The position numbers were made by a program, and so were the translations under genes. A stretch of DNA of 64,000 nt from Nitrospira sp. CR1.1 (GTDB lineage: Bacteria; Nitrospirota; Nitrospiria; Nitrospirales; Nitrospiraceae), in assembly GCA_014055465.1 (NCBI GenBank), contig WIAF01000002.1, positions 62,001 through 126,000 on the forward strand, written 5' to 3'. This document shows, in pieces, positions 1 through 64,000 of the stretch (positions within the stretch are counted from its first letter, which is position 1; each line of letters starts with the position of its first letter). Below the pieces are notes generated by a model. That model made no database searches and was not told where the DNA came from. It saw nothing but the letters and a program-made list of their open reading frames with translations.

Positions 1-111
1 CTGCGGAAGAAGGCTGCCGCTTCCGACTACCTCCTCGACGGCACCACCCCGCGCCGGCGCCTGTTCACTGTCGTGAAGCAGCTCTACGCTGAACTCCTCG
101 CCCTTGCCTGA
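1..111 (+). CDS. C-terminal end of an unidentified protein (partial)
   Basis: An open frame runs from the first base to a TGA at 109-111 and gives 36 residues ending in YAELLALA. It has no internal stop and normal codon use for the window, so it is probably the tail of a gene beginning upstream. The fragment is Lys/Arg-rich, then helical; no domain can be recognised from it. It lies 43 bp before trxB on the same strand and could be cotranscribed with it. Confidence 0.5.
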   Translation: MRKKAAASDYLLDGTTPRRRLFTVVKQLYAELLALA

Positions 112-154
112 CCCCAGCTTTTCCCTCGCGGCTTCTGTATGTTAGCATCCGCTC

Positions 155-1072
155 ATGCGCAACCTTGTCATCATCGGCTCCGGCCCTGCGGGCCTCACAG
201 CAGCCATCTATGCCGCGCGAGCCAACCTGTCACCCCTTCTGATCGAAGGCTGGCAATCCGGTGGACAACTGACCACCACAACGGAGGTCGAAAACTATCC
301 GGGCTTTTCCAAAGGCATTATGGGGCCCGAGTTGATGAAGGAAATGCGGGGCCAGGCAGAGCGGTTCGGGACTGAGTTCCTGACCGGGGACGTCTCGGCA
401 GTTGATCTGTCGCGACGCCCGTTTCGCCTGACCATCGACAGAGAGCAGACCCTGGAGGCGGGAGCCCTCATATTGGCCACCGGCGCCTCGGCTATCCAAC
501 TCGGATTGCCGAACGAACAACGCCTGACCGGGCACGGCGTCTCGACTTGCGCCACCTGCGATGGCTACTTCTTTCGCGGCCAGGACCTGGTGGTCGTCGG
601 CGGAGGGGACAGCGCGGTGGAAGAGGCCATCTTCCTGACGAAGTTTGCGCGCACCGTCACCCTCGTTCACCGCCGCGACAAGCTGCGGGCTTCTAAAATC
701 ATGCAAGATCGCGCCATGAGGAACGAAAAGATTTCTTTCTCGTGGAACTCCGTCGTTGAAGACATTCTCGGAAAGGATCTGGTCACCGGGGTCCGACTCA
801 AAAATATCGTCACCGGTGCCTTTACGGAACTCGCCTGTGCCGGCGTCTTCGTCGCCATCGGCCATCGTCCCAACACGGATTTGTTCAAGGGCCAGTTGGA
901 GATGGACGAAAAGGGCTACGTCCTCACCTCGCGCGGGACCGCCACCAGCGTGGCTGGCCTGTTCGCCGCCGGCGACGTCCAGGATACGAAATACCGCCAA
1001 GCGATCACCGCTGCCGGCTCCGGCTGCATGGCCGCCATCGACGCCGAGCGATTTCTGGAGCGTGAAACGTAA
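155..1072 (+). CDS. trxB: Thioredoxin reductase
   Basis: Flavoprotein of 305 residues that moves electrons from NADPH to thioredoxin in the cytoplasm. The N-terminal FAD-binding motif GSGPAG is at residues 8-13, the redox-active CATC pair at 132-135 in the family context CATCDGYFF, and the NADPH-binding [10 protein letters not shown] segment near 149-158, followed by HRR. A second FAD motif, AAGDV, lies near the C-terminus. Length is slightly short of the usual 310-320. The last codons (Arg-Glu-Thr) and the TAA are formed by the left arm of the inverted repeat bounding the next gene, so the original C-terminus may have been replaced. Confidence 0.96.
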
Positions 1073-1543
1073 AACGTGAAAGGTGAAACGTTCTCCTTAA
1101 AGTTCACGAATGAACAAGCCCCACAAAAAGCTGGATGCCTGGACCACGGCAATTGAATTAGCACAGCAAGTCTATCAAAAGACCGACCACTTCCCTTCCA
1201 AAGAGCAATATGGTCTAACCAATCAGATCAGACGCGCAGGAGTCAGCATCCCAAGCAACATCGCCGAAGGCGCGGCAAGGCAAACAAAGAGGGAATTTGT
1301 TCAATTTCTCCATATTGCCAAAGGCTCACTCAGCGAACTCGACACGCAACTGGAACTCGCTGTTCGCCTTGAGTATCTTGGGCCGAAAGAGTGGCAGGCT
1401 TTGAATGAACTGCTTGAACGAGTCGACAAAATGCTCAGCGGACTTATTCGTCATCTGGGAGCGAAATCGTAAACTTTATGCATTACCCCTTCGACAGGCT
1501 TACTTTCTTCAACCTTTTACCTTTCACGTTTTACCTTTCACGC
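1060..1543. mobile_element. Inverted-repeat-bounded cassette carrying a four-helix-bundle gene
   Basis: A 31-bp left arm (1060-1090) and a 31-bp right arm (1513-1543) are reverse complements at 28 of 31 positions. Both are built from reiterated GTGAAA and GTAAAA units. They enclose one small gene (1110-1472) of the 23S-rRNA intervening-sequence protein family. The left arm overlaps the 3' end of trxB and provides its stop; the right arm ends 6 bp before the thiI start codon. No transposase or target duplication is visible. The arrangement resembles rRNA intervening sequences, which also carry such a gene inside a long stem, but this one lies between protein genes. Mobility is an inference. 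Confidence 0.55.
1110..1472 (+). CDS. Four-helix bundle protein (23S rRNA intervening-sequence protein / S23 family)
   Basis: A 120-residue, charged, all-helical protein. It has the family signature in order: a KLDAW-type start, a segment with QIRRAGVSIPSNIAEG near residues 45-60, a KREFVQFLHIAKGSLSELDTQL segment at about 66-87, and a final long helix. Members are encoded within intervening sequences of bacterial 23S rRNA genes or stand alone; the family includes relatives of the Avd accessory proteins of diversity-generating retroelements. Molecular function is unknown. It sits alone between trxB and thiI, boxed by inverted repeats, and has no reverse transcriptase nearby. Confidence 0.85.
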   Translation: MNKPHKKLDAWTTAIELAQQVYQKTDHFPSKEQYGLTNQIRRAGVSIPSNIAEGAARQTKREFVQFLHIAKGSLSELDTQLELAVRLEYLGPKEWQALNELLERVDKMLSGLIRHLGAKS

Positions 1544-1549
1544 TAAGAT

Positions 1550-2728
1550 ATGCATTGCGCGATCGTCCACTACCACGAACTCGCCCTCAAAGGCCGCAAC
1601 CGCGATTTCTTCGAACAGCGACTCGTCCGCAACATCCGCCTGGCCCTTAGAGACTTGAAGATCCGGCGAATCGAATCGCTGCAAGGGCGCATCCGCGTGA
1701 CGATTCCCGACGAGGTCACGCCGGACGCGGTGACAGAACGGCTCCGGCGCATCTGCGGAGTGTCAAACTTCCTGTTGAGCGAATCCGTGCCGTTAGATCT
1801 CAGGGCGCCGGACCTGTCGATCATCAAGCGGATCGCACAGCGCCAACTGGCTGAACAGACATTCACCTCTTTTCGAGTGACGGCCAAACGCGCGGATAAA
1901 CGTCTGCCATTGACGTCGATGGATGTGGAGCGCGAAGTCGGCGGGTATCTCCATGAAACCACGGGCAAAGTGGTGAAGTTGAAACAGCCGGACGTGACCC
2001 TTTACATCGAGCTTCTGACCAAAGAAGCCCATGTCGCGGCGAGAAAGATCCAGGGTCCCGGCGGCATGCCGGTGGGCACCAGCGGCAAGGTTGCCTGTTT
2101 GATCTCCGGAGGTATCGACTCCCCGGTTGCGGCCTACCGCATGATCAAACGCGGCTGCAAGGCGGTCTTCGTCCACTTCTCCGGCCGCCCGCTCGTCAGT
2201 CGCGCCTCAGAGGAAAAGGTCCAGGAGCTGGTCCAGCTCCTGACGACGTACCAATATCACTCCAAGCTGTACATCGTGCCGTTCGGCGAGATTCAACAGG
2301 AGATCGTCGCCAACGCGCCCGCGCCCTTTCGTGTGGTGTTATACCGGCGGATCATGGTGCGGATTGCGCAGGAGCTGGCGCGGCGGGAAGGCTGCTGGGC
2401 GCTGGTAACCGGCGATAGTCTGGGCCAGGTCGCCTCGCAGACAGCGGAGAATCTGTGTGTCGTTGAGAACGCAGCGGACATTCCGATGCTCCGTCCGCTC
2501 ATTGGCATGGATAAGATCGAAATTACGGAACAGGCGCAACAGATCGGCAGCTTTACCACCTCGATAGAACCGGATCAGGATTGTTGCAAACTCTTCGTCC
2601 CGTTACATCCGAGCACCAGGACCAAACCCGATGATATCGTTCGCATCGAACGTGGGCTGGAGATCAGTGCCTTCGTCAAGCGGGGCGTAGAAAAGGCCGA
2701 ACTGACAATTCTTACCTTTCCTTCGTAA
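1550..2728 (+). CDS. thiI: tRNA 4-thiouridine synthase ThiI (short form without rhodanese domain)
   Basis: A 392-residue protein with an N-terminal ferredoxin-like/THUMP region (about 1-165) and a PP-loop adenylation domain whose motif SGGIDSPVA starts at residue 186. ThiI activates U8 of tRNA for sulfur transfer; in some bacteria it also feeds thiazole synthesis. Length matches the short class lacking the C-terminal rhodanese domain; a Cys-Cys pair at 345-346 (CCKLFVP) sits where the catalytic cysteine is expected. The locus at 60-63 kb makes thiazole by Thi4, so this protein is probably for tRNA s4U only. Its end overlaps the convergent next gene by 17 bp. Confidence 0.93.
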   Translation: MHCAIVHYHELALKGRNRDFFEQRLVRNIRLALRDLKIRRIESLQGRIRVTIPDEVTPDAVTERLRRICGVSNFLLSESVPLDLRAPDLSIIKRIAQRQLAEQTFTSFRVTAKRADKRLPLTSMDVEREVGGYLHETTGKVVKLKQPDVTLYIELLTKEAHVAARKIQGPGGMPVGTSGKVACLISGGIDSPVAAYRMIKRGCKAVFVHFSGRPLVSRASEEKVQELVQLLTTYQYHSKLYIVPFGEIQQEIVANAPAPFRVVLYRRIMVRIAQELARREGCWALVTGDSLGQVASQTAENLCVVENAADIPMLRPLIGMDKIEITEQAQQIGSFTTSIEPDQDCCKLFVPLHPSTRTKPDDIVRIERGLEISAFVKRGVEKAELTILTFPS

Positions 2729-3317
2729 CCAGATCCAGCGCCCGTTGCCGCACGAGCCGAAAGTGCACCGTGAGCTCCCGCTCCATGGCCATAGCAATCA
2801 ACCAGTCGGGAATCATGATCTTCGGCTCGACCAGGAGTTCAAACTCCGCTCTCGTCTGAGTGCCTTCGCCCGCCGCTTGCAGCTTCCACTCCCGATGGTA
2901 CTGTTTGAAATCGCCTCCCTTGAGATCGGTGATCAATCCTCCGCCAGGCAATTCCTGCGATTCGCAGAGCAATCGCTGTTCACCGGGGAGGAGCGCATGA
3001 GAAATATAGACGTCGGTCAGCACATGTCCTTCGCGTTCCTCGACCTGCGCAACACGCATACGGGTCTCAAATAACTCCGGCCACTTGCGGTATTCAGTGA
3101 GGATGGATTGAAGGACGGACGGACTCCCCGGAAAAAGTAATGTGGCCGTCGCTTTGACTCCGCCGCCTGGATCAATCTCCACCAGAAGAGGCCGAAGCAG
3201 GTGAATCGCCCCCACCTCTCCCGGCCAGGATTGAGAGGCAGGCGTCAGCACAAAGGCCGTCAAGCAGCCGAGAAGAGCCCCCAGAAAAGACATGAGACGT
3301 CCCATGGCGCGCATCAT
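2712..3317 (-). CDS. START-like / SRPBCC superfamily protein, exported
   Basis: A 201-residue protein with an N-terminal hydrophobic segment (about residues 8-30), probably a signal peptide or membrane anchor. The rest looks like a START/polyketide-cyclase fold: the segment around FPGSPSVLQSILTEYRKWPELF is the usual opening helix, followed by alternating strands and a long C-terminal helix (MAMERELTVHFRLVRQRALDLV). Such domains bind hydrophobic ligands, quinones or lipids; no ligand can be assigned. It is convergent with thiI and overlaps it by 17 bp. Several Met codons near the start make the exact N-terminus uncertain. Confidence 0.75.
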   Translation of the reverse strand: MMRAMGRLMSFLGALLGCLTAFVLTPASQSWPGEVGAIHLLRPLLVEIDPGGGVKATATLLFPGSPSVLQSILTEYRKWPELFETRMRVAQVEEREGHVLTDVYISHALLPGEQRLLCESQELPGGGLITDLKGGDFKQYHREWKLQAAGEGTQTRAEFELLVEPKIMIPDWLIAMAMERELTVHFRLVRQRALDLVTKER

Positions 3318-3565
3318 GTTCTACCGAAGGCACCGTTAGGTCGGGAGATGTCGTTTCTCACGAGGGATGTTGGAATCCATTGAACGATGGGACGAGGGAT
3401 CCTTCGTGCTCCAGCTATGACAACAGAATGGCCGCAGGAATCACTCAACGCCGAGGAGGTCATAGGAAAAGTATACTCATTGACCGCCGGGAGTGCGAGC
3501 GCAGAGAACATGACCCAACAATGGCCAACGGAGGATCACGTCGCGATCGGCGAATGGTTCACCGG

Positions 3566-4327
3566 TCAGGCGGTGGCGGGACGGAATACCAGCACAACTC
3601 CGGCAGGTGCTCCCCGTTCGTCGTGAATGACGGTCGCGTTCTCGGTGATGAGGTGCTCGGCTCCTTGACGACTGATGAGCAGGAATGGGCCGGCGCCTTG
3701 TTCCGACGCCTTGATCTGCTGCAAGGCAGAGAGGGCCGTGTTCACGAGGGGTGTGCGGCGCTGCGCATCCACAACGACCATGACATCCTGAATTGCTTTC
3801 CCGAGCCCATCTGATTGGGACCACCCGGTTAATCTCTCCGCCGCCGGGTTGAGCAACGTCACCTTTCCCTGCAGATCGATCGTCACGACTGCATCGCCCA
3901 TCGACTGCACCACCGAATCGAGCCAACGGCCGCGTTGTTCAGCAATCCGCAAGACACGATGACGAAAGAGCGCCAGGTCGAGCGCCGCGCGTAAATCGCT
4001 ACTCACGAAGGGTTTGATCAAATACGCCAACGGAAGAGTATGTCTCGCCCGTTCCAGAGTGTCTTCGTCGGAAAACGCCGTCAAATAGATCACCGGGATG
4101 CCATAGCGCGAGTGAATCGTTCGGGCCGCATCGATCCCATCCAGCGGACCTTTGAGCTTGATATCCATGAGGATCAGATCCGGCCGATGTTCTCCAGCCA
4201 AATCTACGGCCTCGCTTCCCGAGGCCACCACCCCGACCACGACATATCCAAGCGAACGCAGCTGACGACGGATGTCTTCAGCCACCACCACTTCATCGTC
4301 AACGATCAGAATTTTTTCCTGCGCCAT
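3566..4327 (-). CDS. Response regulator with receiver and PAS domains
   Basis: From the chosen ATG the product has 253 residues beginning MAQEKILIVDDE. A receiver domain covers about 1-120 with the acidic pair at 10-11, phosphoacceptor Asp55 (LILMDIKLKG), Thr near 83 (YLTAF) and Lys in YLIKPF. A PAS domain follows (about 135-250) with the typical LNPAAERLTGW segment. There is no DNA-binding or catalytic output domain, so it probably acts through protein contacts or as a phosphorelay node. An upstream in-frame ATG at 4363 would add 12 residues not typical of receivers. The 248 bp between it and the START-like gene shows no gene. Confidence 0.85.
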   Translation of the reverse strand: MAQEKILIVDDEVVVAEDIRRQLRSLGYVVVGVVASGSEAVDLAGEHRPDLILMDIKLKGPLDGIDAARTIHSRYGIPVIYLTAFSDEDTLERARHTLPLAYLIKPFVSSDLRAALDLALFRHRVLRIAEQRGRWLDSVVQSMGDAVVTIDLQGKVTLLNPAAERLTGWSQSDGLGKAIQDVMVVVDAQRRTPLVNTALSALQQIKASEQGAGPFLLISRQGAEHLITENATVIHDERGAPAGVVLVFRPATA

Positions 4328-4641
4328 GGTGCAACCAGAAAACGACGAAGAAACGATCATCATCCGTCATGCCGGGATCCCGTCGTCCCGTTGCACACGT
4401 ATCCACACGCCCCTGGATGCCCACAGGTTCTCGCAACTCGCATGCCACTCGCCTGTCCCTGCTTTGGCAGCAGGTTACGCCTCACAAGGCTTCTGCACTC
4501 CCCTACACCGACGGTGGTTTTTGAACAATGTCCGGACAGAATCGGAAGAGACCGGAGCAAAGGTGTCGTGTACTCACGGGGCGAGGGTTCTCCGCGGAAA
4601 GCAGGCTGTGATACCATGCCGCCTTCCACCGGAGCCTCCGT

Positions 4642-5019
4642 ATGATGGTTTGGCTGGTTCGTATGATGTCCGTGATGCTCTTCGGTATGCACGCCGCGCT
4701 CAGCGTCCCGCCGCTCGACGCGCAGGCACAAACACCCCCTGACTCTGCGGCAACGACTGAGCATTCATGTAGTTTCGGCATGGCCAAGGGAGATCCCGCC
4801 CACCAGTGCCAGGTGCCGGTCCCAGCCGGCTGCGTCATCGCGAAGTTTCCCGGAACGGACAAACCCTGGACTACCGTCTCTAAAGCCGGCCGCACCTTCT
4901 GCGCGTTCGACAAGAAAGGGACGGACTGGAAAACCAAAATTACCGGACAATGCACGCGCTGTGACTCCAGCCATTGCACCGGCCAATTCATGGTGCGTTT
5001 TGAGTGCACAAAACCCTGA
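4642..5019 (+). CDS. Small cysteine-rich secreted protein of unknown function
   Basis: A 125-residue protein with an N-terminal Met-rich hydrophobic leader ending near an Ala-rich site (DAQAQ). The mature part has eight cysteines, including a C-x2-C-x4-C cluster (CTRCDSSHC). Even cysteine spacing and export suggest disulfides in the periplasm; the motif is not a c-type heme site because the histidine precedes the cysteine. No known family is recognised. Its TGA overlaps the queG ATG by one base (TGATG), suggesting translational coupling. The 278 bp upstream contain no other supported gene. Confidence 0.65.
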   Translation: MMVWLVRMMSVMLFGMHAALSVPPLDAQAQTPPDSAATTEHSCSFGMAKGDPAHQCQVPVPAGCVIAKFPGTDKPWTTVSKAGRTFCAFDKKGTDWKTKITGQCTRCDSSHCTGQFMVRFECTKP

Positions 5020-6050
5020 TGTCCCCGACACTCACCACTCAGATCAAACAGGCCGCGCGCGACCTGGGTTTCGACGTGGTCGGCATCAGCAGACTGCCGC
5101 ACCGCTTGGAACCGACACCGGATCATCGTGCCGGCCCTCCCTTCAATCGGCTCCTCGACCGGCTGCATGAATGGCTGCGACGAGGTTTCCATGCCTCCAT
5201 GGGCTGGATGACGCGCGACCCGGAACGACGGGCCGATCCCGCCCTGGTCCTGCCCGGATGCCGTTCCATCATTTCCGTCGGGATGAACTACTACACCGAC
5301 CAGCGAGCGGACGAGCGACCGGGGAATGGGCGGATTGCCCGGTATGCCTGGGGGCTCGACTACCACAAAATCCTCGGTGATCGATTGACCCGACTATCCG
5401 AACACATCACCGCCCTCGCGCCCGAGAGTCGCCATCGCGCCTACGTCGATACGGGGCCTGTCATGGAAAAAGCCTGGGCTCAGCAGGCCGGCCTGGGATG
5501 GATCGGCAAACATTCCAATCTCGTCTCACCTCAGTTCGGCTCCTGGCTGTTGCTGGGAGAACTTCTGACGACCCTGGAACTAGATCCGGACGAGGCCGGA
5601 ACCGATTTGTGCGGCAGTTGCACGCTCTGCATTCAAGCCTGTCCCACGGGAGCCATCACCGAGCCATACGTCGTGGATGCCGGGCGCTGCATTTCCTACC
5701 TCACGATTGAGCTTCGGGGCGGCGAGCCCCCCATTTCTGACGAACTCCGGCGAGGATTGGGGAATCGAATTTTCGGCTGCGACGATTGCCTCGATATCTG
5801 CCCGTACAACCATCAAGCCGAACCGACCAGCGAACCGGGCTTCCAACCTACCCGGCTTACCGCCTCGCCTTCGCTGCGCGCCTTAATGGCACTGAACGAG
5901 GCGACATTCGCCGCAACATTCAAACACAGTCCCATTCGACGCGCAAAACATGCGGGATTCCAACGCAACCTCTCCTGGGCGTGGAACAATGAAGCCAAGC
6001 CAGCCGGGAGTCCCACACCCGCACCATCATCAAACGCCGATCCTCTGTAA
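5019..6050 (+). CDS. queG: Epoxyqueuosine reductase QueG
   Basis: A 343-residue cobalamin-dependent iron-sulfur enzyme that performs the last step of queuosine synthesis on tRNA. The N-terminal part carries the DUF1730-type segment (SIISVGMNYYTD, RYAWGLDYHKI); the C-terminal part has two [4Fe-4S] motifs, CGSCTLCIQACPTGAI and CDDCLDICPYN. The ATG at 5019 overlaps the stop of the preceding gene (TGATG) and puts the N-terminus at the usual place; a GTG at 5004 is possible but less natural. Other queuosine genes are not in the window. Confidence 0.94.
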   Translation: MSPTLTTQIKQAARDLGFDVVGISRLPHRLEPTPDHRAGPPFNRLLDRLHEWLRRGFHASMGWMTRDPERRADPALVLPGCRSIISVGMNYYTDQRADERPGNGRIARYAWGLDYHKILGDRLTRLSEHITALAPESRHRAYVDTGPVMEKAWAQQAGLGWIGKHSNLVSPQFGSWLLLGELLTTLELDPDEAGTDLCGSCTLCIQACPTGAITEPYVVDAGRCISYLTIELRGGEPPISDELRRGLGNRIFGCDDCLDICPYNHQAEPTSEPGFQPTRLTASPSLRALMALNEATFAATFKHSPIRRAKHAGFQRNLSWAWNNEAKPAGSPTPAPSSNADPL

Positions 6051-6140
6051 GCGTCCCTCTGTTTCTCTTTCGCCGATAGTGGTAGGCTACTGCCTCACGT
6101 CCTCGCGCAGTCGAGGACCCACCTCAGCGGTTGCAAGACC

Positions 6141-7526
6141 ATGCACGCACCCACCCTCCTGATCGTCGAAGACGAAGAACGCATGCGCCGCCTCTTTGAG
6201 CTGGTGCTGAAACCTGCCGGGTATCATCTGCTGTTGGCGCGTTCCGGAGAGGAAGCCATCCGCTTGCTGCAGGAGCATGACTCGCTCGACATGATCATCA
6301 CGGACCTTCAACTGGGAACCCTGTCGGGCATGGACGTGCTGGAAGCCGCCCGCCAACAGGCGCCTGATGTGCCGGTCCTCATCGTGACCGGCTATGGAAC
6401 GGTAAAATCGGCCGTCGAGGCAATGCAGAAGGGCGCCTACGATTACATCTCCAAGCCGGTGGATAACGAAGAGCTGAAAATCGTCATCGCCCGCGCGCTG
6501 CAAGTCCGTCAACTCGCCCGGGACAATCGCGCGCTGCGCGCAGGGCTCCATGAGCAGTTCGGATTCGACCGCATCGTCAGCGTCTCCAAAGAAATGGAGC
6601 TGGTCAAACGGCTTGCCAGGGAGGTGGCCCAGACCGATGCCACCGTGCTGATCACAGGCGAGAGCGGCACGGGCAAGGATCTCCTCGCGCGCGCCATTCA
6701 CCTGGTCAGCCCGCGCGCGCAAGGCCCGATGGTGGCGCTGAACTGCGCCGGCATTCCCGAGCATCTGCTTGAATCCGAACTGTTCGGCTATGAGAAAGGC
6801 GCCTTCACCGACGCAAAGAAGTCCAAGCCGGGCCGTTTTCAAATGGCCGATCGCGGCACCTTGTTCCTGGATGAAATCGGCGAACTCAGCCTGACGGCGC
6901 AAGCCAAACTTCTGCGGGTGCTCGAGCAGCATGTGGTGGAGCCGCTGGGCGGGGTTCGGAGCATTCCAGTCGATCTGCGAGTCATTGCCGCGACGAATCA
7001 GGAGTTGCCCGACCTCATCAAGGCCGGTCGCTTCCGCCTGGATTTGTATTATCGCCTGAACGTCTACCAGCTTCGCATGCCCCCCCTGCGGGAACGGCCG
7101 GGCGATATCGAACCGATCCTGACTCAGTTTCTCGACCAGGCCCGCCGCGAGCGTGGCAGCCGCATCAAAGGGATCGCGCGGGACGCGCTCACGCGTCTCA
7201 CGCAGTATCCCTGGCCCGGCAATGTGCGGGAGCTTCACAATGTCGTGGAATGGCTGACGATCACCTGCAAGCAGGACATGATTCAGCCCGAGCATCTCCC
7301 GGCTTCGCTGACCGCCGCAGCCCCCCAGCCGCCGGCGTCGCCGGCCGGCGGTCCCTCGCTCCTCTCGTTCGGGCTGTCGGTCGAAGAGGTCGAAAAAGCG
7401 ATGCTGCAAGAAGCGCTGACGAAGAGCGGCGGCAATGTGTCTGAAGCCAGCCGCCTGCTCAAAATCACACGCAACACGCTGCGCTATCGCATGGCCAAAC
7501 ATAACCTGTCACAGCCTCAAGGCTGA
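6141..7526 (+). CDS. Sigma54-dependent response regulator (NtrC/AtoC family)
   Basis: A 461-residue activator with receiver (about 1-120, phosphoacceptor Asp55), AAA+ domain and Fis-type HTH. The Walker A motif GESGTGKD is at 173-180 and the sigma54-contacting GAFTDA loop at 220-225; the sensor R-finger region and the C-terminal [17 protein letters not shown] helix-turn-helix are intact. It should act as a phosphorylation-controlled enhancer-binding ATPase for sigma54 promoters. The gene overlaps the downstream kinase gene by one base (TGATG), so the two form a two-component pair. Its target genes are not obvious here. Confidence 0.93.
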
Positions 7527-9439
7527 TGCGCGCTGCACGACGGACCGGCGGGCTCCAGAGAAAATTTTTTGTCGCGTTATTGATCGTCGGCATCGTGCCG
7601 GGCATGGCCGCGCTCTGGGCCACCTACCATTCCAGCACCGCCAGCCTCAAGCAGGCGATCGGAGAAGGGTTCCAGGAAATTGCGCGCTCCACATCGATTC
7701 GATTAGCCGGCGCCGTCGACGATGAAATCGATCGCGCCGGCCGTCTGGCCATCAGCGTCGCCAATCAACAAGCGCAAGGACTCTCCGACCGGTCCGACCG
7801 CAGCCAAACCGAAACCGCTCGTTCGCACCCCGCTCATCGGCCTCTGACAAAGCCGGTCACCGCCGGCTACCTCGAAGAATGGGCGCACGAATCCCGCCAC
7901 TATCTGCGTGTCACCATTGCCGATCACCGGGGCCTGGTCCTCGCCTCCACCGATCCGGGGCTCTCACCGCAGCAGGCTGATCAAACGTGGTGGCGCGAGG
8001 CCATGCACGCCCCGGCCGGCACGGCCTATGTCAGCACTGTCACGCTCGACCCGGCCATCAACGACGCGATCTTCCACGTTGCGGTTCCCATTGTGGAGAA
8101 GGCCGGGGCCACGGTGACTGGCGCCGTCGACCTCGTGATCCGCCACAATCTCCTCACCCAGCTGATCCTCCCGATTCATATCGGGAATACTGGCCATGCC
8201 ATGCTCCTCGATACGCAAGGGACACCGCTCATCTGTCCGGTGCTGCCGCCGACCGCCCACCTCATTCCCCCAAGTCTGATGAACCGGCTGGCTCTGGACC
8301 GTCCCTTGTGGTTGGTGGCCAATGACGATGCGCACGGCGGGCGCGATGCGATCGTTGGAGCCTCGCCGGTCCGCTTCAGCCATCCGTTGACCCCGTCCAG
8401 CCTGGAAGGCAATCGATGGTACGCCTTTGTTCGACAGGCTCCCGAGGAAACCTATGCGCCAATCTATTCGCTCCTGCTGTCCGTCGGCGTGATCGGCTTC
8501 GGCCTGGTGATTGTGCTGTCCGCCTTTGGATTTGCCGTCGGCTATCGGATCGTCAAACCGCTCGCCGCGCTCCAGCGGGAGGCCGAGGGACTGCGCCTCA
8601 ATTTGACGACGCCTCACACCAACAGCACTGTCCCGCCTGCGACTCCGCCCTTGCCGCAGGAATACCGGACCGGTGATGAAATCGAAGACCTCGCCACGAC
8701 GTTCAGCGCAATGCGGGCGGTGCTGGAAGAAAATCTGCGCACCATCAAGTCGCAGCAACATGAATTGATCCGGCAGGAAAAGCTGGCATCGGTCGGACAA
8801 CTCCTTGCCGCCCTTGCCCACGACCTCCGCAATCCCCTCGGCGTGATCCGTAGCTCAGCCCAAGTGGTGCTGGAGGGGCCGCAGGACGAAGCGATCCGTC
8901 ACGAAATGGCTCGCTATATCATCGACGAAGTCGACAAACTGTCCCAACGCCTTCACGACTTTCTGCGTTATGCGAGGCAGAAGCCGCCGGACTTTGCCGA
9001 CTGCGCTGCGGAAGACGTAATACGCGCCGCTGTGAAGCAGTGGGAAGCGCAAGGCGGGCATGAACACATCCGGGTCGAGCACCGGTTCGGACGCAACCTG
9101 CCCCTGATTCATATTGATCCTGAACAGATCAAGGAAGCCCTCATGAACGTGCTGATCAATGCGCGGGAAGCGATGACGGAAGGGGGAACCCTGACCCTGG
9201 CAACCCGCGGCGGGGAAGGAGGCGATGTGGAGATCGATGTGGCGGATACGGGAAGCGGCATAGCGCCAGACCACCTCGCGCGACTTTTCGAACCGTTTTT
9301 CACCACCAAGACCTATGGCACTGGCCTCGGCCTCACCAACGTCAAACGTCTCGTGGAAGATAACGGGGGAACCCTGGCCGTGACCAGCAATCAGGGGAAC
9401 GGCACCACCTTCACGCTGCGCTTTCGCCCGGCGAGCTAG
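7526..9439 (+). CDS. Membrane sensor histidine kinase, partner of the sigma54 regulator
   Basis: A 637-residue kinase. A membrane segment lies at about 15-33, a large periplasmic double-Cache-like sensor to about 310, a second membrane segment at about 313-338, then HAMP and HisKA with the phosphoaccepting His432 (AHDLRNPLG). The ATP-binding domain shows N-box (NVLINAREAM), DTGSGI and GTGLGL. All catalytic boxes are present. Cache domains usually sense small organic ligands; the ligand here is unknown. Organisation matches the 770-residue kinase at 17.9-20.2 kb, although that one also has a PAS domain. Confidence 0.92.
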   Translation: MRAARRTGGLQRKFFVALLIVGIVPGMAALWATYHSSTASLKQAIGEGFQEIARSTSIRLAGAVDDEIDRAGRLAISVANQQAQGLSDRSDRSQTETARSHPAHRPLTKPVTAGYLEEWAHESRHYLRVTIADHRGLVLASTDPGLSPQQADQTWWREAMHAPAGTAYVSTVTLDPAINDAIFHVAVPIVEKAGATVTGAVDLVIRHNLLTQLILPIHIGNTGHAMLLDTQGTPLICPVLPPTAHLIPPSLMNRLALDRPLWLVANDDAHGGRDAIVGASPVRFSHPLTPSSLEGNRWYAFVRQAPEETYAPIYSLLLSVGVIGFGLVIVLSAFGFAVGYRIVKPLAALQREAEGLRLNLTTPHTNSTVPPATPPLPQEYRTGDEIEDLATTFSAMRAVLEENLRTIKSQQHELIRQEKLASVGQLLAALAHDLRNPLGVIRSSAQVVLEGPQDEAIRHEMARYIIDEVDKLSQRLHDFLRYARQKPPDFADCAAEDVIRAAVKQWEAQGGHEHIRVEHRFGRNLPLIHIDPEQIKEALMNVLINAREAMTEGGTLTLATRGGEGGDVEIDVADTGSGIAPDHLARLFEPFFTTKTYGTGLGLTNVKRLVEDNGGTLAVTSNQGNGTTFTLRFRPAS

Positions 9440-9441
9440 GA

Positions 9442-9477
9442 ACGGCCCCTGAACGACCCGAGAACGCCGCTGGCAGC
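9442..9477. repeat. Solo 3' half of the 124-bp intergenic element
   Basis: This stretch repeats the right-hand part of the element that follows it: the shared core GAGAACGCCGCTGGC (9460-9474) is preceded by CCCTGAACGA, matching CCCTGAGCGA of the full copy. It begins 2 bp after the kinase stop codon. No left half is present, so it is a truncated copy or the product of tandem exchange with the adjacent full copy. Confidence 0.55.
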
Positions 9478-9494
9478 TAATCAGACCAGTCCTG

Positions 9495-9617
9495 CAGGAG
9501 GCTCAAACAGGCTGTCCAGCAAGGCCGCAGCAAGGGAAGGGCCGAAGCGTACCCTTGCGGTACGTTGAGGCCCTGAGCGAGGCGAGAACGCCGCTGGCGG
9601 CCTGTTTCAGCCTCCTG
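9495..9617. repeat. Intergenic inverted-repeat element, copy A
   Basis: A 123-bp unit with terminal arms 9495-9520 and 9593-9617 that pair almost fully (one mismatch column and one offset). Inside are the family motifs AAGGCCGCAG (9521-9530), a double hairpin GGGCC / CGTACC ... GGTACG / GGCCC (9539-9572) and GAGAACGCC just before the right arm. It fills the gap between the convergent kinase and M48 genes and ends 3 bp from the M48 stop. Related copies lie at 49205, 52833, 62384 and 63339. There is no T-tract, so it is not a classic terminator. Confidence 0.85.
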
Positions 9618-9620
9618 CCC

Positions 9621-10493
9621 CTAGATGCGTTTGGTCATGCGCGAGAACCGCTCCTGTAACAGGACGCCGGTGGCGGCAAGATGTTTGCCCTGAATCGTTT
9701 TCTGCACTGCCTCGATACGCGCTGAAAAGTTGGGATGGGTTTTAAACAAAGCCCGGTCATCGCCCTTGAGGTCCCGTAAGCGCGTCAGCAAGCCCACATA
9801 GGCCTCCGCGTCGTAACCGACCCGCGCCGCGAACACTTCGCCGACCGTATCGGCTTCCGTTTCCTTCTCCTGATCCAGGCCTTCATCGAGCAACTTCTTG
9901 ACCGCGCCGTCAATCACGGTCTTGAACGCCGCCGGATTGCTCGTCGCATACGACAGGCCCGCTTCGGTCACACCTGCCAGGCGCTTGCTCCGCTGAATGA
10001 CATCGAGAATGTGCTTTTGGCTCACGTGGGCGATTTCATGTCCCAACACCGCGGCCAACTCCGCCTCGTTTCGGATCTGCTTGAGCAGACCGCGCGTGAC
10101 AAAGATGTATCCGGCCGGCGCGGCAAAGGCATTGATCGATTCATGCTCCAGAATCGCCACCCGATAGGGAATATCCGGCCGGTCGGACGTGTTGGCGACT
10201 GCCCGCCCGACCAGATTCACATACCGGACGAGCTCCGGTTGATCCACGACTCCGCCATACCGTGCCACAACCTGCAAGGCCATCGACTGGCCGATCGACG
10301 ACTCCTCCTCATAGCCGATGGGGAACAGACTCCCGACAACATTGCCGACCCCATGAATGGCCCCGGCCAAGCGCGGATTACCGGATTGTCGCGCGATATC
10401 TTCACTGGCTCGCTGCACGTCCGCGCAACCGGCCGCGGCCAGAGAAAAGGCAATCAACGTTGCCGCCAGATTCTGATTACTTCGCATATTCAC
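9621..10493 (-). CDS. M48-family metalloprotease lipoprotein
   Basis: A 290-residue exported protein with a lipobox (LAAAGC) after a short hydrophobic signal, so it should be lipid-anchored in the envelope. The zinc site HEIAH is in the family context VLGHEIAHVSQKH, with the third ligand in EKETEADTVG. M48 proteins of this type (Loi/BepA-like) degrade or chaperone misfolded outer-membrane proteins. The TPR region of BepA is missing. The start overlaps the preceding SH3 gene by 17 bp, indicating an operon with it and the adenylate cyclase. Confidence 0.9.
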   Translation of the reverse strand: MNMRSNQNLAATLIAFSLAAAGCADVQRASEDIARQSGNPRLAGAIHGVGNVVGSLFPIGYEEESSIGQSMALQVVARYGGVVDQPELVRYVNLVGRAVANTSDRPDIPYRVAILEHESINAFAAPAGYIFVTRGLLKQIRNEAELAAVLGHEIAHVSQKHILDVIQRSKRLAGVTEAGLSYATSNPAAFKTVIDGAVKKLLDEGLDQEKETEADTVGEVFAARVGYDAEAYVGLLTRLRDLKGDDRALFKTHPNFSARIEAVQKTIQGKHLAATGVLLQERFSRMTKRI

Positions 10494-10989
10494 CGAGGCC
10501 TCCTTCTCGCAAAAACTCCTCGACCTCCTGATCGGGAATCTGATAGGCCGTCATCCGATCCACCGCGTCGCGATCACGCGCGGACACGCCGGCGCGATTG
10601 GCATAGCCTTCGGAAGCCTTATCCAGTCCTCTGGCGCCCGCCGAGGCCGTCGTGGCCGATGCATCGCCGCCGCGCATGCTTTGGCCAAGCTTGGCCAATG
10701 TATCGTTGGTGCCGGACGGTTTGGACGATGAGGTCTTGTTGGCGAAGATCCATCCTTTGGCGCCGGCTGAAGTCTTGACCTCCACCCAATTGCCGTCACG
10801 CCCGACCACCTCCAACGCCTCGCCGAACTTCACGTTCCCTACCACGGCATCCAATGAAGTTTTTCCGGCGCGAAGTTGCGCCGTCTTGGCTTGCACATAG
10901 ACAGTTTCTGCCTGGGCCTCGCTCCCCCAGGCGAACAGACCGAGGCATAGGACGATGGGAAACACTCGAAGCAATCGTGGTGGTGTCAC
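10477..10989 (-). CDS. Exported SH3-domain protein
   Basis: A 170-residue protein with a signal peptide (about 1-27, ending SEAQAE) and a bacterial SH3 domain (about 28-87) showing VYVQAKTAQLRAGKTSLDAVVGN-like strands and a WV-V-GWIF ending. Such domains commonly bind peptidoglycan or proteins in the periplasm. The C-terminal half is low in complexity and then charged (DRDAVDRMTAYQIPDQEVEEFLREGGLGEYA). It sits between the cyclase and the M48 protease and overlaps the latter by 17 bp, suggesting a shared envelope role. Confidence 0.82.
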   Translation of the reverse strand: MTPPRLLRVFPIVLCLGLFAWGSEAQAETVYVQAKTAQLRAGKTSLDAVVGNVKFGEALEVVGRDGNWVEVKTSAGAKGWIFANKTSSSKPSGTNDTLAKLGQSMRGGDASATTASAGARGLDKASEGYANRAGVSARDRDAVDRMTAYQIPDQEVEEFLREGGLGEYAK

Positions 10990-11014
10990 AGCTTTCTCCC
11001 TTCAACGGCGCGGA

Positions 11015-13153
11015 TCATTTCGACGTCATTTCATACACGCCATCCCACTCTGTTGACGGAGGGGTATGGCGATAATTGGTCGAGCGTTCGAGGTAGACGC
11101 GCGACGGACCATCCGATGGGTCCAAGGTCACGGCTTCTGCAAATCTGGCGCAAGCGATCGAGAAATCTCGCAATTTATAGGCCGCCAGACCTTCCAGGTA
11201 CACGTCGATGACGCGCTGCTTCTTCTCGTCCAGCTGCCCCTTGCGGGCCAGCAGCTCAAACACGACGACCGGATCTTTTTTGCCCTTCACTCGTAGCAGA
11301 TCGATCTCTCGCACTTCAACGTCGTTCTTGGCCAGTTCGGCCGTCCGCTGGCCGATCAAAATCAATGTATCGTAGTACTTGCTGGCGCCTTCTAGGCGCG
11401 ACGCCAGATTCACGCTATCCCCGGTCACCGTATACTCCATCCGTTCTTCAGACCCCATGTTGCCGACAATGCAGGGCCCGGAGTTGATACCGATTCTGGC
11501 GCCAATTTCCGGCAACCCCTCCTGCTTCCAAATCACACGGAGCCGGGCCAATTCGGCCTGACAGTCCAACGCAGCATAGCAGGCCAGCGACGCATGCTGG
11601 GGATCGTTCAGGGGCGCGCCGAAGAGTGCCATGATGCCGTCTCCGAGATACTTGTTCACATTGCCACGATGGGTGGTCTTGATGATGGTCGTCATGGCCG
11701 ACAGGTAGCGGTTCAGCAACGCCACGAGATCCTCCGGCGGCATCTTTTCGGAGATGGTCGTGAAGCCGGCAATATCCGAGAAGAGAATCGAAATCTCCTT
11801 CTTCTCTCCCCCGAGCTTGATGGCCTCGGGATTCCGCATGATCTCCTCAACCACTTCAGAGGACATGTACTTGTCGAACGCCGCCCGCATGAGCCGGCGC
11901 TGCTTTCCCTCGGTTACATATTCGACCGTCGCAGCCGTGCCGAACGTCAAGGCCAGGGCCATCTCCGGAAACACCAGATCCAGCCACCGCTCGTGCCCGG
12001 CGAAGGCATGTGCCACCAACCCATAGTAGGCCAGGGCAAGGCCAATCGTGACGCCGAATTTGACCGGATAGGAAGGCACCAGCATGAAGGCCCCGGCCGA
12101 AGCGAGGCACAGCAGCAGGAGAACCGTCAACGAAAACCAGGCCGGCGCGGCCTGCAATCCTTGCCCGTGCAGCAAATTGTCCAGCGCCGCCATGTGGATG
12201 AGCACGCCGGGTGTGGCGGAAGAAAATGGGGTGACTCGAAGATCGTACAGACCTGCCGCCGTCCCGGCGATAAACACGACCTTGTCTTTGAACAACGTCG
12301 CATCCAGTGTTGGCCGCTCCCCTTTTTCCTGCTGAGCGAATGCCTGCAGCACTCCGCCAATCGAATACTTCCGAGCATGGTAGGTCTGCTCCAGCGAGCC
12401 GTGCCACCGGATCAAGAGGTGGCCATCGGCATCGAGTGGAGTACTGCTGTTCCCGATGCGTACCCGGCCATCCTCGACGGAAAGCCCGTCCGCCCCGAGC
12501 AGGTACCGGGCCACCGCGACCGGGAGATGCGGAACGAACTGCCCGCCCACCTGCCCCAACAACGGAATGCGCCTCGTCGGGCCGTCTGCATCCGCGGACA
12601 GATTGATGACGCCGAGGCCATGCGCCTGCTGCGCCAGCACTAGAGTCGGCGGCTTCACCCCGGCCTGCATGTCCGCCCTGCGGTCCGATTCCCGCCACTC
12701 GACCTTCAGGGTCGCGCGGGATTGCAGCTCCTGTGGAATCGGGGCGGGCTCGGCGAGGAACAACATAGGGAGGAACACATTGTCTGCCGCACGCATGTCG
12801 TCGGCAAACGACTGATCAAACTCTTCGGCATTCTCATCCGGTTCGAAAAACATCACGTCGAAGACGACGGCTCTTGCACCCGCCTGTTTGAGATAGCGCA
12901 CCACATACCCAAATCGGTCACGCGGCCAGGGCCAGCGTCCGAACGCCTCCAGGCTCGATTCATCGATGGCCAGCAGCGCAAGATTTGAATCCGCCTTGGC
13001 AGGATCGGCATACCGCCGGACCAGATGATCAAACGCGTTGAGTTCCACCACCTCAAACCACCGGGTCATCCGCAGTCCAGCCACGAGACTGAACACAGCG
13101 AGGCCGACCGCGAGCGCGGAGAGGAGTTTCGTTGTCCGTGTCGAAGAGGTCAT
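11015..13153 (-). CDS. CHASE2-domain membrane adenylate cyclase (class III)
   Basis: A 712-residue protein: one N-terminal membrane segment, an extracytoplasmic CHASE2 sensor (about 35-335), three membrane helices (about 340-410) and a class III cyclase domain (about 450-625). Metal-binding Asp460 (LFSDIAGFT) and Asp505 (KYLGDGIMALFG) are present. The substrate-selecting pair is Lys501 and Thr575, the pair known in bacterial class IIIb adenylate cyclases, and the transition-state Asn/Arg are in VNLASR. The C-terminal tail contains one TPR-like repeat. It should make cAMP in response to an external signal. It heads an operon with the SH3 and M48 genes. Confidence 0.9.
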   Translation of the reverse strand: MTSSTRTTKLLSALAVGLAVFSLVAGLRMTRWFEVVELNAFDHLVRRYADPAKADSNLALLAIDESSLEAFGRWPWPRDRFGYVVRYLKQAGARAVVFDVMFFEPDENAEEFDQSFADDMRAADNVFLPMLFLAEPAPIPQELQSRATLKVEWRESDRRADMQAGVKPPTLVLAQQAHGLGVINLSADADGPTRRIPLLGQVGGQFVPHLPVAVARYLLGADGLSVEDGRVRIGNSSTPLDADGHLLIRWHGSLEQTYHARKYSIGGVLQAFAQQEKGERPTLDATLFKDKVVFIAGTAAGLYDLRVTPFSSATPGVLIHMAALDNLLHGQGLQAAPAWFSLTVLLLLCLASAGAFMLVPSYPVKFGVTIGLALAYYGLVAHAFAGHERWLDLVFPEMALALTFGTAATVEYVTEGKQRRLMRAAFDKYMSSEVVEEIMRNPEAIKLGGEKKEISILFSDIAGFTTISEKMPPEDLVALLNRYLSAMTTIIKTTHRGNVNKYLGDGIMALFGAPLNDPQHASLACYAALDCQAELARLRVIWKQEGLPEIGARIGINSGPCIVGNMGSEERMEYTVTGDSVNLASRLEGASKYYDTLILIGQRTAELAKNDVEVREIDLLRVKGKKDPVVVFELLARKGQLDEKKQRVIDVYLEGLAAYKLRDFSIACARFAEAVTLDPSDGPSRVYLERSTNYRHTPPSTEWDGVYEMTSK

Positions 13154-13295
13154 CGAGAAGGTTCACCCGAGGCAACCATGCGCGTCGAGGGCTATCGTAC
13201 TGGAGATTGGGTGAGAGGGAAAGAGGCGGGAGAGCAACCTCGTTCAAAAGGGGAAACCGTCAATCATGCCGGCGGCCTTGTCTGCGTTCGAACCA

Positions 13296-14912
13296 CTACG
13301 GCGCGTCATTCGCGCAACGAAACCCCAACGTCGGGCCCCAATAGGTCATTTCATCCCATCCCCGGTAGCCGGCGCGCAATTCCAGCGGACGCTCCATCCA
13401 GCTGCCACCCCGCAAGACTCGAAAGGTTCCCCGCAGGGGCCCTTGCGGGTCACGGGCCGGCGAGGTGCGGTAAAAATCCTCCGCATACCAATCCTTCACC
13501 CATTCCGAGACCAGACCGATCATGCCGGACACGCCATAGGGTGAACGGGAGGCCAGCGGCACGCCCACCGGCTCGACGCCGTTCGCGGAAGCCTTTCCAT
13601 CCGTCAGCGCCCCCCGGCTTTTCTGGATCACCTCGTCGCTGTTCCCCCAGGGGTACCGCCTTCCGTCGATGCCGCGCGCGGCTTTCTCCCATTCGGCCTC
13701 TGTGGGCAACCGTTTCCCGCCCCATTGGCAATAGGTTCTCGCCTGCATCCAGGTGACATCGGTCACGGGATGTTGATCGAGCTGGGGATCATCGAAGGCC
13801 GCGCGCACTTTCGGCGGGAGGCAGCTCCCTCCGTCCACACAGGCTCGATACTGTGCGTTTGTCACCCCCTGCTGATCGATCCAGTAGGAGCTGAGATAGA
13901 GGCGATGCAGGGGGCGCGCATCGGGCAGGCCATCCTCCATCCCCATGAGAAATTCGCCTGCCGGGATCAGCACCATTCCGGCAGGGGGCGTCAGGCCTTG
14001 CTCCAAGAGCCGTTTCACCGTCTCCTGCTGGTCCGCCTCAAGCTGGACATTGACCCGAGCGATAGAATCCTCACCGGCCGCCGGAGCGGCCTCAGTCGAA
14101 CGAACAGGCGGTGCGGCCGCGCGGGCCACCGACGCCTGCCCACTTCGCAGCGCCTCCGCAGCCGGAGGCATCGTGGCAGACCGGCTCGGCGCAGCCGGCG
14201 TGTCAGACATGCGAATGGTCTCGATCCGTACGGCTGTCCGCGCCATGTCCGGAACGGGATCGCTGGTGCCTTTTCCCTTCTTGATCTCTTTTCTAACTTT
14301 GCCGATCGCCGAAAAATCAAAATCCGGAATGTTGGCCAGCAAGGGCGTGGCATAACTGATGGGGACGGCGAACGCCATGCCTTCCGGCACGATTCCTGAG
14401 GGATGCGTAAATTTCGTGGTGAGAATTCCGACGACTTCCCCCTGCCGATTGAAGACCGCTCCGCCGCTGTTGCCCGGGTTCACCGCCGCGTCCACTTGAA
14501 ACACCCGTTGCACGCCCCTGGTACGCACCGCGGCCACATGGCCTCTGGTGATGGTGGTTTCGCGCAACCCGAACTGAAACCCGACGGCAATCACCTCCTG
14601 ATCCAGTTTCACGGCACCGGCATACCCAAGCGGCGCTTCGGATAGTCCGACGGTCTCCACCTTCAGGAGGGCGAGGTCATGCTCCGCATCCACACTGACG
14701 AGCACAGCGGGGGCCCGAAATTCTCCCGGCGTGACGATCGTAATCCGTTTGGCGTTGGCGACCACATGATGCGCTGTCAGCACATAGCCATCGTGGTGGA
14801 CGATCACGCCGCTGCCAGCCGGTTTCTCCACCGGCAGCGGTGACCGCTCGTTGGCCTCCCCACGATCAACGGTGCCCAGGAAGAGGGCGACTAGGACCAG
14901 AAGAATCTTCAT
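13296..14912 (-). CDS. Trypsin-like serine protease fused to a formylglycine-generating-enzyme-like (SUMF1) domain
   Basis: A 538-residue exported protein. After a signal peptide (about 1-20), a HtrA-like protease domain (about 30-210) has a full triad: His49 (TAHHVV), Asp79 (EHDLALL) and Ser149 (NPGNSGGAV). No PDZ domain follows; a low-complexity Ala/Pro/Ser linker leads to an FGE/sulfatase-modifying-factor domain (about 312-538) with MVLIPAGEFLMG, RLPTEAEWEKAARG, YPWGN and RVLRGGSW. Most bacterial domains of this kind are not true formylglycine synthases; the catalytic cysteines are not evident. Its start overlaps the upstream c-heme gene by 4 bp (ATGA). Confidence 0.88.
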   Translation of the reverse strand: MKILLVLVALFLGTVDRGEANERSPLPVEKPAGSGVIVHHDGYVLTAHHVVANAKRITIVTPGEFRAPAVLVSVDAEHDLALLKVETVGLSEAPLGYAGAVKLDQEVIAVGFQFGLRETTITRGHVAAVRTRGVQRVFQVDAAVNPGNSGGAVFNRQGEVVGILTTKFTHPSGIVPEGMAFAVPISYATPLLANIPDFDFSAIGKVRKEIKKGKGTSDPVPDMARTAVRIETIRMSDTPAAPSRSATMPPAAEALRSGQASVARAAAPPVRSTEAAPAAGEDSIARVNVQLEADQQETVKRLLEQGLTPPAGMVLIPAGEFLMGMEDGLPDARPLHRLYLSSYWIDQQGVTNAQYRACVDGGSCLPPKVRAAFDDPQLDQHPVTDVTWMQARTYCQWGGKRLPTEAEWEKAARGIDGRRYPWGNSDEVIQKSRGALTDGKASANGVEPVGVPLASRSPYGVSGMIGLVSEWVKDWYAEDFYRTSPARDPQGPLRGTFRVLRGGSWMERPLELRAGYRGWDEMTYWGPTLGFRCANDAP

Positions 14913-15685
14913 GGTTTGACCGGCAGTAGTACACTGATCGCCCCGGCATTTTGTCCGAGGACGAGGCCTTCCCGCGGGTAGCCCATGCGGTCGACCACCC
15001 CTTTGGGTTCACCATGACAATCCAGACAATGCCTCGTCGCATACAACGGAAACATCAAGCGGAATGACGAGCTGTTGGCCGCCATCTCGCTGATGACGGT
15101 TTCCCGAGGATAGGCGGCATCGGCAAATGCTTCCAAGGCGCCCCGTTCGTAGGCGTCCGGACGGTTGGCAGGGTTCCGCGGGGCCAGCGAGGTTTGCTTC
15201 AGGCGCACGCCGGTTTGATCGGTGAACCGGGCAGACACCCGCGCCCCGAACGCCGCGGGAATGAACCCCTTGAATCCGGTGGCGTGGGGATCGAGCTCCC
15301 GGCGGACATCGGCGATCACCTGCCTGCTGGTCTCGACCAATGCACGAAGCAGCCGTTTCGTCCGCGGGGCTAGCGTCGCGTTGTCCAACTCATGCAAGTC
15401 GATTCCGGCCCGGCCCCGGAACATATCCAGGAGTTGTCGTTCGAAAGCTTCCGGCGTGAGGCCTTGGCCGTGTGATCCATCCAAGAGGATCTGATTGTCA
15501 TTGACCACCGCACGGCCGGAGTCGAGGAGCACGGCGAGCAGACGGGCAGTCTGTTCGAGTTCAAGCACCGTATGGAATGGAATTGAAGAACGTTCGGGTT
15601 GTTCGAACCCCGAAGTCGGCTGAATGGCGTTCAGCCCCCCTCCTGCGACCAGACACGCCACCATCCACAGCAGACGACGTCGCAT
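14909..15685 (-). CDS. Exported c-type heme protein, Tll0287-like (DUF3365)
   Basis: From ATG 15685 the product has 258 residues starting with a signal peptide (MRRRLLWMVACLVAGGGL). The body fits the DUF3365/Tll0287 family of heme-binding sensor-like proteins, and a single c-heme site CLDCH is at residues 220-224, followed by the family ending GYPREGLVLGQNAGAISVLLPV. It is likely periplasmic. The earlier in-frame ATG at 15802 would add an unlikely Arg/Cys-rich leader. It overlaps the protease-FGE gene by 4 bp, so the two are translationally coupled. A paralogue is at 58845 and a broken one at 55384. Confidence 0.82.
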   Translation of the reverse strand: MRRRLLWMVACLVAGGGLNAIQPTSGFEQPERSSIPFHTVLELEQTARLLAVLLDSGRAVVNDNQILLDGSHGQGLTPEAFERQLLDMFRGRAGIDLHELDNATLAPRTKRLLRALVETSRQVIADVRRELDPHATGFKGFIPAAFGARVSARFTDQTGVRLKQTSLAPRNPANRPDAYERGALEAFADAAYPRETVISEMAANSSSFRLMFPLYATRHCLDCHGEPKGVVDRMGYPREGLVLGQNAGAISVLLPVKP

Positions 15686-15832
15686 GGATTGCCCCTGATG
15701 CGTTCGCGTTGCGGGCTGTAGGAAACCGTGCGCTGCCGCCCGTCTCAGCCGGACAGCAGCGCACGTCATGCAAATGGTACGAGTGGCCTGCGACCAAGTC
15801 AAGGCGCTACGCGCATACCGAGCCCTCTGCCC

Positions 15833-16342
15833 TTACCGATTGGGCCGGATGTCGATCATTACATTGTCCGCATCCAGCTCGATCGTCACAGGCATCCCTT
15901 CCTGGAACACCGAGAGTTTGCTCCCTACCAGCGTATCCACCTCAAACCGTTCGAACCCTGCAGGAGTGGAGAGTTGAATTTCCCGCCAAAAAGGATCGGC
16001 GTAGCGAATCCGGCCGGCCACCACCTTGTGATTGGCAAAATCCTCCCCGCCGGGTCTGGTGGCGTCCAACAACACGTTTCCCGAATCGACCAGCAACCAC
16101 ACCTCATCGCCGACCCGCGCGTCATACAGCCCGATTCGATCCGCCTTATTGGGGCTAATCGTCCGCATTTGCAGCCCATACGGAGTTTTCACAAACAGGA
16201 GCCCGCTCTCAATCTTAGCAATCTGCCCGCTCACGGCCAGATGCACGCCGGGCGATGATCCCTCTGATGATTCCGCCCCGGCCGGCGCCAATGGACACAG
16301 GACTCCGATCAACCCGACGAGAAGGCACGCCGTCCACTTCAT
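15833..16342 (-). CDS. Exported protein of unknown function
   Basis: A 169-residue protein with a clear signal peptide (MKWTACLLVGLIGVL to about residue 23). The mature part is rich in predicted beta strands, with repeated short barrel-like segments (VSGQIAKIESGLLFVKTPYG, GDEVWLLVDSGNVLLD, GMPVTIELDADNVMIDI), reminiscent of an OB or SH3-like barrel. No family is recognised. It lies 39 bp downstream of another small exported gene and 147 bp upstream of the c-heme gene on the same strand. Confidence 0.7.
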   Translation of the reverse strand: MKWTACLLVGLIGVLCPLAPAGAESSEGSSPGVHLAVSGQIAKIESGLLFVKTPYGLQMRTISPNKADRIGLYDARVGDEVWLLVDSGNVLLDATRPGGEDFANHKVVAGRIRYADPFWREIQLSTPAGFERFEVDTLVGSKLSVFQEGMPVTIELDADNVMIDIRPNR

Positions 16343-16381
16343 GGTACCCTCCTTTTACGTCTTTCGCGATCCCTGTTCTGG

Positions 16382-16777
16382 TCAGTAGCCCGGCTCATTC
16401 CCCATCCCCGGAGCCGGCGGGACAGCAATGCCATATTCCTGGATCGGGGTAATCATGACGGCAAAGTTGAACAACTCATCCGCCGCCACGTCGTGAATGC
16501 CCTGCTCGCGGGTCCGCAACATCTTGAACCATTTCCCCATCTCGGTTTTGACGGTCTTGTTATCTCCCCGTCCGATGGCGTCCTTCACAACCGCCAGGCG
16601 TTCACTGTAGGGTTCCCAATTCGCCCCCGGATAGCTGGTCTTGTAGAAGGTAAGTGACCCGTTGAGGTCATCGACCCAGGACTGTTGAGCACCGGCCGTT
16701 CCGAGCAGCAGGCTCGTCCCGAGACACAATCCAATCACCAGAGTCCAACACGCCTCTCTCAATCTAGAGCTTTTCAT
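16382..16777 (-). CDS. Small exported protein of unknown function
   Basis: A 131-residue protein with a signal peptide ending near GTAGAQQ (about residue 30). The mature part is mainly helical (SYPGANWEPYSERLAVVKDAIGRGD, KTEMGKWFKMLRTREQGIHDVAADELFNFAVMITPI), with a Pro/Gly-rich end. It has no cysteines after the signal and no recognised domain. It is 40 bp from the preceding gene and 39 bp from the next in the same direction, consistent with an operon of envelope proteins. Confidence 0.68.
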   Translation of the reverse strand: MKSSRLREACWTLVIGLCLGTSLLLGTAGAQQSWVDDLNGSLTFYKTSYPGANWEPYSERLAVVKDAIGRGDNKTVKTEMGKWFKMLRTREQGIHDVAADELFNFAVMITPIQEYGIAVPPAPGMGNEPGY

Positions 16778-16817
16778 GGTGCGCCTCCTTGGTCACGACG
16801 CAATCCCCGGAAGAGGG

Positions 16818-17147
16818 TCAGAAGGAGACCGACGACTGACGATCCGATTCCCGAGCATCATCGGCATCCTTGCTGTCCGGCGTCTTCAGCATGTTCATGC
16901 CCATCCCCTCGGAAGGCTCGTTATCCGGAGCCAGCATCTGGCGATCAAACCCCTTCTCCGGCTCACTTCCCGCCGAGTCGCTGGAGGCAGGACTGTCTCC
17001 AGGCCGACTTTCCGCTTGTGGCGTGAACGCCCCGAACATCTGATCCGGGTGGATGACCTGAGCGAACCCCGCCGATGCCAGGAACGCGACGACAGCTGAG
17101 CCGATCATGATCGGTGATGCAGTCGAGAGGAACGCTGTCCTATCCAT
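16818..17147 (-). CDS. Small membrane-anchored acidic protein of unknown function
   Basis: A 109-residue protein with one N-terminal hydrophobic helix (about 10-30, PIMIGSAVVAFLASAGFA), then an acidic, Ser/Pro/Asp-rich low-complexity tail. No domain is recognised; the tail looks disordered. It is the first gene of the leftward row of small exported genes and is preceded by a GA-rich ribosome-binding region. The 153 bp upstream, before the regulator gene, hold only a small dyad CACCC-TTC-GGGTG at 17261-17273. Confidence 0.6.
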   Translation of the reverse strand: MDRTAFLSTASPIMIGSAVVAFLASAGFAQVIHPDQMFGAFTPQAESRPGDSPASSDSAGSEPEKGFDRQMLAPDNEPSEGMGMNMLKTPDSKDADDARESDRQSSVSF

Positions 17148-17300
17148 GATCTGTCCTCCTCTCTCAAGCCTGAACGCGTTGATCCACGATGATCGAAACC
17201 GATCCCACTCTACGGGAAGGTCTACGCGAGGCCTATTGCCTGGGAGGTGGATTTTCTCTCCACCCTTCGGGTGAGCAGAAACGCGGTGAGCAAGCGGGCG

Positions 17301-17945
17301 TCAGCCGTTCCCGAGATACACGAGCACGGCCTCAACACGCCCGTTGACCTTCAACTTTTGATAGGCATGATGGAGATGAGTTTTCACGGTATCGAGGGAC
17401 ACGCAGAGTTGATCGGCGATTTCTTTATTACTGCGCCCGGCCGCGGCACAAGCGAGAATTTCTCGTTCCCTATCGGTCAGCAAGGACAGCCCGCCGGAAT
17501 CCGACTCCCCTTGTTGGCCCGCCAGGGCCACAGCTTTTTTGGCAAACCCGTCCGGCATGTAGGCCGAACGCACGGGCTTATTCAGGAAGGTTGCGCGGAT
17601 GATCCGCAGGAACTCCTCATGGTCGGCGTCTTTTAGAATGTACCCGCAGGCTCCCGCCCGCACGGCTGCGACGATACGGGCATCGTCGTCGTGCACGGAC
17701 AGCATCAACACCCGGCAGTCCGACACACAAGCGCGGATCAATCGGGTGGCCGTGATGCCGTCCAGCCGCGGCATGTCGACATCCATCAGCACGATGTCGG
17801 GCTTTTTCTCCACGGCGAGGTCGAACGCCTGCCGGCCGTCCATGGCCTCCCCTACCACCACAATGTCCGGCTCATGCTCGAGCAACATCCGCAAACTCTG
17901 CCGAAACAACCGTTGATCCTCGGCGATCAGGATGGAGATAGGCAT
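17301..17945 (-). CDS. NarL/FixJ-type response regulator
   Basis: From ATG 17945 the product is 214 residues. A receiver domain (about 1-120) has phosphoacceptor Asp55 (IVLMDVDMPRLDG), Ser and Lys (GYILKDA) at the switch positions, and a LuxR-type HTH (about 147-210) has LTDREREILACAAAGRSNKEIADQLCVSLDTVKTH-like order. The start overlaps the end of the kinase gene by 19 bp, so the pair is coupled. The longer frame to 18050 would add residues belonging to the kinase coding region and is rejected. Targets are unknown. Confidence 0.92.
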   Translation of the reverse strand: MPISILIAEDQRLFRQSLRMLLEHEPDIVVVGEAMDGRQAFDLAVEKKPDIVLMDVDMPRLDGITATRLIRACVSDCRVLMLSVHDDDARIVAAVRAGACGYILKDADHEEFLRIIRATFLNKPVRSAYMPDGFAKKAVALAGQQGESDSGGLSLLTDREREILACAAAGRSNKEIADQLCVSLDTVKTHLHHAYQKLKVNGRVEAVLVYLGNG

Positions 17946-20239
17946 GACTGCTCCTGTCTGACCGGCAACGCGACCGTCAGAACGGCTCCGCCCGCAGGAC
18001 GATTGCCGGCGGTGATACGCCCGCCATGGGCCTCGACCACGAGCCGACAAAAATGTAATCCAAGGCCGCGCCCGATCCGATAATCCTGTCCGTCCTTCTT
18101 CCGGAAAAACATCTCGAACACGTGCGACACATCATCCGGGGCGATGCCCGGCCCCTCATCCTCGATCCGGATCGTCACCATGGAGCCGGGAGACGGCTCT
18201 GCGGCGGACGCCGCGCGTTGCATCGGCGACTCATCCACCAGCAGGGTCAAGGTGATGGTGCCCTGCGACGGCGAGTACTTGAGGGCGTTATGCAGCAGAT
18301 TGATCAAGACCCGTTGCAGCCGCCGCCCGTCCCCCCACACCCACACTTCCTCCGACGGCCTGCGTACCACGAACCGCACGCCCTGCGCCTCTGCTTCGAA
18401 ACGAAAGAGCCGCAACGTCTCTTGCAGAAGCATGCCCGTCGCCACCGGCGACCGGCTCAGCGGAAGTCCCGAATAGTGTTCCTGATACACGTCCAGCATG
18501 TCGTTGATCATGCCGAGGAGCAGGTCGGTCGTGAAACGCAAATCCTCGAGGCAGCGACGCGGCAAGTCTTGCCCCATCTCCGGGCGACCGGCGAGCCATT
18601 CCAGCGTTTTCTTGATCCCTGCCAGGGGATTCCGGATATCGTGCGCAAACATCGAGGCGAATTGACTCAACGACGCAAGGCGTTCGGATCGGAGCAATTG
18701 CTGCTCAAGCTGTTTCTGCTCGGTCAGGTCACGGAGCTGCACCATGATCGATTCAATGCGGCCGGCCTTCTTGACCGGCACGCAATCAACGTCCATCGTC
18801 AGCTCACCTCCCGGGATGGGCAGGGGCACGCGCATCTCGCCCGCCGACACTTCCGCGCCGCTTTGCCGCACACAATCCAACTGTGCCTGCAGACGGACTT
18901 GTTCGGCCTCGGCCACGAGCTCGACGACCCGACGGTGTACGACGGTTGAGGCCGGCCGGCCGAGCGTCAGCTCGCCGCGTCCATTCATGGCCTGGATCAC
19001 CCCGAGGGGATCGACCAGAATTTTGGTATCGATCGAGTGATCCCACAGCAGCCGATAGTGTTCTTCGGAGGTCGCCAGGTCGACATTAGCCTGCTCGATC
19101 CGACGAACATATTGTGCCTTCGCTTGCGACGCCAGCTCCAGACGCTGAGCCAGATCGTCGAAACTTGCGGCGATCCTGTCGATCTCTTCAATTCCACACA
19201 GATGGTCGGACGACGGCACCGGAAGGGGGGCGGGGCGCTCACCATCGCCCATCCGGTTGATGCGCTGAATCAACGCCCCCAGAGGGCGCACAATCCGCCG
19301 CCCCAGCCGCCAGCGCAGCCACAACACAAACACACTCGCCCCGATCCAGAATGCCCCAAGCTTCCCGAGCAGGGCAGACAATGGTTCAAATGTCTCCGCC
19401 GGATCCTGCTGCACCAGGATGGACCAGACCGGCGCCTGCGCCACCTCCGCCGGAAGCACGACAGGGGCCATCCCGATGATGCCCCCCTGCCCACCGTGAC
19501 TATCCCTGGCTACCTGAGCCCATCGTGCGGTAGGGACCCCGGTCCTCTCCTGCGTGACACTCTCCGGAAGAGGCGTATGAAGGTTGGGCGCAAGCGCGGA
19601 GCAGGCCAGGACCGCTCCCTGCTCATCCAACAGCATCATGTGGCCTGTCCGGCCGAGACGGCTGCCCAGGATCGAGGACAAGATGCGGTTCGTCCCGATG
19701 ACGACTTTGAGAGCTCCACGAACCGGCTTATCCCGCTCGCCAATCGGCACCGCGACTTCCCAGTAACCCTTCCCTTCCTCATCCAGCGTCAGCGGGCCTG
19801 CCCAGGAGCGCCCCTTCTGCACGACCGTCGTCCACCAAGGCTGCCGGCTATAGAACTCTCGCGCGGAATCACTCACCCGGCCGCCGACCAGGTGCCCGTC
19901 CGCCCGAATAATTGCCAGGGCATGGAAATATCGATGCTGTTCTTCGCGCCATCGCTCGACCCGGAGAGCCGTCTGCGCAGGCGTCAACGATCGTTCCACG
20001 GATGCCCGGATATCGGGAAGCGCGGCAAGCCGCTGCACCCATTCAATTTCTCCGGCAAGCAATAAGGCAGCCTTGTCGGCGCTTTGACGGGCTATTTCTT
20101 GGAAAGTGATCCCCACGGTGGACTGAAGGGATTGTCTGGCGTGCCAGTAGGCATAGGCGAGGCCTACAGTGCCGGAGAACATTCCCACGGCAAGCACTGA
20201 CAGGGTGAACAAACTCTGAAGACTGACCCGCTGGCGCAT
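17927..20239 (-). CDS. Membrane sensor histidine kinase with Cache, HAMP and PAS domains
   Basis: A 770-residue kinase with a membrane segment at about 10-30, a periplasmic double-Cache-like region, a second membrane segment near 290-310, HAMP, a coiled linker, a PAS domain (about 390-515) and HisKA with MFAHDIRNPLAGIKKTLEWL. The ATPase domain shows NLLHNALKYS, DEGPGI and a GRGLGLHFCR variant of the usual G2 box. It precedes and overlaps its NarL-type regulator. Pairing a HisKA-type kinase with a NarL-type regulator is less common than HisKA_3, so the match is inferred from overlap only. Confidence 0.9.
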   Translation of the reverse strand: MRQRVSLQSLFTLSVLAVGMFSGTVGLAYAYWHARQSLQSTVGITFQEIARQSADKAALLLAGEIEWVQRLAALPDIRASVERSLTPAQTALRVERWREEQHRYFHALAIIRADGHLVGGRVSDSAREFYSRQPWWTTVVQKGRSWAGPLTLDEEGKGYWEVAVPIGERDKPVRGALKVVIGTNRILSSILGSRLGRTGHMMLLDEQGAVLACSALAPNLHTPLPESVTQERTGVPTARWAQVARDSHGGQGGIIGMAPVVLPAEVAQAPVWSILVQQDPAETFEPLSALLGKLGAFWIGASVFVLWLRWRLGRRIVRPLGALIQRINRMGDGERPAPLPVPSSDHLCGIEEIDRIAASFDDLAQRLELASQAKAQYVRRIEQANVDLATSEEHYRLLWDHSIDTKILVDPLGVIQAMNGRGELTLGRPASTVVHRRVVELVAEAEQVRLQAQLDCVRQSGAEVSAGEMRVPLPIPGGELTMDVDCVPVKKAGRIESIMVQLRDLTEQKQLEQQLLRSERLASLSQFASMFAHDIRNPLAGIKKTLEWLAGRPEMGQDLPRRCLEDLRFTTDLLLGMINDMLDVYQEHYSGLPLSRSPVATGMLLQETLRLFRFEAEAQGVRFVVRRPSEEVWVWGDGRRLQRVLINLLHNALKYSPSQGTITLTLLVDESPMQRAASAAEPSPGSMVTIRIEDEGPGIAPDDVSHVFEMFFRKKDGQDYRIGRGLGLHFCRLVVEAHGGRITAGNRPAGGAVLTVALPVRQEQSCLSPS

Positions 20240-20401
20240 GACGGCAGGCCATAGGGTAGGTTGCGGCTGGACCGGCGCTTTGAGTCAGGCGCTGTGTGAG
20301 GCCCGGCGGAGCCCCGGTTCGGACGCAATAAGGTTATGTCATGTCAGACTCCACACATCGAATTGCAGACGCATCCCTTCGGACGACTCTCCTTCAGCAT
20401 A

Positions 20402-20427
20402 CAAAAATTCCGGCATGGAGCATAGCC
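20402..20427 (-). terminator. Possible Rho-independent terminator of mutS2
   Basis: On the minus strand a stem GGCTATG-CTC-CATGCC (one bulged base; 20427 to 20412) is followed after a few bases by a run of five T (20407-20403). It begins 15 bp beyond the mutS2 stop. The stem is short, so strength is uncertain. Confidence 0.4.
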
Positions 20428-20441
20428 CTCAGGCCACCGGG

Positions 20442-22877
20442 TTATCGCAACTCCACAATCGTCACCCCATCGCCCCCTTCTGCGCGGTCGCCCGGTCTGA
20501 AGGCCATCACGTAGGGAGAGGCCTTCAAGTAGTCCCGCAAAGCGCTTCTCAACCGGCCGGTCCCATGCCCATGGATGATGCGGACAAAGGGGCTCCCGCC
20601 GAGAATGGCGCGATCGAGACCGGCCACTACCACGTCCAATGCATCGTCAGCTGCCTGACCGCGCACGTCCAGCGTCTCCTGGATGTCCTCGGATGACAGC
20701 GTCTGGCTGGTTCGCCTCGGTGAAGCGGCGCTCGTTTTGACAGGTCCCGGGGCCTGTGGCTGACGATTCCTCTGGATTCCTGCCAGACTCGCCACATGAG
20801 CCAGGATTTCCCCCTCACCGACTTTCAGACGCACGCGCTTTTTGCCTTGGGGATTCTCCAGCAACGTTCCGGTCATACCCAACCCGACCACCTCGACCGC
20901 GTCTCCGACGGACAGCTGATCGACGGGAATCGGTTCTTCTGATTCTTCGACCTCGCGCCGGACCGCCTGTTCCAATTCGATCAACCGGGCTTTGGCCTCC
21001 TTGGCCTTGAGCAATTTTTGATCGCGCTTCAGGTCGTCCATCGTCGCCTGCACTGCGGCCCTGGCGCGCTGAAACTCCTGAGACAACTTTTTCTTCAACC
21101 CCTGTCGCTCATCCCGTTCGGATTCCTGTAGGAACGTCAGCAACTCCTGCGACTCGCGAGACGCCTGTTCCGCAGCCTGCCGGGCCGCCGTCGCAGCCGT
21201 CAGGTCGTCGTTGAGTCGTCGTTGTTTGTCCTGCAAGTCCCTGAGCAGCGTCTCCAGCAAGCGGTTGTCTCCCTGCAATCGGGCGCGAGCATCCTCCAGG
21301 AGCGACTGATCCATCCCGAGACGTCCTGCAATTTCAATCGCCGCCGAGCCGCCTGGTTGGCCTTGAATCAAGCGATAGGTCGGTGAAAGAGTATCGAGGT
21401 TAAATTCCACGCTGGCATTGGCGAAGCCCGGCCGGTCCTGGGCCAGGCCTTTCAACAGGCTGTAGTGGGTGGTGGCCACGACTTTCACCCCCGCAGCCGC
21501 CAGCCGGCACAACAACGCACTCGCGAGCGCTGCCCCTTCGGCCGGATCCGTGGAGGTCACCGGTTCATCCAGCAACACCAGGGCTCGAGCAGGAGGCACC
21601 GGCGTGCTGTCCTGCCCGCCCCCCGCGCCATCCGACACTTCGCTCAGGAGCTGCACCATTTGTGTAATGTGGGCCGAAAAACTGGACAGATCCCTCGCCA
21701 GATCCTGCGCATCACCGATGTCCGCATACACCGACGAAAAGATCGCCATCTCCGACTCAGGAGCACAGGGAAGATGCAGGCCACAACGGACCATCAGCGA
21801 GAACAATCCCAGCAACTTCAAGATGACGGTCTTCCCGCCCGTGTTGGGGCCCGAAATGATGAGGACCCGCACCGCTTCATCAAACGCGAGATCATTCGGC
21901 ACCACCTGGTCCTTGCTCACCACCAGAAACGGGTGGCGCGCGTGCGCGAGGAGAATGCGTCCCTGGTCATTGAGGCGCGGCGGCGAGGCCTGTAGACGTT
22001 GACTGAGACCTGCCTTCGCCGAAATGGCGTCCAGCCGACCGAGCAGGGCCACACTCCCGGCCAGCGCCGGTTGATGAGGCGCCACCAGCGCCGACAGTTC
22101 CCGAAGGATCCTGCGCACCTCGCGTTCGACATCCAGGTCCACCACCTTGATGGAGTTATTGAGATCTACGAGTTCCCGGGGTTCCAAAAAGAGCGTGGCG
22201 CCGCTGGACGACACGTCGTGCACGATGCCGGGCATTCGCCCCTGCATCTCGGCCTTAATCGGGACCACGTATCGCCCTTCCCGCTGGGCGAAATATCGTT
22301 CCTGCAAGACTTCTTCATATCGACGCGAATGGAGAATCTGTTCGAGCCGGTGCCGCATCTGCTGTTTGAGGTCATTGGCCCGCTGGATCAACCGATGCAA
22401 TTCCGGGCTGGCCGATTCCCGTATGGACCCATCGGGATCGATGGCACCGTTCAGCGCGACGGTCAACCGACGGTATTCCTGAACCGGTCCGAGCTGAGCG
22501 GCCATGGCACTGACCGTCGGAGCGTCGGCCTGATGCCGCAGCAGGTATCGTTGGACGTCCACGATCAATTCCAACACCAGTGCGATGTCTCGCAGCTCAT
22601 GCGCCTCCAAACAGGCGCCCTTCGCCACCCGCCCGAGCCACTCCGTCACGTTTGGAAATCGCAGGACGGGAAAAGGATCGACGCCGGTCCGCAGCCGCAG
22701 CATGTCGGAGGTTTCCTCCTGGCGGATCCGGGCTTGTGTCACGTCCCGCTCCAGCTCCATGGACCGACAGTGTTCCGCGCCGACTGTCGATTGGGCGTAG
22801 GACGCCACCAGATCCAACAGCTTGGCCCATTCCAAAACCTTACACGCTTCGAAGTGCAGCTTTTCCGATTGCATCAC
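20442..22877 (-). CDS. mutS2: MutS2 family ATPase/endonuclease
   Basis: An 811-residue protein that lacks the mismatch-binding N-terminal domains of MutS. It has a core/clamp region, an ATPase domain with Walker A GPNTGGKT at 343-350 and a downstream LLDEP, a long coiled coil (about 520-640) and a C-terminal Smr nuclease domain (about 735-811) with LDVRG and HGHGTG. In other bacteria MutS2 restrains recombination or splits collided ribosomes. It stands alone, divergent from the gap operon with a 214-bp promoter region between them. Confidence 0.95.
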   Translation of the reverse strand: MMQSEKLHFEACKVLEWAKLLDLVASYAQSTVGAEHCRSMELERDVTQARIRQEETSDMLRLRTGVDPFPVLRFPNVTEWLGRVAKGACLEAHELRDIALVLELIVDVQRYLLRHQADAPTVSAMAAQLGPVQEYRRLTVALNGAIDPDGSIRESASPELHRLIQRANDLKQQMRHRLEQILHSRRYEEVLQERYFAQREGRYVVPIKAEMQGRMPGIVHDVSSSGATLFLEPRELVDLNNSIKVVDLDVEREVRRILRELSALVAPHQPALAGSVALLGRLDAISAKAGLSQRLQASPPRLNDQGRILLAHARHPFLVVSKDQVVPNDLAFDEAVRVLIISGPNTGGKTVILKLLGLFSLMVRCGLHLPCAPESEMAIFSSVYADIGDAQDLARDLSSFSAHITQMVQLLSEVSDGAGGGQDSTPVPPARALVLLDEPVTSTDPAEGAALASALLCRLAAAGVKVVATTHYSLLKGLAQDRPGFANASVEFNLDTLSPTYRLIQGQPGGSAAIEIAGRLGMDQSLLEDARARLQGDNRLLETLLRDLQDKQRRLNDDLTAATAARQAAEQASRESQELLTFLQESERDERQGLKKKLSQEFQRARAAVQATMDDLKRDQKLLKAKEAKARLIELEQAVRREVEESEEPIPVDQLSVGDAVEVVGLGMTGTLLENPQGKKRVRLKVGEGEILAHVASLAGIQRNRQPQAPGPVKTSAASPRRTSQTLSSEDIQETLDVRGQAADDALDVVVAGLDRAILGGSPFVRIIHGHGTGRLRSALRDYLKASPYVMAFRPGDRAEGGDGVTIVELR

Positions 22878-23011
22878 GCCCCGACTACCGATTGATGTTC
22901 AAAAAGCCAGACTCTACCCGACCACCAGAGCTCAGGCAAGGCAGATCAGCGGCCTATGGAATTCCCAGACACCTGTTGCCGCTCTCCGCCCCACTCCCTC
23001 TTTTTGTATGC

Positions 23012-23040
23012 TTGACAGGCAGAAAGTCGGTCAGTACTAT
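23012..23040 (+). promoter_or_regulatory. Sigma70-type promoter of the gap operon
   Basis: A perfect TTGACA (23012-23017) and TACTAT (23035-23040) are separated by 17 bp, 52 bp upstream of the gap ATG. This is among the best consensus matches in the window and fits a strongly expressed glycolytic operon. Confidence 0.75.
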
Positions 23041-23079
23041 CGCCCCAGACTGACGCTGTTCAACCCGTTTAATTCTTGA

Positions 23080-24099
<1,020 letters not shown>

Positions 24100-24192
24100 C
24101 GCGTCGCACGACACGCTTTTCTGACGTGCAGCACCGGCCGGGGCTGTCAACGATCGGCGCGGGACACAGCAGAGGAGGAGTGAGGATCTGCC

Positions 24193-25392
24193 ATGAATAT
24201 TCGCAAACGGATCATCGAGGATGTGCAACTTCGGGGCAGGCGCGTGATTATCCGCGCCGACTATAACGTGCCCCTCGATGATTCCTTGCAGATCACAGAC
24301 GATACCAGGATCCGGTCGACCCTTCCCACCATCAATCGGGCCGTCGACGAGGGAGCCAAGGTTATCCTGTGCTCACACCTCGGTCGACCGAAGGGGAAAT
24401 TTGATCCGAAGTTCAGCCTGGCTCCGGTTGCCAAACGCCTCCAACGGCTGCTCGGCAAGGAAGTGATTTTTGCCCCGGATTGCATCGGCTCTGCCGTCGA
24501 AGGGCTCGTGGCCAAGATGCAACCAGGCGATGTCATGTTACTGGAAAACCTCCGTTTTCACCCTGAAGAGGAGAAAAACGACGAAGGCTTTTCCAAGGCA
24601 CTGGCGTCACTGGCCGACGTCTATATCAATGACGCTTTCGGCGCCGCCCATCGAGCCCATGCCTCCACCGTCGGCATCACGAAATATATTCCCGAAGCGG
24701 CAGCCGGGTATTTGCTCAAGAAAGAAATCGAGTACCTGGAAGGGGCCGTCGAGAACCCGGTGCGGCCATTTGTGGCTATTTTAGGCGGCGCCAAGGTATC
24801 CGGAAAAATCGGTGTCATTGAAAATCTCGGAAAGAAAGTCGACAAGGTCATCATCGGCGGGGGCATGGCGTTCACCTTCCTGAAAGCCATGGGTCTTGAG
24901 ATCGGCCAATCGCTCGTTGAAAACGACATGCTCGACTTCGCCAAGGGAGTGCAGGACCACGCCTTTGCCAGCGGCGTCAAATTCTATCTTCCCGTGGACT
25001 GTGTGGTCGCAGCCGGGCGGGAGCCGGGAGCCGAGACGAAAATCGTTCCGGTTCAGGAGATTCCCAAGGGGTGGTATGGACTCGATATCGGTCCCGCGTC
25101 GGTGAAATTGTTTTCCGAGGCAGTCCAGGATGCGAAAACCATTCTGTGGAATGGCCCCATGGGCATGTTCGAAGTGGACGCCTTCGCGAGAGGCACCCTT
25201 GCCATGGCCCATTCCGTCGCAAACGCGTATGCCCTGACCATTGTCGGAGGAGGCGAAACGGCCCTGGCCATTCACCGCGCCGGAGAGTCTGAAAGCATTT
25301 CATTCATCTCTACCGGTGGTGGCGCAGCGCTCGAGCTACTTGAGGGAAAAACTCTCCCGGGACTTGCCGCACTTCCCAATCGTGCAACGTAA
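24193..25392 (+). CDS. pgk: Phosphoglycerate kinase
   Basis: A 399-residue two-domain kinase. The N-terminal substrate motifs RADYNVPLD, SHLGRPKG and the FGAAHRAHAST segment are present; the C-terminal nucleotide domain has GGAKVSGKIGVI, WNGPMGMFE and the end motif STGGGAALELLEG. It makes ATP from 1,3-bisphosphoglycerate. An AGAGGAGG-type ribosome site sits in the 93-bp gap after gap, supporting ATG 24193. Confidence 0.97.
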   Translation: MNIRKRIIEDVQLRGRRVIIRADYNVPLDDSLQITDDTRIRSTLPTINRAVDEGAKVILCSHLGRPKGKFDPKFSLAPVAKRLQRLLGKEVIFAPDCIGSAVEGLVAKMQPGDVMLLENLRFHPEEEKNDEGFSKALASLADVYINDAFGAAHRAHASTVGITKYIPEAAAGYLLKKEIEYLEGAVENPVRPFVAILGGAKVSGKIGVIENLGKKVDKVIIGGGMAFTFLKAMGLEIGQSLVENDMLDFAKGVQDHAFASGVKFYLPVDCVVAAGREPGAETKIVPVQEIPKGWYGLDIGPASVKLFSEAVQDAKTILWNGPMGMFEVDAFARGTLAMAHSVANAYALTIVGGGETALAIHRAGESESISFISTGGGAALELLEGKTLPGLAALPNRAT

Positions 25393-25428
25393 CGACAACC
25401 TCCGCCATTCCTACAGGAAAGAGGCTTC

Positions 25429-26208
25429 GTGAGAACCCGCTTCATCATCGGCAACTGGAAAATGAACAAGACCGGTACCGAAGCCGGGGCGTTCGTTCGT
25501 CGCCTGTTGCAGGAACTGCCGGATCTCGACGGAATCCAGGTCGGGTTTGCGCCGCCGTTCACCGCGCTGCACGCAGCCCGTGAAGCGCTCGGTCCCGCAT
25601 CAACCTTTCACCTCGGTGCGCAAAATCTTTATTGGGAAGAAAAAGGCGCCTTCACTGGTGAAGTATCGGGCCCCATGTTGAAGGAGCTCGGCTGTCAATT
25701 TGTCTTGATCGGTCACTCGGAACGCAGACAATTCTTCGGAGAACAAGACGGCTGGACGAATAAAAAGATTCTGGCCGCCCAGCGAAACGGACTCCAGCCG
25801 GTTCTCTGTGTCGGCGAAACGCTTCAGGAGCGCGATACCGACCAGACCAACCTGGTCATCCAACGCCAGCTTCGCGCCGGACTCGCTGGAATCGAGAGCC
25901 AGAATCTCGACACTATGATTATCGCCTACGAACCAGTGTGGGCTATCGGTACAGGACGCGCCGCCTCACCTGAACAAGCGGTGCCGGTTCATCAACTGAT
26001 CCGCCACACCCTGAACGAATTGAGCGGAGCTGAGGCAGGCCGGCGGGTCCGCATTCTGTATGGAGGAAGCGTTACGCCGCACAATATTGCTGATTTTCTG
26101 GCTTCTAAAGAAATCGACGGCGCATTAGTCGGCGGGGCTTGTTTAGATCCGGTCTCTTTTGCTACACTCGCCAAGGTCGCTGTCAGGTCCAAACCTGCCG
26201 CAGGCTAA
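25429..26208 (+). CDS. tpiA: Triose-phosphate isomerase
   Basis: A 259-residue TIM barrel starting with GTG at 25429 behind AGGAAAGAGG. Active-site residues are Lys11 (GNWKMN), His96 (IGHSERR) and Glu168 (AYEPVWAIGTG); the phosphate-binding GGS is in ILYGGSV. It is the third gene of the glycolytic cluster and lies 9 bp before secG. Confidence 0.97.
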   Translation: MRTRFIIGNWKMNKTGTEAGAFVRRLLQELPDLDGIQVGFAPPFTALHAAREALGPASTFHLGAQNLYWEEKGAFTGEVSGPMLKELGCQFVLIGHSERRQFFGEQDGWTNKKILAAQRNGLQPVLCVGETLQERDTDQTNLVIQRQLRAGLAGIESQNLDTMIIAYEPVWAIGTGRAASPEQAVPVHQLIRHTLNELSGAEAGRRVRILYGGSVTPHNIADFLASKEIDGALVGGACLDPVSFATLAKVAVRSKPAAG

Positions 26209-26217
26209 AAACTCACT

Positions 26218-26571
26218 ATGTACATACTGCTCGTCATCATTCATGTCATCGTCTGCCTGCTCATGATTGGAGCCATTCTGCTGCAATCCGGTAAAGGCGC
26301 TGAAATCGGAGCGGCATTCGGCGGCTCCAGCCAAACCGTGTTCGGAAGCCGGGGGCCGGCGAACTTCCTGAGCAAGTTCACGGTCATCACCGCGTTCGTC
26401 TTCATGTTCACGTCATTGTCTTTGGCTATTATCGCCAAGGACCGAAACTTTTCGTCGACGGTCATCGACCTCAACAAGAAACCTGCCGCAACAACCCCCA
26501 GCACCACACCGGCGGAAACCACAACGCCACCGGCCAAGGACTCGCATTCTTCCAGCGAAGGTTCCCACTAA
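26218..26571 (+). CDS. secG: Protein-export membrane protein SecG
   Basis: A 117-residue membrane protein with two hydrophobic helices (about 1-24 and 52-75) joined by the conserved loop LLQSGKGAEIGAAFGGSSQTVFGSRG. It is a non-essential subunit of the SecYEG channel. The C-terminal 35 residues are a Thr/Pro/Ser-rich tail, longer than in many homologues. tpiA-secG order is common in bacteria. The 227 bp that follow hold no gene; a GGCCAGTG / CACTGGCC dyad with a 35-nt loop is at 26614-26664. Confidence 0.94.
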   Translation: MYILLVIIHVIVCLLMIGAILLQSGKGAEIGAAFGGSSQTVFGSRGPANFLSKFTVITAFVFMFTSLSLAIIAKDRNFSSTVIDLNKKPAATTPSTTPAETTTPPAKDSHSSSEGSH

Positions 26572-26798
26572 GCCTTTCCGTTCCACCTGTCTTCGAACCA
26601 ACTCAACCCGATCGGCCAGTGCCAAACGCTTCGCATGGGCTGCAAAACTCCGCGGCCACTGGCCCGGGTATTGTGCTGGTTGAACATGGAGGATAAAGGT
26701 AGAACTAGGGAATGCGTGAGGAGAGGGGTCTTATCACACCCCGCATTGATGCGCCGAATGATTCAATCAAAAGATCAATCGAGGATTGTCGCGACCTG

Positions 26799-27713
26799 CT
26801 AGACGGGAGTGAGCCATTGCCGGTGAGCCGCATCGGTGCCGCGCACCACATCAAAAAACGCCTTTTGTAACGTCTGCGTGATCGTCCCCGGTTTTCCGCT
26901 GCCGATACGCCGTTGATCAATTTCCGTCACTGGCGTGAGTTCCGCTGCAGTCCCTGTCACAAACACTTCCTCAGCCACATACATCTCATCGCGGGTGAAT
27001 CGCTCCTCGACCACCGGAATGTTACGCTCTTTCGCCAGTTGAATGATGGAGTTGCGCGTGATCCCTTCCAGAATCGAAGTTAACGGAGTGGTCTTCAACA
27101 CGCCACGCCGCACGATGAAGACATTTTCCCCCGTCCCCTCAGCCACATATCCTTCGGGATCGAGCATGATCGCTTCATCGTACCCATCGGCTTTGACTTC
27201 CCGCTTCGCAAGGATGGAATTCACGTAATAACCGGAAATTTTCCCGCGGGTCATGGACACATTGACATGGTGCCGCGTAAATGAAGAGACTCTGGCGCGA
27301 ATCCCCTTTAGCAGAGCCTCGTCCCCTAGATAGGTACCCCATTTCCACGCGGCGATACTCACCTTAATGGGATTTTCGCCGGGATACAGCCCCATGGCGC
27401 CGTACCCGATATAGACCAGCGGCCGAATATAACAAGCCTCTAGCCGGTTCACCCTGACGGTTTCGACAATGGCGTCGGTGATTTGCTTTCGGTCGTAGGG
27501 CATCTCGATCAGGCCGATGTGCGCCGATTCAAACAACCGGTCCACATGCTCAGGCAGCCTGAAAATAGCCGATCCGCTTGTTCCCTTGTAGCAGCGGATG
27601 CCCTCAAAGGCGGCCAAGCCATAGTGCAGCGAGTGCGTCAGCACATGCACCTGCGCATCGGCCCACGCCACAAACTTCCCATCCATCCATATTTTTTCGC
27701 TGGTTTGTAACAT
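26799..27713 (-). CDS. ilvE: Branched-chain amino acid aminotransferase
   Basis: A 304-residue class IV PLP enzyme that makes or degrades Leu, Ile and Val. The probable PLP lysine is Lys158 (MTRGKISGYYVNS), matching the family position near 159. The cofactor-binding segment GYVAEGTGENVFIV and the ending EVFVTGTAAELTPV are typical. It is transcribed away from rplU as a single gene, with no terminator recognised after it. Confidence 0.95.
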   Translation of the reverse strand: MLQTSEKIWMDGKFVAWADAQVHVLTHSLHYGLAAFEGIRCYKGTSGSAIFRLPEHVDRLFESAHIGLIEMPYDRKQITDAIVETVRVNRLEACYIRPLVYIGYGAMGLYPGENPIKVSIAAWKWGTYLGDEALLKGIRARVSSFTRHHVNVSMTRGKISGYYVNSILAKREVKADGYDEAIMLDPEGYVAEGTGENVFIVRRGVLKTTPLTSILEGITRNSIIQLAKERNIPVVEERFTRDEMYVAEEVFVTGTAAELTPVTEIDQRRIGSGKPGTITQTLQKAFFDVVRGTDAAHRQWLTPV

Positions 27714-27862
27714 GCGCGGGATAATACCAGCGGCTCGCGATGAGCGTCAAGGCAACAGCCGGCCAACACTCAGACCCGCAGTAATGTTCGGACACCGCGC
27801 CGTCCGACCGAGCTCCTTCTTGCGGTTTTGCCCGCCATCACCCACCAAGCCAGCACTTATTC

Positions 27863-27890
27863 TTGACACCCTCTCCGAGGCTATGATAAA
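27863..27890 (+). promoter_or_regulatory. Probable sigma70 promoter of rplU-rpmA
   Basis: TTGACA at 27863-27868 is followed by a CTATGATAAA block (27881-27890) that can serve as the -10 element with 16-17 bp spacing (GATAAA or ATAAAC). The rplU start is 35 bp further on. The exact -10 hexamer is ambiguous. Confidence 0.5.
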
Positions 27891-27924
27891 CACCCACGTT
27901 CTGCTGATGAGGAGAAGGACGCAC

Positions 27925-28239
27925 ATGTACGCTATTATCGAGACAGGCGGGAAACAGTATCGAGTGGAAACAGGGACCGTGCTTCAGGTGGAGTCCCTCC
28001 CGGGCGATGTCGGCCATTCCGTGCAGATCGACAAGGTTCGACTGGTGAATGGCGACAATGGATTGGTGGTCGGCCAACCGGTCGTCGCCGGCGCGCGCGT
28101 CACGGCGGAAATCATCCGCCAGGGACGCACCAGATCAATCACGGTCTTCAAGAAGCAACGTCGCAAGAATTATCGCCGCACCAGAGGCCACCGGCAGGGC
28201 TTTACGCAGCTGCGGGTCACTGAGATCGCAACGAAGTAA
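27925..28239 (+). CDS. rplU: 50S ribosomal protein L21
   Basis: The product starting at ATG 27925 has 104 residues with the family pattern MYAIIETGGKQYRVETG at the start and KRRKNYRR-type basic segment (FKKQRRKNYRRTRGHRQG) near the end. L21 binds 23S rRNA. An AGGAGAAGGA ribosome site lies 5-14 bp upstream. The open frame extends upstream to 27712, but those residues have no family support. The order rplU-rpmA-obgE is conserved in bacteria. Confidence 0.97.
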   Translation: MYAIIETGGKQYRVETGTVLQVESLPGDVGHSVQIDKVRLVNGDNGLVVGQPVVAGARVTAEIIRQGRTRSITVFKKQRRKNYRRTRGHRQGFTQLRVTEIATK

Positions 28240-28260
28240 CGACTCGAAGGGGAGTTTGCC

Positions 28261-28524
28261 ATGGCAACAAATAAAGGCGGCGGTTCGACAAGAAACGGCC
28301 GTGACAGTAACCCGCAATACCTCGGCGTCAAAGCCTACGGAGGAGAGACGATCAAGGCCGGCTCCATCATTGTGCGTCAGCGCGGGACGAAGTTTTTCCC
28401 CGGCCTCAACGTAGGCCTAGGCCGTGATCATACGCTCTATGCTTACGTCGCCGGTGTCGTAAAGTTCGAAGGCGGCCGCGGCCGACAGAAGGTCAGCGTC
28501 TATCCGGTGACAGCGAAGGCCTGA
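28261..28524 (+). CDS. rpmA: 50S ribosomal protein L27
   Basis: An 87-residue basic protein: [20 protein letters not shown] at the start, then [23 protein letters not shown]. The N-terminal tail reaches the peptidyl-transferase centre. The N-terminus has an A-T-N-K-G-G start with no cleavable Firmicutes-type extension. It follows rplU by 21 bp with a GGGGAG ribosome site. Confidence 0.97.
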
Positions 28525-28652
28525 TCCCTCCTCAGTTTCGGTCTTTGTTCCTCGGAACACATGCCTTTCGCTCACGCAGCAGCCCCCATGAGCCGGCGGT
28601 TACGCTATATTGTGGCCTCTGAATAAATGATGCCGGGTGGGGGATCGCTGCA

Positions 28653-29684
28653 ATGTCTACATTTGTCGATCAAGTTCAAATCCTGGTCAAAGCCGGACAC
28701 GGCGGCAACGGGGCCTGCAGCTTCCGTCGCGAGAAATTTGTCCCGCGCGGTGGCCCGGATGGCGGGGATGGCGGAGACGGCGGCAGCGTCATTGTCGAGG
28801 CCACAACTCGGCTCAGCACTCTGCTGGATCTGCGGTACCAAAAACATTACGAGGCGGAAAAGGGCGAGGTCGGCGGCGGCAGCAACTGCCATGGGCGCCG
28901 CGGCGCCGATGTGCGTATTCCTGTCCCGGTCGGCACCATCGTGGTCGACGAGAATACCCAGGAACTCCTGGCGGACCTGACCGTGGATGGCGAGAGTTGT
29001 GTCATTGCCAGGGGAGGAATGGGGGGCCGCGGCAATACTCGCTTCGCCACCTCTACCAACCGTGTCCCGACTCAGTTCGAACCGGGCACGCCGGGTGAGG
29101 AACGCCTTCTGCGCCTCGACTTGAAACTCCTGGCCGATGTCGGATTGGTCGGCTACCCGAATGCCGGAAAATCGACGTTGATCTCCGCCGTCTCTGCGGC
29201 ACGTCCCAAGATCGCCGACTATCCCTTTACCACCCTCACACCCAACCTGGGTGTCGTACGATCGCCCGGCGACCACAGCTTCGTCATTGCGGACATCCCC
29301 GGATTAATCGAAGGCGCCCACGAAGGCAAGGGCCTCGGCTTTCAATTTCTCCGGCACATTGAACGCACCAGCCTGTTGCTCCATGTGATCGATATTTCAG
29401 AGTGGGCCACTGAGGACCCGGTCGCAAGTCTCAAGGTCATGCGCCACGAACTCTCTGCCTATGATGACGCGCTCGCCGCGCGCCCCTTTGCCGTAGTGGG
29501 CACGAAACTCGACGTCAAAGGCGAAGGAGAACGGCTCGAACGGCTTCGGACATATTGCCAACGGCGCAAGATTTCATTTTTTGCCATTTCGGCGGCCACG
29601 CGGGAAGGGCTGGACGAGTGTATCCGCTACATGGGCCAGCAGGTGGAGCGGCTCCGGAAAACCCCGTGCGAGACAAACTCCTAA
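28653..29684 (+). CDS. obgE: GTPase Obg/CgtA
   Basis: A 343-residue GTPase with the glycine-rich Obg fold (about 1-158; GGNGACSFRREKFVPRGGPDGG) and a G domain (about 159-335) with GYPNAGKST, DIPGLIEGAHEGKG and a GTKLD motif. The optional C-terminal OCT domain is absent. Obg proteins act in late 50S assembly and stress control. Its end overlaps proB by 19 bp. Confidence 0.96.
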   Translation: MSTFVDQVQILVKAGHGGNGACSFRREKFVPRGGPDGGDGGDGGSVIVEATTRLSTLLDLRYQKHYEAEKGEVGGGSNCHGRRGADVRIPVPVGTIVVDENTQELLADLTVDGESCVIARGGMGGRGNTRFATSTNRVPTQFEPGTPGEERLLRLDLKLLADVGLVGYPNAGKSTLISAVSAARPKIADYPFTTLTPNLGVVRSPGDHSFVIADIPGLIEGAHEGKGLGFQFLRHIERTSLLLHVIDISEWATEDPVASLKVMRHELSAYDDALAARPFAVVGTKLDVKGEGERLERLRTYCQRRKISFFAISAATREGLDECIRYMGQQVERLRKTPCETNS

Positions 29685-30787
29685 AACAAGCCAGACGAGT
29701 GGTTATCAAGATCGGAAGCAGTCTGGTCGCGTCACGCGAATCCGGCCTGAGCACCGAGCGCATCGAGCGACTCGCCACCGAAATTGCCCAGATACGGGCA
29801 CAGGGGCGCGAAGTGCTGGTTGTCTCGTCCGGCGCGGTCGTCTCTGGCATCAAAAAACTACAGTTACGGGAGTATCCCAAAAGCCTGCCGATCAAACAGG
29901 CCGCCGCCGCGGTCGGCCAGAGCCTCCTGATGTGGGCCTACGAGAAGGCGTTCGAACGCCTCTCTCTTCGCGTGGCCCAAGTGTTGTTGACCCATGAAGA
30001 CCTCGCGGATCGCCGGCGGTTTCTGAACGCCCGGCACACCCTCACCACCCTGATCAAATTCGGCGTCATTCCCATCATTAACGAAAACGATACCGTCGCG
30101 GTCGAGGAGATCCGCGTAGGAGACAACGATACGCTGGCGGCCCAGGTCGCTCACCTGGTGGATGCCGACCTGCTGATCATCCTTTCTGACGTGGACGGAC
30201 TCTTCACCGCCGATCCTCGCAAAGATTCGCAGGCCACACTGATTCCGCTGGTTCAAGAGATCACGGAGGACATCGAGCAACGTGCAGGCATGTCCTCCAC
30301 CTTTGAAGGCACCGGCGGCATGGCGACGAAGGTACGCGCCGCTAAGAAAGTGGGAGAATATGGCGTGGCGACCTTGATCCTGAACGGGACACGCACAGGC
30401 CTGCTTCCGGATGCGCTGTCAGGGCAACCAGGCGGCAGCCTGTTTCTCGGCCGCGAACGGCGCATGAACAGCCGAAAACATTGGATCGCGTTTACGTTAC
30501 GCCCCCGCGGGCACGTGCAATTGGATCAGGGCGCCGTTGAGGCGCTGGTGCGAAACGGCAAAAGCCTGTTGGCCTCGGGCATCCGTGATATTACCGGCCA
30601 CTTCGAGGCCGGCGACGCGGTCACCTGCGCCGGACCTGACGGGAGAGAATGCGCCAAAGGCCTGGTCAATTTCTCATCCACGATCTTGACCCGCATCAAA
30701 GGGCTTAAGACTGCCGACATCCAGAAAATCCCTGGTCTCCAGGAGTACGAAGAGGTCATTCACCGCGACAACCTGGTGATCCTGTAA
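29666..30787 (+). CDS. proB: Glutamate 5-kinase
   Basis: From GTG 29666 the product has 373 residues: an amino-acid kinase domain (VVIKIGSSLVAS, VVSSGAVVSGIKKL, IINENDTVAVEE, DNDTLAAQVA, LSDVDGLFTADPR) and a C-terminal PUA domain (about 275-373). It catalyses the first step of proline synthesis. The GTG start is 18 bp inside obgE and gives the normal N-terminus; the longer frame to 29555 would use obgE sequence in another frame. proA is not in the window. Confidence 0.94.
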   Translation: MRDKLLKQARRVVIKIGSSLVASRESGLSTERIERLATEIAQIRAQGREVLVVSSGAVVSGIKKLQLREYPKSLPIKQAAAAVGQSLLMWAYEKAFERLSLRVAQVLLTHEDLADRRRFLNARHTLTTLIKFGVIPIINENDTVAVEEIRVGDNDTLAAQVAHLVDADLLIILSDVDGLFTADPRKDSQATLIPLVQEITEDIEQRAGMSSTFEGTGGMATKVRAAKKVGEYGVATLILNGTRTGLLPDALSGQPGGSLFLGRERRMNSRKHWIAFTLRPRGHVQLDQGAVEALVRNGKSLLASGIRDITGHFEAGDAVTCAGPDGRECAKGLVNFSSTILTRIKGLKTADIQKIPGLQEYEEVIHRDNLVIL

Positions 30788-30865
30788 CGGCTCAGGTCTA
30801 GGCGCCGGCTGCCAGGGCTGTGCTTCCGTACGTGCCGCATATTCGCGAATTGAGATGGAGCCCAC

Positions 30866-31546
30866 ATGCGCCTGGGACTCTTGGGCGGCAGTTTTAATCC
30901 GATTCACCGGTGCCATCTGTTGATTGCGCAGTCGGCACGGCGTCTCCTGCATCTGGATCAGGTGCTGTTCATCCCGACCGGTGATCCCCCGCACAAACAA
31001 CCGGGTACCCTGGCTTCCGCACACCATCGCTATCACATGGTCCAACTGGCGATTCAAGATCAGCCCGCCTTCACCCTCACGGACATGGAAATCCGCCGGA
31101 CCGGCAAATCCTATTCCATCGATACCGTCCGCGCGCTTCAACAGGAATACGGGGCGGACGCCGCGCTCTTTTTCATCATTGGCCTCGATGCGTTTCTGGA
31201 CCTTCCCTCCTGGAAGGAAGCGGAACGTCTTCTGACGCTCTGCCATTTCGTGGTCATTTCCAGACCGTCCACGACCTTCCTGGCAGTGGCCTCCATGCCG
31301 TTTTTTCCTGAAATTCCCACCGATGAGCTGATCGCGCTGGATGCCGGGCGGCTGGAACGAGCGGACGTGCCGCTCAAAAATGGTCAGGCGCTGACATTCT
31401 TGAGGCTGCCGCCCTGTGAAAGCTCTGCGTCGGACATCAGAGCACGCGTGTCCGATGGCCGTCCTCTGGCAAATTTGTTGCCCACCCTGGTCGAATCCTA
31501 TATACTTCGCGAGGGGTTATACAGGGAGGACCGTGAGCGTTTCTGA
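30866..31546 (+). CDS. nadD: Nicotinate-nucleotide adenylyltransferase
   Basis: A 226-residue nucleotidyltransferase with GGSFNPIHRCHLLIA at the start (GxFxPxHxxH pattern) and the second motif SASDIRARVSDGRPLANLLP near the end. It forms NaAD in NAD synthesis, complementing nadA at 53 kb. It overlaps the rsfS start by 14 bp; nadD-rsfS order is widely conserved. Confidence 0.95.
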   Translation: MRLGLLGGSFNPIHRCHLLIAQSARRLLHLDQVLFIPTGDPPHKQPGTLASAHHRYHMVQLAIQDQPAFTLTDMEIRRTGKSYSIDTVRALQQEYGADAALFFIIGLDAFLDLPSWKEAERLLTLCHFVVISRPSTTFLAVASMPFFPEIPTDELIALDAGRLERADVPLKNGQALTFLRLPPCESSASDIRARVSDGRPLANLLPTLVESYILREGLYREDRERF

Positions 31547-31955
31547 GACAAAAGCCAAAGCTCTCGCGGTGGCTGCCGCCATTCTGGACAAGAAAGCCAC
31601 CGATGTCCTGATCCTGCATATCGCCAAACTGACCTCTATCGCCGACTACTTAGTCATCGGCTCCGGCGAGTCGGAACGTCAAGCACGGGCGATCGCAGAC
31701 CACGTCGGCGATGTGCTCAAGGCCCAAGGGCATCCGCCGCTCAGTGTTGAAGGGGCGTCGTCAGCCAAGTGGGTCGTTATGGACTTTGGTGACGTCATCG
31801 TTCACATCTTCCAGAAGGATATTCGCGAACACTACGCCCTCGAACGACTGTGGGGCGACGCAGGACAGGTCAAGCTGCCGGAAGAGCGCGCCGTGAAGGT
31901 GGCTCCACCGGCACGCACAACGGCCCGGACTGCCCGCACCCGGAAACGGGTCTAG
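31533..31955 (+). CDS. rsfS: Ribosome silencing factor RsfS
   Basis: From GTG 31533 the product has 140 residues of the Iojap family: ILDKKATDVLILHIAKLTSIADYLVIGSG and the WVVMDFGDVIVHIFQKDIREHYALERLWGDA segment. It binds L14 and blocks subunit joining in starvation. AGGGAGGA lies directly before the GTG, deciding the start. The C-terminal 25 residues are an unusual basic Ala/Thr/Arg tail. Confidence 0.94.
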   Translation: MSVSETKAKALAVAAAILDKKATDVLILHIAKLTSIADYLVIGSGESERQARAIADHVGDVLKAQGHPPLSVEGASSAKWVVMDFGDVIVHIFQKDIREHYALERLWGDAGQVKLPEERAVKVAPPARTTARTARTRKRV

Positions 31956-31956
31956 C

Positions 31957-33357
31957 ATGTTTCGGCTTCTCTCCACGATTTTCCTTGTCAGTGTCGGCAT
32001 CTTTCTCTACAGTTATTTCCGCGAACTGAACCCTGGCACAATCACGGTCCGGACCAGTCCCGACGCCCTCTTTGAGCTGAGCCCCGTCTCATTGGTGCTG
32101 TTCTCGATGGCCCTGGGCGCCACGGTGGTTGCCCTCATCGTCACGATCAAGGAAACGTCGCACGTCTTCATGAATTGGCGCACGAATCGCCTCGTACGCC
32201 GCAAGGAGAAGGTGGACGCTCTCCACCGGGATGGAACGCACGCCTTCATGTCCAAGCGAACAGCCGATGCCGTCAGCCTGTTTGAGCGCGCCCTCGTCAT
32301 CGATCCCAATCGGACCGACTCATTGCTGTGGCTCGGCAATATTTATCGTTCCGAAAGCAATTTCACGGAAGCCATCCGGCTCCACCAGCAGGCCTACCGC
32401 ATTGAAGAACGGAATGTGGAGGTGCTGCTCGAATTAGCCAAGGATTTGGAAGGCGCCCGCCGCTATGAAGAGGCCCTCCAGACACTCCAGAATATTCTGC
32501 GGATCGAGCCGGACAATCTAATGGCCCTGATCCGCAAGCGCGATTTGCAGATCAAACTCGAAAAATGGAGCGACGCGCTGGAGATCCAACACCGGTTGGT
32601 CAAAGCGAACCTCCCAGAAAGCGAGCGCCGGGCCGAGGCCAATCTTCTGCTGGGCTGCATGTATGAAGTGGGTCGGCAACTCCTGGAGCGAGGGCACCCG
32701 GACAAGGCCCGCCGGTATTTCAGGGGCGCGATCAAAAAAGATCGTTCGTTCCTGCCGGCCTATATCGGCATCGGGGAGATCTTGGTCCGTGAGGGAAAAA
32801 TCAAGAACGCGGTTGAAATCCTCAAAAAGATTTACGCCAAGACGCGCAGTGTCATCATCCTGCACCGCCTGGAAGAATTGTTTCTGGAGCTCGGAGAGCC
32901 GGATGAAATCATCCGTGTGTACCAGGAGGCCCTGCAGCAGGATCCGCACAATGCCGTGATCCAGTTCTACCTGGGCAAGCTGTATTACCGGCTCGAAATG
33001 GTGGATGAGGCGTACGACGTGCTGGCAACCCTGGACGGCACGCAGGAACAGCTTGTCGATTACCATAAGATCATGGCCAATCTGTACCTTCGCAAACAAC
33101 ACATGGACGAGGCGGTGGGCGAACTGAAAAAAGCCCTGGGCTTCAAGAAACGTGTCGTCGTGCCCTACCAATGCACCCAATGCCACCATGAGTTGGCCGA
33201 ATGGTCAGGTCGGTGCCGCCGGTGCGGCCGCTGGAATACCTATGTCGCCCTGCCCTGGAGAGACAGTGCCAAGTCCGGTGCCGATCAGGACGGGCAGACG
33301 GCACGGATCCCCGCCGTCCCCTATCAAGGCATTGCATCTCCGTTTGAAACCGTGTAG
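31957..33357 (+). CDS. LapB/YciM-like membrane TPR protein with rubredoxin-type zinc site
   Basis: A 466-residue protein with two N-terminal hydrophobic segments (about 5-20 and 40-62), a row of about eight TPR repeats (about 90-395) and a C-terminal four-cysteine knuckle at 406, 409, 420 and 423 (CTQCHHELAEWSGRCRRCG). TPR repeats plus this rubredoxin-like site are the hallmark of LapB, which tunes LPS synthesis through LpxC turnover in enterobacteria. E. coli LapB has one membrane helix, so the second segment is a difference. It starts 1 bp after rsfS. Confidence 0.8.
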   Translation: MFRLLSTIFLVSVGIFLYSYFRELNPGTITVRTSPDALFELSPVSLVLFSMALGATVVALIVTIKETSHVFMNWRTNRLVRRKEKVDALHRDGTHAFMSKRTADAVSLFERALVIDPNRTDSLLWLGNIYRSESNFTEAIRLHQQAYRIEERNVEVLLELAKDLEGARRYEEALQTLQNILRIEPDNLMALIRKRDLQIKLEKWSDALEIQHRLVKANLPESERRAEANLLLGCMYEVGRQLLERGHPDKARRYFRGAIKKDRSFLPAYIGIGEILVREGKIKNAVEILKKIYAKTRSVIILHRLEELFLELGEPDEIIRVYQEALQQDPHNAVIQFYLGKLYYRLEMVDEAYDVLATLDGTQEQLVDYHKIMANLYLRKQHMDEAVGELKKALGFKKRVVVPYQCTQCHHELAEWSGRCRRCGRWNTYVALPWRDSAKSGADQDGQTARIPAVPYQGIASPFETV

Positions 33358-33457
33358 GGTTTCCACCGCCCTTTTTTCTTTTCACGGATAAGACCTCAGC
33401 CTCGTACGCCCCCATCGTGGAGCAAAGGCTAGTCTGTCTTTTCGAGGAGTAGCGTGC

Positions 33458-34489
33458 ATGACTGATTTTACGATCCTGGCCGACAAGGCTTTGCGGGATG
33501 AGTTGCTCACCCCAGAGGAATGCCTCGCCGTATTGCACACACCAGACGACCGGTTGCTCGAACTTCTACAGGCAGCCTTCAAGGTCCGTGAGCGGTATTT
33601 CGGCAAGACTGTTCGTCTTCAAATGCTTCTGAACGCGAAGAGCGGCGCCTGCCAGGAAGACTGTGGGTACTGCTCGCAATCCTCCGTGTCAACGGCCCCC
33701 ATCGAGCGGTATGGCCTGCTGCCGCAAGATCAAATGATAACCGGCGCGCGCCGCGCGGCCGCCGCCAAAGCTCAACGCTACTGCATCGTCATCAGCGGAC
33801 GCAGCCCGCTGGATCGGGAGATCGCTGATATCGCCTCGGCCGTCCGGTCCATCAAGCAGGAAGTCCCGATCCAAATCTGTTGCTCCTTGGGACTCCTCAA
33901 CGAACGCCAGGCGAAAGACCTCAAAGCCGCCGGTGTGGATCGCATTAATCACAACCTGAATACGAGCGAGGCCTATCACGCGGAAATCTGCAGCACGCAC
34001 ACGTTTCAAGACCGGCTCGCCACGATTCGACATGCGAGGACGGCCGGTCTGGAGATCTGTTCGGGAGGCATTGTCGGGATGGGAGAGGGTGATGAGGATT
34101 TGATCGATCTGGCGCTTGCCCTTCGGGAGGTCAAACCGGATTCGATTCCCCTGAACATGCTGCATCCGGCTTCCGGCACACCGCTGGAGCATTGCACGCC
34201 CCTGACGCCGCAGCGCTGCCTGAAAGCCCTCTGCCTATTCCGCTTTCTTCACCCGCGCACGGAACTTCGTATCGCCGGCGGCCGCGAGCATAACTTGCGC
34301 AGCCTGCAACCCCTGGCGCTCTATCCGGCAGATTCCGTGTTTGTGAATGGGTATCTCACCACTCCAGGCCAACCGGCCGCAGAAGTCTGGCGCATGATTG
34401 AAGACCTGGGATTTGATATCCAAGTGGACGCGCTCCCGACACAGGGCGCCACTCCAGCCGCGGAGCCGGCTGTCGGCCTTCATTCATAA
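33458..34489 (+). CDS. bioB: Biotin synthase
   Basis: A 343-residue radical-SAM enzyme that inserts sulfur into dethiobiotin. The cluster motif C-x3-C-x2-C is at Cys65, Cys69 and Cys72 (SGACQEDCGYCSQS); other family segments are GLEICSGGIVGMGE and LRIAGGREHNLRSLQP. The Arg for the second cluster is in that last motif. Other bio genes are not nearby. Its 3' end overlaps the convergent permease gene by 10 bp. Confidence 0.95.
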   Translation: MTDFTILADKALRDELLTPEECLAVLHTPDDRLLELLQAAFKVRERYFGKTVRLQMLLNAKSGACQEDCGYCSQSSVSTAPIERYGLLPQDQMITGARRAAAAKAQRYCIVISGRSPLDREIADIASAVRSIKQEVPIQICCSLGLLNERQAKDLKAAGVDRINHNLNTSEAYHAEICSTHTFQDRLATIRHARTAGLEICSGGIVGMGEGDEDLIDLALALREVKPDSIPLNMLHPASGTPLEHCTPLTPQRCLKALCLFRFLHPRTELRIAGGREHNLRSLQPLALYPADSVFVNGYLTTPGQPAAEVWRMIEDLGFDIQVDALPTQGATPAAEPAVGLHS

Positions 34490-37134
34490 CGAAGCCCCTC
34501 GACCAAGGGTTGCCTGGCGGCCCAGCGGGCCGGCCAGAACCCGGCAAGGAGGGATGCCACCAATGCCAAGGCAGCAACCTCTGCCATGAGGCCAACTGGC
34601 CAGGAGATCTGGATTGTCCAGCCGAACGACTGCCGGTTGATGACCCGGATCAAGATGAGCGCGAGGGCAGCCCCTCCGAACAATCCCATCGCTGTCCCCA
34701 GCAATCCCAAATAGCCGGCCTCCCAGAGAATTAACGCCGTCACCTGCCCCCGGCTGCTGCCCAACGCCTGTAAGGTAGCCAATTCACGCCGCCGCTCGAC
34801 CACCGATGTGACCAATGTGTTGATGATTCCCAACGTCGCGATGATCACGGCGATGGCCTCCAGCACATAGGTCAAGGTAAACGTCCGGTCGAAAATTCGA
34901 AGAATCTCCTGGCGCAACTCTGCATTGCTCAACAGAGTCGGCATGAGATTTCCGGCTGAGGCTCTGGCGAGGGTGTCAAGAATGGCCGTTCGGGCCTTCT
35001 CCATATCGGCACCCGATTCGACATAGACAGGAAAGACGGTCACCCCCTCATCGTTCCACCATTGCTGATACAACGAACGGTCAATGACGATCTTGCCCCC
35101 ATCGGTGGCATAGTCATAAAACACGCCCAGCACCTCTAAGGACTGCTCGCCCCTCTGCGTCACAATAGACAACCGGCTTCCCCTGCCTACCGCCAAATGA
35201 TTCGCGACTACCTCTGAAAGAATTGCGCCTTCCCCGGCCGCGGCACGAGCCAGGATTGCCGCAGACTCCCCTTCCACAAAAAGATACCGGCTCCGGGCTG
35301 CATGAAGCGCTAGATCGCGGGACACCAGCGAGACCGGCCTTCCGTGCAGGTCGATGCGCAGGTCACGGTACGTGTCAACCGCTGAGACGAGGTGTGAACT
35401 GGCCAACCGGGCCCGCCAGTGACCAGGCAGCACCGGACTCGACGTCCCGCTGCGCACTGCGTGCGGCCACCCGGCGGGAGCGACGATAAAATCGGCCATG
35501 ACGGTCTGATCGATCCAGATTTCAACCGTGTCGCGAAAACTTCGAATCATAACCAGCACGCCGACCATAATCGCGACGCCCACGAGAAAAGCAGATACCG
35601 TGACGGCATTCCGCCCCATCCCCCGGCTGGTCTGCTCGCGGGCGATATGCCGTATGGCCCCTCCCAACGTGGGTGTCTGGGACATAACGCCCAATTCCCT
35701 GGTCTGACAGAGGCGCAGCATCAGGCTAGGCACGAGGCAGGACAAACCCGCGAGCAGACAAAAGGTTGCAAGATACCCGAATACCGGCACTCCACCGACC
35801 GGACCGGCCAATGCGCATCCCATGGTAATCACTAACAGAACTCCACCAGCCAGGCCCAGCGAAGCCGCACGGACGCGCTGAGCGACATCGTATTCACCCG
35901 GCGCCAGCGCCGCGACCACAATGGTGCGTCCGGCATCCACACTCGGACCGAGTGCGCCCAGGATGGATACTCCACTCCCAATCATCACCGCTTCGACCAA
36001 CAACCGGCCCGACCCGGGAGGAAAACCGGCGGCTCCGGTCGAATGAGACAGCGGAGTATAGAGATCATGGATCGTCCGGCCGACCAGCGCGACCAGCACA
36101 TCGCCCAGCAACAGACCGAGTACCCCCCCCAGCAGTCCGCCCGCCACCCCGAACACTCCGGCTTCCGCCAGAAACAGGCCGACGACCATCGGTTCCGACA
36201 TGCCGATCGCGCGCAGAATCCCTACCTCTCGCCGTCGCTGTGCCACCGTAAAGGAAACGGTGTTGTAGATCAGAAAGATCCCGACCAGGAGCCCCACCAT
36301 GCTCAAAACGGTAAGATTCAGTTGAAAGGCCCCGACCATCGACTCGACCTGCCGGCTACGCTGGATCGGACGGCGAACCGTGACAGCCGGGGGCAAGACC
36401 TTCCCGATCGCCTCCGCCACCTGCTCGACAGACGCAGCGGGCGACGTGACCACATCTATGCGATCGAGACGACCGATGAGCCCGAAGGTCCGCTGCACCG
36501 CCGCGATATCCATCACCGCCATGCGGTCCCAGGCTGAAGACGCGCCCGGGCGGCGCCCCATGACTCCTATAATGGAGACGGACACCTGCTGGTCACCGCT
36601 CTGAAGCGCCAATTGAGCCCTTGGTGCAAGACCCAGTTCCGACGCAAGGGCCTGCCCCACCAGAAGGCCATTATCCGCCAGGAGGTCGTCCAAGGCGACT
36701 CGCTCGCCAGCCCGCGCTCCCGCATCAGGTGGGGGAGAGACACGTCCTCCCTCTGAGCTCAACTCCTCCAGGAGGTCCAAACCAAGGATCGGCAACGACT
36801 GCCGTGGGGTCCTGCCATCCATGACCCGCACGCCGACCTCCAACACCGGTCTCGCCGATCCAACGCCGGGAACGGTCCGAATGGTGGTAATTAGCCGCTC
36901 GTCCAGACCGGCTTCTCCAGCCGACACTTCAAGGGTGACCGGACCAGCAACCGTCAAGACTGACTCTTCAAAAGACCGCAGAACTTCCACGTTGGCCGTT
37001 TGAACGGCAATGGTGGCCGCAACTCCCAGTCCGACACCGATCATGGTCAACGCTGTCCGACCCGGATGAGTGGACAAATGTGTCCATCCCAGGCGCGCAC
37101 AGACCTTGAATAAAGCAGCGTGAACCAACGACAT
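34480..37134 (-). CDS. ABC transporter permease with two FtsX domains
   Basis: An 884-residue membrane protein containing two permease units. Each has an N-terminal helix, a MacB-type periplasmic domain and FtsX-type helices (near 255-420 and 765-880), plus extra helices in the centre. The architecture fits duplicated LolC/E- or DevC-like permeases that move lipids, lipoproteins or peptides across the envelope by mechanotransmission. A LolD-like ATPase at 38658-39356, two genes away on the same strand, is the likely partner. Substrate unknown. Confidence 0.87.
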   Translation of the reverse strand: MSLVHAALFKVCARLGWTHLSTHPGRTALTMIGVGLGVAATIAVQTANVEVLRSFEESVLTVAGPVTLEVSAGEAGLDERLITTIRTVPGVGSARPVLEVGVRVMDGRTPRQSLPILGLDLLEELSSEGGRVSPPPDAGARAGERVALDDLLADNGLLVGQALASELGLAPRAQLALQSGDQQVSVSIIGVMGRRPGASSAWDRMAVMDIAAVQRTFGLIGRLDRIDVVTSPAASVEQVAEAIGKVLPPAVTVRRPIQRSRQVESMVGAFQLNLTVLSMVGLLVGIFLIYNTVSFTVAQRRREVGILRAIGMSEPMVVGLFLAEAGVFGVAGGLLGGVLGLLLGDVLVALVGRTIHDLYTPLSHSTGAAGFPPGSGRLLVEAVMIGSGVSILGALGPSVDAGRTIVVAALAPGEYDVAQRVRAASLGLAGGVLLVITMGCALAGPVGGVPVFGYLATFCLLAGLSCLVPSLMLRLCQTRELGVMSQTPTLGGAIRHIAREQTSRGMGRNAVTVSAFLVGVAIMVGVLVMIRSFRDTVEIWIDQTVMADFIVAPAGWPHAVRSGTSSPVLPGHWRARLASSHLVSAVDTYRDLRIDLHGRPVSLVSRDLALHAARSRYLFVEGESAAILARAAAGEGAILSEVVANHLAVGRGSRLSIVTQRGEQSLEVLGVFYDYATDGGKIVIDRSLYQQWWNDEGVTVFPVYVESGADMEKARTAILDTLARASAGNLMPTLLSNAELRQEILRIFDRTFTLTYVLEAIAVIIATLGIINTLVTSVVERRRELATLQALGSSRGQVTALILWEAGYLGLLGTAMGLFGGAALALILIRVINRQSFGWTIQISWPVGLMAEVAALALVASLLAGFWPARWAARQPLVEGLRYE

Positions 37135-37170
37135 CTGTACGCTCGTTCGCCTTACAGTCCAGTAATTGTT

Positions 37171-37199
37171 TTTACAGATTTACCCAGGTATGCTAAGAT
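37171..37199 (+). promoter_or_regulatory. Sigma70-type promoter of the solo LuxR-type gene
   Basis: TTTACA (37171-37176) and TAAGAT (37194-37199) with a 17-bp spacer lie in an AT-rich stretch unlike its surroundings. The predicted start of transcription is about 27 bp before ATG 37233. Confidence 0.6.
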
Positions 37200-37232
37200 T
37201 ACTTTCAGTAGAATTTGGGGTACATAATTCTT

Positions 37233-37568
37233 ATGGCACTACGCAAACGACCTCAAGCAAAAAAATCCTCGAAAGCCACGAAAGCTTCGCCCGCAGCGAA
37301 GAAACGAAAGCCCGTGAAGTTGTCCAAGGCTGCGCCGGTGCGCGCCCGACGCTCAGACGGACTGACTCCCCGGCAAAAGGAAATTCTCAAACTGGTGTCG
37401 CAAGGGAACACCAACCGCGACATCGCCCGCCGTCTCGATATCAGCGTACGAACGGTTGAAGTGCATCGTTTTAATCTGATGCGACGATTGAAGGTCCGCA
37501 ACGTGGCCCAACTGCTCCGTCAGGCGCTGCAGCAGGGCTTCCTTCCCAAGAACTTTGCATTTCGATAA
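37233..37568 (+). CDS. Stand-alone LuxR-type DNA-binding protein
   Basis: A 111-residue protein made of a strongly basic, Lys/Ala-rich N-terminal tail (about 1-40) and a LuxR/GerE HTH domain (about 43-105) with LTPRQKEILKLVSQGNTNRDIARRLDISVRTVEVH-type order. No receiver or ligand domain is present, so activity may depend on abundance or on a partner. The tail resembles those of nucleoid-type proteins. ATG 37233 fits the promoter; a TTG at 37215 in frame is less likely. It faces no obvious target; the exporter permease is divergent from it. Confidence 0.82.
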   Translation: MALRKRPQAKKSSKATKASPAAKKRKPVKLSKAAPVRARRSDGLTPRQKEILKLVSQGNTNRDIARRLDISVRTVEVHRFNLMRRLKVRNVAQLLRQALQQGFLPKNFAFR

Positions 37569-37609
37569 TCCGACTGAACAGCGCGTGGCGCGGAACCCCG
37601 CGCCACGTG

Positions 37610-38536
37610 TCACAACTCTTTTAACCGCCCCCGATAGGCCTCCATCCGTTGCCCCCCGCGAGAGGCGAGTTCTCCCTCCAACTCACGCTCCAGGCGTTCG
37701 AACACCCCCAGGCCTTCTTCCACCAAAACCGTGCCCACCTGAACAGCCGAGGCCCCGCAAAGAACATGTTCAAACGCATCGCTTCCTTGCATGACTCCCC
37801 CGGTTCCAATGATCGGAATACGCCCGGCGAGCAGCTTCCAAAACGCGCGCACATTGGCCAGGGCGACAGGCTTGATCAACGCTCCCCCCAAGCCCCCGAA
37901 CCCTCCCTTTGGCTTAATGACCGGGGTTTCACGCTTCGGGTCGATCACAAGACCATTACCGACGGAATTGATCAAATTCAAATAGTCCACGCCGCAACGA
38001 CCGATCACCTCGGCCATGACCGCATGGTGAGCCGGATCAAAATAGGGCGGCAGCTTGACGCCCATCGGAACCGTGATGAGCGGCCGCACTCGCTTCAGAA
38101 GCCGCTCTGAATCCACCGGGTCATAGGCGATTTGCGGCTTGCCGGGAATGTTCGGGCACGACAGGTTCACCTCAATGAGATCAGGGTTCGCCTGATTAAT
38201 TACCCGCGCCATGGTGAGAAAATCGTCTTCGCACAAGCCGGCAATACTGGCGATGACAGGCTTGCCGAACTGCTTGAGCTCCGGGATGAGTTCCGCATAG
38301 GCCAGATAGCCAAGATTCGGAAGGCCCATGGAATTAATCGACCCGCTGGGAAATCCGTAATATCGCGGTTCAGGGTTCCCGTTACGCGGCTCCACCGTCA
38401 TCGATTTGGTCACGATGGCGCCGGCCCGCGAACGTCCCAGGGCCAGCAATTCTTCGCGCGTCATGCAGAGCGCCCCGGACGCGTTCATGAAACAGCTCGG
38501 AAAGGTTACACCCGCAATGGTCGTGCTGAGATTCAT
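37610..38536 (-). CDS. pyrD: Dihydroorotate dehydrogenase, class 1A-like (fumarate type)
   Basis: From ATG 38536 the product has 308 residues of the FMN-dependent DHOD barrel. The opening MNASGALCMTREELL and the INSMGLPNLGYLAY segment match class 1A; the catalytic cysteine is in VNLSCPNIPG. Class 1A enzymes are cytosolic and pass electrons to fumarate, unlike the quinone-linked class 2 of many Gram-negatives. No pyrK (class 1B partner) lies nearby. An ATG at 38569 would add 11 residues. Confidence 0.86.
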   Translation of the reverse strand: MNLSTTIAGVTFPSCFMNASGALCMTREELLALGRSRAGAIVTKSMTVEPRNGNPEPRYYGFPSGSINSMGLPNLGYLAYAELIPELKQFGKPVIASIAGLCEDDFLTMARVINQANPDLIEVNLSCPNIPGKPQIAYDPVDSERLLKRVRPLITVPMGVKLPPYFDPAHHAVMAEVIGRCGVDYLNLINSVGNGLVIDPKRETPVIKPKGGFGGLGGALIKPVALANVRAFWKLLAGRIPIIGTGGVMQGSDAFEHVLCGASAVQVGTVLVEEGLGVFERLERELEGELASRGGQRMEAYRGRLKEL

Positions 38537-38657
38537 ACCGATCCTTTCTCCGGCAGGATGCTGGGACACTCCGACGGTAGCACTTACAAACGCTCACCCC
38601 GACCATCATGAATAGGGCGAGGCTGAGAAGCACCGAACTCCCTTCGCTCTCTTGAGA

Positions 38658-39356
38658 TCAATGCGTGATACGGTTCACCAGACGCCCATCCCGCATGTGC
38701 CAGACATAATCCGCTGCTTCCGCCGCGCTGTCGCTGTGCGTCACCAACAACACGGAATGGCCGAACCGTTGGGGCAATGTGCGGAAGAGGCTCACGATGT
38801 CGGCGCCCTGTTTGGAGTCTAAATTTCCCGTCGGCTCGTCGGCCAGGATCAGGCGGGGCCGATGCACGATCGCCCTGGCGATTGCCACCCGCTGTTGCTC
38901 CCCCCCGGACAATTCACTGGGCCGATGCGAACGGCGCGCTTCCATCCCCACTGCCTGCAAGACCTCATCAATTCGATCCGCGACGATCCGCCCCTGTTCG
39001 CCCTTCAGCAACATGGGCAAAGCCACATTTTCCGCAACCGTGAGCCCGGGAATCAAATGAAAGGCCTGAAACACAATTCCAATCAACTCGCGCCGGAGAC
39101 GCGTCCATTCGGTGGCGCTGGCATTGGTGACAGGCCGGCCCTCGATCATAATGGTCCCCGAAGTGGGTTGATCCAAGCCTGCGATCAAATTAAGCAGCGT
39201 ACTTTTTCCGCATCCGCTTGGCCCCACAAACGCGCAAAATTCTCCGGTCTTCACCTCAAGCGTGACGTCCTGCAACGCGCACAGGACCGTTCCCCCACGG
39301 CGATATTCTTTCGAGAGGCGCTGAACGCCCACCAGGGCTTTGGCAGAATCATGCAT
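38658..39356 (-). CDS. ABC transporter ATP-binding protein, LolD/MacB-like
   Basis: A 232-residue ATPase with Walker A GPSGCGKST, Q-loop, signature LSGGEQQRVAIARA, Walker B LILADEPTG and switch histidine in LLVTHSD. The LolD/FtsE/MacB class is indicated by the short length and NLDSKQG after Walker B. It likely powers the FtsX-type permease at 34480-37134, with pyrD and a divergent regulator between them. Confidence 0.92.
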   Translation of the reverse strand: MHDSAKALVGVQRLSKEYRRGGTVLCALQDVTLEVKTGEFCAFVGPSGCGKSTLLNLIAGLDQPTSGTIMIEGRPVTNASATEWTRLRRELIGIVFQAFHLIPGLTVAENVALPMLLKGEQGRIVADRIDEVLQAVGMEARRSHRPSELSGGEQQRVAIARAIVHRPRLILADEPTGNLDSKQGADIVSLFRTLPQRFGHSVLLVTHSDSAAEAADYVWHMRDGRLVNRITH

Positions 39357-39569
39357 CTCGGAAAACCATAACCAGAAACGACGATGGACTCTTCCATTCG
39401 TGGTCGGTGCACCGAACGGAACCAGTGAAATCGCCCCGATGCCGACGAAAAGGTGCTATATCACACCCCCTTTGACACCCACAACCTTGACAGGCTAAGC
39501 GAGTTTTCCTTACAAATTCCCAGCAAGGCGCAGGGCCTGGCTTCCAACGTCGACGATGAGTCTTCGCCA

Positions 39570-40367
39570 ATGATCATAGACATTGTCCGACAGGCCTCCC
39601 GGCTGCTGCTTCCGATGGACTGCACCACCTGCGCACAGCCTCTCACGGATGATCCGGTGCCGTTTTTCTGCCGCCCGTGCTGGGATTTGATTCGACCGCT
39701 CCACGGCCCCTCCTGCCCGCGGTGTCATCGTCCCTTCGCGTCGGCCTCTGCACTGGCCTACAGTCCGACTCACGAATGCGGGGACTGTCGCACTCGCGAA
39801 CCGAACTACTCCCAGGTGTGGGCGCCTTATGCCTACTGTTCGCCGCTCCAGGATGCCATTGCCCTCTTCAAATACCGGGGAAGGGTCGCCCTGGCGGACG
39901 CGTTAAGCTCGTTACTCCTGAAGGCGCTCCCGGAGCGTCTGGAATTCGATAGGCTCATGCCCATCCCTCTGCATCCGAACCGACTGCGGCAGCGGGAATT
40001 CAATCAGTCGCTCCTTCTCGCAGACCGCATCGGTTCCGCTCTCGGACTGCCGGTATCCTATCGAAACCTGATTCGTACCGTCGATACCGACCCGCAGATT
40101 TCGCTTCCGCGCGCAGCTCGACTGCACAACCTCCGCAAGGCGTTTGCCATACGCGCGCCGCAGGACGTCGCCGGAGCGCGCATTCTCCTCGTCGACGACG
40201 TGTTCACCACCGGCACCACGGCGAGTGAATGCGCCAGAGTCCTGCTCAAAGCCGGAGCCAAACAGGTTGCGGTTCTCGCCCTGGCGCGTTCCGTGGACGC
40301 GGGGATGGTGCCGGACACGTGGCTGCCGCCATCAGCCATCAACCAAAAACACATTCAGCGAGCCTGA
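39570..40367 (+). CDS. ComF-type phosphoribosyltransferase-like protein
   Basis: From ATG 39570 the product has 265 residues: an N-terminal zinc-ribbon region with paired cysteines (CTTC, CRPC, CPRCHRPF, CGDC) and a C-terminal PRTase fold with the PRPP motif ILLVDDVFTTGTTASEC. ComF proteins are tied to DNA uptake (ssDNA import) in competent bacteria, but in many genomes the role is unproved. An upstream ATG at 39453 would add 39 residues without family support. It is 3 bp ahead of the zinc-ribbon gene. Confidence 0.88.
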   Translation: MIIDIVRQASRLLLPMDCTTCAQPLTDDPVPFFCRPCWDLIRPLHGPSCPRCHRPFASASALAYSPTHECGDCRTREPNYSQVWAPYAYCSPLQDAIALFKYRGRVALADALSSLLLKALPERLEFDRLMPIPLHPNRLRQREFNQSLLLADRIGSALGLPVSYRNLIRTVDTDPQISLPRAARLHNLRKAFAIRAPQDVAGARILLVDDVFTTGTTASECARVLLKAGAKQVAVLALARSVDAGMVPDTWLPPSAINQKHIQRA

Positions 40368-40370
40368 CCC

Positions 40371-40715
40371 ATGCCGATCTACGAGTATCGTTGCCGACAA
40401 TGCGGAACACGCACCACGCGTCTGGTTCTCAACGCAAACTCTGTCCCGCAGCAGACCTGCGCCCGTTGCCAGAGCGCCGACATGGAACGGCTGCTCTCGC
40501 GATTCGCCTCGCCCAAATCGGAGGAAGCGCGACTTGAGGCCCTCTCCGACCCGAGCAACCTGGGAGGACTCGATGAAAATGACCCCCGAAGCATGGCGCG
40601 GTTCATGAAAAAAATGGGCCAAGAAATGGGTGAAGACCTGGGTGATGAGCTCGATGCCGCGATGGAGGACGGTCAATCGCCCCCGCCTGAAATGGACGGC
40701 ACCGACTGTGATTGA
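40371..40715 (+). CDS. FmdB-type zinc-ribbon protein
   Basis: A 114-residue protein starting MPIYEYRCRQCG with two CxxC pairs at 8/11 and 30/33, the FmdB/CxxC_CXXC_SSSS regulator-like ribbon. The remainder is an acidic, Met-rich helix (RFMKKMGQEMGEDLGDELDAAMEDG). Family members are annotated as putative regulators, but function is unknown. It starts 3 bp after comF and is probably cotranscribed. Confidence 0.85.
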   Translation: MPIYEYRCRQCGTRTTRLVLNANSVPQQTCARCQSADMERLLSRFASPKSEEARLEALSDPSNLGGLDENDPRSMARFMKKMGQEMGEDLGDELDAAMEDGQSPPPEMDGTDCD

Positions 40716-40792
40716 CCCACGCGGTCAGAATATTCTCTTGACAGGATTGTCCATGTCTCCTACCATCGGCAATGAAACGGAGGGAACCGCCC

Positions 40793-41233
40793 GTGTTCGC
40801 CGGAGAACATCTCTGTAAGGTCGATGAAAAGGGACGCTTCCTGATCCCCTCGCCCCTTCGCGAACGATTCCAATCCGAGGGCAATCAGGTCATGTTCCTG
40901 AAGAACACCGAGCAGACCCTGTGGATGTACTCCGGCAAAGAATGGGGACAGGTCCTGGAACGCACGAGAGCGACGCTAGATGAAGACCAGACCCGCCTGT
41001 TCATGCACCATGTCATGGCGCAAGCCGGCGCCTCCGACATCGACAAAGCCGGCCGGGTGTTGATTCCAAGCCGCCTCCGCAAGCTCGTCCCGATGGATGA
41101 GGATCAGGAACTCATCCTCGTGGGGATGTATCACCGCCTGGAGATCTGGGGCCCGTCGGAGTGGCGCCGGTATCTCACCAGAAACGAAGACCGGGCCGAG
41201 CAGGACATGGCTAAGATCCAAAATCTTCTATAG
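40793..41233 (+). CDS. mraZ: MraZ transcriptional regulator
   Basis: A 146-residue protein with two AbrB-like half-domains, VDEKGRFLIPSPLRERF (about 9-25) and IDKAGRVLIPSRLRKLV (about 83-99), the MraZ hallmark. GTG 40793 is preferred because ACGGAGGG lies about 7 bp before it and it gives the usual short lead into the first domain; an ATG at 40772 is upstream of that ribosome site. MraZ normally heads the division-and-cell-wall cluster, but no mraW, ftsL or mur genes follow here. Confidence 0.88.
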   Translation: MFAGEHLCKVDEKGRFLIPSPLRERFQSEGNQVMFLKNTEQTLWMYSGKEWGQVLERTRATLDEDQTRLFMHHVMAQAGASDIDKAGRVLIPSRLRKLVPMDEDQELILVGMYHRLEIWGPSEWRRYLTRNEDRAEQDMAKIQNLL

Positions 41234-41241
41234 GCAGGCCC

Positions 41242-41889
41242 TTGCGCCGCGTGTCCCGTCCCCGACAATCTCCCGTTACGATCCGATCAACGTCCTTTAG
41301 GCCCCCGCCTCGGCAGGCCTTGCCTCAGGAAACACAGCCTCTTCTCCCGCAGCAATCCACCCGAAGCCGCCGTTCACTGCCGTTCGCCATTCCAACGTCC
41401 ACCGGTCTGACCATTACCACGACCTCCATCACCCTCACCTTGCCGGTCCCGCCCAGCGTGAACCACCAGTACGCGACGGTGAACGGGCGTCGGCTACTCT
41501 CCGCCAAAGGACGTACGTATAAGGACTTCGTCGGGCAACAAATTCTGGTTGCGCTTGCCCAATCGCCCCATCGTGCTACTCTAAGACAGACCTTGCGGCA
41601 GGCGAGCCTTTCTCTCTCGATCCATTTTTTCTTCGCCTCTGCGCTGCGGCGGGATACTGACGGCGGGCTCAAGATCGCCCAAGATGCTCTGTGCGAGGGG
41701 CTTGGACTGAATGACAATCGAGTAGTCGAAACTCATCTCTACAAGCGCCAGGATCGCGATAATCCTCGCATGGAAATTCAGTTATCGGTGGCGCCCCCGT
41801 CGGGGCCAGATCCGTTTTTCCCCGCCTCAGTCAAGGCACAGGTCGCGGCAGTCTCCAGGCCGCCATTCGACAACGGGCAACACCGGTAG
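41242..41889 (+). CDS. RusA-like Holliday-junction resolvase
   Basis: A protein of up to 215 residues if it starts at TTG 41242. The conserved part (from about residue 65) has LTLPVPPSVNHQYATVNGR and the acidic cluster RRDTDGGLKIAQDALCEGLGLNDNRVV, where three Asp match the RusA metal site. The first 60 residues are Pro/Arg/Thr-rich and have no family support, so the true start may be further in. RusA resolvases usually come from prophages, but no phage genes are nearby. It starts 8 bp after mraZ. Confidence 0.72.
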   Translation: MRRVSRPRQSPVTIRSTSFRPPPRQALPQETQPLLPQQSTRSRRSLPFAIPTSTGLTITTTSITLTLPVPPSVNHQYATVNGRRLLSAKGRTYKDFVGQQILVALAQSPHRATLRQTLRQASLSLSIHFFFASALRRDTDGGLKIAQDALCEGLGLNDNRVVETHLYKRQDRDNPRMEIQLSVAPPSGPDPFFPASVKAQVAAVSRPPFDNGQHR

Positions 41890-41943
41890 GATGGTCGGGT
41901 GATCCCCGCTTGACGTCCGCCTGTCCGGCGGCCAGCACGTGTT

Positions 41944-43182
41944 ATGACATATCGACCCATTACAATTGATGCGCTCCGAATCGGCATGCATGTCGCCAAA
42001 CTCGACGTCGCCTGGTTCCGGTCACCGTTCCTGCGCCACTCGTTTTTGATTCGAACCGACGAGCAAATCGAGAAGCTGCGACGCGCGGGAGTGACGCGCC
42101 TCAGTATCGATCCCACCCGCGGACTCGACATCCAGGACCCCGCTGCTCCTTCCCAACACCCGCTTCCTCTCACGCCCCAACCTGCGCCTTCGCAGACAGG
42201 GAAAGCAGCGGAAATCCGTTCCCTTGCCGCGATGACGCAAGAACTGCTGACCGCCAGGTCCGCGCGCGCCAAGCTCGAAGAATCCGTTCATAGCGCTTTC
42301 TCCCGTATCGCCAAGACCGGCATCGTCGATCCGGAAGAGGCCAGCCATACCGTCCACGCCATCAGCGCCGTGGCGCAAGCGCTGAATACCCATGCCTTAT
42401 TCATGGTGTTCAGCCAAGGCCGGGAAGCCAATGCGCCTCTGAGTCAACATGCGCTCGCCACGTGCAGCTTTTCGATGATCCTCGCCCATGCCGCCGACTA
42501 CAACTTACTGGCCATCCAGGAGTTGGCCACCGGCGCGCTGCTTCACGATATCGGCCTTCTACAGGTTCCGCCGGCGATTCTCCGGCGCGTTCACGACACC
42601 TCGACCACGCTCTCGGAACAGAACCGGCTGGCCTATGAGGCCCATGCGCGCGCGGGCGCCATTCTCTTGGAACGCCGGGGTGGATTTACCAAAGCGGTGG
42701 AACAGATTGTGGCGGAACATCATGCCTACTTGAACGGCAGTGGTTTTCCACCGGAAACGGGCGGGGCGTTCACGTCGGACATGACCCGGATTGTGATGGT
42801 GACGGATCGCTACGACGAATTGTTGACGGGCTTCGGCGGGGCCTCGCCGCTGACCCCGCACCAATCGCTCCAGCGGCTCTATCAGGAAGGTCAGGAAGGC
42901 CGGTATGAGAGCCGGCTGATCTCAGTATTCGTGAAAGTCATGGGCATTTACCCGGTCTACAGTTATGTCCTGCTGACGACCGGCGAACGTGCGATCGTCT
43001 CCGTCATCAATTCGGGAAAACTCCATCAACCCATCGTGACGATCACACACGATCCTTCGGGAGAGCCTTATATTGTCCCGCTCGTCATCGACCTGGCCAA
43101 CCAGGATGAACAGGCGCCTCCTCGCGCAGTTCGTTCGGTGTTAGGTACGATCCCGGAAGAATTCCAACGGGCCTATCACTGA
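41944..43182 (+). CDS. HD-GYP-type protein with degenerate GYP motif
   Basis: A 412-residue protein with an N-terminal DUF3391-type region (PITIDALRIGMHVAKLDVAW, about 1-125) and an HD-GYP domain (about 150-340). The HD pair is intact (LLHDIGLL), as are later metal histidines (AHARAGAILL, AEHHAYLNGSGFP). The usual HHExxDGxGYP is HHAYLNGSGFP here, losing the Glu, Asp and Tyr. HD-GYP proteins hydrolyse c-di-GMP; activity of this variant is uncertain. It follows the RusA-like gene by 54 bp. Confidence 0.85.
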   Translation: MTYRPITIDALRIGMHVAKLDVAWFRSPFLRHSFLIRTDEQIEKLRRAGVTRLSIDPTRGLDIQDPAAPSQHPLPLTPQPAPSQTGKAAEIRSLAAMTQELLTARSARAKLEESVHSAFSRIAKTGIVDPEEASHTVHAISAVAQALNTHALFMVFSQGREANAPLSQHALATCSFSMILAHAADYNLLAIQELATGALLHDIGLLQVPPAILRRVHDTSTTLSEQNRLAYEAHARAGAILLERRGGFTKAVEQIVAEHHAYLNGSGFPPETGGAFTSDMTRIVMVTDRYDELLTGFGGASPLTPHQSLQRLYQEGQEGRYESRLISVFVKVMGIYPVYSYVLLTTGERAIVSVINSGKLHQPIVTITHDPSGEPYIVPLVIDLANQDEQAPPRAVRSVLGTIPEEFQRAYH

Positions 43183-43252
43183 CGCCGGTCCAATCATCCG
43201 TCACACCTCATCACGAAGACCGGACAACCTGAACACCGGATTTTCGTGAGGC

Positions 43253-44488
43253 CTATTCGTACCGAAGCGCTTCGATCGGATTCAGTCGAGCAGCTTTATT
43301 GGCGGGATAGAGCCCGAAAAACAGCCCGATGGCCAGGGAGAACAGAAAGGCCGTTACAACCGCATCGACCGAAATCATGGTCGGCCAGCCAGCAATCACC
43401 GTCGTCAGCTGAGCGCCGACGATGCCGACAATGACACCGATCATGCCGCCGAACAGACTCAGCGTCACGGCTTCGATCAGAAATTGAGTCAATATATGGA
43501 TGCGTTTGGCGCCAACGGCCATACGCACCCCGATCTCCTTCGTCCGCTCGGTGACCGACACCAGAAGAATGTTCATGATCCCGATGCCGCCGACCAAAAG
43601 GGATACCGAGGCGATGGCGAACAGCATGACCGTCAGGGTGTGACTCGTGCTCTCTTGCACTTTTCCGATATCGACCTGCGTCCTGATCGTAAAATCATCC
43701 GCCTGTTCCGGCTCCAGCCGGTGCCGGGCCCGTAACGTCTCCCGAATGTGCTCCACAGCCTCGGGCAAGTCGGCGCTCTGTTCGGTGGAGGCGAACAGAG
43801 CGCCGACCGATCCCAGAAATTGGCTCCCGAACACCTTCCGTTCCGCCGTAGTGAATGGGATGAAGATCACGTCGTCCTGATCGCTTCCCTGGGCCGACTG
43901 CCCCTTCGGAGCCAGCACCCCGACGACTTGGAACGGCACATTCTTGATGCGAATCGTCGCCCCCATCGCTTCTTCGCCCGGCTCAAAGAGGTTTTCCAAC
44001 GTGGTCTGGCCGATCAAGGCCACGCGAGCTGCGCTCTCCATATCCGTCTGGGTAAAAGGCCCTCCACTCGTGAACGACCAATCACGGATCGTGAGATAAC
44101 TCGGGGATACGCCGTTCACGGGTCCATTCCAGTTACGATTCCCGTTGATGATTTGGATAATATCGCGCTTCGCCCAGCCGGTGTCGGATAACAGCGGACT
44201 CCGCTTTTTCAACTCTGCCGCATCGTTGATCGTCAAGGTCACCGCCCCGCCCTGCCCGCCACGGACACCGCTGACCGTCGTGGAACCCGGCATGATGACA
44301 ATGACATTCGTCCCCATACTCGCCACCTGAGCCTGAACGGCCGCCCTGGCCCCCTGCCCGATACTGACCATGGCAATGACCGCCCCCACGCCGATGACGA
44401 TGCCGAGCATGGTGAGACCGGCCCGCAGCCGGTTCCGGTTCAGGATTCGCAAGGCGGTCATGACGGTGAGTAGAACAAATGCCGACAT
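43253..44488 (-). CDS. MacB-type ABC transporter permease
   Basis: From ATG 44488 the product has 411 residues: an N-terminal helix (LRAGLTMLGIVIGVGAVIAMVSIGQGA), a large MacB periplasmic domain (about 60-285) and three C-terminal FtsX helices ending RLNPIEALRYE, the family signature. It lacks a fused ATPase, which is supplied by the next upstream gene. With that ATPase and the HlyD protein it forms a tripartite exporter. The frame is open to 44656, but the extra residues cover an intergenic structured region. Confidence 0.92.
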   Translation of the reverse strand: MSAFVLLTVMTALRILNRNRLRAGLTMLGIVIGVGAVIAMVSIGQGARAAVQAQVASMGTNVIVIMPGSTTVSGVRGGQGGAVTLTINDAAELKKRSPLLSDTGWAKRDIIQIINGNRNWNGPVNGVSPSYLTIRDWSFTSGGPFTQTDMESAARVALIGQTTLENLFEPGEEAMGATIRIKNVPFQVVGVLAPKGQSAQGSDQDDVIFIPFTTAERKVFGSQFLGSVGALFASTEQSADLPEAVEHIRETLRARHRLEPEQADDFTIRTQVDIGKVQESTSHTLTVMLFAIASVSLLVGGIGIMNILLVSVTERTKEIGVRMAVGAKRIHILTQFLIEAVTLSLFGGMIGVIVGIVGAQLTTVIAGWPTMISVDAVVTAFLFSLAIGLFFGLYPANKAARLNPIEALRYE

Positions 44489-44570
44489 GGATGGCCTAGC
44501 CCGCATGATTCCTAACGGTTCGTCGCGAAATCGCCGTGTTGCGTGGCGAGACCGGCGTGCGGAGCCGGGA

Positions 44571-44606
44571 GGACCCGAGGCGCACTCGTGCAGTACGATG
44601 AGAGTC
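44571..44606. repeat. Possible diverged member of the intergenic element family
   Basis: The core shares the family plan: an outer stem GGAC (44571-44574) / GTCC (44603-44606), an asymmetric internal loop beginning GAGG, and an inner stem CGCACT / AGTACG with one mismatch, ending ATGAG where others have TTGAG. The terminal arms are not clear. It lies in the 199-bp gap between the exporter ATPase and permease genes. Confidence 0.35.
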
Positions 44607-44687
44607 CGGGAGGTGAGCCCGCCGACCGGAGGACCGTCGCAGCAATGAATCGGCAAGTGCAGCAGAAGTGCTCATGAAGCTTGCGGG

Positions 44688-45398
44688 CTACGTCACAACA
44701 GACAGGTGGGGCGAGCGCCGGACATCCTGCACGATCTGCCCGTCCTTCATGACGAGTTCGCGGGAGGCGTAGGCGGCGATATCGGGCTCGTGCGTCACGA
44801 GAATAATCGTGATCCCGTCCTCCCGGTTGAGATGTTCGAGGATATCCATGATTTCACGACTCGAGGCGGTATCGAGATTCCCCGTCGGTTCGTCCGCGAA
44901 CAGGATTGATGGGGCGCCGACCAATGCCCTGGCAATGGCGACGCGCTGCTGCTGGCCGCCGGAAAGTTGAGCCGGATAATGCTGTTCCCGGCCGGCCAGC
45001 CCGACACGCTGCAACGCGGCGGCCGCCTGCTTCCGTTGTTCCTTGATGGAGACGCCGCGGTAAAACAGCGGCAACTGCGCGTTCTCCAGGGCGCTGGTCC
45101 TGGGGATGAGGTTGAAGTTCTGAAACACGAACCCGATCTGCCGATTGCGAAGATCCGCCAGCACGTCCGGTTTCGCGGTACTGACATCCAGCCCATCCAA
45201 CTGATAACGGCCCTTCGAGGGCTGGTCCAGACAACCCAACAGGTTCAGCAGAGTGGACTTGCCCGATCCCGACGTGCCCATCACCGCGACAAACTCGCCG
45301 CGTTCGATCGTCAGATTGATGCCGCGCAACGCCTGCACTTCGACATCGCCGATGCGATACATCTTCCAGAGGTCTTCGCAGACGATCAAGGGAGCCAC
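44688..45398 (-). CDS. MacB-type ABC transporter ATP-binding protein
   Basis: A 236-residue ATPase with Walker A GTSGSGKST, the family insert RNRQIGFVFQNFNLIP, signature LSGGQQQRVAIARA and Walker B ILFADEPTGNLDT, then a switch His (LVTHEPD). It belongs to the MacB/LolD class and should drive the permease downstream. The order HlyD-ATPase-permease on the minus strand is a typical macrolide/peptide exporter locus. An outer-membrane factor is not in the window. Confidence 0.94.
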   Translation of the reverse strand: MAPLIVCEDLWKMYRIGDVEVQALRGINLTIERGEFVAVMGTSGSGKSTLLNLLGCLDQPSKGRYQLDGLDVSTAKPDVLADLRNRQIGFVFQNFNLIPRTSALENAQLPLFYRGVSIKEQRKQAAAALQRVGLAGREQHYPAQLSGGQQQRVAIARALVGAPSILFADEPTGNLDTASSREIMDILEHLNREDGITIILVTHEPDIAAYASRELVMKDGQIVQDVRRSPHLSVVT

Positions 45399-45550
45399 AG
45401 TGCCCTCACAAACGGGTATCGCCGGGACCGGTCACCAGGTGGACGTGCGATCCTCCACCATGAGGCCGCTTTGCACGATGCCCGTTGCTCAAATGAATGG
45501 TAGCCATCTGTCGATTCGACGACCATCGCGGGCGATGGTTTCCGCCGCAG

Positions 45551-46834
45551 CTACATCCCCCGATCCCGCCGCCCGCTACGCTGTTGCCCACCCCCGAAAC
45601 CCGGTGGCAGCTCTCCGCCCTTGCGCTCACCCCGTGGAGACTCAATCCCGGTCACAACCTGGTCGCCCTCCTGGATTCCCGCAGCCGCAATTTCGACATA
45701 CGACCGGTCCGATATGCCCATCTCGACAGGAACGCGCTCCAGTTCTCCCGCAGCGTCGAGCTTCCACACACCCCATTGCCGATGCGCCGGTTCAGCAGGA
45801 ACACTTCCGGCCGTAGGCCTTCCGCCTGCACCGTCTCCATTCTTCTTCGACCCGGCCTCTCCCCTTTCTTCTCGAACCACCTTGGGAGGAACGAAGCGAA
45901 GAGCCGCATTCGGCACCTTGAGCACATTCTCCCGCTTGTGGACGACGATAGAGACATTCGCGGTCATACCCGGTTTCAGACGAAACTCAGGATTCTCGAA
46001 TTCCACCACGACATCGTAGGTCACGACATTCTGAATATTAATGGGCGCATTGCGAACCTGACGCACCCGCCCCTGAAACGCTTCCCCCGGATACGCATCG
46101 ACGGTAAACGACGCCGCTTTCCCATCGACAATGCCGCCGATGTCAGCCTCGCTCACGTTGGTATCGACCTGCATTTTGGTCACATCTTCGGCGATCAGAA
46201 ACAGGGTCGGGATGGAGAAGCTAGCGGAAATTCGCTGGCCGACCTCTACGAGACGCGAAATCACCACTCCGTCGACCGGCGAACGGATCACCGTATATTT
46301 CAGGTCCAACTCGGCCGCTTGCAGCATGGCCTCCGCCTGCTTGACGGCGGCTTCCGTCACCTTCAATTGCGCGACCGCCCCCTCGGAAGCCGTTAACGCG
46401 ACATCGACTTCATTCTGCGAAATAAATTGTTGGCCGATGAGCGACTTGGCTCGATCCAGTTCGCGCCGCCGCTGAGCGAGGTCGATCCGCGCCTTTTCCC
46501 ACGCGGCCCTGGCATTGGCGAGGCTGGCGGCGGCCTGATCACGCCTGGCCTGGTAGGGGAATGGATCGATGCGCGCGACGACTTGGCTCGCCTTCACCTT
46601 GGAATTAAAATCGGCGTGCAGGCTCTCGATCATGCCCGAGACCTGGCTTCCGACCTGAACCGTGGTAATGGGATTGATCGTACCTGTTGCGGTCACCAGA
46701 GAGACGACCGTTCCGCGCTCGACGGGAACCGTGCGGTAGCGCACGGGAGCTTTCCGTTCGCCGTTGAAAAACACATACCCGGCGATGGCCAGGCCGAGCG
46801 CAAGCACACCGGCAATGATACTGACACGGCGCAT
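45551..46834 (-). CDS. MacA/HlyD-type periplasmic adaptor protein
   Basis: A 427-residue adaptor with an N-terminal membrane anchor (about 5-23), lipoyl/barrel-sandwich halves around residues 60-80 and 195-225, and a coiled-coil hairpin between (ASLANARAAWEKARIDLAQRRREL...). A beta-barrel and membrane-proximal region follow (TVDAYPGEAFQGRVRQVRNAP). The C-terminus is Gly/Arg-rich and low in complexity. It joins the MacB-type permease/ATPase to an outer-membrane duct. It is first in the exporter operon. Confidence 0.92.
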   Translation of the reverse strand: MRRVSIIAGVLALGLAIAGYVFFNGERKAPVRYRTVPVERGTVVSLVTATGTINPITTVQVGSQVSGMIESLHADFNSKVKASQVVARIDPFPYQARRDQAAASLANARAAWEKARIDLAQRRRELDRAKSLIGQQFISQNEVDVALTASEGAVAQLKVTEAAVKQAEAMLQAAELDLKYTVIRSPVDGVVISRLVEVGQRISASFSIPTLFLIAEDVTKMQVDTNVSEADIGGIVDGKAASFTVDAYPGEAFQGRVRQVRNAPINIQNVVTYDVVVEFENPEFRLKPGMTANVSIVVHKRENVLKVPNAALRFVPPKVVREERGEAGSKKNGDGAGGRPTAGSVPAEPAHRQWGVWKLDAAGELERVPVEMGISDRSYVEIAAAGIQEGDQVVTGIESPRGERKGGELPPGFGGGQQRSGRRDRGM

Positions 46835-46867
46835 GAACAGGCGTTCCTCTTCGCCAAGTACTGCGGC

Positions 46868-46898
46868 ATTCTAGCAGAAAACAATTTGACGATGTCAG
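46868..46898 (-). promoter_or_regulatory. Possible promoter of the MacA-type exporter operon
   Basis: On the minus strand CTGACA (46898-46893) and TAGAAT (46873-46868) are separated by 19 bp, 34 bp upstream of the adaptor ATG. The spacing is longer than ideal, so this is tentative. Confidence 0.35.
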
Positions 46899-46944
46899 GC
46901 AGCGGTCCGCGATCTGGCCTTGCGGAGCGCGGCGGCACACATGA

Positions 46945-46980
46945 GAACGGCCGTTTGCCGGTAAGGGCAAACGGCCGTTC
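46945..46980. terminator. Perfect 15-bp hairpin between two minus-strand genes
   Basis: Arms GAACGGCCGTTTGCC (46945-46959) and its exact complement (46966-46980) enclose a 6-nt loop. It lies 41 bp past the stop of the helix-hairpin-helix lipoprotein gene and 110 bp before the exporter operon start. Neither side has a T-tract, so it may be a Rho-dependent or roadblock terminator, an RNA 3'-end stabiliser or a protein site. Confidence 0.5.
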
Positions 46981-47021
46981 GGGTCAGGCTGTCCACCAGC
47001 GGTGGACCCACACACAGGCGA

Positions 47022-47744
47022 CTAGGGACTGACGGTAATGCGATCCTTGATGTCGTCGAACACGTCCTTCGTGATCACGTTCTTGGCGACAAGCTCGCCC
47101 TTCACTCTGTAAGGACGGTTGCTCACGATACGGTCCGCCACATCCTGCGTAAGGCCGAGCGTAAGCACGAGATCCGTCGACGGCGCCTTGTTGATATTGA
47201 GCAGCGAGGCAGCCGGCGCGGGCGCATCCAAGGCGAGTGGCGCGGGGGCCGCCTTCGGTGACGAAGAACCGGCGACTCCGGGTGCTGCGGTCGACGCCGA
47301 AGACCCCATCCCCGACGACAGGGCTCGCGACCGCTCCTTCATCTCTTTCTGATACCGGGCAACCAAAGACTTCAATTGTTCATTGTGCCGGCGAGCCTCT
47401 TCATACTCTTGCTTGACGCTTCGATTTTGTGCGTTCAGCTGCTTGACCTTGTCTTCCAGTTCCTTGGTCCTGACGTCGATGGTATCGCGCTCTTTATCGC
47501 GCCCGTGCTGAATCCGTTGAAGCTCATCACGGGCAATCTGGCTTTCAGACCCGAACTTCGCATTCAAGTCCTTTAAGGTCTTGACCTGTTGCTCCAGGGC
47601 ATTCTTCTGCGCTCGCGCACGCTCCAGTTCACCCCTGGTGGCATCGGCATCGGCAAGCGCCTCATGATATTTCTTGTCACTTACGCACCCGCTGGCGGCC
47701 ATCGCGCTCATGAGCGCAAGCCCAGCCATCCACACATGCCTCAT
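47022..47744 (-). CDS. Coiled-coil lipoprotein with C-terminal helix-hairpin-helix
   Basis: From ATG 47744 the product has 240 residues. A signal peptide ends in a lipobox (MAASGC), then a long coiled coil (about 25-125) of Glu/Lys/Gln heptads, an Ala/Ser/Pro linker, and a C-terminal segment LLNINKAPSTDLVLTLGLTQDVADRIV that resembles the ComEA helix-hairpin-helix. The pairing of a lipid anchor with this motif is uncommon. It may hold a DNA- or protein-binding tip off the membrane. Function unknown. Confidence 0.75.
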   Translation of the reverse strand: MRHVWMAGLALMSAMAASGCVSDKKYHEALADADATRGELERARAQKNALEQQVKTLKDLNAKFGSESQIARDELQRIQHGRDKERDTIDVRTKELEDKVKQLNAQNRSVKQEYEEARRHNEQLKSLVARYQKEMKERSRALSSGMGSSASTAAPGVAGSSSPKAAPAPLALDAPAPAASLLNINKAPSTDLVLTLGLTQDVADRIVSNRPYRVKGELVAKNVITKDVFDDIKDRITVSP

Positions 47745-47894
47745 GCGACCCTCCCCTGTTCGATCTGGACCGATCGGACCTCTTCTGTCTTGTTGTGTGT
47801 ATGCCATCAACTCCACTTTGTCAACAAGTTTGCCGATTGCGCAGCGCCGAGAAGACTCCTATCAAGAACGGACTGCCGCAACATTCAACAGTGC

Positions 47895-47924
47895 TTGACT
47901 GCCGGTGACCAGTCTGGGAATATG
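47895..47924 (+). promoter_or_regulatory. Possible promoter of uppP
   Basis: TTGACT (47895-47900) and AATATG (47919-47924) with an 18-bp spacer lie 61 bp before the uppP ATG. It is one mismatch from consensus at -35 and weaker at -10. Confidence 0.4.
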
Positions 47925-47985
47925 AGTGACTGTCTGTGACAACCACGCAACCAACCGCCGCATCCCACACACCGTCTCGTACACT

Positions 47986-48861
47986 ATGATGAACTGGGGC
48001 CCGGAGCTCGCCGTTATTCTCGGCATCATTGAAGGACTGACGGAATTTCTTCCCGTCTCCTCAACAGGCCATCTCATCCTGGTGGGACATGCCCTCGGGT
48101 TTACGGGTGATATCGCTTCCAACGTGGAGATTTCCATTCAGTTGGGATCAATTCTCGCGATCATTGCTTACGAGCGCGCCAAACTTGCCTCGCTGGCCTC
48201 GCATGCGCTACGCGAGCAACGGGACTTTCGCTCGTTGATCGCCGGCCGGGGCACGAGATCCTGGGCGGCGACCATTCAAGAATCGATCACTGCCCAACCC
48301 AATCTCTGGTTCGTGATCGGACTGGGCCTGGCCTTTTTGCCCGCCGCACTGGTGGGATTCCTTGCGCACAAGTCCATCAAGGCCTACCTCTTTTCCCCGA
48401 CCACCGTCGCGATTTCATTGATCGTGGGAGGTATCATCATTCTGGTGGTCGAACGCATGCAAAGCCGCGTGCGCGTGAAGGAACTGCTGCAGGTCACGCC
48501 CCGATCGGCCCTGTGGGTCGGCCTGGCTCAATGCGCCTCCCTGATCCCCGGCATGTCCCGTTCCGGCTCGACGATTGTCGGCGGCCTGCTGGCCGGGCTC
48601 GACCGGCGCGTTGCGACGGAGTACTCCTTCTTTCTAGCCTTGCCGACCATGATCATCGCCACCATCTATCAGATGCTGAAATCGCAGGCTTCATTCTCTC
48701 AGGATGACTATGTCGCCCTCGGGATCGGCTTGGTGGTGTCGTTTGTGGTGGCCTGGGCCGTGATCGCCGCCTTCCTGACCTACGTGCAGCGCCACAGCTT
48801 GAGTGTGTTCGCCTACTACCGTATGGTGCTGGGCGTGATCGTACTGTTAGTCGTCCGCTAG
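47986..48861 (+). CDS. uppP: Undecaprenyl-diphosphate phosphatase
   Basis: From ATG 47986 the product has 291 residues with about eight membrane helices. The two family motifs are intact: EGLTEFLPVSSTGHLIL near the start and PGMSRSGSTIVGGLLAGLDR in the second half. It recycles the C55 lipid carrier for peptidoglycan and other envelope polymers and can confer bacitracin tolerance. The frame continues upstream to 47926, but MM at 47986 gives the normal start. Confidence 0.95.
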   Translation: MMNWGPELAVILGIIEGLTEFLPVSSTGHLILVGHALGFTGDIASNVEISIQLGSILAIIAYERAKLASLASHALREQRDFRSLIAGRGTRSWAATIQESITAQPNLWFVIGLGLAFLPAALVGFLAHKSIKAYLFSPTTVAISLIVGGIIILVVERMQSRVRVKELLQVTPRSALWVGLAQCASLIPGMSRSGSTIVGGLLAGLDRRVATEYSFFLALPTMIIATIYQMLKSQASFSQDDYVALGIGLVVSFVVAWAVIAAFLTYVQRHSLSVFAYYRMVLGVIVLLVVR

Positions 48862-48890
48862 GACAATCAAGAACAAGGAGCCGAGTCAAC

Positions 48891-49157
48891 ATGGGAGAGC
48901 AGATGGACAGCGTCCACGTCTACGATACCTGGGTCAAGGGCAAGAACGGCAAACTCCACTTTGACGTGATGACCACAAGTCAGGAGAAGGCCTTAACGCT
49001 GGCCAAGCAATATTTGGTAGGCATCGGCGAACCCCAGGCCGAGATTACGCTCAAGGAATGCCAGTTCTGCCACAGCGAACCGCTCGTGATGTTTTCAGTC
49101 GAGCAGCAACGGCAGTTCCGCGAACAGGGCGGATTCATCATCACCCTGCCGGTGTAA
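48891..49157 (+). CDS. DUF2024 family small protein
   Basis: An 88-residue soluble protein beginning MGEQMDSVHVYDTWVKGKNG, matching the DUF2024 family opening, with a CQFCHSE segment and a GGFIITLP ending. Function is unknown. An AAGGAG site lies upstream of ATG 48891; a second ATG at 48903 is also possible. It follows uppP by 29 bp on the same strand and is followed by intergenic element copy B. Confidence 0.78.
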   Translation: MGEQMDSVHVYDTWVKGKNGKLHFDVMTTSQEKALTLAKQYLVGIGEPQAEITLKECQFCHSEPLVMFSVEQQRQFREQGGFIITLPV

Positions 49158-49204
49158 CGGGGAAAAATGAGGCGACTAGTTTGAACGCTGAATGTGAAGA
49201 GTTT

Positions 49205-49328
49205 CAGGACGCTCAAAAAGGCTGATCAGCAAGGCCGCAGCGAGAGAGCATGTGAGGCGTACCCTCAGCGGTACGTTGAACATGCGAGCGACGCGAGAAC
49301 GCTGCTGGCGGGCTTTTTCAGCGTCCTG
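49205..49328. repeat. Intergenic inverted-repeat element, copy B
   Basis: A 124-bp unit with arms 49205-49230 and 49304-49328 pairing almost throughout. The internal double hairpin is GCATGT / CGTACC ... GGTACG / ACATGC (49248-49285). The motifs AAGGCCGCAG (49231) and GAGAACGC (49296) match copy A. The arms differ from those of copy A but differ together: GGAGGCT/AGCCTCC in A is GGACGCT/AGCGTCC here. It fills the gap between the convergent DUF2024 and lspA genes and ends at the base before the lspA stop codon. Confidence 0.88.
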
Positions 49329-49850
49329 TCAGGAGGGGGGATTCTCGGACACCACCGGACTGTGCTCAGACTCCTTCTCCAACGCGAAGTGCAGGATCAG
49401 GAACACCACCCCGACCGTAATGGCCGAATCGGCCACATTAAACGCCGGCCAATGGTACCCGTTAATATAAAAGTCGAGGAAATCGATCACTTCCCCGTAG
49501 CGCAGCCGGTCCAATAAGTTGCCGATTGCTCCGCCCAGAATCCCCGCCACGCTCAGCCGCCCCATCCAGTCATCCTTCGGCATACGCACGAGAATCATCC
49601 CCAGTAAACCCACGGCGAAGATCGAGGTCAATCCGAAGAACACGAACCGGAATGAGCTACTGCTGGACGACAGGAAGCCAAACGCCGCGCCGGGATTGCG
49701 GATATAGGTAATACTAAACAGGTTGGTGATGACGGGAATGGACTCATGGAGCCGCATGGTCTCCATGACATAGACCTTGGTGGCTTGGTCCACTACCACG
49801 ATCGCCAGGCTAAGCAATCCAAGCAGGAGATACCGGATAGATGGACTCAC
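49329..49850 (-). CDS. lspA: Lipoprotein signal peptidase
   Basis: From GTG 49850 the product has 173 residues and four membrane helices. The catalytic aspartates are in the family motifs YIRNPGAAFGF (preceding region), GGAIGNLLDRL and FNVADSAIT. It removes signal peptides of lipoproteins, several of which are encoded in this window. The GTG overlaps the ileS stop (GTGA), so the two are coupled; ileS-lspA order is common in bacteria. The longer frame to 50192 lies within ileS and is rejected. Confidence 0.95.
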   Translation of the reverse strand: MSPSIRYLLLGLLSLAIVVVDQATKVYVMETMRLHESIPVITNLFSITYIRNPGAAFGFLSSSSSSFRFVFFGLTSIFAVGLLGMILVRMPKDDWMGRLSVAGILGGAIGNLLDRLRYGEVIDFLDFYINGYHWPAFNVADSAITVGVVFLILHFALEKESEHSPVVSENPPS

Positions 49851-52666
49851 TGGACCGCCTCGATGCAACGATCGCAGAGAGTGGGATGGTCTGCAGAAGC
49901 GCCCACGGCCGATCGGTAGTTCCAACAACGTTCGCACTTCGCACCGGTCGCCTTCTCGACCGTGATCGCAAACCCGGAACTGCCAGGCACAGGAGCGACC
50001 GCATTGAGAACCACTTCGGACACGATAAAGAATGACGACAGATCCTGGCCGTAGCCCTTCAAGAATTCGTATGCGCTGGCATCGGCTTCGATGACGACTC
50101 GCGCTTCCAATGGCGCGCCGATCACCTTCTCGCGACGTTTGACTTCCAGCGCAGCCTGAGCGGCGGTCCTCACCTCGAGCAGCCGTTCCCACCGCTGCGC
50201 CAGCGTTGGATCTGCCCAGCGCGGATCAACCTCCGGGAACATGGCGATATGGACACTCTCAGCGTTCGCCTCTGCCCGCACAGACTCCGGCAACGTTCTC
50301 CAGATTTCCTCGGCGGTGAAACTCAACACCGGCGCCATCAATTTGGTCAACGCCACCACAATCTCAAACAGCACCGTCTGCGAGCCGCGCCGCAACGGAG
50401 AATCCTTGCGGAAGGTATACAAGCGGTCCTTCAGGATATCCAGATACACGGCGCTCAAATCGACGGAACAAAAGTTGTTCAGCGCGTGAAAGATCGTATG
50501 GAACTCAAATTCGTCATACCCCTTGCACACGCGCGGAATCAGTTCGCCCAGCCGCATGAGCGCCCAGCGGTCTAATTCGGGCAACTGCTCAAAGGGCACA
50601 CGGTGCTGCGCCGGCTCGAAGTCATACAGATTGCTCAGCAGGAAGCGGCAGGTATTGCGAATCTTGCGATAGGCTTCAATCAGGTGATTCAGGATCTCCT
50701 GCGAAATTCGAAGGTCTTCGCGATAGTCCTGGGCCGACACCCAAAGACGAAGGATCTCCGCGCCCGATTGTTTGATGACATCCTGGGGGGCGACAACGTT
50801 GCCCGCCGACTTCGACATCTTTCGCCCGGCCCCGTCCAACACGAAGCCATGCGTCAGCACGGCCTTGTATGGCGCTTGATGATCGGTGATGACCCCCGCC
50901 AGTAACGCGCTGTGGAACCAGCCGCGATGCTGGTCAGACCCTTCCAGATACAGATCCGCCGGATACCAGCGGCGACTCTTCAACACAGCCGCGTAACTCA
51001 CGCCGGATTCGAACCACACGTCCAGAATGTCGCGTTCCTTCTCGAATGCAGTTCCGCCACATCCGTCGCAACTGGTTCCGGAAGGAAGCAACGCGCCGGC
51101 CTGATTGGCAAACCAGTAGTCCGTGCCATGTTGGCCGATGAGATCCGCCACATGATCGATGACCTGGGGGTGGGCCAGCACCTTGCCGCATTTTACACAG
51201 GTAAAGCCGGGGATCGGCGTGCCCCAGACCCGTTGGCGTGACAGGCACCAATCGGGGCGGTTCTCGATCATCCCGTTGATGCGGTCACGGCCATAGGCAG
51301 GAATCCAGCGCACCCGTTCAATCTCCGCGAGCGCCTCTTTCCGCAGCTCATTCGTCTCCATCGAGACGAACCACTGCTCAGTCGCGCGAAAGATCACCGG
51401 CTGCTTGCACCGCCAGCAATGGGGATAGGAGTGCTTGAGTGATCCGTGGCCGAGTAAGCGGCCGTTTTCTTTGAGGCGTTCCGCGATTTTCGGGTTGGCC
51501 TTGAACACATGCTGGCCGGCGAACTCCGGAACCGCCTCGGTAAACTTCCCGCCATTGTCCACCGGCGCCAGAATTTCGAGTCGCTCTCCGACGCTAGCCT
51601 TGGCATTGTGATCCAACACCAGCAGATAGTCTTCCATGCCGTGGCCAGGCGCGATATGCACGCACCCGGTTCCCTGCTCCAACGTCACAAAATCTCCCAG
51701 GAGCAGCGGCGAAAGGCCCGTGGTTAGGGGGCGCTGGGTTTCCAACCCTTCAAATCCCTCGCGACCTTTTTTCACCGCGACGATCGTGTAGTTCGACAGA
51801 CTGCAGGCCTTGGCAACCGACTCGACCAGCTTCTCGGCCATGACCAGCAATTCGTCCCCGACCTGCACAAAGGCATAGTCGATATCGGGATGAAGACAGA
51901 CGGCCTGATTGGCCGGCAGGGTCCAAGGGGTGGTCGTCCAGATCAGGACGGAGGCGCTCTTCACATCGGCAGGAAATGCAAGCCCGCCGAATCTCTTGCT
52001 CAAGAGAGCCGGAGAATTCACCAACGGAAACTTCACATAGACCGAGGGCGACGTGTGATCGTCGTATTCGACTTCCGCTTCGGCCAGCGCGGTCTGATCT
52101 TGCGTGCACCACAAGACCGGCTTCAACCCTTTGTAGACCCCGCCTCGCTCCACAAACCGGCCGAACTCGCGGATGATGGTGCCCTCATACGCCGGATTCA
52201 ACGTGAGATAGGGTTGTTGCCATTCGCCCAGCACACCCAGCCGCTGAAACTCCTCGCGCTGGATCGCCACATACTTTTCCGCATATTCCTTACAGAGTTT
52301 GCGGATCGCGAGCGCATCCAAGTCCCGCTTCTTATCCCCCAGTTCCTTCAGGACTTGATGTTCGATCGGCAGGCCATGGCAATCCCAGCCCGGCACATAC
52401 GGCACCTGGTAGCCGGACATCGTCTTCGATTTGACGATAATGTCTTTCAGAATTTTGTTCAGTGCGTGACCGATGTGGATCCGCCCGTTGGCATAGGGCG
52501 GGCCATCGTGGAGGATGTATCGTTCACGCCCCTGACGAGATTCCTGGATCCGTTCGTACAGCCGTTCCTGCGCCCATCGGGCCAGCATCTCCGGCTCCCG
52601 TTGCGGCAGGTTCGCCTTCATGGGGAAGTCGGTCTTCGGCAAATTGAGGGTCGATTTATAGTCCAT
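49847..52666 (-). CDS. ileS: Isoleucyl-tRNA synthetase
   Basis: A 939-residue class I synthetase with HIGH at residues 64-67 (GRIHIGHALNKILKD), a CP1 editing domain, KMSKS (GRKMSKSAGN) and a C-terminal zinc site (GAKCERCWNYRS ... LCDRC). The length and the C-terminal zinc ribbon match the common bacterial (type 1) form. It precedes lspA in a two-gene operon. The 336 bp upstream contain intergenic element copy C and no gene. Confidence 0.97.
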   Translation of the reverse strand: MDYKSTLNLPKTDFPMKANLPQREPEMLARWAQERLYERIQESRQGRERYILHDGPPYANGRIHIGHALNKILKDIIVKSKTMSGYQVPYVPGWDCHGLPIEHQVLKELGDKKRDLDALAIRKLCKEYAEKYVAIQREEFQRLGVLGEWQQPYLTLNPAYEGTIIREFGRFVERGGVYKGLKPVLWCTQDQTALAEAEVEYDDHTSPSVYVKFPLVNSPALLSKRFGGLAFPADVKSASVLIWTTTPWTLPANQAVCLHPDIDYAFVQVGDELLVMAEKLVESVAKACSLSNYTIVAVKKGREGFEGLETQRPLTTGLSPLLLGDFVTLEQGTGCVHIAPGHGMEDYLLVLDHNAKASVGERLEILAPVDNGGKFTEAVPEFAGQHVFKANPKIAERLKENGRLLGHGSLKHSYPHCWRCKQPVIFRATEQWFVSMETNELRKEALAEIERVRWIPAYGRDRINGMIENRPDWCLSRQRVWGTPIPGFTCVKCGKVLAHPQVIDHVADLIGQHGTDYWFANQAGALLPSGTSCDGCGGTAFEKERDILDVWFESGVSYAAVLKSRRWYPADLYLEGSDQHRGWFHSALLAGVITDHQAPYKAVLTHGFVLDGAGRKMSKSAGNVVAPQDVIKQSGAEILRLWVSAQDYREDLRISQEILNHLIEAYRKIRNTCRFLLSNLYDFEPAQHRVPFEQLPELDRWALMRLGELIPRVCKGYDEFEFHTIFHALNNFCSVDLSAVYLDILKDRLYTFRKDSPLRRGSQTVLFEIVVALTKLMAPVLSFTAEEIWRTLPESVRAEANAESVHIAMFPEVDPRWADPTLAQRWERLLEVRTAAQAALEVKRREKVIGAPLEARVVIEADASAYEFLKGYGQDLSSFFIVSEVVLNAVAPVPGSSGFAITVEKATGAKCERCWNYRSAVGASADHPTLCDRCIEAVQ

Positions 52667-52832
52667 AGGTACTCACGCTGTCGGCTGACAGCCTTCAGCG
52701 ATCAGCATATCAAGAGGTTACCGGCTTCGTCTCAGGTGATCGGATGGAATATACCGGAAGGAAGGGGGAACGCACCAGCCCTTTCACAGCAAGCCCCACG
52801 TAGAACAGCTGAATAACTGCGGCCAACTTTTA

Positions 52833-53000
52833 CAGGATCGTCAAAAGCGTCTTCCGGCAAGACCGCAGCGAGCGAGAATGCGAGGCGTCACGTTCTTACC
52901 CGCCCGCCCTGCGCCTGCCTAGACAGGCGCTTTTACCCTTAGCGGTCCGTTGAACGTGCGAGCGACGCGAGAACGCCGGCGGCGGCCTTTCTCAACAGCT
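52833..53000. repeat. Intergenic inverted-repeat element, enlarged copy C
   Basis: The family motifs AAGACCGCAGCGAG (52859), GAGGCG (52882), CGTTGAACGTGCGAGCGA (52948) and GAGAACGCCG (52970) occur in order. The inner hairpin loop is replaced by about 45 extra bases holding a separate stem GCGCCTG (52911-52917) / CAGGCGC (52924-52930). Terminal arms are degraded. It ends 2 bp before the nadA stop codon and lies between nadA and ileS, both on the minus strand. Confidence 0.65.
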
Positions 53001-53002
53001 TG

Positions 53003-54142
53003 CTAGCTGAGAGCCATCATGCGGTCCAAAGCCACCTTCGCCCACCGCTTCTCATCATCCGGCACGACAATGTGGTTGACCACATGCCCATCGGCAAGGT
53101 TTTCCAGCGCCCAACAGAGGTGCGGAGCGTCGATGCGATACATGGTGGCGCATTGACAAACCGTCGAGGAGAGGAAAAACACTTTCTTGTCAGTCTGCTC
53201 GTGTTTCAACCGATTGACCAAATTCAGCTCAGTCCCGACCGCCCAAGTCGTGCCCGCAGGCGCTGCCGTGATCGTGCGAATGATATATTCCGTCGAACCC
53301 ACAAGGTCGGCCTTGTTGACCACATCTTCATGGCATTCGGGATGCACGATCACCTTCACGTCCTGGTATTGCCTGCGAAAATAGTCCACATGCGAGGGCT
53401 GAAACATCTGGTGCACGCTGCAATGCCCCTTCCAGAGGATCAACTTGGCACGCAGAATGGCTTCCACCGAGTTGCCGCCGCGCGGCATGTAGGGATCCCA
53501 GACAATCATCTGCTCGCGCGGGATGCCCATTTTATTCGCCGTATTCCGGCCCAGATGCTCGTCGGGGAAAAACAGAATCTTCTCGCGCCGCGCCCAGCTC
53601 CATTCGATCACCTTGCGTGCGTTCGACGAGGTGCAGGTCAGCCCGCCATGCTCGCCGCAGAAGGCCTTCAAGATCGCCGCAGAGTTCACGTAGACCGCCG
53701 GCATAACCGTCTCTTCCACCGGCACCACCCGACCGAGTGCATCCCAGCACTGTTCGACCTGTTCAATCGCCGCCATATCGGCCATAGAGCAGCCCGCCGC
53801 CATGTCAGGGAGAATGACGGTTTGGTTGGAGCGGCTCAACACATCAGCCGTTTCCGCCATGAAGTGCACGCCGCAGAACACCACATAGGGACGATCGGAA
53901 CGCTGCTCGGCGACTTGCGCCAATATCAGGGAGTCGCCGCGAAAATCGGCGTGCTGAATCACTTCATCGCGTTGATAATTATGGCCGAGGATCATCACCC
54001 GGTCACCCAGCGCCCGTTTGGCCGCACGGGTCCGTTCGAAGAGTGCTTCGGCAGACAGAGACTGGTAATCGGTAATAGGACGCGGAAGCGTGGCGACCGT
54101 TTTCACCTGCAGCCTTTCGGTTGAGTCCATCCCCTGTGTCAC
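53003..54142 (-). CDS. nadA: Quinolinate synthase A
   Basis: A 379-residue [4Fe-4S] enzyme that condenses iminoaspartate and dihydroxyacetone phosphate to quinolinate. Family segments are ILGHNYQRDEVIQHADFRGDS, FCGVHFMAETADVLS, AAGCSMADMA, VNSAAILKAF and HPECHEDVV, which hold the substrate and cluster ligands. The length fits the longer bacterial form. nadB and nadC are not in the window; nadD is at 30.9 kb. It stands alone. Confidence 0.96.
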   Translation of the reverse strand: MTQGMDSTERLQVKTVATLPRPITDYQSLSAEALFERTRAAKRALGDRVMILGHNYQRDEVIQHADFRGDSLILAQVAEQRSDRPYVVFCGVHFMAETADVLSRSNQTVILPDMAAGCSMADMAAIEQVEQCWDALGRVVPVEETVMPAVYVNSAAILKAFCGEHGGLTCTSSNARKVIEWSWARREKILFFPDEHLGRNTANKMGIPREQMIVWDPYMPRGGNSVEAILRAKLILWKGHCSVHQMFQPSHVDYFRRQYQDVKVIVHPECHEDVVNKADLVGSTEYIIRTITAAPAGTTWAVGTELNLVNRLKHEQTDKKVFFLSSTVCQCATMYRIDAPHLCWALENLADGHVVNHIVVPDDEKRWAKVALDRMMALS

Positions 54143-54222
54143 GAAAAGACACGGCCTTGCTAATTCTACGACACCCTCTCGCGGCTACGCAATGAAATGA
54201 GTCGGAGCAGATGGCCTCTTCC

Positions 54223-54519
54223 CTAGCGAAGCTTCCAATATCTTGGCCGACGGCGGCCGTGCGCAATAGCCACCACCTGAACGGAGTCCTTCACGACTCG
54301 GTAGACCAACTGGAAGGGAAACCTGCGAAAGAGATACCGGCGAGTTCCATGCACAAACAGGGTCCAGCGTTCCGGAGCAAGAGAGACGGCTTCGATGCCG
54401 CGGTCAGGTTCAGCCAAAAACCAATCCGCAGCGGACTGACTTTGCGCGACATACTATTGCAGAGCAGCTTGAGCTTCCTCAACAGCGGCAGGATGAAAAA
54501 CGACAGATAGCCCCGGTAT
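54223..54519 (-). pseudogene. Decayed ParE/RelE-type toxin gene
   Basis: Translation from 54519 gives a full RelE/ParE-like toxin: LSVVFHPAAVEEAQAALQ at the start and RRYLFRRFPFQLVYRVV, then VVAIAHGRRRPRYWKLR at the end. Two lesions are seen. The codon expected to be ATG, overlapping the antitoxin stop as TGATG, reads TGATA; and a TAG at 54456-54454 interrupts codon 22. A TTG at 54417 could only yield the C-terminal 64 residues, lacking the first helices. The toxin is therefore probably inactive. Confidence 0.75.
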
Positions 54520-54743
54520 CAGAGGCCGAGTATCTTTCGACGGGCATCGCTCCAGGGAACGAGATGAGGATGTGACGAATCGAGGCCCTCAAGGCGGCGG
54601 GCGATTTCCTGCTCCCACTCCATTTCAGCATCGGCATCAACACACATATCCAGGCTGTCCAACAAGGACCCGGCCATCGCCGCGCGGACTTCTGGCGGAA
54701 GCTTCAGGGTCGCCTCTAACAGTCCGGTTGCTTTAGATCCCAT
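54519..54743 (-). CDS. Antitoxin, addiction-module component (PF09720-like)
   Basis: A 74-residue acidic protein with the family order: LLEATLKLPPEVRAAMAGSLLDSLD, an EWEQEIARRLEGLDS helix and a VPWSDARRKIL ending. Such antitoxins bind ParE/RelE-type toxins and repress their own operon. The frame is intact, although the downstream toxin is broken, so it may persist as a relic or counter a related toxin elsewhere. Confidence 0.82.
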   Translation of the reverse strand: MGSKATGLLEATLKLPPEVRAAMAGSLLDSLDMCVDADAEMEWEQEIARRLEGLDSSHPHLVPWSDARRKILGL

Positions 54744-54989
54744 GGTTGAATGTTAGCAGAAGGAGTGAAAGCCGGAAAGCCTGCCTTGTGCACCGATGGT
54801 TCAGGCCGGCCACGAAGCATCATGTGCTCTCATGGTCACGACTACATGAGAAGAAAAGAAATCGGTGCAGGTGATTGCTCGGCACGATGCCTGCCTGATC
54901 TCAAGACTAAGCCTTGCCTGCTCAAGGCCCGTCAACTCGCTGGCAACCGCCTCAAATAGAACAGGTATCGCCATTGGCTTCCAAACGTA

Positions 54990-55223
54990 ATGGCACTTGC
55001 TGCGGCAAGTCGCGCACTCATGCAGCGTGGCTTCACAATTGAGCAGCGTAGACTACTGTGGCACTCGGAGGAACGGAAGCGATGTCCGAAGTGCAAAGTG
55101 CCGCTCAATTGGAATAATTTTACTATTGACCATATTAAACCTCATGCGCTTGGTGGAAAATCGCATTTATCAAACGCCGCACTGATGTGTCGGGAATGCA
55201 ACTCGAGGAAGGGGAAAAACTGA
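54990..55223 (+). CDS. Small HNH endonuclease domain protein
   Basis: A 77-residue protein with a complete HNH fold: CPKC at the start, the DHI motif (TIDHIKPHALGGKSHLSNAALM), and CRECNSRKG at the end. Four cysteines should bind structural zinc. It is short, with a 30-residue basic lead, and may be the remainder of a larger protein. Free-standing HNH genes of this size are common mobile or phage-derived genes. The 246 bp before it hold no supported gene. Confidence 0.7.
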   Translation: MALAAASRALMQRGFTIEQRRLLWHSEERKRCPKCKVPLNWNNFTIDHIKPHALGGKSHLSNAALMCRECNSRKGKN

Positions 55224-55383
55224 AACCTCAGATTTCATTATCTTGAAGCGCCCAAAACCTTCTCCTCGTCGCTTCAGTCGGACCCGAGAGAACACCTATA
55301 ATGAATAGTCGCTGTGTCATAGACTGACACCTTATGCGATCGAGCGGGTGGTCCCAGCCGTTCCCAAAGATCATTCTCCCGAA

Positions 55384-55513
55384 CTACTGCGGCAGCGGAA
55401 TCGTCAGCCGAACCCCTCCCATAACATCCTCCGGCTTGAAATCTTTCTTCCGGCTATTGTGATGGAAATTATGGCAGCCGATACAAGACCGGGATGCTGC
55501 TGACACTTTAGGG
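55384..55513 (-). pseudogene. 3' fragment of a c-type heme (DUF3365) gene
   Basis: Translation on the minus strand gives SRSCIGCHN, then KKDFKPEDVMGG and LTIPLPQ-stop, close to the end of the intact gene at 58845 (SQSCIGCHN, KKDFKPQDVMGG, LTIPLSH-stop). Similarity stops abruptly about 10 residues before the heme motif, and no start is available. It is a truncated duplicate of that gene, 3.3 kb away. The remaining 55224-55383 and 55514-55599 show no gene. Confidence 0.75.
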
Positions 55514-55599
55514 TTCAATCGGGCAGTCCGACAAACCGCTCACAGTCAGCGGGCCGGTGCCTCACGGCATCGGCCCGCTTCTCTACCGCTCCGGCCGGC

Positions 55600-57852
55600 C
55601 TAGCGAGAGACCGGCTCCTGCTCCTTGAGGCTCGACAAGGCCTCTTTGATCACCCTCATGGTGTGCTCGATATCACCATTTTTCTCACGTTTGGCATCGC
55701 GTTTAACATCGCGCGGCTCCTTCTTCAGCACCGCCCCATGCTCCACCAGTGCCGCTCTGAACCGGCCCAGATAGTATTCATAGTCGGTCCGTCCCAAGGT
55801 CGCGATCGCCTGCTCTTTTTTCTCGAGCAATGCGCTCGTATAGAGCTGCCGTGCCTCCTCAATTCGAGGAGCAGATCGACGGAGACGGCCTCCGGCCTCC
55901 CTGGCGGACGCCATCTCCCCCATTCGATCTCCCATGTCGAGCACCTTGTAGTCTTTGGCCAGCGGCCCGGCCAGAGCCACCCGCGCATGGTAGGCCACGG
56001 CATGATCGCCGAGCCGGTCGTTCACCTCTCTGAGCGTGTCGTTCCCCCGACGGAGTACGGCGCTCCCGTCGAAATTGAGGATGCGGCCGACGTCATCAGA
56101 GAAAAAGTCCTGTGCGAGGAACTCTTCGTCGTAACCCCGGGGAGGAGCGACACGGATAATCAGGGTGTCAGAGACAATGTCCTCCTTCTCCATATGCAGG
56201 GCGATCTGGATGGTGTAATAGCCCGGTTCGGCAATATCCCACCCGTTTCGCCCCACAGAGATGAACAACGAATCGGTGACAAACTCGCCGGGCATCACGA
56301 CCTGAGCCTGCTGGTCGTGGCAATACCGCGCAAAGGGCAGGTACTGCCGCGCCGGCTTGTCCCGCTTCTTGACGATGACGGTCATATGATCCGTCATGGA
56401 CAACAACTCCTTCTCCAGCACCAGTGGACGCGACCCGATATTGGTCAGCTTGAGCTCGAGCACAACCGGTTCAAGGAATTGGTAGGTGGCATGCGCTCGA
56501 TCGACGCGAAGATTGAGCTTCAGCGCAGGCTCCGGGGAAGCGCTTGCCTGCTCGAATCCGTGGTGGTCGAACCAATCGGCGTTTCCCATCTGCACAAACC
56601 GCTCCGGCGCATGGCGCATGAACACCAATTCGTTGTCGCTGAATCGATAAACGAAATCGGAGAAAAACGCCGTCTGCCCGCCCGACACGTTATACGGGTA
56701 ATTCATGAAGCTGCGGGCTTCCGGCTCGTTCGCCAAGGGAATCCACGGGGTGCCCCAGTCCGGCGGATGTTGTTTCTGCCACGAATGCGCCAGGTTAAAA
56801 GCATGTCCCATTTCGTGGCACGCCGTCCAGAACCGCATCCGCGCGACCCACGCCGCCGGGTTGGCATCGCCGGTCGGCGCCGTGGAGATGAAGGATTCGT
56901 TAAACATCGCTGTCCCCTGACGATGATTCGGGCCGATGTCGTCGAACATGATACCGCCCAGGCTCGTGCCTTGTTCATGCAGCTTGGCGAAGAACACCCA
57001 CAGCGACCACTGGGCCTTACCCGCAAATCGCGACCAATAGACCTGCATGGCATCATGCATTTCGTTGTCGCTCCAACGCGCGTTCGCGCCCGCATCGCCG
57101 ATGGGAACGATGCTGTCGCTGCCCGACTTTCGCACCTCGAACCCGACTCTTCGATAGACCTCCTCGATGCTGAGCGTTTCACTCGGCAAGGTGGCCGGGC
57201 GATTCGGATGGTCGTGGGTGCCGATGTGTGTGGTTGCGGTGACACCGGTGGCGCAATCGAACTCGAATTCAACCTGCCGGAAGTACGGTGATTTGAACGC
57301 CAGCGTTCTCGTGCGAACCGACGTGCCGCCTCCTGAAAGCCGGACCACGGCTTTACGCTGGCTGGACAGAAAGGTTGCCGTCGTGGTGATCTCGACCGTC
57401 GTATAGGGGAAGCCGGCGACATCGCCATCCTTGAACCAGATCGAACCGGTCCAGGCGTTCGGCCCGGAGGCGGTGAGACGGGCAATCCAGTGGACACGTT
57501 TGGCCAAGACGCCATAGAGCGTTCCGCTGGCCATCATCTGCGGATACCGTCCATCGACATCGAGACGGAGTTCCTCGCGAAGCAAACCCCAGGGCAGGAG
57601 TTCCTCAATTTGCCAGGGAGCGGCTGATGTGGGCACGCTGCCCGGCAGCGGCTGAGCGATCGGAATGGGCTGAATCGGCAAGGGGCCAGGCGCCGGAATG
57701 GGCGGCGTCACAATCCGGGATGCCACATATAACCCGCTCACTCGGATACGCGGCGGCCAGGGAAGAATGGGGATGAGAGGCTCAACACCGGAACGAGCAA
57801 CTTCAGATGCTTCGACAAGATACTCCTGATCGATGTGGTCTTGCTCTTTCAT
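55600..57852 (-). CDS. Metzincin-like zinc metalloprotease of unknown role
   Basis: A 750-residue protein from ATG 57852, preceded by AGGAGG. The N-terminus is Pro-rich (about 40-80). A zinc motif HEMGHAFNLAH (HExxHxxNxxH; Asn replaces the common Gly) is near residue 370 and a possible Met-turn, SFMNYP, about 30 residues on. After it come beta-sandwich-like segments (LKLNLRVDRAHATYQFLEPVVLELKLTNIGSRPLVLEKE) and a helical, charged C-terminus. There is no signal peptide. A 99-residue gene lies 63 bp upstream. Substrate and location are unknown. Confidence 0.72.
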   Translation of the reverse strand: MKEQDHIDQEYLVEASEVARSGVEPLIPILPWPPRIRVSGLYVASRIVTPPIPAPGPLPIQPIPIAQPLPGSVPTSAAPWQIEELLPWGLLREELRLDVDGRYPQMMASGTLYGVLAKRVHWIARLTASGPNAWTGSIWFKDGDVAGFPYTTVEITTTATFLSSQRKAVVRLSGGGTSVRTRTLAFKSPYFRQVEFEFDCATGVTATTHIGTHDHPNRPATLPSETLSIEEVYRRVGFEVRKSGSDSIVPIGDAGANARWSDNEMHDAMQVYWSRFAGKAQWSLWVFFAKLHEQGTSLGGIMFDDIGPNHRQGTAMFNESFISTAPTGDANPAAWVARMRFWTACHEMGHAFNLAHSWQKQHPPDWGTPWIPLANEPEARSFMNYPYNVSGGQTAFFSDFVYRFSDNELVFMRHAPERFVQMGNADWFDHHGFEQASASPEPALKLNLRVDRAHATYQFLEPVVLELKLTNIGSRPLVLEKELLSMTDHMTVIVKKRDKPARQYLPFARYCHDQQAQVVMPGEFVTDSLFISVGRNGWDIAEPGYYTIQIALHMEKEDIVSDTLIIRVAPPRGYDEEFLAQDFFSDDVGRILNFDGSAVLRRGNDTLREVNDRLGDHAVAYHARVALAGPLAKDYKVLDMGDRMGEMASAREAGGRLRRSAPRIEEARQLYTSALLEKKEQAIATLGRTDYEYYLGRFRAALVEHGAVLKKEPRDVKRDAKREKNGDIEHTMRVIKEALSSLKEQEPVSR

Positions 57853-57915
57853 ACTCTGCCTCCTGTTCTGATGAGTCGCAACCCTCATGCGTCACTGCCG
57901 ACCCGGCACGTCTCG

Positions 57916-58215
57916 TCACAGGTACCCGAACGGTTCGTGGGACGTTCTCCAGACCAACTTTCCTTCGGGTGTGAGGGACAGGCCGACATAGGTCGGACGA
58001 TCCACCGACACCGATTGGCGTTGAGTCACCCCCCGCTTGCCCAGCACCACCTCCACCACGACCGGACTGCGCGTCACATCGACGTCCACAGAACCGGCGT
58101 ATCCGGTTTGTCGCCGTGTCGTAAGGTCCGCATTCGCCAAGGCCTCCCGGGCATCCACCGTCACACGCACGTCGTCGTGATGAAAGCCCTCCTGTAGAGC
58201 GATGTGCAGCAGCAC
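57916..58215 (-). CDS. Small protein of unknown function upstream of the metalloprotease
   Basis: A 99-residue protein without signal or membrane segment, rich in Val, Thr and Asp, with predicted beta strands (VRVTVDAREALAN, GSVDVDVTRSPVVVEVVLGKRGV). A GAGGTG site lies before the ATG. It could be a partner or inhibitor of the metalloprotease encoded 63 bp downstream, as such pairs are common; that is only an inference from position. No homologue is recognised. Confidence 0.55.
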   Translation of the reverse strand: MLLHIALQEGFHHDDVRVTVDAREALANADLTTRRQTGYAGSVDVDVTRSPVVVEVVLGKRGVTQRQSVSVDRPTYVGLSLTPEGKLVWRTSHEPFGYL

Positions 58216-58844
58216 GGGACACCTCGTTTGAAGCGTAGAGTTGTGGCAGTTGTACGGGGGCGCTACGACAGTCTATTGAGAGCAAACCGTGTACCGCATT
58301 CGACGCCGGCGCACTCCACGCATGGAACAAAAAACAGGTATTTGGAAGTCTGTGAAATATTGCGTATCCGACCCGCCGCCCGCGGGCCGGCACTCAGGTC
58401 ACGGCATCCGTTCCCGTATCCGATACGATACGAGGGCGGTATCTGATGCGATACACGCGCGCAGGACATACAGCACATGCTCACGGTGCTTCGCGATGCA
58501 TACCGTGAAATGATGTGCGAAGGAAAACCTTCTCGCCCCGGGTGCGTCCGGTCTCCTGCCATCCCGTGCTCCCGACTCGTCGCACCGACAACATGCCGTG
58601 ACGCATCTTCCGCCGCATCGTTCAGAATCGTCTGGATGGTGAAATCGCAGCCATAGGGACCGGGAGTCTGTTCCCGGCTGTCCGTTGCGCTTCAAGAAGG
58701 TGAGTCGTTACCGGTCCGCTGAATCAGTCTCGGTGACCAAGCGGTCGGGGTAGGGTGGTCCATGGGCGGAATTGCCGGATGTTGGATCGAGACACAGGCC
58801 GACCATGCTCGGTTAACCCGCTCTCGTTGTCCGATCCTCGCCGC
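58216..58844. other. 629-bp gap with operator-like tandem dyads, no convincing gene
   Basis: No frame here has codon use or domains like a gene; the longest minus-strand frame (58399-58695) is Cys/Arg-rich and unconvincing. The notable feature is a pair of 16-bp direct repeats, GTATCCGATACGATAC (58416-58431) and GTATCTGATGCGATAC (58439-58454), 14 of 16 identical and 23 bp apart. Each contains a GTATC/GATAC dyad. A shorter match GTATCCGA is at 58364. They sit about 200-240 bp upstream of the 58215 start. Confidence 0.5.
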
Positions 58845-59441
58845 CTAGTGAGACAGCGGAATCGTGAGCAGAATCCCTCCCATCACGTCCTGCGGCTTGA
58901 AATCCTTTTTCGGACTATTGGGATGGGCATTGTGGCAGCCGATACAAGACTGGGATACCGCTTTGTCTGCATAAATGGCTTGAAACACAGGAGTGCCGCC
59001 CTCGGCAGTCACAGCGGTATAGGGTTGATCGGGATTCACGAGAATTTCCGTCAGGCCGGCCCGCTCAAAGTCGGTCATCGGCCGGTTCTTGGTATTGATC
59101 GCCCAATTGCTGATCAACCGGTATTGCAGCCCGTTTCGCCCTGCCGCCACAAGCCGCCCGGTTTCCAACAAATATTGAGCCGGAAGGGGAAGCCGGGACG
59201 TCTCCCGCCAGTTTTCCGCGGCAAAAGCAATCCCGCGCATCTGCATCCGCTCAACGACATCCGTCGTGTAAAATGTGCGATCCGCCTGGATGACGCTATG
59301 CAGATACTCGGCCACCGCCCCTGCCTCGATGCAGGTGGGCCGCCCGCCCTCCTTGCCGGCGGTGGCAAAGCCCCCCTGCCCCATCAGGCCCATCACCCCC
59401 GCGCCCAGAACCAGGCCCAGCCAAAAACCTCTCCCGTTCAT
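58845..59441 (-). CDS. Exported c-type heme protein, Tll0287-like (DUF3365)
   Basis: From ATG 59441, which follows GGAGG, the product has 198 residues. A signal peptide (about 1-27, GFWLGLVLGAGVMGLMG) is followed by the DUF3365 body and one c-heme motif CIGCH at 166-170, with the ending KKDFKPQDVMGGILLTIPL. It is probably periplasmic and senses or carries electrons or small ligands; the role is not known. A truncated copy lies at 55384 and a more distant paralogue at 14909. Confidence 0.82.
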   Translation of the reverse strand: MNGRGFWLGLVLGAGVMGLMGQGGFATAGKEGGRPTCIEAGAVAEYLHSVIQADRTFYTTDVVERMQMRGIAFAAENWRETSRLPLPAQYLLETGRLVAAGRNGLQYRLISNWAINTKNRPMTDFERAGLTEILVNPDQPYTAVTAEGGTPVFQAIYADKAVSQSCIGCHNAHPNSPKKDFKPQDVMGGILLTIPLSH

Positions 59442-59632
59442 GATGTGCCTCCATTTCTGTAAGCGCAGTCCATCATGCACCCTTGGAGAAAATCTTACGC
59501 CTGTAGAATCAGCAAAGCGAGCGCTGAGCGTGCTCACCGGCATATGGAATGGCGTGCCTTGCGACTCGGAAGCGAGTAAGATAGCTCCGATGAACTGGGG
59601 ATAGTCCTCAGAGACAGAGAGGAGACGGAACG

Positions 59633-60187
59633 ATGACGCATCTCACGACCACTCTTGGCGGATTCGCTTTTCTGCTAACTCTCGGACTCATCCCGAATCC
59701 CATCCTCATCGGCGCGCCTCCCGCCGCCCGCGCCGACTCGCTGAAGGCGAAACCCGGCGCCTGGGAAATGACCTTTACAACCCAATCAAGCGGGATGCTG
59801 GTGCCGCCGGACGTCTTGGCCGCCATGCCGCCAGAACAACGGGCCAAGGTCGAACAGTCGATGCAGGCGCGCGCCGGCAAGCCAACCATCCATTCCGTCA
59901 AGACGTGCATCACGAAGGAGGACCTGGATCAACATCGCATCATCAAGGAAAGCGATGACGACGAGCCAGGCTGTCACACCACCGTCTTGTCGAAGTCGGC
60001 CGGCAAACTGGTCCTTGAACGCACCTGTCCTCCACCACACGCTTCCACCTCGCGGATAAGCGTGGAAGCGCAGACCCCGGAGACGCTCATGGGCAGCATG
60101 GATACCGACCGCCCACGCGCCGGAAAAGTCCATCTCGACATGAAAGGCCGCTGGATCGGAACAAGTTGTAGCGGCATAGCCGATTGA
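59633..60187 (+). CDS. DUF3617-like exported protein
   Basis: A 184-residue protein with a signal peptide ending near PPAARADS (about residue 35). The mature part has the DUF3617 outline: a KPGAWEMTFTT start, a VKTCITKEDL segment with a conserved cysteine, further cysteines at CHTT and CPPP, and a C-terminal MDTDRP...MKGRWIGTSCSG. These proteins are periplasmic and of unknown function. It stands between the c-heme gene and the thiamine locus. An AGGAG site precedes the ATG. Confidence 0.78.
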   Translation: MTHLTTTLGGFAFLLTLGLIPNPILIGAPPAARADSLKAKPGAWEMTFTTQSSGMLVPPDVLAAMPPEQRAKVEQSMQARAGKPTIHSVKTCITKEDLDQHRIIKESDDDEPGCHTTVLSKSAGKLVLERTCPPPHASTSRISVEAQTPETLMGSMDTDRPRAGKVHLDMKGRWIGTSCSGIAD

Positions 60188-60241
60188 GGCATCGGGCCAC
60201 ATGCCCCATGAGGCCCCTCAGTTACTAGGCCTTCCAGAAGA

Positions 60242-60270
60242 TTGACTTCGCCCTGGTAGCTCGGTACGAT
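60242..60270 (+). promoter_or_regulatory. Sigma70-type promoter of the thiC riboswitch transcript
   Basis: TTGACT (60242-60247) and TACGAT (60265-60270) with a 17-bp spacer put the transcript start near 60277, directly at the beginning of the TPP riboswitch. The fit in both sequence and position is good. Confidence 0.7.
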
Positions 60271-60278
60271 CACCAACG

Positions 60279-60364
60279 ACAGCTAGGGGTGCCATCCGGC
60301 TGAGAGTCCGAGCGATCGGACGACCCTCACAACCTGACCTGGGTAATACCAGCGTAGGGAAGCG
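60279..60364 (+). promoter_or_regulatory. TPP riboswitch (THI element)
   Basis: The conserved THI-box parts occur in order: GGGGTGCC (60286-60293), CTGAGAG (60300-60306), ACCCTCACAACCTGACCTGG (60323-60342), and GTAATACCAGCGTAGGGAA (60343-60361). The first and last pair to close the aptamer. It senses thiamine pyrophosphate and should repress thiC when thiamine is plentiful. A terminator hairpin follows after about 28 bp, pointing to transcriptional control. Confidence 0.96.
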
Positions 60365-60385
60365 ACCGGTTCACTGGCTTCGTGA

Positions 60386-62383
<1,998 letters not shown>

Positions 62384-62504
62384 GGCTCGTCAAAATGGCT
62401 ACCCAGCGAGGCCGCAGACGAGTCCAAACCGGAGGCGTACCCTCAGGGGCACGTTGAGGATTTGGGCGAGCTGAGAACGAAGCTGGAAGTCATGTTCAAC
62501 AGCC
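62384..62504. repeat. Intergenic inverted-repeat element, copy D
   Basis: A 121-bp unit starting at the base after the thiC stop codon. It has GAGGCCGCAG (62409), an internal double hairpin with outer stem GTCCAAACC / GGATTTGGGC and inner stem CGTACC / GGCACG (one mismatch), then GAGAACGAAGCTGG (62473). Terminal arms GGCT...CCAGC and GCTGG...AGCC pair with some gaps. It separates thiC from thi4, 18 bp before the thi4 start. The outer inner-hairpin stem differs entirely from other copies yet still pairs. Confidence 0.8.
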
Positions 62505-62522
62505 GCTGAAGGGAAAAACCGC

Positions 62523-63323
62523 ATGGGGAAGCCGAAACCTGCGCCATTACGCGAGCGCGACATCACCCGCCAGATTGCGCGGGAATACTATACAGAGTTC
62601 GATCAACTGATCGAAAGCGACGTGATCATCGTCGGGGCCGGCCCTTCGGGCTTGATCTGCGCACACGATCTCGCCAGGATGGGGGTGAAGACTCTCATTG
62701 TCGAACAAAGCCTTGCCTTGGGCGGAGGATTTTGGTCCGGCGGCTACCTGATGAACAAGGCCACCATCTGTGCTCCGGCCCACAAGATCCTCAAAGAAAT
62801 CGGCGTGCCCTGCAAGCAGATCAAGGAATGCCCCGGCATGTACATGGTGGATCCCCCGCATGCCACGGGCGCGTTGATCGCCGCCGCCTATAACGCCGGT
62901 GCGAAGATCATGAACCTGACGAGGGTCGTCGATCTAATTCTGCGCCGGGACGGCGTACTCGAAGGGGTCGTGGTCAACAGCACCACCGCCGAAATGGCCG
63001 GTCACGATATTATCCATGTCGATCCGATCGCCTTGGAGAGTAAAATCGTGGTCGACGCTACTGGACATGACGCGGTGGTGGTGAACCTCCTGCATAAGCG
63101 CGGGCTCTATCAACAGGTGCCCGGCAATGGCGCCATGTGGGTGTCGCGCTCGGAAGAAGAAGTGATGGACCGGACCGGAGAAGTCTCCCCCAATTGCTTC
63201 GTGATCGGCCTCGCGGTTGCGGCAGTATTCGGTACGCCGCGCATGGGCCCGGCCTTCGGATCGATGTTACTTTCAGGCCGGTACGGCGCCGAGTTAATCC
63301 GAGACAAGCTGAAGAAGCATTAG
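62523..63323 (+). CDS. thi4: Thi4-type thiazole synthase, His (sulfide-using) form
   Basis: A 266-residue FAD/NAD-fold protein that makes the ADP-thiazole half of thiamine from NAD, glycine and sulfur. The dinucleotide motif GAGPSG is at 38-43, then VEQSLALGGGFWSGG and ATGHDAVVV. In yeast Thi4 a cysteine donates its own sulfur once; here the aligned position is His165 (IIHVDP), as in the archaeal enzymes that use free sulfide and turn over. This explains the absence of thiG/thiH/thiS next to thiC. It is in the thiC transcript unit. Confidence 0.9.
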   Translation: MGKPKPAPLRERDITRQIAREYYTEFDQLIESDVIIVGAGPSGLICAHDLARMGVKTLIVEQSLALGGGFWSGGYLMNKATICAPAHKILKEIGVPCKQIKECPGMYMVDPPHATGALIAAAYNAGAKIMNLTRVVDLILRRDGVLEGVVVNSTTAEMAGHDIIHVDPIALESKIVVDATGHDAVVVNLLHKRGLYQQVPGNGAMWVSRSEEEVMDRTGEVSPNCFVIGLAVAAVFGTPRMGPAFGSMLLSGRYGAELIRDKLKKH

Positions 63324-63338
63324 TTCATACTACCCCCT

Positions 63339-63462
63339 GCGGCTTCTCAAACGGGTTTCCAGCAAGGCCGCAGGAAGCGAAATCGACGAGGCGTACTGTG
63401 TTCGTACGTCGAGTTGAGTGAGCGCCCGAGAACGCAGCCGGAAACCTGTTTCAGAAGCCGCA
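63339..63462. repeat. Intergenic inverted-repeat element, copy E
   Basis: A 124-bp unit with arms 63339-63364 and 63437-63462, complementary at 23 of 26 positions. Inside are AAGGCCGCAG (63364-63373), a double hairpin TCGAC / CGTAC ... GTACG / GTTGA (63383-63415) and GAGAACGC (63428). It starts 15 bp after the thi4 stop and ends one base before the ATG of the TPR gene, leaving no free space for a separate ribosome site. Confidence 0.88.
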
Positions 63463-63463
63463 T

Positions 63464-63979
63464 ATGGATGTACAAGATTTTCTCATACAGGGCGACGGCA
63501 GCGAGGAAGACAAGCGCGAAGCCTGGCAGCTGTTTCAGCAAGCCTACGAACAGCAGATGAAGGGGCAGCTGGAAGAAGCGGTCAGTCTGTACAAATTGTC
63601 GCTGGCGACGCATCAGACGGCTGAAGCCTACACCTTTCTCGGCTGGACCTACAGCTTCATGGGCAAGCTGGATGAAGCCATCGAGGAATGCCATAAGGCC
63701 ATCGCCTGCGATCCGCACTTCGGCAACCCCTACAACGACATCGGCGCCTATTTGATCGAAAAGGGCGACTTGGACGAGGCGATTCCATGGTTTCAAAAAG
63801 CGATGCAGGCCCCACGGTATGAAAGCCCGGCGTTCCCGCACCTCAACCTGGGCCGCGTTTATGAACGTCAGGGCAAGTGGAGCGACGCCATCGACTGCTA
63901 CAAGCAAGCCCTGGCACTCAATCCGGACTATGCTCTGGCTAAGAAGGCGTTGGGACGCCTCATCAGCTCCCTGAATTAG
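63464..63979 (+). CDS. Soluble TPR-repeat protein
   Basis: A 171-residue acidic helical protein with about four TPR units (AWQLFQQAYEQQMKGQLEEAVSLYKLSL; AEAYTFLGWTYSFMGKLDEAIEECHKAI; NPYNDIGAYLIEKGDLDEAIPWFQKAM; FPHLNLGRVYERQGKWSDAIDCYKQAL). There is no signal or membrane segment. TPR proteins mediate protein contacts; partner unknown. The start codon directly follows element copy E, so its translation may depend on that structure or on a start further in (none is obvious). Confidence 0.85.
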   Translation: MDVQDFLIQGDGSEEDKREAWQLFQQAYEQQMKGQLEEAVSLYKLSLATHQTAEAYTFLGWTYSFMGKLDEAIEECHKAIACDPHFGNPYNDIGAYLIEKGDLDEAIPWFQKAMQAPRYESPAFPHLNLGRVYERQGKWSDAIDCYKQALALNPDYALAKKALGRLISSLN

Positions 63980-63988
63980 TTTCACGTC

Positions 63989-64000
63989 ATGAACAACACG
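63989..64000 (+). CDS. Possible start of a further gene (truncated by window end)
   Basis: An ATG at 63989 is followed by AAC-AAC-ACG to the window end, 10 bp after the TPR gene. Four codons are too few to judge whether this is a gene. Confidence 0.15.

Follow-up and report, generated by a model that had tools for sequence, protein, structure and literature searches.

ERIC (IRU), a 127-bp element, is short, non-coding and intergenic, forms a long RNA hairpin, occurs in high copy number and is MITE-like. An orientation-dependent effect of ERIC on upstream mRNA has been reported (PMC2229807). Correia/NEMIS and RUP are intergenic elements that have a terminal inverted repeat (TIR) in common with the insertion sequence (IS) supplying their transposase; RUP was tied to IS630-Spn1 through TIR similarity and a TA target (PMC2229807). 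The targets of Correia/NEMIS and RUP are TA, and the termini of ERIC are TA as well. REP/BIME elements, which go with RAYT (Y1) transposases, are extragenic palindromes present in about 100 copies, often at gene 3' ends, the REP itself being 20-40 nt long. Among insertion sequences, IS5 targets the motif YTAR (PMC10359306), and the elements listed in PMC3281130 include an IS1182 member whose duplication is 4 bp long.

Several of these features recur in a repeat of Nitrospira, the genus of major nitrifiers, whose copies form a new and apparently unnamed family of MITEs in Nitrospiraceae, with ends like those of IS5/IS1182. What sets this family apart is a structured body that stays constant and an association with stop codons. 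The element works like ERIC or RUP, yet it is no member of those TA-target families, since it lies in NTAR sites, which match the YTAR motif of IS5 (PMC10359306). Unlike ERIC, it makes a 4-bp duplication, has IS5/IS1182-like TIRs, is a 200-bp unit with the hairpin on one side and belongs to a different phylum. The logic that ties RUP to IS630-Spn1 also ties this element to its IS: TIRs and 4-bp duplications are the same as those of IS5 (NF033581) and IS1182 (NF033551) elements, but the IS codes for a transposase, whereas the MITE has the terminal 16-17 bp in common with it and an unrelated hairpin body. In contrast to REP, the element is 124-200 bp long and shows DDE-type duplications and no Y1 linkage. 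To our knowledge, there is no sequence similarity to ERIC.

Very probably, this is a non-coding, Nitrospiraceae-wide MITE of about 200 bp, moved in trans by an IS5/IS1182-like DDE transposase into NTAR sites, of which the hairpin outlasts the left part. The family, its structure, the target duplication, empty sites and the TIR match to the IS were observed directly. In the proposed mechanism, IS5/IS1182-like elements that have these TIRs would supply a DDE transposase, which would cut and join the MITE in trans, inserting it into NTAR (mostly CTAG) with a 4-bp duplication, and insertions at gene ends would recreate the stop codon and leave the gene unharmed. Later the left part would fade, the hairpin would survive best next to stop codons, and copies would swap arms through recombination. 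To aim at the stop codon and duplicate it would be a simple route to transposon harmlessness.

The window, the whole 64,000-nt stretch analysed, is part of contig C2 of the 4.44-Mb genome of Nitrospira sp. CR1.1 (G000). The first-pass annotation had claimed five related intergenic copies in it, each within about 3 bp of a stop or start codon on one side, and both statements hold. The five align with one another, and all were recovered in a cmsearch with R1, a covariance model for which this genome supplied 14 copies (59.6 to 140.5 bits); four of the five were in the training set, and about 90 untrained copies were also found by R1. The adjoining codons belong to the M48-peptidase, lspA, nadA, thiC and TPR-protein genes (Table 1). 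A pattern of two motifs matched twice in the window, compared with no match in 100 dinucleotide shuffles, and 29 times in the genome.

Table 1. Coordinates of the hairpin copies, their gene neighbours and associated repeats
Feature	Sequence	Positions	Strand	Details
Histidine kinase gene	window	7526-9439		flanks copy 1, convergent with the M48-peptidase gene
Truncated right-arm fragment of a further copy	window	9447..9477	+	repeat family D4; 87% identity with 9571-9601
Hairpin module copy 1	window	9494..9617	+	R1 140.5 bits, E 1e-33; right end 9617 is 3 bp from the M48-peptidase stop
M48 peptidase gene	window	9621-10493	minus	flanks copy 1
Hairpin module copy 2	window	49204..49328	+	R1 129.8 bits; right end adjoins the lspA TGA stop, starting 49329
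lspA	window	49329-50192	minus
Hairpin module copy 3	window	52832..53002	+	R1 59.6 bits; apical insert of ~46 nt; right end adjoins the nadA TAG stop, starting 53003
nadA	window	53003-54142	minus
TPP riboswitch	window	60275-60377		ahead of thiC
thiC	window	60467-62383
Hairpin module copy 4	window	62381..62506	+	R1 87.2 bits; between thiC and thi4; left end overlaps the thiC TGA stop, 62381-62383
thi4	window	62523-63323
Hairpin module copy 5	window	63339..63461	+	R1 98.8 bits; between thi4 and the TPR-protein gene, whose ATG is 63464
istA/istB-like genes of IS21	C1	1516-3512		in the IS at C1:866-4396
Second repeat, ~70 nt	C13 (G000)	54251-54439; 12134-12321		also at loci L298, L304, L310, L329, L335
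Third hairpin family				loci L331, L337, L342 (M48 gene 3' end); similar inside L293, L309 (nadA)

The search for further copies gave 105 in this genome, including the five in the window, and R1 matched all 53 sampled genomes of the same family. In a survey of 197 genomes of the phylum, matches extended to nearly all genomes of one sister family and to some deeper lineages, where they were weaker; match figures per genome in this survey go up to 18, to be read as at least 18. A scan of GTDB contigs returned at least 120 matching stretches, and the records among the matches listed were named Nitrospira, Nitrospiraceae or Nitrospirota, except one labelled uncultured Nitrosospira. G126, a genome of the same genus (C1, 4.16 Mb), has only two R1 matches, whereas every other sampled member of the genus has at least 18. 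That no named family is involved, as was first supposed, agrees with Rfam and the literature. None of the hairpin copies in the window matched Rfam above the gathering score, the TPP riboswitch being the sole Rfam match there, and no paper joining Nitrospira with such an element was found in a literature search that reached few subscription journals, so the family may yet have a name. With about 100 copies per genome, and copies in all sampled relatives too, annotation, gene 3' ends and transcript boundaries are complicated.

The 124-bp module, which had been taken for the whole unit, is only the hairpin half of the element. Many copies in the genome extend 75-80 bp further left and begin with a second TIR; from CAGG to CCTG, the length of such a complete copy is mostly 196-203 bp. 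A complete unit, as in young copies, consists of the left TIR CAGGnTGnnGAAAA, about 55 nt of variable, subfamily-specific sequence and the 124-bp hairpin with the right TIR TTTTCnnCAnCCTG; this pair of TIRs is present in 53 full-length copies, drawn from many Nitrospira genomes. The module folds as a single long imperfect hairpin (-77.2 kcal/mol, z -7.9, for the RNA of copy 1) with constant unpaired motifs, namely CAAGGCCGCAG / CGAGAACG, GCGTAC..GTACGTTGAG and a C.C mismatch in TCAAA/TTTCA. Helix covariation between 14 copies was 0.426 compared with 0.177 in shuffled data, and 25 of 40 pairs had two-sided changes. T-runs were seen at copies by eye.

Copy 3, noted at first sight as an enlarged copy at 52833-53000, does contain an apical insert, and in addition its outer arms belong to two different stem types, which makes it a mosaic. 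The insert (52889-52935) is palindromic, GTCACGTTCTTACCCGCCC..GCGCCTGCCTAGACAGGCGC, and is also present in the apical loops of copies that are unrelated (C1:609888, C7:160334, L305, L306 and L313), as though insertions favoured this loop. Arms or loops of several MITE copies also contain a second repeat, about 70 nt long, that has two hairpins (GTTCACGACGCG..CGTGAAC, GCCGCCGAGCCGGTGAGGCGGC, AGTGTCTT). At C6:102040-102422, C7:160334-160746 and C2:503464-503714, two or three differing hairpin units without left halves stand in near-direct tandem, 1-16 bp apart; simple NTAR insertion does not account for them.

The sole partner IS in the genome is broken, and no intact one was found there. It lies at C1:866-4396 (L261), has the TIR CAGGCTGTTGACAAAC and CTAG on both flanks, and an IS21 element interrupts its transposase (IS1182/IS5-like, with DUF772 and DDE_Tnp_1). 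Complete IS of 1314-1384 bp, coding for an IS5/IS1182-like DDE transposase, are present in other Nitrospiraceae genomes. Their transposases fall into three groups with about 90%, 44% and 38% identity to the query and TIR types CAGGCTGTTGACAAAC, CAGGCTGCGGAAAAAC and CAGGATGTTGAAAAAC; TIRs of the relatives' IS were also recorded as CAGGCTGCGGAAAAACT, CAGTGTGTTGACAAACC and CAGGATGTTGAAAAAC. By NCBIfam, two of three tested transposases belong to the IS5 family (IS5_4, 269 and 244 bits; cut-off 140), and the third is just under this cut-off and under that of IS1182 too. Two MITE subfamilies, those of the CAGGCTGTTGACAAAC and CAGGCTGCGGAAAAAC types, match the IS TIR at 17 of 17 nt, and 4-bp duplications (CTAG, TTAG, CTAA or ATAG) flank 16 of the relatives' IS. 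Since TIRs and NTAR duplications are the same in IS and MITE, we infer from the sequences that the MITE was moved in trans, probably by IS5/IS1182-like transposases. The hairpin core is absent from all 23 extracted IS bodies, which have only the TIRs in common with the MITE; for this reason, the idea that the MITE arose from the IS by simple internal deletion was rejected. That only the TIRs are in common, and that the genome has no intact partner, weighs against the proposed mechanism.

The target duplication was examined in full-length copies, as the left ends of the five window copies are gone. Flanking 4-bp direct repeats were identical in 31 of the 53 full-length units, whereas 200 shuffles gave a mean of 19.2 and a maximum of 27. 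The 5-bp flanks never matched, so the repeat is never longer than 4 bp. Most duplications are CTAG; TTAG/TTAG (three times), ATAG/ATAG and CGAA/CGAA also occur, which identifies the 4 bp as duplicated target and rules out a fixed CTAG end. An IS630-type TA MITE was rejected: the duplication covers 4 bp, the base preceding TA changes in parallel on the two sides (TTAG and ATAG pairs), and the single DDE_3 protein in the genome is without such TIRs. YTAR includes TAG and TAA, and the target is often a stop codon of this kind; an insertion at a gene end with a 4-bp duplication would thereby restore a stop on both sides and spare the gene. The MITE among the options first offered is thus borne out by TIRs, 4-bp duplications, IS partners and empty junctions. 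The REP-like option is not: REP/RAYT was rejected, as the genome has a single Y1_Tnp match (C6:115426-115674) and duplications of 4 bp are in keeping with a DDE mechanism.

Full-length copies adjoin stop codons with either end alike, six with the left and six with the right. In 72 copies no left TIR was recognisable; in 43 of these the hairpin end of the element is 0-3 bp from a stop codon, and in only one is the left hairpin end at a stop (43:1). Stop codons beside all left-TIR-less copies of this kind were TAG (30), TAA (12) and TGA (7). All these counts carry some error, since the gene calls came from a simple script based on codon usage. The 43:1 bias is more than target choice alone would explain. 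None of the 72 copies has a duplication at the left hairpin end, and NTAR is found there in one; hairpin-only transposition with the same target was rejected on this ground. The missing duplication also weighs against the main reading, in which these copies would derive from full-length units. A gene stop is over-represented 70-89 bp to the left of the hairpin, where it would be in a full-length copy. To judge from the sequences, it is likeliest that left halves erode and that hairpins beside stop codons persist, perhaps as terminators or mRNA 3'-end hairpins.

Comparison of orthologous junctions revealed insertion polymorphism. None of the eight copies tested on contig C2, the five of the window among them, is present at the corresponding junction of G126, a useful empty-site reference. 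At C2:195951, at the ends of convergent genes, G126 has the empty site ACTTAGACC with one TTAG, and the CR1.1 genome has CCCTAG, the 200-bp element and CTAGACGG, with CTAG on both sides. At the nadA 3' end the hairpin adjoins the stop in most of 26 genus genomes; nadA of G126 ends at the same codon, without a hairpin. Copies at the nadA site in L297 and L303 retain the left TIR lost in others. The thiC-thi4 copy (copy 4) was seen in about 22 genus genomes; at this junction of G126 the stop and the spacer are separated by GCAGCC, either the pre-insertion site or perhaps a deletion scar. The thi4-TPR junction has three states in the genus, as it may contain either of two different copies or no copy at all. 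Orthologous stops that carry the same hairpin in about 25 species, together with the nearly element-free G126, are a natural experiment in which effects on transcription ends are directly testable. In some species the MITE is replaced at the same stop codons by hairpins of a third family, whose ends are TAGCCCGGACTATTCATGAAT..ATTCATGAATAATCCGGGCTA and whose core, GACGTAC..GTACGCCTGCG, is similar.

It is possible, if somewhat short of probable, that the hairpin is primarily a host 3'-end device under selection, either a bidirectional intrinsic terminator or an mRNA-stability hairpin, and that mobility only delivered copies. The 43 left-TIR-less copies beside stops in one orientation, the widespread hairpin at the nadA 3' end and the strong folds are in favour of it, and so is the thiC-thi4 copy, in which pairing was kept during vertical inheritance (15 two-sided cells in 20 species, 4.9 when shuffled). 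The rate of change in vertically inherited copies is 0.32-0.40 of that at four-fold sites, yet in the close species pairs that were compared, neighbouring element-free spacer changes at a similar or lower rate; no constraint in excess of that on ordinary spacer was found there, and selection on sequence was rejected. Outer stems at nadA are of types I/I and II/II, but four genomes, including that of the window, have I/II mosaics that persist with unpaired outer arms. These mosaics make block exchange between copies likely, and covariation alone is therefore not readable as selection for RNA. The inner stem of the thiC-thi4 copy in L268 is now a near-perfect palindrome, as expected from self-templated repair. 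Also against a host device, G126 is without hairpins at every tested site, and a simple terminator scan, which is blind to such long hairpins, showed no excess at copies. A retained 3'-end role, as bidirectional terminator or mRNA 3'-end hairpin, is suggested tentatively for the MITE, and the termination device or structured RNA of the first-pass annotation may be secondary roles, given the helix covariation and the stop-codon bias of old copies. More doubtful is a phylum-old, stop-codon-targeting mobile hairpin kept genome-wide as interchangeable 3'-end devices in one orientation beside stops, with arms that would be swapped in blocks and then matched anew, perhaps through self-templated repair, which would let pairing outlast sequence change.

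The orientation asymmetry, the closely spaced tandem hairpins and the left hairpin end without duplication would also fit a separate mobile hairpin that inserts beside stops in fixed orientation by another mechanism. This is unlikely, since the hairpin design is the same in copies with a visible left TIR, the nadA-site copies in L297 and L303 still show that TIR, and there is an excess of gene stops 70-89 bp leftward. A family of structured RNAs, cis-regulatory or trans-acting and unconnected with mobility, would agree with the conserved unpaired motifs and the covariation; it is improbable, because gene neighbourhood is not constant, there are roughly 100 copies per genome, the same junctions are polymorphic for presence, and TIRs with target duplications contradict it for young copies. 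Still less credible are attC sites of a degraded chromosomal integron. An IntI C-terminal fragment (C4:129653-129901, 143.6 bits to TIGR02249) lies about 0.9 kb from a copy, and stems that are variable yet complementary, located after stop codons, recall such sites. But the copies are dispersed over the genome rather than set in cassette arrays, the 4-bp NTAR duplications contradict this origin, the ends are IS TIRs and not RYYYAAC/GTTRRRY, and IntI is only a fragment, with no intact one above the family cut-off.

Apart from the MITE copies, the window contains at 1059-1544 a small ORF (1110-1472) between the inverted repeats AGCGTGAAACGTAAAACGTGAAAGGTGAAACGTT / AACCTTTTACCTTTCACGTTTTACCTTTCACGCT, which by eye resembles a four-helix-bundle (S23-type) protein.

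Follow-up and report, generated by a model that had tools for sequence, protein, structure and literature searches.

Copy B of the hairpin studied here occupies positions 49205-49328 of the plus strand in a 64-kb window of Nitrospira DNA (the whole stretch that was analysed) and ends directly at the stop codon of lspA (TGA, 49329-49331; minus-strand ORF 49329-50192). It matches our covariance model at 130.8 bits over positions 1-123 of 123, has a predicted folding energy of -63 kcal/mol against -42.5 (sd 3.8) for shuffled sequences (z -5.5), and is mostly 73-80% identical to its full-length blastn matches. The outer stem pairs GGACGCT (49207-49213) with AGCGTCC (49320-49326), within covarying columns 1-9 and 115-123; on the minus strand the right end reads as a transposon-type terminal repeat (CAGGACGCTGAAAAAG). 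Two nearly invariant internal-loop motifs follow, AAGGCCGCAG on the 5' side (49231-49240) and CGAGAACG on the 3' side (49294-49301), and then an inner stem of GCATGT (49248-49253) and ACATGC (49280-49285), with columns 41-49 covarying with 75-83. The apical stem-loop, GGCGTACC...GGTACGTT (49256-49277), has G.T pairs at its base and a conserved tandem G.A below it.

Further plus-strand copies lie elsewhere in the window. Copy A (9495-9617; 140.3 bits) is preceded by a remnant of the 3' half of another copy (9447-9477, plus strand; direct repeat family D4), and a minus-strand ORF (9621-10493) ends 3 nt past its right end. Copy C (52833-53002; 60.1 bits) carries an insert of about 47 bp in its apical part, and the CTAG on its right flank is the stop of a minus-strand ORF (53003-54142). 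Copy D (62382-62506; 73.4 bits) starts at the stop of a plus-strand ORF of 638 aa (60467-62383), probably thiC; a TPP riboswitch (60275-60377; 66.8 bits, Rfam) lies upstream of this ORF. Copy E spans 63339-63461 (91.3 bits). The letters C and D were assigned in the present analysis. The paired arms quoted in the first-pass annotation are all present: GGAGGCT/AGCCTCC and GGGCC/GGCCC in copy A, GGACGCT/AGCGTCC and GCATGT/ACATGC in copy B, CCAAA/TTTGG in copy D, and GCGGCTTCT/AGAAGCCGC and TCGAC/GTTGA in copy E. The window also holds a direct repeat of 129 nt (55373-55501 and 58834-58962; 81% identity), in which we saw no relation to the hairpin, and an inverted repeat of 34 nt (1059-1092 and 1511-1544; 91% complementary, 418 nt apart) made of AACGT/AAAGGT-like units.

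Genome-wide, a covariance model (R1) built from 22 of the genome's own copies gave 113 matches at E<=1, and we count about 109 copies (129 model rows, less 20 at the same places on the other strand; 87 sources searched), some of them in arrays (L067, L052). Among the 22 model sequences, 93.3% of cells pair as against 82.5% after shuffling, both partners change at 26 of 42 pairs, and the covariation score is 0.334 (0.144 when shuffled); none of 500 shuffles came up to any of these values, and structures slid along the alignment score far lower. A larger set comprised 110 non-redundant copies, 65 own and 45 from relatives, aligned by sequence only and placed on a FastTree tree; lengths outside 117-128 nt, own copies below 60 bits and sequences more than 93% alike were left out (152 reduced to 110). 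The null was 60 simulated alignments, with substitutions per column kept and branches weighted, produced by our own script in the manner of R-scape, so that E is not resolved below about 0.017. Six of 7140 column pairs reached E<=0.05 and ten E<=1, all on the diagonal i+j=124: 1-123, 2-122, 5-119, 6-118, 8-116, 14-110 and 15-109 in the outer stem, and 41-83, 46-78 and 48-76 in the inner stem. The claim that the arms change in step is thereby borne out, the ten best pairs all falling on predicted stems, and the R-scape-style check proposed with that claim finds covarying pairs in both stems. The relatives in this set were top model hits, which lean towards pairing; a replicate free of that lean, 107 copies chosen by the unpaired motifs GGCCGCAG...CGTAC...CGAGAACG alone (126 before sequences more than 93% alike were removed), gave three pairs at E<=0.05 and nine at E<=1, eight of the nine on the diagonal, with the inner stem strongest. 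The weaker outer stem in the replicate is probably due to boundaries having been cut at fixed distances.

As the stems change, the unpaired parts stay fixed, which agrees with the earlier reading: across the 110 copies, constancy in the GGCCGCAG and CGAGAACG columns is about 90-99%. Conservation extends beyond the loops to the GTAC tip, the tandem G.A/A.G and, in 95 of 109, the C.C mismatch at 10-114. The best evidence that the folded form is constrained comes from two distant copies, in a groundwater Nitrospirae bin (L347) and in L348, whose stems are unrelated to those of Nitrospira while the loops and the total length are kept; both fold well (z -7.2 and -8.7). Our data therefore support covariation beyond shared ancestry and a constraint on the folded shape, and to that extent the proposal of selection on a folded RNA or single-stranded DNA is partly supported. 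The step from covariation to selection, however, had passed over two other sources of covariation, namely transposon ends and template switching, to which we return below.

Nor is the 124-bp hairpin an element by itself, as it had been described; it belongs to a MITE of about 203 bp, that is, a short, non-coding unit with terminal inverted repeats, a target duplication and ends shared with an insertion sequence (IS). In recent amplifications this unit, with no transposase inside, begins with a left terminal repeat and continues through a left part, constant in length (about 77 bp to the core) though not in sequence, to the hairpin core of 123-125 nt, the 3' arm of which is the right terminal repeat. 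The ends are IS5-type terminal repeats (CAGGNTGCGGAAAAA), recent copies having CAGGCTGCGGAAAAACTC on the left and CAGGATGCGGAAAAAGTC on the right, and the target duplication is a 4-bp YTAR, usually CTAG. In 20 near-identical own copies the left end, CAGGCTGCGGAAAAAC, lies about 77 nt ahead of the core, and most of these copies have an identical YTAR 4-mer on both sides, with variants changing in step (TTAG/TTAG, ATAG/ATAG). G014, G001 and N. defluvii (G023, same genus) share this layout but have other left parts, and their duplications include CTAA/CTAA and TTAG/TTAG. In a sample of 64 of the 67 N. defluvii copies, a left end is present at 60-95 nt in 31 (0-2 in controls), as it is at 70-94 nt in 12 of 79 older own copies (0-3 in other 25-nt windows); in most old copies the left end is not recognisable.

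Copy B is the right part of such an old MITE copy, with TCAG on its right and no clear match on its left. At the lspA site, G001 and G007 are empty, with a single CTAG, and G014 is filled, its copy lying between two CTAG; copy B in full is common only to G019, and six other genomes hold 3' remnants. Retroposition (a precise 3' end with truncated 5' ends) was considered, since all that remains at this site in several sister genomes is the 3' part; it is rejected by the matching duplications on both sides of young copies. Two further repeats accompany the family. One of about 66 bp (GTCCACGGCGCG...CACGTTTGTGGACGCC...GTGTCTT) is found in one or the other inner-stem arm of the core, or beside the MITE (own L080, L082, L083, L089 and L096; the lspA site of G019, G014 and G012), and seems to be an independent, nested palindromic element. 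Another, of about 47 bp (CACGTTCTTACCCGCCC...CCTGCC..GACAGGC), occurs in the apical loop of several cores, including copy C of the window (52833-53002), L052, L099 and L012, and also beside the MITE (flank of L143).

Members of the IS5 family use a YTAR target, and IS elements of this family carry the ends of the MITE in sister genomes. A DDE_Tnp_1 search of five genomes gave 45 matches, and a terminal-repeat scan took in 30 of those loci together with L183. One N. defluvii IS of 1316 bp (L187) has the terminal repeat on both sides between TTAG and TTAG and encodes a transposase of 342 aa of the IS5 family (NF033581, 278.9 bits, cut-off 140); two IS copies in G001 (L214, L215) have the ends of the MITE with CTAG and a protein 85% identical to that of L187. 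Since these elements have the same ends and target, movement of the MITE in trans by IS5-family transposases is strongly suggested by sequence. The hairpin core is absent from L187, and among the DDE_Tnp_1 matches scanned in the own genome there is no autonomous IS with the ends of the MITE; the partner there is possibly missing from the assembly. Transposases of the IS701 type also have a YTAR target, and we reject them as the source, the profile PF13546 being absent from the own genome and from 17 of 17 genomes of the same genus, with one match in 29 genomes overall.

Taken together, the locus is probably an old copy of a non-autonomous Nitrospira DNA transposon, a MITE moved by IS5-type transposases and carrying a hairpin whose fold is constrained. 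Under this explanation the constraint would fall on the folded single strand, most likely acting through the spread of the element itself, with a folded end or transcript recognised by a putative factor and the pairing perhaps refreshed in part by template switching. Copies landing on stop codons would be harmless, because the duplication keeps the stop, and ones with the hairpin directly behind the stop would be kept. Several observations count against this explanation: the lack of an own-genome IS with these ends and of a core in the N. defluvii IS, the many old copies without a recognisable left end, and the fact that IS5-type transposases are not known to require a folded end. So does the site G041, compared across four sister genomes, where six of six variable pairs changed one-sidedly or independently, with no pair-preserving double change among the orthologous copies. 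A candidate loop-reading factor was likewise not found among the neighbours, which also counts against it: of the recurrent neighbouring ORF groups considered as a trans factor, most resembled translations of the element and none stood out as a partner.

The alternative that survives best, although we regard it as rather unlikely, is that the hairpin is an RNA at gene 3' ends, acting as a terminator, stabiliser or processing site, with host selection on each copy and the MITE as just a carrier. It draws on the position of the copies. Minus-strand ORFs of 80 codons or more end 0-3 nt from the right end in 38 of 78 old own copies and in 24 of 45 old N. defluvii copies, as against 0-2 when the boundaries are shifted by 13-55 nt, and in 31 of 107 phylum-wide copies the stop lies at exactly position 0. 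Old copies have the stop on the right far more often than on the left (71 vs 13), whereas young copies do not (11 vs 12; Fisher p 0.0006). Part of this bias may be apparent, since decay of the left part may conceal some left-side insertions, and the simplest reading of the stop-codon contact is that YTAR includes the stops TAG and TAA and that the duplication keeps the stop. PMC10969869 and PMC2229807 report that ERIC and Correia MITEs act on transcripts in this way. No intrinsic terminator is predicted within the element at copy B, however, and the orthologous copies argue against selection on each of them by the host: they change without compensation, and at the G041 site the hairpin is partly lost in two further genomes.

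The choice of strand also speaks against this RNA reading, because the strand richer in G.T pairs is not the one that the abutting gene's transcript represents. In the 110-copy set G.T pairs exceed A.C pairs by 160 to 62, or by 123 to 53 when counted as events on the tree, and unpaired columns have no G.T bias, so mutation bias there does not create the excess. The N. defluvii copies (75/55, p 0.095) and the motif-chosen set of 107 (193/161, p 0.099; by copy 50 vs 27, p 0.012) weaken the case for strand-specific selection. Searches of Rfam placed no known RNA family on the element at the gathering score, and at E<=1 none on the core except a chance-level match to sR30 (0.47) overlapping the core in L001. 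At a different place, L020:2900-3107, an Rfam match to the 5' ureB sRNA scores 65.6 bits against a gathering score of 40 and is truncated where the locus ends.

It is less likely still that the fold is under no selection at all, the outer-stem covariation arising from ends that follow their transposase and the inner-stem covariation from template switching in which one arm keeps serving as template for the other. The outer arms are transposon ends or descend from them, the right one being a terminal repeat, and such ends alter in concert when the transposase partner is exchanged. Double changes arise in one step by template switching between the arms of a hairpin, as PMC8794818 describes, and in the young copy L041 a change at three bases (50, 51 and 53) copies the opposite arm exactly, alongside a double change at 4-120. 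The tree shows 247 double changes, as against 123 one-sided G.T and 53 one-sided A.C steps. Arm copying would, however, also repair the mismatches of the internal loops, yet positions 28-96, 30-94, 31-93, 33-91, 35-90 and 51-73 are Watson-Crick paired in just 0-2 of 110 copies, and the unrelated stems of L347 and L348, which keep loops and length, speak against it in the same way.

An origin as a REP-like element of a RAYT, a single-strand transposase, is highly improbable: many copies do have CTAG at one end without a visible match at the other, and the hairpins do lie at gene ends, but in young copies each side has its terminal repeat and a duplication that matches the other, and the sole Y1_Tnp/RAYT-like ORF found in the genome (L031:1120-1794; profile positions 4-85 of 121) looks cut short and has no core beside it; the other 494 loci contain no RAYT.

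The family that we read as a transposase-moved MITE with a constrained fold reaches well beyond this genome. Matches at E<=1e-6 were found in 59 of 61 related genomes, the own one included, and in 77 of 198 genomes of a phylum sample. In that sample no genome of the family is among those listed as unmatched, eight of nine listed genomes of the order matched, and beyond the order matches occur in three families of the class and in five elsewhere in the phylum; the core thus occurs in other classes of the phylum. Almost no copies are present in G004, G045 and G054, which belong to the genus or order (2, 0 and 0). The scan of named records gave at least 80 matches, those listed being nearly all titled Nitrospirota or Nitrospira. 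The L348 core (2124-2247), with its different stems and same loops, lies in a contig titled Phycisphaerae (Planctomycetota), possibly through transfer, shared ancestry or a binning error. The plasmids and phages searched gave no core match; viral contigs gave eight pattern matches, none confirmed by the covariance model at E<=0.001, and L318 (Methylomirabilota title) has the pattern and no model match, the model search of named and viral loci having covered 29 of them. A tentative extension is that the core is a phylum-wide folded motif of about 122 nt, with fixed internal loops AAGGCCGCAG/CGAGAACG, a GGCGTAC...GTACGTTGA tip and interchangeable stems. A putative trans-acting factor would recognise the folded single strand, as RNA or as ssDNA; in the Nitrospiraceae the motif would have been carried by IS5-type ends, outside that family by other means, and it would be retained immediately behind stop codons.

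Among the titles and abstracts of the open-access literature searched, we found no description of this Nitrospira element. REP hairpins measure 20-40 nt with a conserved tetranucleotide, and the target of ERIC is TA. Like REP/BIME sequences with their RAYT, the Nitrospira hairpins are palindromes at gene ends, at times in arrays, but the core has 124 nt, several stems and loops, and no functional link to a RAYT. PMC12306157 names N. moscoviensis among the genomes in which REP sequences were counted. ERIC/IRU of enterobacteria, as described in PMC10969869 and PMC2229807, is likewise an imperfect palindrome of about 127 bp that is intergenic, lies at gene 3' ends and depends on orientation; compared by description, the Nitrospira element differs in its IS5-type ends and in its 4-bp YTAR duplication. 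Bacterial MITEs in general, Correia/NEMIS and RUP among them, are according to the same two sources likewise short and non-coding, with terminal repeats shared with an IS, a target duplication, many intergenic copies and nesting with other repeats. The IS5 family has the terminal repeat and YTAR duplication in common with our MITE, which itself lacks a transposase gene, whereas the N. defluvii IS lacks the core.

What usually defines a bacterial MITE is its ends; the sequence between them can drift freely. In the Nitrospira MITE, by contrast, no part is better conserved than the interior, where the stems covary and the internal loops are fixed; the family has been amplified separately in several genomes with different left parts, and the core occurs in several classes of one phylum with left parts replaced. 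With hundreds of copies of various ages, the family is a natural test of the shares that selection on the fold and template switching have in compensatory change. It also hints at a putative loop-reading factor and at stop codons as places where insertion does the gene no harm.
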